This document shows, piece by piece, positions 1 through 29,778 of a DNA stretch of 29,778 nt. A program made the translations under genes and the position numbers. Location: the IMG/VR virus record IMGVR_UViG_3300019776_000297, positions 1-29,778 of that record. One strand, 5' to 3'. Every line of letters begins with the position of its first letter. Positions within the stretch are counted from its first letter, which is position 1. The notes under the pieces were generated by a model, which made no database searches, was not told the DNA's origin, and saw only the letters and a list, made by a program, of their open reading frames with translations. The DNA is from a virus.

Positions 1-1
1 A

Positions 2-2596
2 ACTCATATATTAACAGGTTCTATAGATACTAGTACTGTTACTATTAATTTACCAGTAAAACCTAGAAATATAGCTTTTACTAGGTTGTTTGTAGATGGA
101 GTACTAAAATCTAGCGGTCAGTACACTCTAAATAAAAATGAATTGTTAAGCTTATCCGCTAATATTCAGTATACTAGATCATCTGCGTCTGAGAGCGCAT
201 ATAGAGTTGAATTAGATCACTACACGGTACCAGCGATTGAAGTAGGAGATACGATTGAAGTAAATTATGGAAATACTTTTACTGTTATAAATTCGTCATA
301 TGATACTAGCAGTGCTAAGTTTAATACTCAACTAACCGCTAACTGTATATATAGAGTTGAGCTAGCTGAAAGACCTAGTTTTGACCTAGCTGGTTTTGAC
401 TTTTTAAATATTACTCAGAATCCAGCAGGCATTATAAATAATGTACATACAGGTAGTGCTACGCTAGACTATAATGTAGATGCATACCCAGGCAGTATTC
501 ATTTAGCTAATTCTTATATTTATGAGTTAGACTATGCTCCAACTTATGAAAGACTATATCTAGGTCAGGACTTAACTATAAAAGATTTACCTATAGGTAC
601 TACAACTGTCAAAGCTAGAAATAGAAATAGACTAGGTAGGTTAAGTCCTTTTGTACAGCAATCTGCTACAGTAGAAGCTATTCCTATTCAAAAAGTTCAA
701 AATATAGCATTGCGCGAATCATTATACATAGAACAGTTGGGTGGTGTAGCTATAAGACTTACTTGTGAATTTGATCATATAGTAGGTCAAGAAGTTACTG
801 ATTATGAAATATCATATAAGCTATCTGGAGTTACCGCAAGTGCTGAAGATTATGGCACGGCATTAACATCATATAATACTGTTAAAATACCAGCAGAAGG
901 CGTAGATAGTGATGGTAAAATGCGTTTTACCATAAATAATATAAATAGAGGTAGTACTGGTAACGCTAACTCAATTACTATACGTATTACGCCGTTAAAT
1001 AAAAGTATACGAGGTATTACAGCAACTAAGAGCCAGCCTATTATTGGTAAAACTGCTGCACCGCAAAATATTTATAACTTTGCTGGGGGACAACAAAATG
1101 AACTTGTAACACTGTATTGGGATTTTGTACGTGTAGGCTCAGAGCTTTATGATTTAGATCTACAAGAAGTAGTTATTAGACGTATTGCGGGTACAGTAGA
1201 TGCAAATATTGAAAACTTTTTAGCGGCACAGCCTCTAGTAGTAGTATCTACTCCATCCCAGAGAAAATCTATACCTATAGATTCGTTTGGTACATATACA
1301 TATTTAGCTCGTACTAAAGATACTAGCGGAAACTTTAGTGATTCTGTTATAGGTACTACAGTAACTACTATAAGAGCTCAGCGTACTACTACTATTAGAG
1401 CGTATAGCGAAGACAATCCTAGTGTAACTTTTAGTGCTATACCTAATACTAATAGTAGTGAATATTATTTCCCTTCTAGGGCTAATAGTACCGGTGGCTT
1501 GTCTGGACCTGGAAAAAGTGCTGTAGATAATGCTAACGGGTCAAGTTCCGGTTATAGTGTTACTATAGATGCAACTGATATATTAGCTGTTACCAATGCT
1601 ACTTATATAACTCAAATAAGAGATATTGGTTCAGTCGTTGTAGGCCAAGTTATAGCAGATATACAGTATGATCAAGAACTTCAAGGTACATATAATGATA
1701 CACATGAAGAGACTTTTGGTGGTCTAGTATCTGAAACTTCTAGCTCATCTAATGTGCTATTTGATACAGCTGGTATTGGAACTTGGCTTGGCTATGCTAA
1801 TGCTAACGTCGCTACTGGTAGATATGATGCTAATAACCGTACGTGGATGACAGGACCAGATAATGGTAATGTATGGGCAGTATGGAACCATGGACAGTTT
1901 GCAGGTGATACAGCTAATGCAAATTCTTATGCTCTAATTGCAGGATTAATAAATGCTAACGCTGTTGCACTAGGTGCCACTTATTATGCAAATGGTAAGG
2001 CTACAGGAAGTAACGCTCTAGCAAATGTTACTACTATTCCTTCGTCTTATACTATAGTTAACATGACACAGTATAGCGACGTTGGTGGAACTACTTATGC
2101 AGGTACTCTTGGTGCTATTCAGGCTCAAACATTTATACGTACTAGTACTGATAGTCCTTACTTTGCTAATGGAAAGGTTAATACATTAGTATTTTCTTCT
2201 ACTAGCGATGGGTTTTTACCTTACGAAGTGGGTACTAAAAGATTTAGATATTTTCAACTAAAGCATATTATAACTAATAATAAGCCTGATGAATATGATG
2301 TTAAGCTTAATAAGCTAAGATATACTGTTGATAAAGAACAGACTATATATGCTAATACAGTTACATATTCTTCCTCACCTACAACTGTTGACTTTACAGC
2401 ATCAGCATTTTTAAATGTTCCAGTAGTTACGTTTGCTGTAAAAGATCAAAAAGATAGCTTATCTAATCCTGCTATTGTAGTTACTACTGCCCTATCAAAT
2501 ACGTCTATTTCATTTAAATTAATTGCCAGCAATGGTACTGGTGAGTATAATGCTAATAGTACAGCAAACATAATGATTACAGCAACAGGAGTTTAA
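2..2596 (+). CDS. Large tail-tip/tail-fibre protein, C-terminal part (5' truncated by window edge)
   Basis: The frame is open from base 2, so the true start lies to the left of the window; the TTG at 86 is only an internal codon. About 864 residues are visible. They are rich in Ser, Thr, Asn, Gly and aromatic residues, poor in Cys, and look beta-structured. Around 1040-1360 there is a fibronectin-III-like pattern ending in a Tyr-x-x-Arg-Thr-Lys-Asp-x-Ser-Gly-Asn-Phe-Ser strand, a pattern common in the C-terminal half of lambda gpJ-type tail-tip proteins. The 1700-2100 part is rich in Gly, Asn and Ala. I see no signal peptide or membrane segment. The stop lies one base before the next gene and its last codons carry that gene's AGGAG ribosome site, so the two are co-expressed. 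The tail-tip assignment rests on composition, the FN3-like segment and the neighbour; a plain tail fibre is the alternative. Confidence 0.65.
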   Translation, partial: THILTGSIDTSTVTINLPVKPRNIAFTRLFVDGVLKSSGQYTLNKNELLSLSANIQYTRSSASESAYRVELDHYTVPAIEVGDTIEVNYGNTFTVINSSYDTSSAKFNTQLTANCIYRVELAERPSFDLAGFDFLNITQNPAGIINNVHTGSATLDYNVDAYPGSIHLANSYIYELDYAPTYERLYLGQDLTIKDLPIGTTTVKARNRNRLGRLSPFVQQSATVEAIPIQKVQNIALRESLYIEQLGGVAIRLTCEFDHIVGQEVTDYEISYKLSGVTASAEDYGTALTSYNTVKIPAEGVDSDGKMRFTINNINRGSTGNANSITIRITPLNKSIRGITATKSQPIIGKTAAPQNIYNFAGGQQNELVTLYWDFVRVGSELYDLDLQEVVIRRIAGTVDANIENFLAAQPLVVVSTPSQRKSIPIDSFGTYTYLARTKDTSGNFSDSVIGTTVTTIRAQRTTTIRAYSEDNPSVTFSAIPNTNSSEYYFPSRANSTGGLSGPGKSAVDNANGSSSGYSVTIDATDILAVTNATYITQIRDIGSVVVGQVIADIQYDQELQGTYNDTHEETFGGLVSETSSSSNVLFDTAGIGTWLGYANANVATGRYDANNRTWMTGPDNGNVWAVWNHGQFAGDTANANSYALIAGLINANAVALGATYYANGKATGSNALANVTTIPSSYTIVNMTQYSDVGGTTYAGTLGAIQAQTFIRTSTDSPYFANGKVNTLVFSSTSDGFLPYEVGTKRFRYFQLKHIITNNKPDEYDVKLNKLRYTVDKEQTIYANTVTYSSSPTTVDFTASAFLNVPVVTFAVKDQKDSLSNPAIVVTTALSNTSISFKLIASNGTGEYNANSTANIMITATGV

Positions 2597-2597
2597 C

Positions 2598-3767
2598 ATG
2601 CCTTTGGTATCATCAAATACTTATACAGAGCCTACAGCAGGTACATCGCTTAATACGGCTCGTATACAACAAAATGATTCTTTTAGAAGCTTATTAGTAA
2701 ATTTTAAATCTACAGCAGCACCATCTTTATTAAATATAGTTATAGATGGTGTTGCTTCTGGTGAGCAAGATGGTATGTTATATCGTAGTGCTACTACTAA
2801 TGCTTTATATATATCCGATTCAGTGCATAAAAAATCGTCACCAGTTGGCGGAAACTTTACTCGTGTAGGTATAGGAAATAGGGTAGAGAATGGCATAGTA
2901 GCATTAGGAGCTAATGCTACTACCTATGAAATAGGTGAGTTAGTTGCTACTGTTTCTCAAGACGGTACTATTGCTTCTAACTCTAGACTCTACTTATGTG
3001 TATCTAATACTTCAAGCGCTGGGTCTACCTCTAACTTTATAGACGTAGGATCTCCTCTAGGCTATAGTATAGGAGCACTAAATAATGTTACTTTTAGTGG
3101 TCAAAGTGTTATAGGCGTACAGTTTAAAGCAACCTCTAACGTAGGTATAAAGACCGATACGTTAACAGGTGATTTAACTATTGGCGGTACATCTCCTCGT
3201 ATAGACCTTACAGAAACTGGTGGAAGCTCTGGATATAATAATTCTGTTATTATGAGAGATGCTGATGTTTTAATGATTCAGACTCGATCAGGAGATACTT
3301 TAGTATCTACTGATTATAGAGTTACTAGTAACTCAGCAGGAGCTGTAACTCATGAATGGCGTGTTGCTAACTCAGAACGTATGCGCCTAGACGGTACTGG
3401 TTCTTTAGGTATTGGCGGTACAGCCCCTGATAGCGCTGCGTTAAGTGTAACCTCTACAACTAAAGGTTTTCTAGGCCCTAGACTGACTACTACACAGCGT
3501 GATGCTATAGTATCACCGGCTGAAGGGCTATTAATATATAATACCACTTTAGGTTTTTATCAAGTTAGGACTAGTAGTGCTTGGACTTCTGTTGGTGGAG
3601 GTGCTAGCGGTGGAGGATCTAACCAAGTATTTTATGAAAATGATACTACAGTAAGTTCTAACTATACGCTATCTTCTAATAAAAATGCCATGAGTGCGGG
3701 TCCTATAACTATTAATTCTGGTGTATCAGTAACAATACCGTCAGGCCAAGTATGGACTATTGTATAA
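2598..3767 (+). CDS. Tail fibre / virion appendage protein
   Basis: A 389-residue structural protein starting one base after the previous stop, with AGGAG just upstream. Low-complexity Ser/Thr/Gly/Asn stretches alternate with short beta-strand-like repeats. Residues about 245-320 hold an Arg-Met-Arg-Leu-Asp-Gly-x-Gly-x-Leu-Gly-Ile-Gly segment followed by Gly-Phe-Leu-Gly-Pro-Arg-Leu-Thr-Thr-x-Gln-Arg-Asp-Ala-Ile and Gly-Leu-x-Ile-Tyr-Asn-Thr. A Gly-rich hinge comes next. The C-terminal roughly 45 residues (Asn-Gln-Val-Phe-Tyr-Glu-Asn-Asp ... Ser-Gly-Gln-Val-Trp-Thr-Ile-Val) resemble a tail module I recognise from many structural proteins of marine and freshwater phages. The protein probably forms a trimeric fibre or a surface appendage that contacts the host. 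The precise virion location is inferred. Transcription appears to pass on to a new promoter right after the stop. Confidence 0.7.
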   Translation: MPLVSSNTYTEPTAGTSLNTARIQQNDSFRSLLVNFKSTAAPSLLNIVIDGVASGEQDGMLYRSATTNALYISDSVHKKSSPVGGNFTRVGIGNRVENGIVALGANATTYEIGELVATVSQDGTIASNSRLYLCVSNTSSAGSTSNFIDVGSPLGYSIGALNNVTFSGQSVIGVQFKATSNVGIKTDTLTGDLTIGGTSPRIDLTETGGSSGYNNSVIMRDADVLMIQTRSGDTLVSTDYRVTSNSAGAVTHEWRVANSERMRLDGTGSLGIGGTAPDSAALSVTSTTKGFLGPRLTTTQRDAIVSPAEGLLIYNTTLGFYQVRTSSAWTSVGGGASGGGSNQVFYENDTTVSSNYTLSSNKNAMSAGPITINSGVSVTIPSGQVWTIV

Positions 3768-3774
3768 TTTAAAA

Positions 3775-3802
3775 TTGACAAGTAACAAGTGCATAGTATA
3801 TT
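3775..3802 (+). promoter_or_regulatory. Sigma70-like promoter for the small virion genes
   Basis: A perfect -35 TTGACA lies at 3775-3780. TATATT at 3797-3802 is 16 bases away, and an overlapping TATTAT (3799-3804) is 18 bases away. It sits in the 57-base gap between the fibre gene and the next start at 3825, which has AAAGGTG as ribosome site. Predicted from sequence only. Confidence 0.6.
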
Positions 3803-3824
3803 ATAATTAATAAAAGGTGATCTA

Positions 3825-4220
3825 ATGAAAATAAGAAACAAAGACGACGGACATTTATCCTCAGCTATGTGTCAAGCAGCTATTGAAGATGCTACAGAAA
3901 TTATGGCTCAAATAGGAAATATTGAAGACTGTTGCCTACCTACTTGGTGGACAGCAAAACTAGCTGTAGCAGCTGCTTATCTTAATTCTTTAAGAGATTA
4001 TGTAACCTATAATATGGACGATATTCTTGAAGAATCAGGTATGGAAGATGGTTCTATGGCTCATGAATCTGCTGAAACAGCAGATCAAGAATTTACCGAA
4101 GATGCAGTTGAAGGCGGAGATACAGAAATGGATAGTGAATCAGATGATATGATAGATTCAGCTGATGAAATGATGCCTCCTTCTGCACGAATGATGAAAA
4201 ATGCCATTAAAAAAAGGTAA
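3825..4220 (+). CDS. Small acidic phage protein of unknown function
   Basis: 131 residues in two parts. Residues 1-63 are helical and contain Cys16, the pair Cys37-Cys38 and a Leu-Pro-x-Trp-Trp-x-x-Lys-Leu-x-x-Ala-x-x-Tyr-Leu segment. That pattern, a Leu-Pro-x-Trp followed by an amphipathic helix ending near Asp-Tyr, recurs in small genes beside the structural genes of aquatic phages. Residues 64-120 are extremely acidic (runs of Glu, Asp, Ser and Met), and the last ten residues turn basic. It could be a virion-associated, scaffold-like or assembly protein, but I do not recognise a defined function. Translation starts at an ATG with AAAGGTG seven bases upstream. The next gene starts inside its last seven codons, which points to translational coupling. 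Confidence 0.6.
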   Translation: MKIRNKDDGHLSSAMCQAAIEDATEIMAQIGNIEDCCLPTWWTAKLAVAAAYLNSLRDYVTYNMDDILEESGMEDGSMAHESAETADQEFTEDAVEGGDTEMDSESDDMIDSADEMMPPSARMMKNAIKKR

Positions 4221-4401
4221 ATCAAAAAAAACTATATCTAGTAATATTAAAGAGTTGATGACTACTCCAGGTAAGACTAGAGCAAAAGCTATTAAGACTA
4301 TAGCAGAAAAATCAGGAATAACACCCGAACAAGCTCAACAAAAACAAGCTATAGCTATTGCGTTAAGTACTGCTGGTGTGTCCAAAAAGACTAAAAAATA
4401 A
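4201..4401 (+). CDS. Small basic phage protein of unknown function
   Basis: 66 residues, very Lys-rich, starting Met-Pro-Leu-Lys-Lys-Gly-Lys-Ser-Lys-Lys and containing Ile-Ser-x-Asn-Ile-Lys-Glu-Leu-Met. Near the C-terminus is Lys-Gln-Ala-Ile-Ala-Ile-Ala-Leu-Ser-x-Ala-Gly. This combination is a familiar small protein in many phages (basic N-terminus, Ile-Ala-x-Ala-Leu C-terminal helix), but I know of no assigned function. The ATG at 4201 lies inside the end of the preceding gene (20-base overlap, different frame) with no clear Shine-Dalgarno site, so it probably depends on coupling to the upstream gene. A role in binding DNA or packaging would fit the charge but is inference. Confidence 0.65.
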   Translation: MPLKKGKSKKTISSNIKELMTTPGKTRAKAIKTIAEKSGITPEQAQQKQAIAIALSTAGVSKKTKK

Positions 4402-4403
4402 TT

Positions 4404-4433
4404 TTTGACAATAGTGTCAAATTTTGAAATAAT
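4404..4433 (+). promoter_or_regulatory. Sigma70-like promoter with -35 inside an inverted repeat
   Basis: TTGACA (4405-4410), a 17-base spacer and AATAAT (4428-4433) form a near-consensus promoter. The -35 is part of a perfect inverted repeat, TTTGACA-ATAG-TGTCAAA (4404-4421). That could be a repressor or activator site, or a weak hairpin closing the upstream transcript. The following gene at 4474 has a strong AAGGAG ribosome site. Confidence 0.6.
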
Positions 4434-4473
4434 ACATATTATTAGAGTTTATCTCTATAAAGGAGAAAAATAA

Positions 4474-5112
4474 ATGGCGGGTAAAAATATCTATAAAGTT
4501 GGATCATACGGAGACGCTAATTTCCCTGATCTAGTATCTATCCCTTCTGACATTCTAATCCAAGGTGACACATCTATATTTGTTTACCCTGGTACTTATA
4601 CAGCACTATCTAACGTTAGACTAGATGATGCCGCTTTTATTGGTGTTGGTGATCGTGAAGAAATCGTTATTTCTGGTACTATGACCATCGCTAATACCTC
4701 TGCTAACTCAGCTATCTTTGAAAACCTAACCTTTACTGGTGCTAATGCTGTAGCAGCTTCTGGCTCAGCTTGCGTAATCAAGCTTGGTGCAGCTTCTATG
4801 CCACTAACTTTCAATCGTGTAGTATTTAATAACTCTGACTTTGCTGTAGTACACAATGCTGAACGCGCTTTTGCTACAACTACAAGACAAGTAAATATAA
4901 ACTACTCTGACCTAAGCGCTGTAGATCGCGCAGTTTCTGCTAATGCTAACGTTGGCATAAACTTCTCTTCACTAAATACTTCTGCTAATGCTTTCTTTAC
5001 TCCAGGTACTGGTGGCGGCAACCCAGCTGTTACAGTAACTGTACGTGCTTCTACCTCTGGTGGTTCTAACACTGGTAACTGCACAAAGACAGTACTAGCT
5101 CTAGTTTCTTAA
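4474..5112 (+). CDS. Probable abundant virion protein, beta-helix-like
   Basis: 212 residues starting Met-Ala-Gly-Lys-Asn-Ile-Tyr. After a short N-terminus the protein has repeated short strands ending in small residues (Val-Tyr-Pro-Gly-Thr-Tyr, Phe-Ile-Gly-Val-Gly-Asp, Ile-Val-Ile-Ser-Gly-Thr, Phe-Glu-Asn-Leu-Thr-Phe-Thr-Gly). That is the rhythm of right-handed parallel beta-helix (pectate-lyase-like) proteins. No catalytic motif is visible and no signal peptide is present. Codon use differs from its neighbours: of 11 leucines, 10 are CTA, one is CTT and none is TTA, and AAC, ATC and TTC are frequent. With its own near-consensus promoter and a strong AAGGAG site this suggests very high expression, as for a capsid decoration or other major virion protein. 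The exact role is inferred. Confidence 0.55.
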   Translation: MAGKNIYKVGSYGDANFPDLVSIPSDILIQGDTSIFVYPGTYTALSNVRLDDAAFIGVGDREEIVISGTMTIANTSANSAIFENLTFTGANAVAASGSACVIKLGAASMPLTFNRVVFNNSDFAVVHNAERAFATTTRQVNINYSDLSAVDRAVSANANVGINFSSLNTSANAFFTPGTGGGNPAVTVTVRASTSGGSNTGNCTKTVLALVS

Positions 5113-5135
5113 TTTTAATCTAAGGAGAATATATA

Positions 5136-5477
5136 ATGGGAATGATTAAAAAAACAGTCACTGGGATCTCCGAAGATCTTAAACTAGTAAAAAACGGTAA
5201 GCAAGCTCCAAAAGTAGCTGTTGGTGGTACTCAACGTACAAGTTTCAACGGTTCTTCTGACAGTCGTTCTGCAGGTGATGCTGGACCAAACCAAGTACTA
5301 AAGGGTGCATCTGGTTATATTGATCAGGGTGACGTATACATGGGTGATACTAGCTTCAGCCGTGAGTGGACTAAGACTGGAAATCGTGGCGCTATCGAAG
5401 GACAGGCCAAGGTAACTAGTGAAAAAGTTACTGGCGGTATGGGCGGTACATTCTGGAAAGAACCAGAGGGCTTCTAA
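5136..5477 (+). CDS. Small hypothetical virion-region protein
   Basis: 113 residues, hydrophilic and rich in Gly, Ser, Lys and Asp, with no Cys and no recognisable motif. It starts at ATG 13 bases after a strong AAGGAGA site, 23 bases beyond the beta-helix-like gene, and is therefore probably on the same transcript. The C-terminus contains Gly-Gly-Met-Gly-Gly-Thr-Phe-Trp. Its stop overlaps the next start as TAATG. It may be a minor virion or assembly protein, but no function can be read from the sequence. Confidence 0.6.
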   Translation: MGMIKKTVTGISEDLKLVKNGKQAPKVAVGGTQRTSFNGSSDSRSAGDAGPNQVLKGASGYIDQGDVYMGDTSFSREWTKTGNRGAIEGQAKVTSEKVTGGMGGTFWKEPEGF

Positions 5478-5674
5478 TGGCAAAGTCACCATCTGGACTA
5501 GATTTACGCCCTGGTAAAACAGTACGTATTGGAGATAATCGTTACGGTATGCGTGAAGCATATGATCCAGTTGTTGACGCTGCTACAAAAGAATACTACA
5601 GAGCAGGTGATACTGTAACTGTTCGTGAGGTTAAAAATACTACTCGCGGTTCTGTACGTACAGAAAAACCATGA
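5477..5674 (+). CDS. Small hypothetical protein
   Basis: 65 residues, basic. The ATG overlaps the preceding stop (TAATG) and its own stop overlaps the next start (ATGA), so it is the middle member of a translationally coupled trio. It contains Arg-Pro-Gly-Lys-Thr-Val-Arg-Ile-Gly and a strand-rich Gly-Asp-Thr-Val-Thr-Val-Arg-Glu-Val segment, suggesting a small beta-barrel, but I do not recognise a family. A perfect 16-base palindrome (5650-5665) lies in its last codons, just before the next start. Confidence 0.55.
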   Translation: MAKSPSGLDLRPGKTVRIGDNRYGMREAYDPVVDAATKEYYRAGDTVTVREVKNTTRGSVRTEKP

Positions 5675-5778
5675 TAGCAGCTGAGCCTTTTACTAGGTCT
5701 ATGCCTGGGCAAAAAAAGAAAGGTAGTGTGAAAACGCTACCAAAACCCAAGAAAACCACAAAGAAAAAGGGGGCGTAA
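5671..5778 (+). CDS. 35-residue lysine-rich ORF ending in the terminator loop
   Basis: An ATG at 5671 overlaps the previous stop (ATGA) and opens a 35-codon frame ending at TAA 5776-5778. The product starts Met-Ile-Ala-Ala-Glu-Pro-Phe-Thr-Arg and is then dominated by Lys, Pro, Gly and Thr: 12 of the last 25 residues are Lys. Its length and charge resemble small DNA- or RNA-binding or virion-internal peptides, but no function is recognised. The stop codon supplies most of the loop of the operon's terminator hairpin, so translation and termination overlap physically. There is no good Shine-Dalgarno site; expression would rely on coupling to the gene upstream. It may be spurious, but the overlap geometry matches its two upstream neighbours. 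Confidence 0.45.
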   Translation: MIAAEPFTRSMPGQKKKGSVKTLPKPKKTTKKKGA

Positions 5779-5791
5779 GCCCCCTTTTTTA
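5763..5791. terminator. Bidirectional intrinsic terminator between convergent operons
   Basis: Stem GGGGGC (5769-5774), loop GTAA, stem GCCCCC (5779-5784), flanked by an A-run on the left and TTTTTT on the right. It is therefore a good rho-independent terminator on both strands. It lies between the last rightward ORF and the end of thyX (5795), exactly where the two transcription units meet. Confidence 0.9.
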
Positions 5792-5794
5792 CTT

Positions 5795-6469
5795 TTATTT
5801 CCTAGGAAATATCTTACTAATTGCTTTAGCACATTCAATAGCTACTTTCATATGCTCTAGCTGAGTACCGTTTGCCGAACGAAGTTCGATATAATGAATC
5901 CAAGAACGTATAGTACCTTGTACATATAGTTTAGACACTGTATTACCTTCTGGTAAAACGACACGAGCTTGTTCTTTAGCTATGCCTTTCTTAATCGCCC
6001 AATTATAAGCTCTTTGTGCGGAACGAATAGCTCTAAGTTGTTTAGCTTCCCACTCTTTTTGAAGTACTTCATCTTCTACTGTAATTGAGTTTTGACGATT
6101 TTTTACATCCTGAAGTCTAGCTTCTCGTAATACAAATGCTGTAGTCATTTGTTCTGGGTTAGCGTAGCGTTGCGAAAACTCTTGAAAGCTAAAAGAGCGG
6201 TGACGTAAAAATTGTCTAGCAATATCACGTGTAGTAACTACTTCCATTGTTACACTCGCCATCTCAAAAGGACTCCAATGTTTGTGCTCAATTAAGTAGT
6301 TAAGTAACTTATCTGACTTTGAAAAATCATCTTGTAGTTGAGGATTCGATACTTTAGCACAATAAGCTACTAGTTCTTGCACATCTTCTATATCTACTTC
6401 TAGATCTTCTGCAGGTTGTGTGTAACCTATTAGTTTTACTGATATAATATCATCGTAAGTTTTAGTCAT
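5795..6469 (-). CDS. thyX: Flavin-dependent thymidylate synthase ThyX
   Basis: 224 residues, a normal ThyX length. It makes dTMP from dUMP using methylenetetrahydrofolate, FAD and NADPH, and works as a cytoplasmic tetramer. The diagnostic signature is complete: Arg89-His90-Arg91, then Ser94, Glu97, Ser99, Arg101 and Tyr102 (the RHRxxSxxxxSxRY motif that holds dUMP and FAD). A His-x-His-Trp-Ser-Pro-Phe-Glu segment (62-69) comes before it, and Glu-Leu-Arg with Gly-Thr-Gln lies near the C-terminus. It is the most downstream gene of the leftward block. A terminator and a 198-base AT-rich gap separate it from the exonuclease gene, so it probably has its own promoter. With the dUTPase (source of dUMP), RNR and dNMP kinase it completes a dTTP pathway. 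Confidence 0.97.
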   Translation of the reverse strand: MTKTYDDIISVKLIGYTQPAEDLEVDIEDVQELVAYCAKVSNPQLQDDFSKSDKLLNYLIEHKHWSPFEMASVTMEVVTTRDIARQFLRHRSFSFQEFSQRYANPEQMTTAFVLREARLQDVKNRQNSITVEDEVLQKEWEAKQLRAIRSAQRAYNWAIKKGIAKEQARVVLPEGNTVSKLYVQGTIRSWIHYIELRSANGTQLEHMKVAIECAKAISKIFPRK

Positions 6470-6636
6470 TTATTTCTTTCTTAAAAGTTTTATAATAATT
6501 TTTTTAAGTAGTTTTAGTATCCAATATACCCTTATTTTAGGTATTACTGTATATTGATTTATACATAGTTTTATAACTTAGAATGTGCAGGCTATACAGA
6601 CTTATAGTTTAAAACTATTTTGTGTTATATAAATAT
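6470..6636. other. AT-rich intergenic segment upstream of thyX
   Basis: No ORF of note on either strand. It contains a 7+1+7 inverted repeat (ATAGTTT-A-AAACTAT, 6604-6618) and several TATA-rich stretches readable as -10 elements on the minus strand, but no convincing -35/-10 pair. It very likely carries the thyX promoter, since the preceding transcript should end at the adjacent terminator. Confidence 0.4.
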
Positions 6637-6668
6637 AAAAGGCGTCAGAATATTCTGACGCCTATTTT
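6637..6668 (-). terminator. Terminator downstream of the exonuclease gene
   Basis: A perfect 22-base palindrome (6641-6662) with an 11-base arm GGCGTCAGAAT. On the minus strand TTTTATATTT follows, directly after the exonuclease stop; on the plus strand TATTTTTAT follows. A usable intrinsic terminator for the leftward transcript. Because it is perfectly self-complementary it could also be a protein-binding site. Confidence 0.8.
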
Positions 6669-7510
6669 TATAGATTAAGTAGTATATCCATAGGATCGTC
6701 ACCTTCTTTACCAGCATTAATTGCTAACTCGTTATATCGTTTTAGATTAATTAGAGTTTCATTTCTAACTAGTCGTTCTTTTCCAGCATTTAAATTAGCA
6801 ATATACTGAGCTTTACCTTTGATAGGTAGTGCGGATACTAACTTATCTAATGTTTTATAGGTTTTAGCAAGTGCTTGCGCTCTTTTTGGGCCAATACCGT
6901 CAATACCAATAATATTATCACCTTTATCGCCCTCAATAATACGAGAAAGCATATACTCGCTAGGAGTTAATCCTAGTTGCTCATATAAACTTTGCTTAGT
7001 TATTTCTTTGCGAGAAAAAATATTAAAAATAGATAAGTTGTCATCTACTAACTGAATAATATCTTTATCGGAAGATACTACCCATGTATGTTCATATTTA
7101 TTAGATACGTTTTGAGCAATGTATGCGATAGTATCATCAGCCTCGATACCTCTAAATTTTAGTACATCTTCTTCTAGCTCGTCTGGTAGTCGATTTAGTA
7201 CTGCAAAAAACTTTTCTGCGCGCTCAACTTCTTCTTCCGTTTCAGGCTGTTTACGATTACCTTTATATTCTTCAAACAAGCTTTTTCTATAATATGATTT
7301 GCCATAATCAAAACATACAATAGTTTTACGAGCTTTATATGATCTTGCAAGAGAAGAGACAGTACGTTGATACTCATCTTCATAATTAGCATAATTATTA
7401 CGTTGTAAGTATCTATAAGCTAGGTTATTACCATCAATAACTAATAGGTTATTATAGTCTGTGTAGTCAGCTTGCCTAACTTCTTCTAGGTCATTCCAAG
7501 ATTTAGTCAT
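6668..7510 (-). CDS. 5'-3' exonuclease / flap endonuclease (FEN family)
   Basis: 280 residues. Enzymes of this family remove RNA primers and 5' flaps during replication, using divalent metals. The metal-binding acidic residues are in place: Asp26 in Val-Ile-Asp-Gly-Asn-Asn, the arginine/lysine helix Arg75-Lys-Ser-Leu-Phe-Glu-Glu-Tyr-Lys-Gly-Asn-Arg, Glu123 with Asp125-Asp126, Asp148 and Asp150 in Ser-Ser-Asp-Lys-Asp, and Asp195 and Asp198 in the Gly-Asp-Lys-Gly-Asp-Asn segment. A helix-hairpin-helix Gly-Ile-Asp-Gly-Ile-Gly-Pro-Lys-Arg follows at 202-210. This matches phage enzymes such as T5 D15 and the N-terminal domain of Pol I, which the polymerase encoded here lacks, so it supplies that activity in trans. 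It lies 31 bases after the PD-(D/E)XK nuclease gene and is followed by a terminator. Confidence 0.93.
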   Translation of the reverse strand: MTKSWNDLEEVRQADYTDYNNLLVIDGNNLAYRYLQRNNYANYEDEYQRTVSSLARSYKARKTIVCFDYGKSYYRKSLFEEYKGNRKQPETEEEVERAEKFFAVLNRLPDELEEDVLKFRGIEADDTIAYIAQNVSNKYEHTWVVSSDKDIIQLVDDNLSIFNIFSRKEITKQSLYEQLGLTPSEYMLSRIIEGDKGDNIIGIDGIGPKRAQALAKTYKTLDKLVSALPIKGKAQYIANLNAGKERLVRNETLINLKRYNELAINAGKEGDDPMDILLNL

Positions 7511-7541
7511 TTATTATTCCTTTATTTAATAATTAATTTTA

Positions 7542-8012
7542 TCAAATAGTAGAGGAATTAGCAAGATCTGTTTGATTTTTTACAGCTGTTATCCATTCGG
7601 ATAATAATGCTATTTTAAAGTGGTTTCCAAACGCATTAATTTCTACATAATTATCTACTTTTATATAATCATCATAAGCTACATAATCTTTAGATCTATT
7701 AGACCTAAATATAAGTAATGGTCTTTTATTCATTACTTTAGCTTCTCTTAAGGTTTGTTTCCAAAAGTTATGAAGATCTGATGTTTTAGCAGTTAATAGA
7801 TTGCCCCATTCTATATCAGCATAGTGTTTCGCTTCTATACACCAAGGCCATAGAGCAGTATCGTGAGGTGTCCAAATATCGCCTTTTAAATAAGATATTG
7901 AACCGCTAAGAGGTACTCTTTCAAACTGAATATTTGGAAACTCTAAGTTTAGCTTATCTTTTATTTTAGTTTCAAAAGCTGAACCTTTTGCTTTACTTTT
8001 ATTATATGCCAT
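7542..8012 (-). CDS. PD-(D/E)XK nuclease, Holliday-junction-resolvase-like
   Basis: 156 residues with the elements of a PD-(D/E)XK fold: Glu14 in Lys-Gly-Ser-Ala-Phe-Glu, Asp45 in Lys-Gly-Asp-Ile-Trp, and Glu60-Ala-Lys62 in Cys-Ile-Glu-Ala-Lys-His-Tyr. An amphipathic helix follows, and Arg-Pro-Leu-Leu-Ile-Phe-Arg gives the next core strand. The layout resembles archaeal Hjc-type resolvases and RecB-like phage nucleases. Together with SbcCD, PhoH and the flap nuclease it would fit resolution of branched replication intermediates or DNA processing before packaging. The substrate cannot be read from the sequence. The start is preceded by GAGAAAG and, further up, by two ACTAGT hexamers three bases apart (8031-8045). 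Confidence 0.75.
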   Translation of the reverse strand: MAYNKSKAKGSAFETKIKDKLNLEFPNIQFERVPLSGSISYLKGDIWTPHDTALWPWCIEAKHYADIEWGNLLTAKTSDLHNFWKQTLREAKVMNKRPLLIFRSNRSKDYVAYDDYIKVDNYVEINAFGNHFKIALLSEWITAVKNQTDLANSSTI

Positions 8013-8046
8013 TTTAATTACTACTTTCTCACTAGTACTACTAGTA

Positions 8047-8778
8047 TTATATATGTAATCCTAGTTTATACTTAGTAATGATATAGTCTTTTACTGTGTC
8101 CCCACGTACTATATCCTCAATACCAAACTCAATAAACTCAAATCGGTTCATATCTTTTAGTATTTTCATAAAATCTAAACAACCATTACGTTCATTAGTC
8201 TTAATAAGATCACTTTGTGTATAATCACCACAAAAAATGATTTTGCTATTTTTACCCATTCTTGTTATGATACTATCTAGTTCGTGAAATGATAAGTTCT
8301 CGAACTCGTCAACTATTACTATACAGTCATTTAAGGTTAATCCTCTAATAAAAGCTGTACTTATAAACTGTACTACGCCTTGATTCTTTAAACAATCATA
8401 AGCGTCTGGTATGCCAAAAAGCTCCCCACAGACTGCGCTGTAAGGAGCTTCATATACTGCTATTTTTTCCTTATCATTTCCTTTTAGGAATCCCATGTCT
8501 CTAGTAGGAACTGTTGAACGTACAATAACTACTGATGTAAAATCACTAGAAGGGTCTAGCACCTCTTCAAATGCTAGACTTAATGCAAGAAAAGTTTTAC
8601 CTGTTCCGGCAATACCATGAAGTAGTAAGTTCTTATCTTTTTTATATGCTGCAATAGTATCTCTTTGCTTTACGGTCAAAGGCGTTAAGCTCTGTAAGTT
8701 ATCAATTCTAACCTTACGTTGAGTTTTGGTAACTTCTATCGTAGCTGCTTTACTTTTTTTACTTATACTTCTTGCCAT
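8047..8778 (-). CDS. phoH: PhoH-like P-loop ATPase
   Basis: 243 residues. Walker A is at 54-62 (His-Gly-Ile-Ala-Gly-Thr-Gly-Lys-Thr) in the typical PhoH context of Gln-Arg-Asp-Thr-Ile-Ala before it. Arg-Ser-Thr-Val-Pro-Thr-Arg-Asp-Met-Gly-Phe-Leu-Lys-Gly follows at 87-100. Walker B is at 154-161 (Val-Ile-Val-Asp-Glu-Phe-Glu-Asn), and the Phe-Cys-Gly-Asp-Tyr-Thr-Gln sensor strand is at 182-188. This is the short ATPase-only form common in phages of aquatic bacteria. Its role is uncertain; RNA helicase, phosphate-stress and RNA-metabolism functions have been proposed for the family. It sits between glutaredoxin and the resolvase-like nuclease in a run of closely spaced genes. Confidence 0.93.
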   Translation of the reverse strand: MARSISKKSKAATIEVTKTQRKVRIDNLQSLTPLTVKQRDTIAAYKKDKNLLLHGIAGTGKTFLALSLAFEEVLDPSSDFTSVVIVRSTVPTRDMGFLKGNDKEKIAVYEAPYSAVCGELFGIPDAYDCLKNQGVVQFISTAFIRGLTLNDCIVIVDEFENLSFHELDSIITRMGKNSKIIFCGDYTQSDLIKTNERNGCLDFMKILKDMNRFEFIEFGIEDIVRGDTVKDYIITKYKLGLHI

Positions 8779-8797
8779 TTAATACCTTTCAAACGAG

Positions 8798-9019
8798 TTA
8801 AGTTTTATAACTCATGAGATCAGTATAACCACCAATGTAAACTCCATCAATAAATATTTGTGGAACTTTTTGAGCATTAGGCACTACTTCTTGTAATTGT
8901 TCTTTGGTCCAGCCTTCTCCTAGTATGCGTTCTTCATAGCTAATTCCACGTTTATTGAGTTCGGCTTTAGCTAGTTTACAGTAAGAGCATGTAGGTGTTG
9001 ACCATATAATAGCGTGCAT
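8798..9019 (-). CDS. Glutaredoxin (NrdH/Grx-like)
   Basis: 73 residues when started at ATG 9017-9019, giving Met-His-Ala-Ile-Ile-Trp-Ser. This start is preferred over the longer frame from 9049 because it lies one base after the dUTPase stop, has GGGAG at a good distance, and puts the thioredoxin fold at its normal N-terminal position. The active site is Cys11-Ser-Tyr-Cys14. Val-Pro-Gln-Ile-Phe-Ile supplies the cis-proline loop and Gly-Gly-Tyr-Thr-Asp the C-terminal glutathione/partner site. It is a cytoplasmic thiol carrier. Next to dUTPase and the ribonucleotide reductase, its likely job is to re-reduce the C-terminal Cys pair of that enzyme. Confidence 0.93.
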   Translation of the reverse strand: MHAIIWSTPTCSYCKLAKAELNKRGISYEERILGEGWTKEQLQEVVPNAQKVPQIFIDGVYIGGYTDLMSYKT

Positions 9020-9020
9020 T

Positions 9021-9446
9021 TTATACTCCCGTAGACCCAAATCCGCCACTACGATCAGTTTCCCTTGCAGCGTCCGTCCAACTAAACCTAGCCTGATAGA
9101 CAGGTGCGCATACTATTTGCGCAATTCTATCTCCAACATTAACAGTAAAAATAGTATCAGCGTGATTAATAAGAACAACACAAAGCTCTCCTGTATAGTC
9201 TGAATCTATGGTACCAGGAGTATTTAATACAGTAACTTTATTTTTTAGTGCTAAACCTGATCTCGGTCTTACTTGCAATTCCCATCCCTCTGGTATATTA
9301 CAACCTAGACCGGTCTTAACCATCCTATGTTCTCCTGGAGGTATTACTACAGTTTCTGCTGCATATACGTCAGCACCTGCAGCTTCTGCTGTAGAGTATA
9401 CAGGTAGTCTTGCTAGCTCACTCAGTTTTACAAAACTTATAATCAT
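9021..9446 (-). CDS. dut: Trimeric dUTPase
   Basis: 141 residues with all five dUTPase motifs in order: Ala-Gly-Ala-Asp-Val-Tyr (I), Arg-Pro-Arg-Ser-Gly-Leu-Ala (II), Asn-Thr-Pro-Gly-Thr-Ile-Asp-Ser-Asp-Tyr (III, with the catalytic Asp and the base-selecting Tyr), Gly-Asp-Arg-Ile-Ala-Gln-Ile-Val (IV) and Arg-x-x-Asp-Arg-Ser-Gly-Gly-Phe-Gly-Ser-Thr-Gly (V). It hydrolyses dUTP to dUMP and pyrophosphate, keeping uracil out of DNA and feeding ThyX. AAGGACA lies upstream of the ATG. A GC-rich hairpin separates it from the RNR gene. Full length, with no obvious changes at active-site positions. Confidence 0.97.
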   Translation of the reverse strand: MIISFVKLSELARLPVYSTAEAAGADVYAAETVVIPPGEHRMVKTGLGCNIPEGWELQVRPRSGLALKNKVTVLNTPGTIDSDYTGELCVVLINHADTIFTVNVGDRIAQIVCAPVYQARFSWTDAARETDRSGGFGSTGV

Positions 9447-9468
9447 TTTATGTCCTTAATGTAAGAAG

Positions 9469-9490
9469 TAGGCCCGCTGTCGCGGGCCTA
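9469..9490. terminator. GC-rich hairpin between RNR and dUTPase genes
   Basis: A nine-base perfect stem TAGGCCCGC / GCGGGCCTA closed by a four-base loop (9478-9481). On the plus strand a T-rich run follows, but on the minus strand, the direction of the flanking genes, only CTTCTTAC follows. For the leftward mRNA it is therefore more likely an attenuator, RNase barrier or RNA-stability element than a full terminator. Confidence 0.55.
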
Positions 9491-9497
9491 TTTAATT

Positions 9498-11621
9498 TTA
9501 TATTTCACAACCGCTAGAGTCACAGAACTTATTAGCATCAGCATTTTCACCTTCATTAGTTAAGCTAGAGAAGTCTAGTGGTAATAAAGTTGATGCATAC
9601 TGCTGTATTTCTTCACGTGAAGCAGCTGTATAAGGCGCTTGTGCATATCCGTGATCAGATAGTGGTAATAAACTAACACCTTTTAGCTTTCTATCAAAAC
9701 AACTTAGAGCACGAGCGATTTGGTCTTTCTCGTCTTGTTTAAAAGTTATAGTTATTGATACTTGATTATCTGCGTAGTATTCTTGTAAGTCACAAGCATT
9801 AGCAAACTGTTCCCATATAGATACATCTTTTTTAGAGATAGTACCGGGAGCATGAAGTACCGGAAAGTAAACTACACTAGTCTTCAATGGGTCAGTAATA
9901 GAAGCTTCTATGCGATAATTAGCAGCACGAAGTATTGGAAGTAGATTAGAAGTATTTGCTACACGTATTAATCTGTAGTAACTTTCAGATTCAGCGTAGT
10001 GTATTCCTGGCAGCGCTCCTGCGACTAGGGATACTGTACCGCTAGGTTTTACGCTAGTTTTCTTGATAGATAGTGGAATACCTAACCATTCGCTGTACTT
10101 CTTATCTAGATAAGAAATATAATCATATGCTTGATCACAAAAATCATCTAGATATTTTTTACGACCAAATTTCAGGATAGCTTCCTGAATCCCGCTTTGA
10201 GAAGTACCAATACGTCTATTACGCTTTATAACATCGTTAGTCTCTCTCCAATGTGTTGGTACTAACGTTACTGTTTTTGCATATAGATATGCAAATTTTA
10301 ATGTACGCTGATAGTCCCAATAGTCATCATGCTTAGCAGGGAAAGTTTCAACTAAACAGCATAGCTCATATGGCTCAAGAGATTGTTCCAGGCAGGGGTT
10401 ACCACCTCTAACTCTTTGATCTTTAAAATCTGCAGGATCTTTCATTCTGCTAAAGGCCTGCATATTTTCTAGCCATGCTAGTCCTGGTTCTCCGTTAGTA
10501 GCAATTTTTTTAGCTATTTCAGTATAGTCCATTCCAACGCGAGCAAAAATAGAATTGTTAGAGGCCCAACGCCAACCACCAAACTTATATGCCCAGTCTT
10601 CGTCTGCATACTTACGAGCAATATAGGCTCTAGAATCCCAGTTTGTGTTATAAGTCTCGTAGTCATCGACATTTACTAGAGCTAGTTCTTGTGGAGCTAA
10701 AGACCCTGTCTCTACTCCGTAGAGCTCCCAGTTCTTCATATTAGCAAACTCTTCATCTTCTGGCTCACCAAAAGCAATCTCAGCCGTGCGACGCACATTT
10801 CCTGCTACTACTATCTTACCAATAATATTCATTATATCAGTAATATCTACGCTTGTAAGTAGTGGATTAGCTGATAGAGCACGCTTTTCTAGAATATCTT
10901 TAATACCATAAAAACCTTGAACTAGAGGTTCGGGTCCAGATGCAACACCACCAAATCCATGAATAGGTTCACCATAAGCACGTACTAAACTAGTATCTGG
11001 TACTATAGGATTAGATCCTTCTTCAAGATAAGAGTCTATAAGGCAAGAGATAAGTTCTACCCAACCTTCACGAGAATCTTCTACCGTAATTACCTCTGGG
11101 TCGCCTTCTGGAATATAAGATGCTACCTTACCAGCTCCTTTGGTATCGAATCCAATACCTACACCAACCATGCTCATATCCATTAGAAATGCGAATGGTT
11201 TTGACATTTCTGCGTCTATATTTTCTGTGGATACAAAACCACAGTTATTTAGGCATGCACCACCTTTTTCGTAAACAAACGGTGTGCCCATCATCCAAAG
11301 CCCGCGACCTGGAGGAGTCCACTTAAATGCTAGTAGACGTTCTGCAGCTTCTTCTGCTAGCTTATGAGCGCGCTTTTCGTTCCAAGTGTGCTCAGAGGTT
11401 ATAGCATGTGTTTTTAGTATAGAAAACATACCTTCTATAACACGAAGTACGCACTCTTGCCAGGTTTCTAGAGTACCATTAGCTTTTTTACGAGAGTATG
11501 TACGATAGTAAGTAAAAGCTGATAGGCCACCATAACCCCAGTTAACTGGTGTATTTAGCAGTCTTTCTCTATAGTCTTTCTTAAATTGAAATTTAATTGG
11601 TAGTTTACCAATAGTTAGCAT
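9498..11621 (-). CDS. nrdJ: Adenosylcobalamin-dependent (class II) ribonucleotide reductase, monomeric
   Basis: 707 residues, close to the roughly 740 of Lactobacillus leichmannii RTPR, and single-chain, so one polypeptide reduces ribonucleotides using coenzyme B12 as radical source. Active-site elements seen: Cys123 in Ala-Cys-Leu-Asn-Asn-Cys-Gly-Phe, and Asn408-Pro-Cys410-Leu-Glu412 with Cys421. The spacing matches RTPR Cys408/Glu410/Cys419, where the middle cysteine carries the thiyl radical. Lys-Pro-Ser-Gly-Thr-Val-Ser-Leu-Val-Ala-Gly forms the phosphate loop. The C-terminal shuttle pair is Cys700-Asp-Ser-Ser-Gly-Cys705. There is no class I small subunit or class III activase in the window, as expected. 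The enzyme works with or without oxygen but needs B12 from the host. Glutaredoxin downstream is the probable reductant. AGGAGAAATAT is the ribosome site. Confidence 0.95.
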   Translation of the reverse strand: MLTIGKLPIKFQFKKDYRERLLNTPVNWGYGGLSAFTYYRTYSRKKANGTLETWQECVLRVIEGMFSILKTHAITSEHTWNEKRAHKLAEEAAERLLAFKWTPPGRGLWMMGTPFVYEKGGACLNNCGFVSTENIDAEMSKPFAFLMDMSMVGVGIGFDTKGAGKVASYIPEGDPEVITVEDSREGWVELISCLIDSYLEEGSNPIVPDTSLVRAYGEPIHGFGGVASGPEPLVQGFYGIKDILEKRALSANPLLTSVDITDIMNIIGKIVVAGNVRRTAEIAFGEPEDEEFANMKNWELYGVETGSLAPQELALVNVDDYETYNTNWDSRAYIARKYADEDWAYKFGGWRWASNNSIFARVGMDYTEIAKKIATNGEPGLAWLENMQAFSRMKDPADFKDQRVRGGNPCLEQSLEPYELCCLVETFPAKHDDYWDYQRTLKFAYLYAKTVTLVPTHWRETNDVIKRNRRIGTSQSGIQEAILKFGRKKYLDDFCDQAYDYISYLDKKYSEWLGIPLSIKKTSVKPSGTVSLVAGALPGIHYAESESYYRLIRVANTSNLLPILRAANYRIEASITDPLKTSVVYFPVLHAPGTISKKDVSIWEQFANACDLQEYYADNQVSITITFKQDEKDQIARALSCFDRKLKGVSLLPLSDHGYAQAPYTAASREEIQQYASTLLPLDFSSLTNEGENADANKFCDSSGCEI

Positions 11622-11660
11622 ATATTTCTCCTTTTACGCATAAAAATCTCTATATAAACC

Positions 11661-14600
11661 TCAGTTTTGTATAGAGCTTATATTGTTTTCTTTAATAATA
11701 GACACTTTATCAATGAGCGGGTGGGTAAAATCGTGAGATATTAGAAATACATTTAAATCGTTTTCTTTTTGTAGCACTTCTATAAGCTTTTCTTTGCCTT
11801 CATCATCTAACACGCCGGTAATTTCATCAAGAAATAGTAAATTAATTTTACTTCCACCTAGTGTAGATAGTAAGTTCCTAATAGCTAACAAAATAGAAGT
11901 TTGTATTCTACTAAATTCACCACCAGACATTGTTTCTATAGGTGCACTAGCGCCATTATTAATCACATTGATATTAAGCTTTTCTTTATCTAGAGAAAAT
12001 TCTATTTGAAATTGCCCGTCGCTTAATACTGATAAATAATAGTTAATGGTAGCTTCTAGTTCTTTTGTAAGATTTTCTAGTTTAAAAGCTACTATACCAG
12101 AAGGGCTAAAAGCCTTTTTTAACACACCCAGCGCCCTAGATTGTGTCGATTTAACCAGTATATCTGACTTTAGAGCCTCTTGTCTAATTAAAAATTCAGA
12201 TTTTTGCTCTTTTAGAGCATCTACCTTAGCGTTATGCGCACTAACACGCTTATTATGTTCATTGATTTCACGTATAAGCTTATTTTGTGTAGAAATTTCT
12301 GCGGTTAGTTTATGCTTTTGCTCTGTTAAACTAGCATAGTCAGGATAAGTAACTGGTATACTACTATCAATTACTTGTGTTAGCTGCTCAAATCTTTGAA
12401 TTGCTTCTTGATTTATTTTATAAGCTTTTGCAGCTTGCTGACAGTTAGTAAGTTCTTCACTCCATGCCTTAGCTTTGACTAGTGCAGATTCATATTGAGC
12501 TGTTAGTACTGTGATTTTATCTGATAGTTCTTGCTGTATTTTAATAGCGTGCGAGTTATCAATTATTTGACCACAAGCAGGGCAAGTATCATTAACTTTT
12601 ACCGAGGCTATTTCTTTTTTAAGTCTAGCAATTTCGTTTTGAGTCGCAGTTAGATCTAGTTTTAATGTTTGATATTCATTCATATAATTAAAACTAGCTG
12701 GTTCTGGCATAGACATATCAAAATCTAGTTTATTGCGCTCGGCTATGTACAAGTTATTTCTATCTATACGCTTACAAGTCTCATTTATACTTGATAATGA
12801 CTGTTCTACAGTAGCTAACTGCACTGCAAGAGTAGAATCAGCCTCAATTTCAGTTTTATACTGCATATATTCTGGAATAGTAGTAGAGTTTAAAAAGTCT
12901 TCAATAGACTTTAGCTCTCCTTGCAGTTTTACAGCATCTCTATCTACTTCACTGGCTTTAAGTTTTATGCTCTCTCCAATTACTAGATACTTTTCTAAAT
13001 TAAACAAGTTAATTAAAAACTTTTTACGGTTTGTATCAGTAGCTTTTAGAAAATCTAATAAATCTGTAGATGACTGATAAGTAATTGGTGAGAAAATGTC
13101 AAATTCTAAGCCTAGTATATCTTGTAGTTTTTTGTATGTATCAACTACTTTATGTTCAGATATATCAACGCCATTCTGTTTAAGCACTACTTTAGTAGAC
13201 GCGCCAGTTCTAGTTACGCTTATTACGTAGTCTGTTCCATCAACACTAAAGTCTAAACTACCGCTCCAACTCTTATCTGTGCTATATCTATTTAAAATAT
13301 CGCCTTTTTTAATACCTTTTACATTTTTTGAAAATAGTAGTTCTTGTAGTATTAAGGCTATAGACGACTTACCGCTATTATGTACTAGAGTATCTCCAGC
13401 AATAAAGTTACCTGTAGTAGTTTCTATGTCATAAACTGGCTGTTCGTACATAGGTGTAATAGCTTTAATTCGTAGATGTCTACTAGTTGCGTTATTACTT
13501 AGGCTAGTAATATACCCGCTATCCAATAAAATATTATAGTTTGCTCTAGTTATACCGTGTTTAGAGATACTAAAGCTTTGATATGCTTTTTTGCTATCTG
13601 CAGAGAGATGAGGATTATTGATAGTATCTTTACTACGTAAACTTTTTATATATTTAATAGGTACTAAATCTTGTGTATATGAAGCACTAGTACTATTTTT
13701 AGCTAGTAGTCTTTCTACTTTTTCTTTTTTGTAACCAACTATATAAGGTAGTACCTTAGAAGCAAGTACTTTGCAGTAATCCAATCTAGTGATATATATC
13801 TCCATATTGTCACAATGCGTAGTTTTTCTAATTCTAGAAGAGCATTGTAGTTTATATCTGTATCGTAATAGATGTAATAGTTGATGCCCTAATTTAATTG
13901 AACTAGTACTAAAAGAAATTATATTACGTTGATCAATACTACCATCTGTTTCAAGATATATAGCGAGTATTTTATTAAGTAGCTCGTCTGGTAACGAAAA
14001 TATACTAGCAGGAAAACATTTCTGAGTAGCGTATCCACGTATTTCTGGCACTATTAAGCTATCTATAAAACTTTGTTTCAAAGCAGAATCTCTATCAAAC
14101 AATATTGCTAGGTCTGTACTATCATCACTATATACAGATAATCTAGAGTTTATAGCTTTTAGTTTTTTTACAAACTTGATTTTAATATCTTCATCTTGAT
14201 TTGAAAACGTAATTTTATTAGCATAGTTAGATAAGCCACCCTCAGTTATTAAATAAGTTAATAACTCCCACCACTCATCTGAGTAGTTATTATATGTAGG
14301 GGTATATTCTCTATCTCTTGAATCCACAACCCAGTCATTAACCTTTAACTCTTTTAAAGGCTTCCACCCATTTATTGTTTTTAATAAATGGTTATCAGTA
14401 ATAAACAATAGATTACCGTTATCAAATTGCACTCTGTATATTAATTTGGGCTCGTGTTTAAACCAATTAGTTACCGTAGCGACGCAGGAATTATTATTTT
14501 CATCTACACCTAATACGTCCAATGTTAGTTTATTATCTACGATTTCCGCAATCGTATAGGCAGCCCCATTTGATGCTATAATAACGGAGTTACCGGCTAA

Positions 14601-14717
14601 GCAACCGTTTACCGCAGTAAGCTGTGTAATACGATTCTTATCAAGAGATATTGTGTTGCTTGCGCCATAGCTAAACATATTAGAAAAGCTAAGTTGTTTT
14701 AATGTTATGTTGCTCAT
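11661..14717 (-). CDS. sbcC: SbcC/Rad50-type ATPase (T4 gp46/T5 D13-like) interrupted by an intein
   Basis: 1018 codons, of which 609 belong to the mature protein and 409 to an intein. With SbcD this ATPase forms a nuclease complex that opens hairpins and processes DNA ends. The Walker A motif is split: Ala-Val-Asn-Gly38, then the intein, then Ser448-Gly-Lys-Ser-Ser. Long coiled-coil regions flank a zinc hook Cys712-Pro-Ala-Cys715, close to the centre of the mature protein. The C-terminal lobe has the signature Met-Ser931-Gly-Gly-Glu-Phe-Ser-Arg, Walker B ending Leu-Leu-Phe-Leu-Asp964-Glu965, the D-loop Gly-Val-Leu-Asp-Asp, and the H-loop His995. The mature size fits phage gp46-type proteins. 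The start overlaps the sbcD stop (ATGA). Unspliced precursor should be inactive because the phosphate-binding loop is broken. Confidence 0.95.
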   Translation of the reverse strand: MSNITLKQLSFSNMFSYGASNTISLDKNRITQLTAVNGCLAGNSVIIASNGAAYTIAEIVDNKLTLDVLGVDENNNSCVATVTNWFKHEPKLIYRVQFDNGNLLFITDNHLLKTINGWKPLKELKVNDWVVDSRDREYTPTYNNYSDEWWELLTYLITEGGLSNYANKITFSNQDEDIKIKFVKKLKAINSRLSVYSDDSTDLAILFDRDSALKQSFIDSLIVPEIRGYATQKCFPASIFSLPDELLNKILAIYLETDGSIDQRNIISFSTSSIKLGHQLLHLLRYRYKLQCSSRIRKTTHCDNMEIYITRLDYCKVLASKVLPYIVGYKKEKVERLLAKNSTSASYTQDLVPIKYIKSLRSKDTINNPHLSADSKKAYQSFSISKHGITRANYNILLDSGYITSLSNNATSRHLRIKAITPMYEQPVYDIETTTGNFIAGDTLVHNSGKSSIALILQELLFSKNVKGIKKGDILNRYSTDKSWSGSLDFSVDGTDYVISVTRTGASTKVVLKQNGVDISEHKVVDTYKKLQDILGLEFDIFSPITYQSSTDLLDFLKATDTNRKKFLINLFNLEKYLVIGESIKLKASEVDRDAVKLQGELKSIEDFLNSTTIPEYMQYKTEIEADSTLAVQLATVEQSLSSINETCKRIDRNNLYIAERNKLDFDMSMPEPASFNYMNEYQTLKLDLTATQNEIARLKKEIASVKVNDTCPACGQIIDNSHAIKIQQELSDKITVLTAQYESALVKAKAWSEELTNCQQAAKAYKINQEAIQRFEQLTQVIDSSIPVTYPDYASLTEQKHKLTAEISTQNKLIREINEHNKRVSAHNAKVDALKEQKSEFLIRQEALKSDILVKSTQSRALGVLKKAFSPSGIVAFKLENLTKELEATINYYLSVLSDGQFQIEFSLDKEKLNINVINNGASAPIETMSGGEFSRIQTSILLAIRNLLSTLGGSKINLLFLDEITGVLDDEGKEKLIEVLQKENDLNVFLISHDFTHPLIDKVSIIKENNISSIQN
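13377..14603 (-). mobile_element. LAGLIDADG-type intein in the SbcC Walker A motif
   Basis: Residues 39-447 of the sbcC product, in frame. It starts with Cys1 (Cys-Leu-Ala-Gly-Asn-Ser, block A). Block B has Thr69-Asp-Asn-His72. The C-terminal blocks read Val-Tyr-Asp-Ile-Glu-Thr-Thr-Thr-Gly-Asn-Phe-Ile-Ala-Gly (F) and Leu-Val-His408-Asn409 (G), followed by Ser as the +1 nucleophile. All residues needed for splicing are present. The middle carries two dodecapeptide motifs of a homing endonuclease: Leu-Leu-Thr-Tyr-Leu-Ile-Thr-Glu121-Gly-Gly (about 114-123) and Ile-Leu-Ala-Ile-Tyr-Leu-Glu-Thr-Asp220-Gly (212-221). Both keep an acidic metal ligand, so the nuclease may be active. At 409 residues it is a normal length for a full intein. 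Splicing would join Gly38 to Ser448 and restore Asn-Gly-Ser-Gly-Lys-Ser. Confidence 0.93.
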
Positions 14718-15676
14718 TGTATTCCTAACTTTCTATATTCGTCTAACACGCTCGGCTTCTCCGCTATCTTGATATAGTCTAGATAGATTTCCAGTTCTTC
14801 AATTACAGTCTTGTCTTTTAAGTCAAGCACTGAATCTCCTGTAGGCTTATCTACCATCTTTTTATCTAGTAGTTCAGTTTTTTCAATCTTAGCTAGTTGA
14901 TCTATAGTTCCAGTAACTTCATATACAACATGATGATAGCTATCAGCAACCATTTTAGTACCAACAGGTACTGTACGACGAATTAGCTTAGGTAAATTTA
15001 AATTATAAAAGTCTACACTATAATCATCTAGTGAACGTAGTGTTATAATATCAACTCCATAATCGCGTTTATCATCACGATCAAAAGTAGTATTTAGCGG
15101 CGACCCAGGGTAGTACACATTATAATCACGATAGCGATGACGAAAGTGTAAATCACCTAATAATGTAAGTTTCCAAGGACGAATCTTTTCAAAATCATAC
15201 TCGGCAGTAATATGTGGAGGCACTTCTCCTCTAATGTGTGTAACTAGTATTGCATCTTCATAATAGTCAGGCAGGTTATCTGTTTGTACGCTGCCATACG
15301 GAAAAAAGCAAAAACGTTGTCCGGCGTGTACCGCGTTAGTATTCTCTGTATAGATATGAACATTTGGGTTATTAATTGTATTTTCTAACTTAAAATGCTC
15401 CCAAAATGTTTTACCTCGACTAGTAGCTTCGTGATTGCCAGGAATTATCAGTGTTGGGATTTGCACAGTGTTTAAGTAGGAAAGAACAAGACAGATTTCA
15501 TCTGCTTCTGGTTCTTTATCAAAAAGATCACCTGCAATAACATGAACATCACACCGCTGTTCAATATCACGAAAATGATCAAACATCATTTGAAAACGTT
15601 TTAGCTGCCATAGATATGGTATCTTTTTACGATGAAGATTAACATGCCAGTCAGCTGAACTAAGAATTTTAATCAA
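14714..15676 (-). CDS. sbcD: SbcD/Mre11-type nuclease (T4 gp47/T5 D12-like)
   Basis: 320 residues with the metallophosphoesterase motifs in order: Ala-Asp9-Trp-His11 (I), Ala-Gly-Asp-Leu-Phe-Asp (II), Pro-Gly-Asn-His-Glu (III), Val-Thr-His-Ile-Arg-Gly (IV) and Gly-Asp-Leu-His-Phe-Arg-His with Gly-Ser-Pro-Leu (V). It is the two-metal nuclease subunit partnering SbcC. Motif I lies right at the N-terminus and an in-frame stop occurs six codons before the start. Translation must therefore begin at the TTG at 15674-15676, which has GAGAG nine bases upstream. No ATG can give an intact motif I. The weak start may limit expression. The stop overlaps the sbcC start (ATGA), tying the two subunits' synthesis together. 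Upstream is the unusual 238-base structured region. Confidence 0.95.
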   Translation of the reverse strand: MIKILSSADWHVNLHRKKIPYLWQLKRFQMMFDHFRDIEQRCDVHVIAGDLFDKEPEADEICLVLSYLNTVQIPTLIIPGNHEATSRGKTFWEHFKLENTINNPNVHIYTENTNAVHAGQRFCFFPYGSVQTDNLPDYYEDAILVTHIRGEVPPHITAEYDFEKIRPWKLTLLGDLHFRHRYRDYNVYYPGSPLNTTFDRDDKRDYGVDIITLRSLDDYSVDFYNLNLPKLIRRTVPVGTKMVADSYHHVVYEVTGTIDQLAKIEKTELLDKKMVDKPTGDSVLDLKDKTVIEELEIYLDYIKIAEKPSVLDEYRKLGIQ

Positions 15677-15914
15677 GCAATTGGACTCTCTTTATTATTT
15701 GTGCTAATATTTATTCAGAACATGTATAACGCTATTGAACTGCGCTCGCACACTGTGTCGCAGCTATTTCATAACGCTACAAAATTTTTGTATAAGCCTT
15801 CAATAGCATTATACTAGCGCTGTAACGAAGTTACATATTGTTAGTGGGCGCTCGTGTGCCTGCTAATTGCACTAGTGGCACGGAGTGCCAAAGGCGGGGA
15901 CTGCTCCCCGCCTT
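15677..15914. other. Repeat-rich, structured non-coding segment (candidate origin, leader or small-RNA locus)
   Basis: The longest non-coding gap in the leftward block, and partly GC-rich in an AT-rich genome. It holds a 16-base inverted repeat matching at 15 positions (15724-15739 and 15799-15814). The 9-mer ATAACGCTA occurs twice directly (15726, 15771) and once inverted with one change (15804-15812). GCGCTCG occurs twice (15742, 15848). Hairpins are TACAAAA-T-TTTTGTA (15778-15792), TGTAAC-GAA-GTTACA (15821-15835) and TGGCAC-GGA-GTGCCA (15876-15890). A minus-strand TATAAT at 15808-15813 could start the sbcDC transcript. The mixture suggests a regulatory or replication-initiation site; the sequence alone does not decide which. 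Confidence 0.5.
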
Positions 15915-15924
15915 TTATTTTTTC
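15681..15924 (+). ncRNA. Candidate plus-strand small RNA
   Basis: An extended -10 element TGCTAATAT (15702-15710) with a weak -35 TTGGAC (15681-15686, 18-base spacer) points rightward, against all surrounding genes. About 190 bases on is a strong terminator with its U-tract on the plus strand. The predicted transcript (about 15717-15918) would fold into several of the hairpins listed for this region. It also contains a 31-codon frame without a ribosome site. The -35 is poor and there is no expression evidence, so this remains a candidate. Confidence 0.3.
15893..15924. terminator. Strong GC hairpin terminator after the methyltransferase gene
   Basis: Stem GGCGGGG (15893-15899), a six-base loop, and stem CCCCGCC (15906-15912). 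The plus strand continues TTTTATTTTTTC, a proper U-tract; the minus strand continues only TTTGGC. It closes the methyltransferase gene on the minus strand, but by tract quality it is better as a rightward terminator. Confidence 0.75.
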
Positions 15925-16610
15925 TTAAATAGTAGATAATAGTTCCAGTCTAGTAAATGACCTTCAGGTACTGTAGATTCACTACTGAGTCTCTGTGTAC
16001 GTATAGGTACATGTTGTGCCCAAGAATCATACATCTGAATTAGTTCAAAGCTTTCTTGCTGCATAAACTTTAATAGATTATCAAAGTCAAACAATCCTGG
16101 GTAAAAGAACTGATGTTTCATACGCCAATTAGGTGATGATATGAAAAAATAAGAATTATCTGTTGTTAGTTCGTCTCTAACTTTTTCTAGAATCAAACTA
16201 GGATTTCTAATATGTTCTAAAAAGTCATTAGCTACTACTAACTCAAAGTCGCTATCTAAACCTGTAGTATCAAAGTTATCAAATAGATCTTGTACTAGCA
16301 AAGTACCACTATAGCCTCTACGTTGTTTCGCACGGAGTGCGCTAGGGCCGTCTATCATTGTATAACTTACATTAGTAGCTTTAATTACTTTATCAGCTAA
16401 GTTACCAGGTCCAGAGCCTAGTTCTAGTATTTTAGTGACTTCAGTTTTCTGTATTATATCAGTTAATACTCTAGCTTCCCAGGTATGCCTAGACTCCCAC
16501 CCACCTGGGTCATCAAGGTCATAGTCTGAATCCCAATAAGTATCAATAGAATCATTTCTACCTTTACCAGCATGGTTTTTAAAATATACTTCTTCTGGAA
16601 ATCTATACAC
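15915..16610 (-). CDS. Class I SAM-dependent methyltransferase
   Basis: 231 residues. The AdoMet-binding motif Ile-Leu-Glu63-Leu-Gly-Ser-Gly-Pro-Gly69 follows a 60-residue N-terminal part. An acidic Met-Ile-Asp-Gly segment forms the end of strand 2. Val-Val-Ala-Asn-Asp-Phe-Leu-Glu-His-Ile is the motif IV/post-I region typical of Methyltransf_23/UbiG-like enzymes. Asn-Pro-Pro-Tyr or Pro-Cys DNA/RNA-base methylase motifs are absent, so small-molecule, sugar or protein methylation is more likely than classical DNA methylation. The start is a GTG directly abutting the glycosyltransferase stop (TAAGTG), with AGGA upstream, so the two are translationally linked and may act on the same substrate. 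A strong hairpin follows the stop. Confidence 0.8.
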   Translation of the reverse strand: MYRFPEEVYFKNHAGKGRNDSIDTYWDSDYDLDDPGGWESRHTWEARVLTDIIQKTEVTKILELGSGPGNLADKVIKATNVSYTMIDGPSALRAKQRRGYSGTLLVQDLFDNFDTTGLDSDFELVVANDFLEHIRNPSLILEKVRDELTTDNSYFFISSPNWRMKHQFFYPGLFDFDNLLKFMQQESFELIQMYDSWAQHVPIRTQRLSSESTVPEGHLLDWNYYLLFKKK

Positions 16611-17426
16611 TTAACGTCCTATAATCTGACTAACGTCACCTTCAAAAGTATAACTTCCTACGTGATTTAATTTAGTATTAGGATCTAGCCAGATTTCTCC
16701 ACCAAGTTTTTGCCATCTACGACAGAACGTATAATCTTCTGATAAATACCTATTATCTTCTGGATCAATCATAGTGTCAAATAACGCGTAGCAATGTTTA
16801 TTTAACTTAGGATCTATGTTTGAATCGTTTTTATAATGTAGTTCTGGATAAGCAAGTAGCATTTTTTCTATTGTTTCTCGCTTAACTAGAAAAAATCCAG
16901 TTGAGGCGTCAAGAACTTCTACAGCTCCGTTCTCTACTCGTACTTGTTTTTTCTCTGGATTTACGAATTTAAAATTAATAGCATACTGAATAGGTAAAGT
17001 TTTTTTAGGATAAGCAGCAGCCATAACAGGCTTATCATAAGCTAGAGCCCTAATTACGTCTTCAGGCTGAAACTCAATATCAGAATCTATGAATAATAAA
17101 TGTGTACAATCACTTTCTAAAAACATTGCAGTAAGAATGTTTCTAGCTCTTGAAATAAGACTTTCATTTCGCAAAGTAGTAATTCTAAAGTTAATACCAT
17201 GCTGCATGAAGGTTTGAGACACTCTAAACATGCTTAAAAAGTACTGATCTGTTAACATGCCTCCATAGCAAGGAGTAGCAAAGAAAACATTAAACTGGCG
17301 TAGAATGTTTAGATCAATAACTGCTTTATCGCCTTCAATGGCCTTAAAAGCACCAAAACTTTTTACCTCAGGTGCTGTGACTTCAGATGCCTCTTTACCT
17401 ACTAGTTGATTTAGAGGCTTCTTCAT
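16611..17426 (-). CDS. Glycosyltransferase, GT-A fold
   Basis: 271 residues. After a 45-residue leader there is Val-Phe-Phe-Ala-Thr-Pro-Cys-Tyr-Gly-Gly-Met (47-57), the nucleotide-sugar-binding start of a GT-A domain. Leu-Ile-Ser-Arg-Ala-Arg-Asn (90-96) follows, then the metal-binding DxD Phe-Ile-Asp114-Ser-Asp116 and an acceptor-side segment Ala-Ser-Thr-Gly-Phe-Phe-Leu-Val-Lys-Arg. The C-terminal Leu-Ser-Glu-Asp-Tyr-Thr-Phe-Cys-Arg-Arg resembles the catalytic-base region of GT2-like enzymes. The substrate is unknown: phage DNA bases, virion proteins or host surface sugars are all possible. The ATG overlaps the stop of the probable SSB gene (ATGA), and the methyltransferase gene abuts its end, placing a two-gene modification cassette inside the replication operon. 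Confidence 0.85.
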   Translation of the reverse strand: MKKPLNQLVGKEASEVTAPEVKSFGAFKAIEGDKAVIDLNILRQFNVFFATPCYGGMLTDQYFLSMFRVSQTFMQHGINFRITTLRNESLISRARNILTAMFLESDCTHLLFIDSDIEFQPEDVIRALAYDKPVMAAAYPKKTLPIQYAINFKFVNPEKKQVRVENGAVEVLDASTGFFLVKRETIEKMLLAYPELHYKNDSNIDPKLNKHCYALFDTMIDPEDNRYLSEDYTFCRRWQKLGGEIWLDPNTKLNHVGSYTFEGDVSQIIGR

Positions 17427-18079
17427 GCTAGATCATCAACGCCTTCAGTTTTAAATTCATCACCAGCATCGCCAGCAAATAACATAGTATTTTCTAGTAA
17501 CCACTGCTTTTGTTCATCATAGCTTTGGCGTTTAAAAATCTTACTTAGATCATACAGTTCTAGTCCTAGTTCTGCTTCTGTTAGTGCAGAGTTATTTCTA
17601 GCGGGAATAACTGTATATTTTACATTTTGAGGCAGTGGTCCAGTTTTTTCTTTTTTAACTGTTAGATCATAGCCGTTTGCAGAATCTGCAGGACTTCCGT
17701 AGTCAGGGTTCGTAGCATAATCAACAATCTGAGAATAGATGGTTGAGCGCAGATCAAGAAGCTTAATCTTTCCATCTTTTCTATCAATTACATTACAAAC
17801 ATAAGCAAACTGAGGCTTATCTGAGTATACGTCTGGGTCAATTTCTTTAAATGGGTCACGAATAGTCGCATTAAACGATTCTGTTTCGCGATCAAATTGT
17901 AGACACTCTACAGGCATTTTTTTACCGTCTTTTGTTACAACCCAGTAACAGTATCGAGGCATAACATCACCGATTAGACGGATTTTTGTATCACCCATTC
18001 CGAGAGATACTCGCTCTATCTCACGTTTTTGTTGATTACCTGAAGTCTGTTTACCTTTTGCTTTTTCCCAAGCTACCAT
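17423..18079 (-). CDS. Probable single-stranded DNA-binding protein
   Basis: 218 residues. The first 20 are basic and flexible. The core contains Lys-Ile-Arg-Leu-Ile-Gly-Asp-Val-Met-Pro-Arg-Tyr-Cys-Tyr-Trp-Val-Val-Thr-Lys-Asp-Gly and a Pro-x-Glu-Cys segment, a layout seen in gp32-like and other phage OB-fold proteins, where aromatic and basic residues contact ssDNA. The last 20 residues are acidic (Ala-Gly-Asp-Ala-Gly-Asp-Glu-Phe then Val-Asp-Asp-Leu-Ala), like the partner-recruiting tails of SSB and gp32. Its position between the helicase and SbcD, in an operon that otherwise lacks an SSB, supports the call. There are three Cys but no clear zinc motif. It has a good GGAGAA ribosome site and so may be well expressed. 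No family match was checked. Confidence 0.6.
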   Translation of the reverse strand: MVAWEKAKGKQTSGNQQKREIERVSLGMGDTKIRLIGDVMPRYCYWVVTKDGKKMPVECLQFDRETESFNATIRDPFKEIDPDVYSDKPQFAYVCNVIDRKDGKIKLLDLRSTIYSQIVDYATNPDYGSPADSANGYDLTVKKEKTGPLPQNVKYTVIPARNNSALTEAELGLELYDLSKIFKRQSYDEQKQWLLENTMLFAGDAGDEFKTEGVDDLA

Positions 18080-18122
18080 TGTGGTTCTCCTTAAATGAAC
18101 GTTAGTTCTTTGTGTTAATTCC

Positions 18123-18554
18123 TCATACAGAGGATTCTAGAGGAAAATATATTTTTCCATCTTCTATGTGTAAAAAAGGATTATACTTTACATTATCAAA
18201 ATACTTAAGAGGTATATAATCTACTTTTTCAGATACTCTGCGCATACCTAATGCTTTTAGGTATACTACTTTATGTCTTGCGGATGCGTTAGTAAATAAA
18301 AACTTTGGATTTTTAAAATAACTTTGTTCATCTCTAGTTTTATATGTGCATTGTAAACTATATTTATGCTGCACAAATAGTTTATCTTGGAATAACGATG
18401 GAGGAACATGATTTAATCTTAATCTGTACATCATCGTTTTAGCTGATAGTTCATTATATAATGAAGTTTGAGCATATATCAAGCAATTTATTGCAGCCAA
18501 GTCGTGTCTGCTCAATAACCATACCTCGCCCCAATTAAAGTATGTTATACCCAC
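18123..18554 (-). CDS. Hypothetical protein in the replication operon
   Basis: 143 residues, basic and aromatic-rich, with no recognised motif. It starts at a GTG (18552-18554) inside the last seven codons of the SF2 helicase gene, out of frame with it, so expression is likely coupled to the helicase. Leu-Ser-Arg-His-Asp-Leu near the N-terminus and a Tyr/Phe-rich C-terminal half are the only notable parts. There is no signal peptide or membrane segment. The position between helicase and SSB suggests a replication or recombination accessory factor, which is inference from context only. A 43-base gap with no strong signal separates it from the SSB gene. Confidence 0.6.
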   Translation of the reverse strand: MGITYFNWGEVWLLSRHDLAAINCLIYAQTSLYNELSAKTMMYRLRLNHVPPSLFQDKLFVQHKYSLQCTYKTRDEQSYFKNPKFLFTNASARHKVVYLKALGMRRVSEKVDYIPLKYFDNVKYNPFLHIEDGKIYFPLESSV

Positions 18555-19821
18555 GATCTATATACCATAACATTCTATTAGTTTGTTGTCTAGCGACTAT
18601 ACCACCAGATAGCCAAAAATCTACTATTAGTGGAAACTGTTTATCTTTATGCAGTCGCTCAATTCTACCTATGCGCTGCTCCCATTGAACAGGGTTATTG
18701 CTAGGGCACGTAAAAAATAAAGTATCTAGTCTATGACAGCTTATACCTTCGTCAAATAGCTTTGTAGTCAGTATAGCTTTATACTTGGTTCCAAGACCTT
18801 CTAAGGCTCTTTCTCTAATAGCTTTATCAGATTCACCTATTACGCATATACTATCAGGGATTAAAACTTGAAGATCTTTAAGCATTTGCACTCGCTCACC
18901 TATTATTAGCGGGCAGCGATTTTGTTTTATATATCCGATTGCGGTTTGAGCTATTAATTGTTGGTAATCAGTATTTGAGCATAGAGTATTCATAGCTCTA
19001 GCCCAGTCTCTTTTAGGGTCTTTTACAGCAAATTTAAAATCTGTTCTCTTAACTGTTACTGCTGGTATAGCTAGACTTCTAGAATCTTCTGCTACTACTT
19101 TAAACGTGGAGAAGAAATCATTTAAATATATATGTTTACCGTCTTTTCTTCTAGGAGTAGCAGTAACGGCTATTTTTATTTTAGCATTTATATTGTTTAC
19201 TACAGTAGAGAACATATCTGCTGGGCATTTATGCGATTCATCTACTATAACTGTACTAAACTCATTTTTAAGCTTATCTAAGTTATTATATGCTGTTTTG
19301 TATATAGCTATAGTAACATCGCGTATGACAAAAAATCCAGAACCTATTTTACCTATTTCTATATTAGGTAACTGAATACTTAATTCTTTTACCCACTGTT
19401 CAAATAGCAGTACAGTATGTACTAAAATTAGTGTCTTAGTATTATTTCTAGCAATTAGGTTGCAGGCAGCAAAAGTTTTACCCCAGCCTGGCTTAGCCTG
19501 GAGTAACCCGCTTCTAGCTCTACCATTATGAAAAAACTTATCTATTGCTACTTGTTGTTCTGGGCGTAAAGCACCGCTAAATTCTATCTTATATGGTAGC
19601 GTTTCAAAGTTACGAAGATCAGTGATTTCATCCCACTCTAGTTTATAATAAGAGTTAGACGGTACTAAAAAATGAGTTTCAGTCTCCTCTAGAGTAGATA
19701 GAAACTCAGTACCATTATTAAATGAGTAGGCCGCTACTAAATCACTAACTGACTCTATGTCTTCTTTTTTGATATAGATCTTTTCTGCAATTATAATACT
19801 TTTGACTTTAACTTTATTCAT
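18535..19821 (-). CDS. SF2 DNA helicase (UvsW / T5 D10-like)
   Basis: 428 residues. The N-terminal 85 residues form an accessory domain. The SF2 core then follows: Gln motif region Leu-Arg-Pro-Glu-Gln-Gln, Walker A Lys-Pro-Gly-Trp-Gly-Lys115-Thr, Walker B Asp194-Glu-Ser-His, motif III Thr-Ala-Thr-Pro (220-223), motif V region Thr-Thr-Lys-Leu-Phe-Asp-Glu-Gly, and motif VI Gln382-Arg-Ile-Gly-Arg-Ile-Glu-Arg. Family members such as T4 UvsW and T5 D10 unwind or branch-migrate forks and Holliday junctions and help reset stalled forks. It is translated from an ATG overlapping the preceding stop (ATGA). All catalytic motifs are intact. Confidence 0.92.
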   Translation of the reverse strand: MNKVKVKSIIIAEKIYIKKEDIESVSDLVAAYSFNNGTEFLSTLEETETHFLVPSNSYYKLEWDEITDLRNFETLPYKIEFSGALRPEQQVAIDKFFHNGRARSGLLQAKPGWGKTFAACNLIARNNTKTLILVHTVLLFEQWVKELSIQLPNIEIGKIGSGFFVIRDVTIAIYKTAYNNLDKLKNEFSTVIVDESHKCPADMFSTVVNNINAKIKIAVTATPRRKDGKHIYLNDFFSTFKVVAEDSRSLAIPAVTVKRTDFKFAVKDPKRDWARAMNTLCSNTDYQQLIAQTAIGYIKQNRCPLIIGERVQMLKDLQVLIPDSICVIGESDKAIRERALEGLGTKYKAILTTKLFDEGISCHRLDTLFFTCPSNNPVQWEQRIGRIERLHKDKQFPLIVDFWLSGGIVARQQTNRMLWYIDRGYNIL

Positions 19822-20327
19822 ACATATATATATGGCCTTACTAAGTTAGGAATATATGAAAACTCACGTAAAAACCACTCTCCATTAACATATGCTAGTA
19901 TACCATAAGTATTATCATCTAGTCGAATGTTTTCCTTAGTCGGTATTTCAAATGGATAAGAAATATTTCTTAACCAAACTAAATTACCACTTATCTTAGT
20001 TACTAACCGTTGTTCTACCGGTACCGCAACTTTTTTGGAAAGATCGTGTATTACTGCGTTACTATCTATACCCCAAGCAGCTTTACTAAGTAATAGCTCT
20101 TGTAAATTTTTACAAGTAAAGTCAAACATTACTCGGTCATCGAGCTGTATTAATCTATTAAAATAATCTCCAGGTAATGATTTATCATCTACTAGCTCAA
20201 GTTTTTGATTGTAGTTACGTACACAACGAATTGTGTACGTATCAAATACTAATTTAACTGGCTTATTACGTAGGGCAAAAATTGGATAGGTTATATTATT
20301 GAATTTGGGCGAAATAGTCTTTTTCAT
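19818..20327 (-). CDS. Hypothetical protein between polymerase and helicase
   Basis: 169 residues, mixed alpha/beta, with no recognised motif. The ATG lies within the end of the polymerase gene (32-base overlap) and the stop overlaps the helicase start (ATGA), so it is firmly embedded in the replication operon. The N-terminal half has short hydrophobic strands (Pro-Val-Lys-Leu-Val-Phe-Asp-Thr-Tyr-Thr-Ile-Arg-Cys-Val-Arg). The C-terminal half is beta-rich and aromatic (Tyr-Gly-Ile-Leu-Ala-Tyr-Val-Asn-Gly-Glu-Trp-Phe-Leu-Arg). Cysteines are few and there are no membrane segments. It could be a polymerase or helicase accessory protein, but nothing in the sequence proves that. Confidence 0.6.
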   Translation of the reverse strand: MKKTISPKFNNITYPIFALRNKPVKLVFDTYTIRCVRNYNQKLELVDDKSLPGDYFNRLIQLDDRVMFDFTCKNLQELLLSKAAWGIDSNAVIHDLSKKVAVPVEQRLVTKISGNLVWLRNISYPFEIPTKENIRLDDNTYGILAYVNGEWFLREFSYIPNLVRPYIYV

Positions 20328-22575
20328 TTTCTAAATCACCCCAACTGTCTCCTATTTCAAAATCTACTTTAATAGGGCATCCAGGAATTGATAAGCCTCG
20401 ATCTGTTTGAATACAACGCTTTACGTTATCTACATATTCGCGTACTAAATCTTCTCTAACTTCAGATACGATAGAGTCGTGGACAACTGTAAAAGGTTTA
20501 ATTACATCATCGTATCCTGATTCTTCAATCCACTTTATAGAATCAATAAGACCAAGAACGTTAATATCTGAAGCAACTGACTGTACTAGGAAGTTAACAC
20601 CAGATCTAATAGCATGTTTTGCAACGCCAGGGCTAGGTGCTTTAGCTTCTGGTAAGCGACGCTTACGACCAAAAAATGCGTATATATATGCGTAGTTTTC
20701 AATCTGACTGTTAGAAGCGTCGATAAAACGTTTCAAAGCTTTAGCTTCGTTAAAGTACTTATTAATGAATTGCTTTGCCTGTTGAACAGTGATTTCTTCA
20801 CCGGCCTTAGCATCTTTATTCACTGTTTCAGCGATTTTTGCTGGTCCTGCCTGATACATAATACCAAACGTAATAGCTTTTGCGTATTGACGCTCGTTGG
20901 GATATAGCTTTTTCACTTCATGCACTTCACAAGGCAGATTAAACATCTGCTTAGCTACATATGAGTGGAAGTCTAGCTTATCAATGAACGCTTGCTGTAA
21001 GAACTTATCATTACTAAGTACGGCTGCATAATATACTTCTGCAGTACCTAAGTCGCACTGTACTATTTTATAACCAGGTCTTGCTTTAAATAGCTTTTTA
21101 ATATCCTTATTATCACGCGGAATATTCTGATAATTAAGAGTTCCGCTAGACGATAAACGTCCAGAAGTGGTACCGTGAATATTGAAACCGCTGCGCAGCC
21201 TATCATCAAAATCAATACCATTACGAATATTAGAAATATAAGTTCCAGCCATTTTAGATTTTTCACGCAATTCTAAAATAGCTTCTGCTAGAGGGTGATT
21301 AATTTCTTTAAGAACTTCTTTATCTACTGACCAAGCGCCAGTTTCTGTTTTTTTAGTAGGTTTAATATTTAGAATATTGAAAAACAACTCACGAAGCTGG
21401 GCTGTTGAGTTAGGATTAAATATCTTACCGTGTATACGCTCAAAGCGAGCTACCGGTTCCGAGTTTGCAATCTCAGCGAGGCATTCTTCTACATCAATTT
21501 GATACTGCTCTGCCAACCACTCTACTTGATTTCTATCAATAGGCCCACCATTCTTTTCTAGTTTTCGTAGGGCATAAGTAGCTGGGATAAGTATCTCATT
21601 ATATAGTTTAGTAAATTCTGGACTTTTATCTACTAGAGGCTTAAACTTATTGTATAGCTGAAAAGTAGCATCAGCGTCTTTACAGGCATATGGGGCTAGA
21701 ATATCGCTTGGCAACATACCGTAGTTAAAATCTTCTAGTTTAATTTTATTTTTACGTGCCCAAGTCTTTTTATAGTCATCTAGATCGCGTTCATAGTCTC
21801 CTAGATCTGTAAAACGCATAGCCAATGACTTAAGACCATGAGTACCGACAGATTCTTCTAGACAATAATGTAGTAGCATTGTATCTTCAAAATCTGGAAA
21901 TACAAAACCATATTCATAACTCATGAATCCAGTATCGAACTTCGCGTTATGAAAGATTACTTTTTTAGTAGCAAATAAATCGTAGAACCAATCTTTATAC
22001 TTAACTACTATAGCAGCAGAAATATATAAACCTTGGTGAGGTTTTGTAGATATAGCTACACCTAGAATCGAGCCAGTATACGGAGATACACTGGTCGTTT
22101 CAATATCTGCTACTATAGGATCAGCAGCTTCAATAGCGCTTTTGTACTTAAGAAACTGTTCTTCTGTTTCTATAAAACAATAGTCTTTTTCATGTACTAC
22201 GCCAATATTTTCACCTTTTAGTACTTTAGCTAAGTAATTAAAAGCTTTCTTAATATCATCATCTAGCTGCGGCTTAATTATGACAATGTTAGGGTGCATA
22301 ATAGGTAAATACTTATTTTCTATAAGCATACCATTATATTTCTGAATACCCGTCATACCAGCTACATATTTTAGCGCATCTGCTCCAAGAGGGCATATGA
22401 CTTTATATTGATCTAGCTCTGTTAGGTCTAGATCAACGTCTTTTTTTAGAATTTTATCTTTTGGATTCGATGACAAATACTTAATGTCATACTCTATACC
22501 ACTGATATATTTATCAATGATTTTTTTAGCTTCTTTCTCTGCCGTACTTGCAAATACGAAACACACATCGGTCAC
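20296..22575 (-). CDS. Family A DNA polymerase with 3'-5' exonuclease and UDG-like N-terminal domain
   Basis: 759 residues, the replicative polymerase. Exonuclease motifs: Asp157-Ile-Glu159 (I), Phe-His-Asn210-Ala-Lys-Phe-Asp214 (II), Tyr296-x-x-x-Asp300 (III), so proofreading looks intact. Polymerase: Thr-Ser-Gly-Arg-Leu-Ser-Ser (470-476); motif A Gln-Cys-Asp508-Leu-Gly-Thr-Ala-Glu513; O-helix Arg562-x-x-x-Lys566-x-x-x-Phe570-x-x-x-Tyr574 (Phe, as in E. coli Pol I, rather than the Tyr of T7); motif C Val-Val-His699-Asp700-Ser701, with Ser where most family members have Glu. Residues about 55-120 resemble the C-terminal part of family 4 uracil-DNA glycosylases (Leu-Gly-Ala-Asp-Ala-Leu ... His94-Pro) without the catalytic N-terminal motif. 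There is no 5'-3' exonuclease domain; the flap nuclease gene supplies that. It starts at a GTG overlapping the primase stop (GTGA). Confidence 0.95.
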   Translation of the reverse strand: MTDVCFVFASTAEKEAKKIIDKYISGIEYDIKYLSSNPKDKILKKDVDLDLTELDQYKVICPLGADALKYVAGMTGIQKYNGMLIENKYLPIMHPNIVIIKPQLDDDIKKAFNYLAKVLKGENIGVVHEKDYCFIETEEQFLKYKSAIEAADPIVADIETTSVSPYTGSILGVAISTKPHQGLYISAAIVVKYKDWFYDLFATKKVIFHNAKFDTGFMSYEYGFVFPDFEDTMLLHYCLEESVGTHGLKSLAMRFTDLGDYERDLDDYKKTWARKNKIKLEDFNYGMLPSDILAPYACKDADATFQLYNKFKPLVDKSPEFTKLYNEILIPATYALRKLEKNGGPIDRNQVEWLAEQYQIDVEECLAEIANSEPVARFERIHGKIFNPNSTAQLRELFFNILNIKPTKKTETGAWSVDKEVLKEINHPLAEAILELREKSKMAGTYISNIRNGIDFDDRLRSGFNIHGTTSGRLSSSGTLNYQNIPRDNKDIKKLFKARPGYKIVQCDLGTAEVYYAAVLSNDKFLQQAFIDKLDFHSYVAKQMFNLPCEVHEVKKLYPNERQYAKAITFGIMYQAGPAKIAETVNKDAKAGEEITVQQAKQFINKYFNEAKALKRFIDASNSQIENYAYIYAFFGRKRRLPEAKAPSPGVAKHAIRSGVNFLVQSVASDINVLGLIDSIKWIEESGYDDVIKPFTVVHDSIVSEVREDLVREYVDNVKRCIQTDRGLSIPGCPIKVDFEIGDSWGDLENEKDYFAQIQ

Positions 22576-23429
22576 TTAAGCACCCTTTCTGCTTGTTGTT
22601 TGCTTAGCTCACCCGGATCAATTCCTGGTGGTAGTTTTATAATTCTAGCAAATATGTTACGAGAATCCAATAACTCAGCTATTTTTTCTGCTGCTTTTAC
22701 TCCAGCCGCATCAGAATCCATCATAATATCTACTTTAGTAACTCCCATGTTATCTAATATGTCTAATTTCTTTTTTCCAAAATTAGTAGTACCAAAAATA
22801 CAGAGAGTATTTGTATATCCAATTTTCCACATATTTATAGCATCAAAAATACCTTCTACTAAAATTACATAGTTAGTATTTTTAATTTTATCTAAAGGAA
22901 ATAAACAGTCAGAAACAGAAGCCTTAGCAGGTCTTCTAAAATACTTTGGCTGGTTAGGTAGATCTCTTAGAAGTCTACCTTCAATAAACTTTAGTTTACC
23001 ATGTTGAAATACCGGTATACATAAATAGTCTGTAAGTTCCATCTCATTAGTAGTAAAAGCCTGAAATTGCCTGTATATTTCCGCGTCTATACCTCTAAAT
23101 TCCTCTAGGTATATTTTTCTATCATCTGGTAGTTTAATATCGTCTAATTCTACTTTAGCTCGTAGCTTATCTTTAAGCTTTTTAATTCTATAAGGTTGTT
23201 TACTTTCTAAGTCTAAGTACTGTACTTCTCCTATAGACTGTAGAAATTTAGTTATACCACCTCTAAAACCACAGCTCCAGCAATTAAATATATTTTTCTC
23301 TAAGTTAAAAGAAAGACTAGCATTTTTGTCGTCGTGCATACCGCTAGTACACGTAATTAGTATTTCATACGGATTATTAGTTTTCTTAAATGGTATGCCT
23401 CTAAGTGTTAACAGTTCAGGTAAATCCAT
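22572..23429 (-). CDS. DnaG-type DNA primase
   Basis: 285 residues. The zinc-binding domain has Cys27, His32, Cys50 and Cys53 (CHC2 type, recognising template start sites). Residues 80-150 form the RNA-polymerase-type linker. The TOPRIM domain has Val-Ile-Leu-Val-Glu192-Gly-Ile-Phe-Asp and Met-Met-Asp238-Ser-Asp240-Ala-Ala-Gly, then a Pro-Pro-Gly-Ile-Asp-Pro-Gly-Glu-Leu segment typical of the family. It is shorter than bacterial DnaG (about 580) because it lacks the C-terminal helicase-interaction domain, as is usual for phage primases. It lays primers for the polymerase gene that follows in the same operon, whose GTG overlaps its stop. The helicase is encoded two genes upstream. Confidence 0.93.
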   Translation of the reverse strand: MDLPELLTLRGIPFKKTNNPYEILITCTSGMHDDKNASLSFNLEKNIFNCWSCGFRGGITKFLQSIGEVQYLDLESKQPYRIKKLKDKLRAKVELDDIKLPDDRKIYLEEFRGIDAEIYRQFQAFTTNEMELTDYLCIPVFQHGKLKFIEGRLLRDLPNQPKYFRRPAKASVSDCLFPLDKIKNTNYVILVEGIFDAINMWKIGYTNTLCIFGTTNFGKKKLDILDNMGVTKVDIMMDSDAAGVKAAEKIAELLDSRNIFARIIKLPPGIDPGELSKQQAERVLK

Positions 23430-23432
23430 GTA

Positions 23433-23627
23433 TCACCATTTTGCTTTCTGTTCTACAGTATCAATAGCTCTTTTTATAAAAAGGGCGTCATCTTGTTGTA
23501 GAAATTCTATTTCTTTACTTAGTTTAATTAATAAATTCATAACTTCTGTAGGGTGAGTTATGTGTAAGTTTATAGACATAGATATTTTAGCTGTATATAA
23601 TAATTTAGCTATTGTTTCGTTATTCAT
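23433..23627 (-). CDS. Small helical protein between helicase and primase genes
   Basis: 64 residues, almost entirely predicted helix (Met-Asn-Leu-Leu-Ile-Lys-Leu-Ser-Lys-Glu-Ile-Glu-Phe-Leu-Gln-Gln), with no Cys. The ATG overlaps the helicase stop (ATGA) and the gene ends three bases before the primase start, so it is probably a real, coupled gene. By position it might bridge or regulate the primase-helicase pair, since this primase lacks the usual helicase-binding domain. That is an inference; no family is recognised. Confidence 0.55.
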   Translation of the reverse strand: MNNETIAKLLYTAKISMSINLHITHPTEVMNLLIKLSKEIEFLQQDDALFIKRAIDTVEQKAKW

Positions 23628-25015
23628 ATGTCTCTAGGCCCTTGAGCTTCATTATCAGAGCCAAATTTTGCAGCACCATGAGGTTTCTCGTTAACTAGCT
23701 CAGATACGTTAGGATTAATTTTTACACAAGACCAATCCATAAGTACATCAAAACTCATATGCTTACCATTTCTCATCTTTGTAGTATGTATAGTAAGTTT
23801 ATTATTTAGACTACGATCCTCATTTTCAGGAGGAGGGAAGAAGTTGAAACTCCTGTCGGCACTATCTAGAATACCCTTTGCAAACCTAGCTTCACCGCTG
23901 GCATCAATTTGGTAAGGAGAGATCATTGTAAGATCATATTTTCTAGATTGTGACTTTAAACTATCTGCAATAGTAATTTGAGTTTTCCAATCTTTTTGAT
24001 CTTCATGCTTAATAATATTTATATAGTCTACTACTGACATATTATAATCAGGATATTTTGACGAAAACATATTATTATAGTGATCAATTCTATTTAATGT
24101 CAAGCTTTCATCATCAATCATAAACAGTCTATGATCTTTTAGCTCTGGTTTCTCTGCTTTAATACGCTTTTCAAATCTTTTGAAATCTTTAGTTAACTCT
24201 AACTCACCTAACATATTTACTAGTGTGTCAGATTCTTTATAAAAAGCGTTAACTTTGGCATTAGCAATTTTTATTTTTTGTTGGTCAGTAAGCTGATTTC
24301 TAAAAATATCTAGAAAAGGTACTTCAGATATAATTGATAGTACTCTATCATAAACTTCTTTATATCGCATTTCAATAGTAAAGAAGGATACAGTATTACC
24401 TTGTAAAAATCTGTTTAGTGCTAGGTTAAGAGAGATAATAGATTTACCAGAACCTCTACGACCACCCAATAGGATTAGTTCTTGTGTAGCAAAACCACCG
24501 TTAATGCTATCGAACTCATGAGATAAACCTGATGGATATATCTTAAAGTCTTCTTCATTAGGGAAAAAGTCTAGTTCTGCAACGTCGTATAACTCATCAT
24601 CATGCGGTATAGCTTGGTTTAGGTGTAGTAAATGATTCTGTAGCTTATCTACAATTTCTACTTTTTCTAAATTATCTAAACCGTCAATTAGCTTATCCAT
24701 AAAGCTAATCGTTTCTTCTCTTATGTAGTAATCTTGTAGCTGGTTAATAAGAAATTCATTTTGTAAACCATCACATATATTATCTTCTGAACAAATTTGA
24801 TTATCTATGTATTCTTGTAGCCCTGCATCTTTACGCATGGCTATAACTTCATTCATAGAAGGTAGTCTTGTATTTGCTTTATAAAAAGCTTTAATCTTAT
24901 TATATAGTACAGCATTGATGCCAGTAAAATACTGGTTCAATAGTTTTGAATATAACTCATTACTCTGCGTATCCATAAGTCTACGCAGTGCTAGTTTTTG
25001 TAAGTCGATTCCCAT
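23624..25015 (-). CDS. Replicative DNA helicase, DnaB-like
   Basis: 463 residues. An N-terminal helical domain (about 1-135) precedes the RecA-type motor. Motifs: Gly-Leu-Ser-His-Glu-Phe-Asp-Ser-Ile-Asn-Gly-Gly linker region, Walker A Gly184-Gly-Arg-Arg-Gly-Ser-Gly-Lys191-Ser, Phe-Phe-Thr-Ile-Glu215-Met (catalytic Glu, motif H1a), Walker B Met-Ser-Val-Val-Asp-Tyr-Ile-Asn, and a His-Thr-Thr-Lys-Met-Arg-Asn-Gly segment near the C-terminus matching the H4/arginine-finger region. It should be a hexamer that unwinds the fork 5'-3' on the lagging strand and works with the primase encoded just downstream. It starts two bases after the preceding stop. All ATPase residues are intact. Confidence 0.92.
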   Translation of the reverse strand: MGIDLQKLALRRLMDTQSNELYSKLLNQYFTGINAVLYNKIKAFYKANTRLPSMNEVIAMRKDAGLQEYIDNQICSEDNICDGLQNEFLINQLQDYYIREETISFMDKLIDGLDNLEKVEIVDKLQNHLLHLNQAIPHDDELYDVAELDFFPNEEDFKIYPSGLSHEFDSINGGFATQELILLGGRRGSGKSIISLNLALNRFLQGNTVSFFTIEMRYKEVYDRVLSIISEVPFLDIFRNQLTDQQKIKIANAKVNAFYKESDTLVNMLGELELTKDFKRFEKRIKAEKPELKDHRLFMIDDESLTLNRIDHYNNMFSSKYPDYNMSVVDYINIIKHEDQKDWKTQITIADSLKSQSRKYDLTMISPYQIDASGEARFAKGILDSADRSFNFFPPPENEDRSLNNKLTIHTTKMRNGKHMSFDVLMDWSCVKINPNVSELVNEKPHGAAKFGSDNEAQGPRDI

Positions 25016-25017
25016 TC

Positions 25018-25788
25018 TTAAATCCTTATTGGGTACAGTTCGTCACGCATAGCGTATAGAAAACAATTACTATCATCTTCTCTCCATACAGTATAGTACT
25101 CTCTGCCCGTTTCTTCTATAGTATCCATAATCCTAGTTCGTATGCTACGCAAAGCACTTAGTTTAAACTCAGTGCCATCCTCTAATACCCAGTAAATCTC
25201 ATAGTGAACACCCTGTGCAGGTTCGCTATACTTACCTGCCATGCCATACTTATCGGGTTTGAATGGGTATAATTCTATATATCTTTGTCTACCCGTTTCT
25301 AGATAGTCTAAGTATTCTTCATCAAATACTTTAACTATAGATACATAGCAATTATACTTTGCCAGAAAAGCTTTATCACCAGGTTTAAATTTAATTTCTA
25401 AGTTCTGAACAATATGGTCAACCTTGGCTTCTGATTTTTTACCTCTACCCCTAATAGGCGTATTCATCTCCATCAAAATTGTCTTAATTCTTTGTGGAGA
25501 TATGTAGTACTGCTTAGCTAGAGTAGATTGAGCTTCACCTGCTAAATACTGATTAGCTATAGCCTTTTTTTCTTCTAAAGTGAATTTCTTTGTTTTTGCA
25601 GCTTTTTTAAGTTCGATTTCACGTTCTTGCTTCTTATGAAATTCTTCTATAATAGTTTCAAGCTTTTTTGTATTATAAGGCATACCTAAAAATTCGCATA
25701 CAAACTTTTTAGTTTTACCTGTTTTTAAATACCATATAGCATTTCGTATTTTTGCTTCAGAAATTTCTGTAGTTGGTGTTTTTGCCAT
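25018..25788 (-). CDS. HTH protein upstream of the replicative helicase (candidate origin-binding or helicase-loading factor)
   Basis: 256 residues. The N-terminal half is basic and has two helix-turn-helix-like stretches: about 12-48, and about 70-108 with Lys-Ala-Ile-Ala-Asn-Gln-Tyr-Leu-Ala-Gly-Glu-Ala-Gln-Ser-Thr-Leu-Ala-Lys-Gln-Tyr, resembling resolvase/homeodomain-type HTHs. A Gly-Arg-Gly-Lys-Lys linker leads to a C-terminal beta-rich domain (about 130-256) with aromatic residues and no known motif. Its stop lies two bases before the DnaB-like helicase start, so the two are co-translated. T5-like phages are annotated, as I recall, with a putative origin-binding protein near this place. 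The same role here is plausible, but rests on position and the HTH. Confidence 0.55.
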   Translation of the reverse strand: MAKTPTTEISEAKIRNAIWYLKTGKTKKFVCEFLGMPYNTKKLETIIEEFHKKQEREIELKKAAKTKKFTLEEKKAIANQYLAGEAQSTLAKQYYISPQRIKTILMEMNTPIRGRGKKSEAKVDHIVQNLEIKFKPGDKAFLAKYNCYVSIVKVFDEEYLDYLETGRQRYIELYPFKPDKYGMAGKYSEPAQGVHYEIYWVLEDGTEFKLSALRSIRTRIMDTIEETGREYYTVWREDDSNCFLYAMRDELYPIRI

Positions 25789-25848
25789 GATTTATCCATA
25801 TGTTTTATATAATTATAGTTAAAAAATAGTAACCATGCAACTTAAATA

Positions 25849-26157
25849 TTAATGAGTTATGAGGTCATCGTCTGCGTAATACATGTCAGCTATAATATTA
25901 CGAATTAGCCCTGTACTTGTATATATAGGAGTAAATTTTTCATTAAAAAACCTATTACTTCTATATAATTTTTCTACATAAAAGCTACTAACATAGTGTG
26001 TTATTAAGTCTTCAAACTCTGGAGCATCTTTATCTATATTAGGATAAAATACTTTTGCCATACCTATAAAATACTTAGTTTTTTGCTCAAGAGTTAAGCT
26101 TAATACAGCATCTAAAGATTCATCCGATAAGTCTTGTAATATAAATACATTTTTCAT
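25849..26157 (-). CDS. Small acidic hypothetical protein
   Basis: 102 residues, acidic and helical, with no recognised motif. The N-terminal half is hydrophobic and helical (Leu-Ser-Leu-Thr-Leu-Glu-Gln-Lys-Thr-Lys-Tyr-Phe-Ile-Gly-Met-Ala-Lys-Val-Phe-Tyr) and the C-terminus ends in an acidic run. A terminator lies immediately upstream, between it and the multi-HTH gene. Its transcription must therefore come from read-through or from a promoter near 26160-26170 that I cannot identify. A 60-base AT-rich gap follows. Confidence 0.55.
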   Translation of the reverse strand: MKNVFILQDLSDESLDAVLSLTLEQKTKYFIGMAKVFYPNIDKDAPEFEDLITHYVSSFYVEKLYRSNRFFNEKFTPIYTSTGLIRNIIADMYYADDDLITH

Positions 26158-26170
26158 GAAAGTCTCGCTA

Positions 26171-26202
26171 ATAAAAAAGGGACGGTGAATACACCGCCCC
26201 TT
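26171..26202 (-). terminator. Terminator after the multi-HTH gene
   Basis: On the minus strand a nine-pair stem (GGGGCGGTG / CACCGTCCC, with one G-U pair) and a TATT loop are followed by TTTTTTATT. A classical intrinsic terminator (26171-26202) that separates the regulator gene from the downstream replication operon. Confidence 0.85.
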
Positions 26203-26224
26203 AAAAGATAGTCTGTAGTACTAA

Positions 26225-26920
26225 TTACTCAGTAGCAACTGCTTTTGGTGTGTAGTCAGCACAAGACAGACCACGACGGGTAAGAACAGTCTTTACACCA
26301 CGAACAGTCTTATCGAAGGCGCTAGCAATTTCTTCTACAGTCTTTTCTAGCATATCTTCGATACCTTCGTATGGATCAGACTTAGTAGCCTTTTTATCAC
26401 GCTGTGGGGCTTTTAGACCCATAGATAGAAGTTTACCGCGAATAGAATTTACAGGACGACCTACAGCATCTGCTACATCTTCTAGGAACTTGCCATCAGC
26501 AACTAGCTTAGCAATAGTAGCTTCTTCTTCTTCTGTGTAGGTACGAGGAGCTACTTTCTTTTCGGCTGGCTTAATATTTCCAGTCATTTCCATAGAAAGA
26601 GCTTTACCGTTGATTTGGCGAGCAGTAACTTCACGGCCCCAAGCATCAGAGAAATGAGCAGCAATTTCTTCTGCGGTGTAATCACCAGAATTATCAGATA
26701 GATATTCTGCTAGTGCTTCTGTCTCGTCAGCAGAGAAAATTGGAGCAGCACCGGGCTTCTTAGGAACATCGTAGCCTAGCTTACGTAGTTTTGCAGTTAC
26801 AGAGCGACGTGGAAAATCAAACTCGGTCATTAGACCTTCAATTGATTGTTCAGTGATTTCACTCTTAGCTACTTCGTGCATACGAGCTACCATATCTTCG
26901 GTATATTCAAATTTTGACAT
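26225..26920 (-). CDS. DNA-binding protein built of four HTH-like units (T5 D5-like regulator?)
   Basis: 231 residues containing four diverged copies of a roughly 50-residue unit, at about 4-55, 62-118, 124-175 and 181-222. Copies 1-3 start with an aromatic-Thr/Ser-Glu/Ala-acidic motif and copy 4 is shorter. All end in a recognition helix resembling Ser-Val-x-x-Lys-Leu-x-x-Leu-Gly (Ser-Val-Thr-Ala-Lys-Leu-Arg-Lys-Leu-Gly; Ser-Ile-Arg-Gly-Lys-Leu-Leu-Ser-Met-Gly; Gly-Val-Lys-Thr-Val-Leu-Thr-Arg-Arg-Gly). It has its own promoter, a ribosome site held in a hairpin loop and its own terminator. Abundant Ala, Glu and C-ending codons suggest strong expression. T5 D5 is an abundant DNA-binding transcription regulator encoded in a similar place, and this may be the counterpart. 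The Myb/SANT-like class is inferred. Confidence 0.7.
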   Translation of the reverse strand: MSKFEYTEDMVARMHEVAKSEITEQSIEGLMTEFDFPRRSVTAKLRKLGYDVPKKPGAAPIFSADETEALAEYLSDNSGDYTAEEIAAHFSDAWGREVTARQINGKALSMEMTGNIKPAEKKVAPRTYTEEEEATIAKLVADGKFLEDVADAVGRPVNSIRGKLLSMGLKAPQRDKKATKSDPYEGIEDMLEKTVEEIASAFDKTVRGVKTVLTRRGLSCADYTPKAVATE

Positions 26921-26925
26921 ATATA

Positions 26926-27025
26926 TGATCCTTTCGATCAGTTGGTTGTTAATTGTTGTTTAGTCTCAAGAGATAATCTCTCTCGTCTATGTTTATAATA
27001 TAACTAAAACTTTAATAACAAGCAA
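26926..27025 (-). promoter_or_regulatory. Promoter, palindromic operator and ribosome-site hairpin of the multi-HTH gene
   Basis: On the minus strand TTGCTT (27020-27025), 17 bases and TATATT (26997-27002) form a promoter; an overlapping pair TTGTTA (27016-27021) and TTATAA (26993-26998) has the same spacing. Just after the expected start lies AGAGAT-T-ATCTCT (26969-26981), placed like an operator. The ribosome site AAGGA is the loop of a TGATC-GAAAG-GATCA hairpin (26926-26940), eight bases before the ATG. The arrangement suggests tight control, perhaps by the protein itself. Confidence 0.55.
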
Positions 27026-27069
27026 ACTCAATTTGACAGAGCTTGGTATGTTGCTAGGTTTTAATTCTT

Positions 27070-28806
27070 TTAAAAATTACCACTTAATAGGTCTTTTTTA
27101 CTTGACCAGTAGTCAATAATTTTAATACCTAGTTGATTAGCCTTGACTACTTTAGAAGAGGTAGTATCTCCCCCGGAAATCAACGCATAGCAGTCTTTTG
27201 TAACTGAAGAAGTTACTCTAAAACCGTGTTTTTCTAGTATTTCAACTAGGTCATTACGTGTCATATCCATTTTTCCTGTAATACAAACTTTTTTACTAGT
27301 TTGTATAAAAGAATCTACAGATAGATTCTGCTCAAGTTGAAGAGGTAGAGTATATACCCAATCCTCATTTTCTTCTAGCCAGTTAATAACTGAGTCTACA
27401 GTAGCAGGGCCAATACCTTTAATATCCGTAGTTTCAATATCCCAAAGATTTGAAAACTTGGGTATTTTCTGAACAATAAGTTTAGCTGCTGATTTACCAA
27501 CGCCTGGAATACCTAGAGCAGCTAGTACTAAGTCATAAGGTTTAGTTTTAGCTTTATTTAGTTCGTCTTCAATTTTACTACCATTGACACCAAGTTTATC
27601 CCAGTTTGTAGCAGTAAATAACTCCGTTGGGTGAGTAAAACCCATTTTTGCAATATTAGCAGGACCAAGCCCTTTAATGTCTAGAGTTTTTACAAAGTGT
27701 TCAACAATTTTTTGTGTATTTACGTTAGTTTTATCCGCAATTACTAACCTAGGCCCATCCCTATTAACTGAGCAATTTAGTGCTTGTTCGGCATGAGTTT
27801 TATCAATTTTTAAATTATGTTTAGAGTGTTCAATTACCCTAATAAACTTAGGAATTACGCCACCAGCTCGCTCAATCTCAATTTTATCACCAAGACCAAG
27901 ATTATGCTCTTCAATAATGCTAATATTGTGTAGCGTTACCCTAGTAATTGTTGCGTCATCAATAACCACTGGGTCAATTACAGCAGTAGGATTTACAGTT
28001 CCTGTCCTACCGATAGCCCACTCTACGTTCTGTAGAGTTGAAACAACTGTATTTACACCCCTAGGTTTTAGAGCCACCGCAAATCTAGGATATTTAGCCG
28101 TATACCCTAGTTGCTCACATTTTTTATAGTCATTGAGACGGAATACAATACCATCTTGAGGATACTTACTAACTACGGGGTTTAATACTGTTGTAAATCC
28201 CATAGCTTGAACAATAGCCATCCGATTAGTATAATTAATTTCCACCCCCAGCATATCATGCGCAATAAACTTAATATTGCGCTGCATAAACTGTGTAGGA
28301 GACTTTAGACCTAGTGCACCACTAACATAATTTCTAAAGTTTTCTACTTCATTGTCAGTTACACACTCACCATTAATATATACGTTATCATATGCGGTAT
28401 TAATAGTATTAGGAATATTATCAATAGTTTTAGCTAGGTTTACTACGTTATCACCCATCTCACCATTACCGCGGGTTAACGCAGCACTTAGCTTTCCACG
28501 CTTATAGATAAGAGTTAGGTTAGCTCCATCAATTTTTGGAGTTTGTACATCAAAATTAGGATCAACTTCTTCAGCATCATACACTTTACGCAGCGAATAT
28601 AGCTTAAATGGGTGTGTAATTTTACCCGCTAATCCACCTACTTTTAGAGTAGGTGAATCATAAGCTACCCAGCCTTGAGCTTTTTCGACTTGCTGAAGAT
28701 TATCGTACAGCGTATCAAACTCTGTATCTGAAATCTCAGGAGCAGATAAGTCATAGTATAGATGTGAATGTTTAATAACTAAATTTTTAAGTTCTTCGTA
28801 GTTCAT
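27070..28806 (-). CDS. ligA: NAD+-dependent DNA ligase LigA
   Basis: 578 residues, shorter than bacterial LigA (about 670) but in one chain. It seals nicks using NAD+. The N-terminal domain Ia has His-x-x-Tyr-Tyr. The adenylation lysine is Lys91 in Thr-Pro-Lys-Ile-Asp-Gly. Leu-Thr-Arg-Gly-Asn-Gly and Gly-Glu are the next nucleotidyltransferase motifs. The OB-fold carries Ala-Leu-Lys-Pro-Arg and Gly-Arg-Thr-Gly. The usual four-cysteine zinc finger is missing: only one Cys remains in that stretch. Three helix-hairpin-helix elements follow (Ile-Lys-Gly-Leu-Gly-Pro; Ile-Pro-Gly-Val-Gly-Lys; Ile-Lys-Gly-Ile-Gly-Pro), then a C-terminal BRCT domain (about 505-575) starting Lys-Val-Cys-Ile-Thr-Gly. 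T5 encodes this enzyme as two genes, so the fused form differs from T5. It has AAGGA upstream. Confidence 0.95.
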   Translation of the reverse strand: MNYEELKNLVIKHSHLYYDLSAPEISDTEFDTLYDNLQQVEKAQGWVAYDSPTLKVGGLAGKITHPFKLYSLRKVYDAEEVDPNFDVQTPKIDGANLTLIYKRGKLSAALTRGNGEMGDNVVNLAKTIDNIPNTINTAYDNVYINGECVTDNEVENFRNYVSGALGLKSPTQFMQRNIKFIAHDMLGVEINYTNRMAIVQAMGFTTVLNPVVSKYPQDGIVFRLNDYKKCEQLGYTAKYPRFAVALKPRGVNTVVSTLQNVEWAIGRTGTVNPTAVIDPVVIDDATITRVTLHNISIIEEHNLGLGDKIEIERAGGVIPKFIRVIEHSKHNLKIDKTHAEQALNCSVNRDGPRLVIADKTNVNTQKIVEHFVKTLDIKGLGPANIAKMGFTHPTELFTATNWDKLGVNGSKIEDELNKAKTKPYDLVLAALGIPGVGKSAAKLIVQKIPKFSNLWDIETTDIKGIGPATVDSVINWLEENEDWVYTLPLQLEQNLSVDSFIQTSKKVCITGKMDMTRNDLVEILEKHGFRVTSSVTKDCYALISGGDTTSSKVVKANQLGIKIIDYWSSKKDLLSGNF

Positions 28807-28890
28807 TACTGATTCCTTACAACATTACAATCATAATATCATTATAATAACTAATAAGTAAGTATAAAGTTACTTTGTGTAGTAGGCTTA

Positions 28891-29448
28891 CTAAAGATAT
28901 AGTGTAGGAACTAACTGACCTACGTTGAACTCCAAATTTTTTAAAGAACCATTATTGTCTATAATAAAATCAGCCATCCAAGGGTGCAAGGTCATACTGC
29001 TTGGATCTTCTAAAGGTAGCACGTCTGATCTATCTACCCATATTGCATAATCAAATGCTTTAGAGTTTTTTAAAGCATAAAACTCTTTTTTATTTCTTAG
29101 CCCACAGTATACGTTATATTCAGCAAAGATAGCTCTACCTAATCTAGAAGGATCATCGGTATTAAATTCACAAATTAAATCATACCACTCACTACGATGA
29201 TTATGCCTATCTTCATAGCATTGCTCCTCTGAACTATAGTTATAAACATCTTTTAAGCGGTTATAAATAAATTTTTTAGAACAAAAGCGGCTGCTACTTT
29301 CAAAAGATAAAGAATATTTATCTCTTAGTATTTCAGATACTGTATCTTTACCGTGCCTAGCATGGCCTATTACTAGTAGCTTTAAATTTTTTCTATACAT
29401 TGTGTGCATGTAATCATAATGTGTATGTTGACGCTCATAAACTGACAT
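28891..29448 (-). CDS. Deoxynucleoside monophosphate kinase
   Basis: 185 residues. The P-loop Gly28-His-Ala-Arg-His-Gly33-Lys34-Asp-Thr has the Gly-Lys-Asp-Thr ending typical of phage dNMP kinases (T4 gp1, T5 Dnk). These phosphorylate dTMP, dGMP and modified dNMPs to diphosphates. Further segments include a basic Tyr-Glu-Asp-Arg-His-Asn-His-Arg stretch, Gly-Leu-Arg-Asn-Lys-Lys-Glu-Phe and Val-Asp-Arg-Ser-Asp, matching the substrate and lid regions. The C-terminal Asp-Phe-Ile-Ile-Asp-Asn-Asn-Gly-Ser is also family-like. The start at 29448 is chosen because it overlaps the previous stop (TAATG) and has AGGAAA upstream; an internal Met17 would give a more typical N-terminus but lacks a site. It provides the step between ThyX/dUTPase products and dNTPs. 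Confidence 0.85.
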   Translation of the reverse strand: MSVYERQHTHYDYMHTMYRKNLKLLVIGHARHGKDTVSEILRDKYSLSFESSSRFCSKKFIYNRLKDVYNYSSEEQCYEDRHNHRSEWYDLICEFNTDDPSRLGRAIFAEYNVYCGLRNKKEFYALKNSKAFDYAIWVDRSDVLPLEDPSSMTLHPWMADFIIDNNGSLKNLEFNVGQLVPTLYL

Positions 29449-29762
29449 TAGTTATTTCCTAATTTAATTCGTAGTGCTTCTACTAGTTTAGTAAGATTTT
29501 CTTTCTTATTTAAGTTGGTACCATCTATACTAATATCTAGTGTTTCTTCTAATTCTCGTAACATTACTTTTACAGTTAATGCTCTATTATCTTCGTCTAC
29601 CTGAGGTTTTTCGTATATCTTTAATTGAACTAGCTTACTAATTACGCTACGATAGCCTTTTGAAAAGTGTTCTGCTAATTCGTGAACATTTTTTATATTT
29701 TTCTCTGTATAAAGCAAAATCAACTCTAGTTCTTGCTCTGTACTCCATGTTTTTACACTCAT
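29448..29762 (-). CDS. Small HTH DNA-binding protein related to the multi-HTH regulator
   Basis: 104 residues. Residues 5-55 (Thr-Trp-Ser-Thr-Glu-Gln-Glu ... Val-His-Glu-Leu-Ala-Glu-His-Phe-Ser-Lys ... Ser-Val-Ile-Ser-Lys-Leu-Val-Gln-Leu) fit the same HTH pattern as the four units of the 231-residue protein. This looks like a single-unit relative. The second half is helical and acidic. The ATG has GGAG five bases upstream, inside the window, so the gene is complete. Its stop overlaps the kinase start (TAATG). A transcription or replication regulator is likely; its target is unknown. Confidence 0.6.
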   Translation of the reverse strand: MSVKTWSTEQELELILLYTEKNIKNVHELAEHFSKGYRSVISKLVQLKIYEKPQVDEDNRALTVKVMLRELEETLDISIDGTNLNKKENLTKLVEALRIKLGNN

Positions 29763-29778
29763 ACTTACTCCAATTCCA

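Follow-up and report, generated by a model that had tools for sequence, protein, structure and literature searches.

A class 1 intein with LAGLIDADG-type endonuclease motifs in the Walker A motif of a phage SbcC-like ATPase

Here, we propose that the window (the whole 29,778-nucleotide stretch of viral DNA analysed) carries a class 1 intein with an embedded LAGLIDADG homing endonuclease in the Walker A motif of a phage SbcC (T5 D13-like) ATPase. We hold this reading with high confidence, with splicing, cleavage and selfish upkeep as its predicted activities. The element is most likely a selfish one that would have to splice before the ATPase could work. The features on which the proposal draws are as follows.

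11661..14717 (-): SbcC/D13-like ATPase gene including the intein in frame, 1018 aa (open reading frame; phrog_77 SbcC-like, E 8.7e-86; Rad50_zn_hook, SbcC_Walker_B)
14604..14717 (-): N-extein, 38 aa, ending ...LTAVNG, the first half of Walker A (sequence, alignment)
13377..14603 (-): intein, 409 aa, Cys1 to His408-Asn409 (PF14890, TIGR01445, empty homologues)
14388..14399 (-): block B of the splicing domain, T69-D-N-H72 (motif position and residues)
14232..14261 (-): first LAGLIDADG-type motif, LLTYLITEGG, acidic residue E121 (sequence)
13938..13970 (-): second LAGLIDADG-type motif, ILAIYLETDGS, acidic residue D220 (LAGLIDADG_3 match, intein residues 211-274)
13377..13436 (-): blocks F/G, the C-terminal splice region, VYDIETTTGNFIAGDTLVHN (sequence)
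11661..13376 (-): C-extein, starting SGKSSIAL, which completes Walker A; contains the zinc hook CPACG and the Walker B motif LLFLDE (sequence, Pfam)
14714..15676 (-): SbcD-like nuclease gene, the SbcC partner, with a 4-base overlap with sbcC (phrog_100, E 3.5e-25; Metallophos, E 1e-9)

The intein and its host gene

The insert makes up residues 39-447 of the 1018-residue product (window 14603-13377) and is in frame; it opens with CLAGNS and finishes with LVHN, after which the host resumes with SGKSS. Scanned alone, it matches the Pfam Intein_splicing family (PF14890) over insert residues 7-409 (E 3e-16, 60.0 bits against a cut-off of 35.8) and NCBIfam TIGR01445 (intein_Nterm; 30.6 bits against a cut-off of 24.5). 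Position 1, which in class 1 inteins is Cys, Ser or Thr, is Cys1; block B has the TxxH form; and the C-terminal His408-Asn409 pair is followed by Ser+1, one of the three residues (Ser, Thr or Cys) expected there. Block F has a Gly where His is usual (TTTGNF, against PHNF in Ssp DnaB), a substitution that does not exclude splicing. Among curated sequences, the intein best matches those of Ssp DnaB and mycobacterial DnaB/RecA (1mi8, 2imz; NCBIfam PRK07773), which have the same splicing blocks and also sit in replication or recombination ATPases. The N-terminal half of the intein matches the solved structures of Ssp DnaB (1mi8, E 6e-6) and Mtu RecA (2imz), although these come from other host proteins and the match does not extend beyond the splicing domain (residues 1-99). 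When the bases of the insert were shuffled 20,000 times, the frame never stayed open over all 409 codons. The GC contents of intein (0.315) and extein (0.327) are alike, and an AlphaFold model of the intein alone, built without an alignment, had a mean pLDDT of 36, too low for any fold to be read.

Within the insert are two dodecapeptide motifs, 99 residues apart by their acidic residues, E121 and D220, both of which are kept. When the insert was scanned alone, the second motif matched LAGLIDADG_3 with 24.5 bits against a cut-off of 22.5; this is the one Pfam LAGLIDADG match above threshold and it falls in the second half of the domain.

The exteins, of 38 and 571 residues, give a joined host of 609 residues that matches phrog_77 (SbcC-like) in one unbroken stretch over residues 1-607 (E 3.9e-95), joining of the flanks having raised the score from 290 to 321 bits. 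In the joined host, Rad50_zn_hook (E 1.2e-4) and SbcC_Walker_B (E 4.4e-4) both score somewhat under their Pfam cut-offs. The whole-length profile match, the zinc hook, the Walker B motif and the SbcD neighbour together identify the host as a member of the SbcC/D13 family (phrog_77), to which T5 D13, T4 gp46 and SbcC belong; those proteins likewise stand beside SbcD but have no insertion. A match start at profile position 331 was considered as a sign of intein-bearing family members and set aside, as the joined host is contiguous from position 293.

These results bear out most of an earlier sequence-only reading, which had described a complete intein in a phage SbcC homologue: its boundaries (13377-14603) are exact, as are the 409-residue length, the Cys start and the His-Asn end before Ser; completeness is borne out by the two profile matches above cut-off and the splice-site residues, the homing-endonuclease motifs have kept their acidic residues, and the phrog_77 match agrees with the host assignment. 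Its estimates of roughly 70 kDa for the spliced protein and 47 kDa for the intein are close to the predicted 68.2 and 46.6 kDa. One point is amended. Walker A is indeed split between Gly and Ser (NG, then SGKS), but Ala takes the place of the first Gly of GxxxxGKS, both here and in all near relatives, the motif of the host family being A-x-N-G-S-G-K-S.

In the surrounding DNA, the gene order GT-sbcD-sbcC-rnr is conserved in the four nearest relatives. The replication genes of the window are closest to those of T5-like phages: its DNA polymerase is 41% identical to those of T5-like Proteus and Providencia phages, and its SbcC about 34% identical to that of T5-like Vibrio phages. Between the GT gene and sbcD lies a methyltransferase-like gene (window 15915-16610, minus strand), a place where there are just some 255 bases in four close relatives; it has a relative in one fetched locus only (L046, 46% identity) and looks like a recent gain here or a loss elsewhere. 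The intergenic stretch between it and sbcD (window 15690-15915) contains short, repeated-looking, GC-richer stretches.

Uninterrupted alleles

A tblastn search with the joined host found the site uninterrupted in 85 viral homologous loci, more than 50 of them at 48% identity or above. The loci searched came from a first scan, which gave five close homologues (56-72% identity), and from an alignment-based scan, which gave 80 more; L007, which is the window itself, is left out of the count, and L006 is without the region. Their Walker A motif is unbroken, mostly N-G-S-G-K-S. The joined window protein aligns with the nearest five without a gap across the junction AxNG/SGKSS. Thus, the empty alleles rejoin exactly at Gly/Ser, the outcome on which the sequence-only reading had staked its claim. 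Since the flanks align gap-free to empty homologues and the profile score rises as one match, we regard this as a clean insertion. Its presence is patchy, the window's intein being the only one among the homologues retrieved by ancestry.

The nearest SbcC homologues are 71-72% identical to the joined host. Between the window and its sisters, identity is 71-72% for the SbcC exteins, 85-89% for SbcD and 90-92% for RNR. We considered the divergence of the SbcC exteins as a sign of recombination and rejected it, because SbcC evolves faster throughout the group (L001 against L003: SbcC 80%, SbcD 90%). DNA identity in 60-base steps on both sides of the site showed no local spike towards any relative that would indicate co-conversion.

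Other inteins at P-loops

No close relative of the intein was found at E 1e-5 in phage and plasmid records or by a motif scan of viral and genome contigs. When the threshold was relaxed to E 10, only weak matches came up in the phage collection, one of them in a terminase and many in helicases. A search with a C-junction pattern specific to the family gave no second copy; the junction match in LR756500.1 was discarded as a different intein-like end in another gene.

Viral contigs were scanned for V-H-N-S-G-K-S, with four combinations of codons, and of the 151 stretches returned many are P-loop inteins that lie in frame in a variety of proteins. Four distinct SbcC/Rad50-like hosts have an intein directly before SGKS.

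L096 (+), match 10666-10685: SbcC/Rad50-like host, mini-intein of about 151 aa
L187 (-), 5 kb locus, match 1757-1777: SbcC/Rad50-like host, HNH_3-type insert just under the Pfam cut-off
L189 (-), match 665-685: SbcC/Rad50-like host, HNH_3-type insert just under the Pfam cut-off
L137 (+), match 5182-5201, with L147 (+), match 120-139, as part of the same case: GETD/SGKS, HNH-like by eye

These hosts were assigned from AAA_23 or SMC_N matches and from C-P-x-C hooks visible in the sequence; in the case of L187, where Pfam gave no SbcC family, the call was made from the sequence itself. The four inteins share with the window's a host type, the site directly before SGKS, Cys1 and a VHN end, but they are a mini-intein (L096) and HNH-type elements (L187, L189 and L137), whereas the window's is of the LAGLIDADG type, and there is little sequence similarity. 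L137 splits GETD/SGKS, unlike the NG/SGKS split here. The inteins of L096, L187 and L189 have a common start (CLxGxT...PRDL) which that of the window lacks, and the best match between the latter and the other SbcC-like inteins has an E of 0.01. Because the window's intein is not close in sequence to the others, inteins have apparently entered the SbcC/Rad50 P-loop site on more than one occasion, which we offer as a lead and not as proof. In the pattern scan of genome contigs, the P-loop inteins among the matches listed had hosts that did not resemble SbcC.

Inteins are very common at the SGKS step of P-loops. In viral contigs (e.g. L099, L127, L133 and L196), many in-frame inteins ending VHN/SGKS lie in different ATPases, among them RecA-like, terminase-like and helicase-like ones. 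In lambdoid phages of Klebsiella and E. coli (L089:782-3688 (+) and L090:1790-4183 (+)), inteins that follow the P-loop GK and have Ala as their first residue are class 3-like, have no Cys1 and lie in helicase-type genes annotated only as hypothetical proteins. P-loop inteins are also known in phage large terminases, namely TerL1-a/-b of mycobacteriophages (PMC5050341) and those of phages Rak2 and K64-1 (PMC5259590). As with the window's intein, TerL1-a/-b interrupt the Walker A motif of a phage ATPase and many have a homing endonuclease; in contrast, the TerL1-a host is a terminase split at Lys/Thr, and ours is an SbcC split at Gly/Ser. In the open literature searched, no SbcC, Rad50 or gp46 intein is described, and within that literature the gap suspected in the sequence-only reading holds.

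Splicing, homing and alternative explanations

In light of this anatomy, how might the element work and persist? Cys1 and Ser+1 would carry out autocatalytic class 1 splicing after translation, His408-Asn409 would cyclise, and the 38- and 571-residue exteins would join, restoring AVNGSGKSS. In the unspliced protein the P-loop is split by 409 residues; a P-loop intein in Pyrococcus horikoshii RadA disrupts ATPase function (PMC6195587), and on the strength of this anatomy and precedent it is reasonable to expect that unspliced SbcC is unlikely to bind nucleotide. In a co-infected cell, the endonuclease may cleave the P-loop codons of sbcC alleles that lack the intein, and the element would spread when the break is repaired from the occupied copy. 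Mobility is suggested by the motifs and by the patchy distribution, no other copy having been found. Persistence is usually explained by insertion in a vital motif, where only exact loss restores the gene, an argument made for introns and inteins (PMC2988022); the intein would likewise be kept in place because only exact loss would restore an active ATPase.

Other explanations account less well for the element. Conditional splicing, governed by redox, metal or infection stage, would make it a post-translational switch for SbcCD end processing, akin to the timing or stress switch of the sequence-only reading, which is speculation. The catalytic Cys1 and the P-loop location are in keeping with such a switch, and conditional splicing has precedents in the P-loop inteins of mycobacterial DnaB and P. 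horikoshii RadA (PMC6195587, PMC5790916). However, the sequence gives no sign of condition dependence, any benefit is not general given the more than 50 close relatives without the intein, and one isolated occurrence better fits a transient selfish invader; we therefore judge the switch decidedly improbable.

A decayed intein, with splicing alive and the endonuclease dead, or with both dead and the sbcC allele inactive, is an unlikely reading that draws on the lone above-threshold Pfam LAGLIDADG match; against it, all 409 codons are open, the acidic and splice-site residues are kept, and both exteins, with their zinc hook and Walker B, are well conserved. That intein sequence was wrongly joined to an sbcC fragment during assembly is scarcely credible: one contig only carries the intein, but the two junctions are in frame and coincide to the residue with Cys1 and Asn409/Ser+1, and the flanks are parts of a single SbcC gene that lies in conserved synteny.

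Returning to the selfish intein, T4 gp46/gp47, relatives of SbcCD, are listed as possible homing participants (PMC2988022), and therefore the host SbcC may belong to the pathway that spreads its intein. We see only a small chance that a broader proposal is correct, in which the SbcC/Rad50 P-loop is recurrently and independently invaded by LAGLIDADG, HNH and mini inteins and splicing is tied to repair activity on which the intein depends, since the processing of the double-strand breaks used for homing may fall to SbcCD-type complexes.

Thus, a phage SbcC/Rad50 ATPase joins the known hosts of P-loop inteins and, together with four other contigs, shows dissimilar inteins occupying the same short piece of Walker A (SGKS). 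The predicted endonuclease would have a new LAGLIDADG specificity, directed at conserved P-loop sequence, and the element is a test case for a host protein that may itself take part in the end processing on which homing draws.
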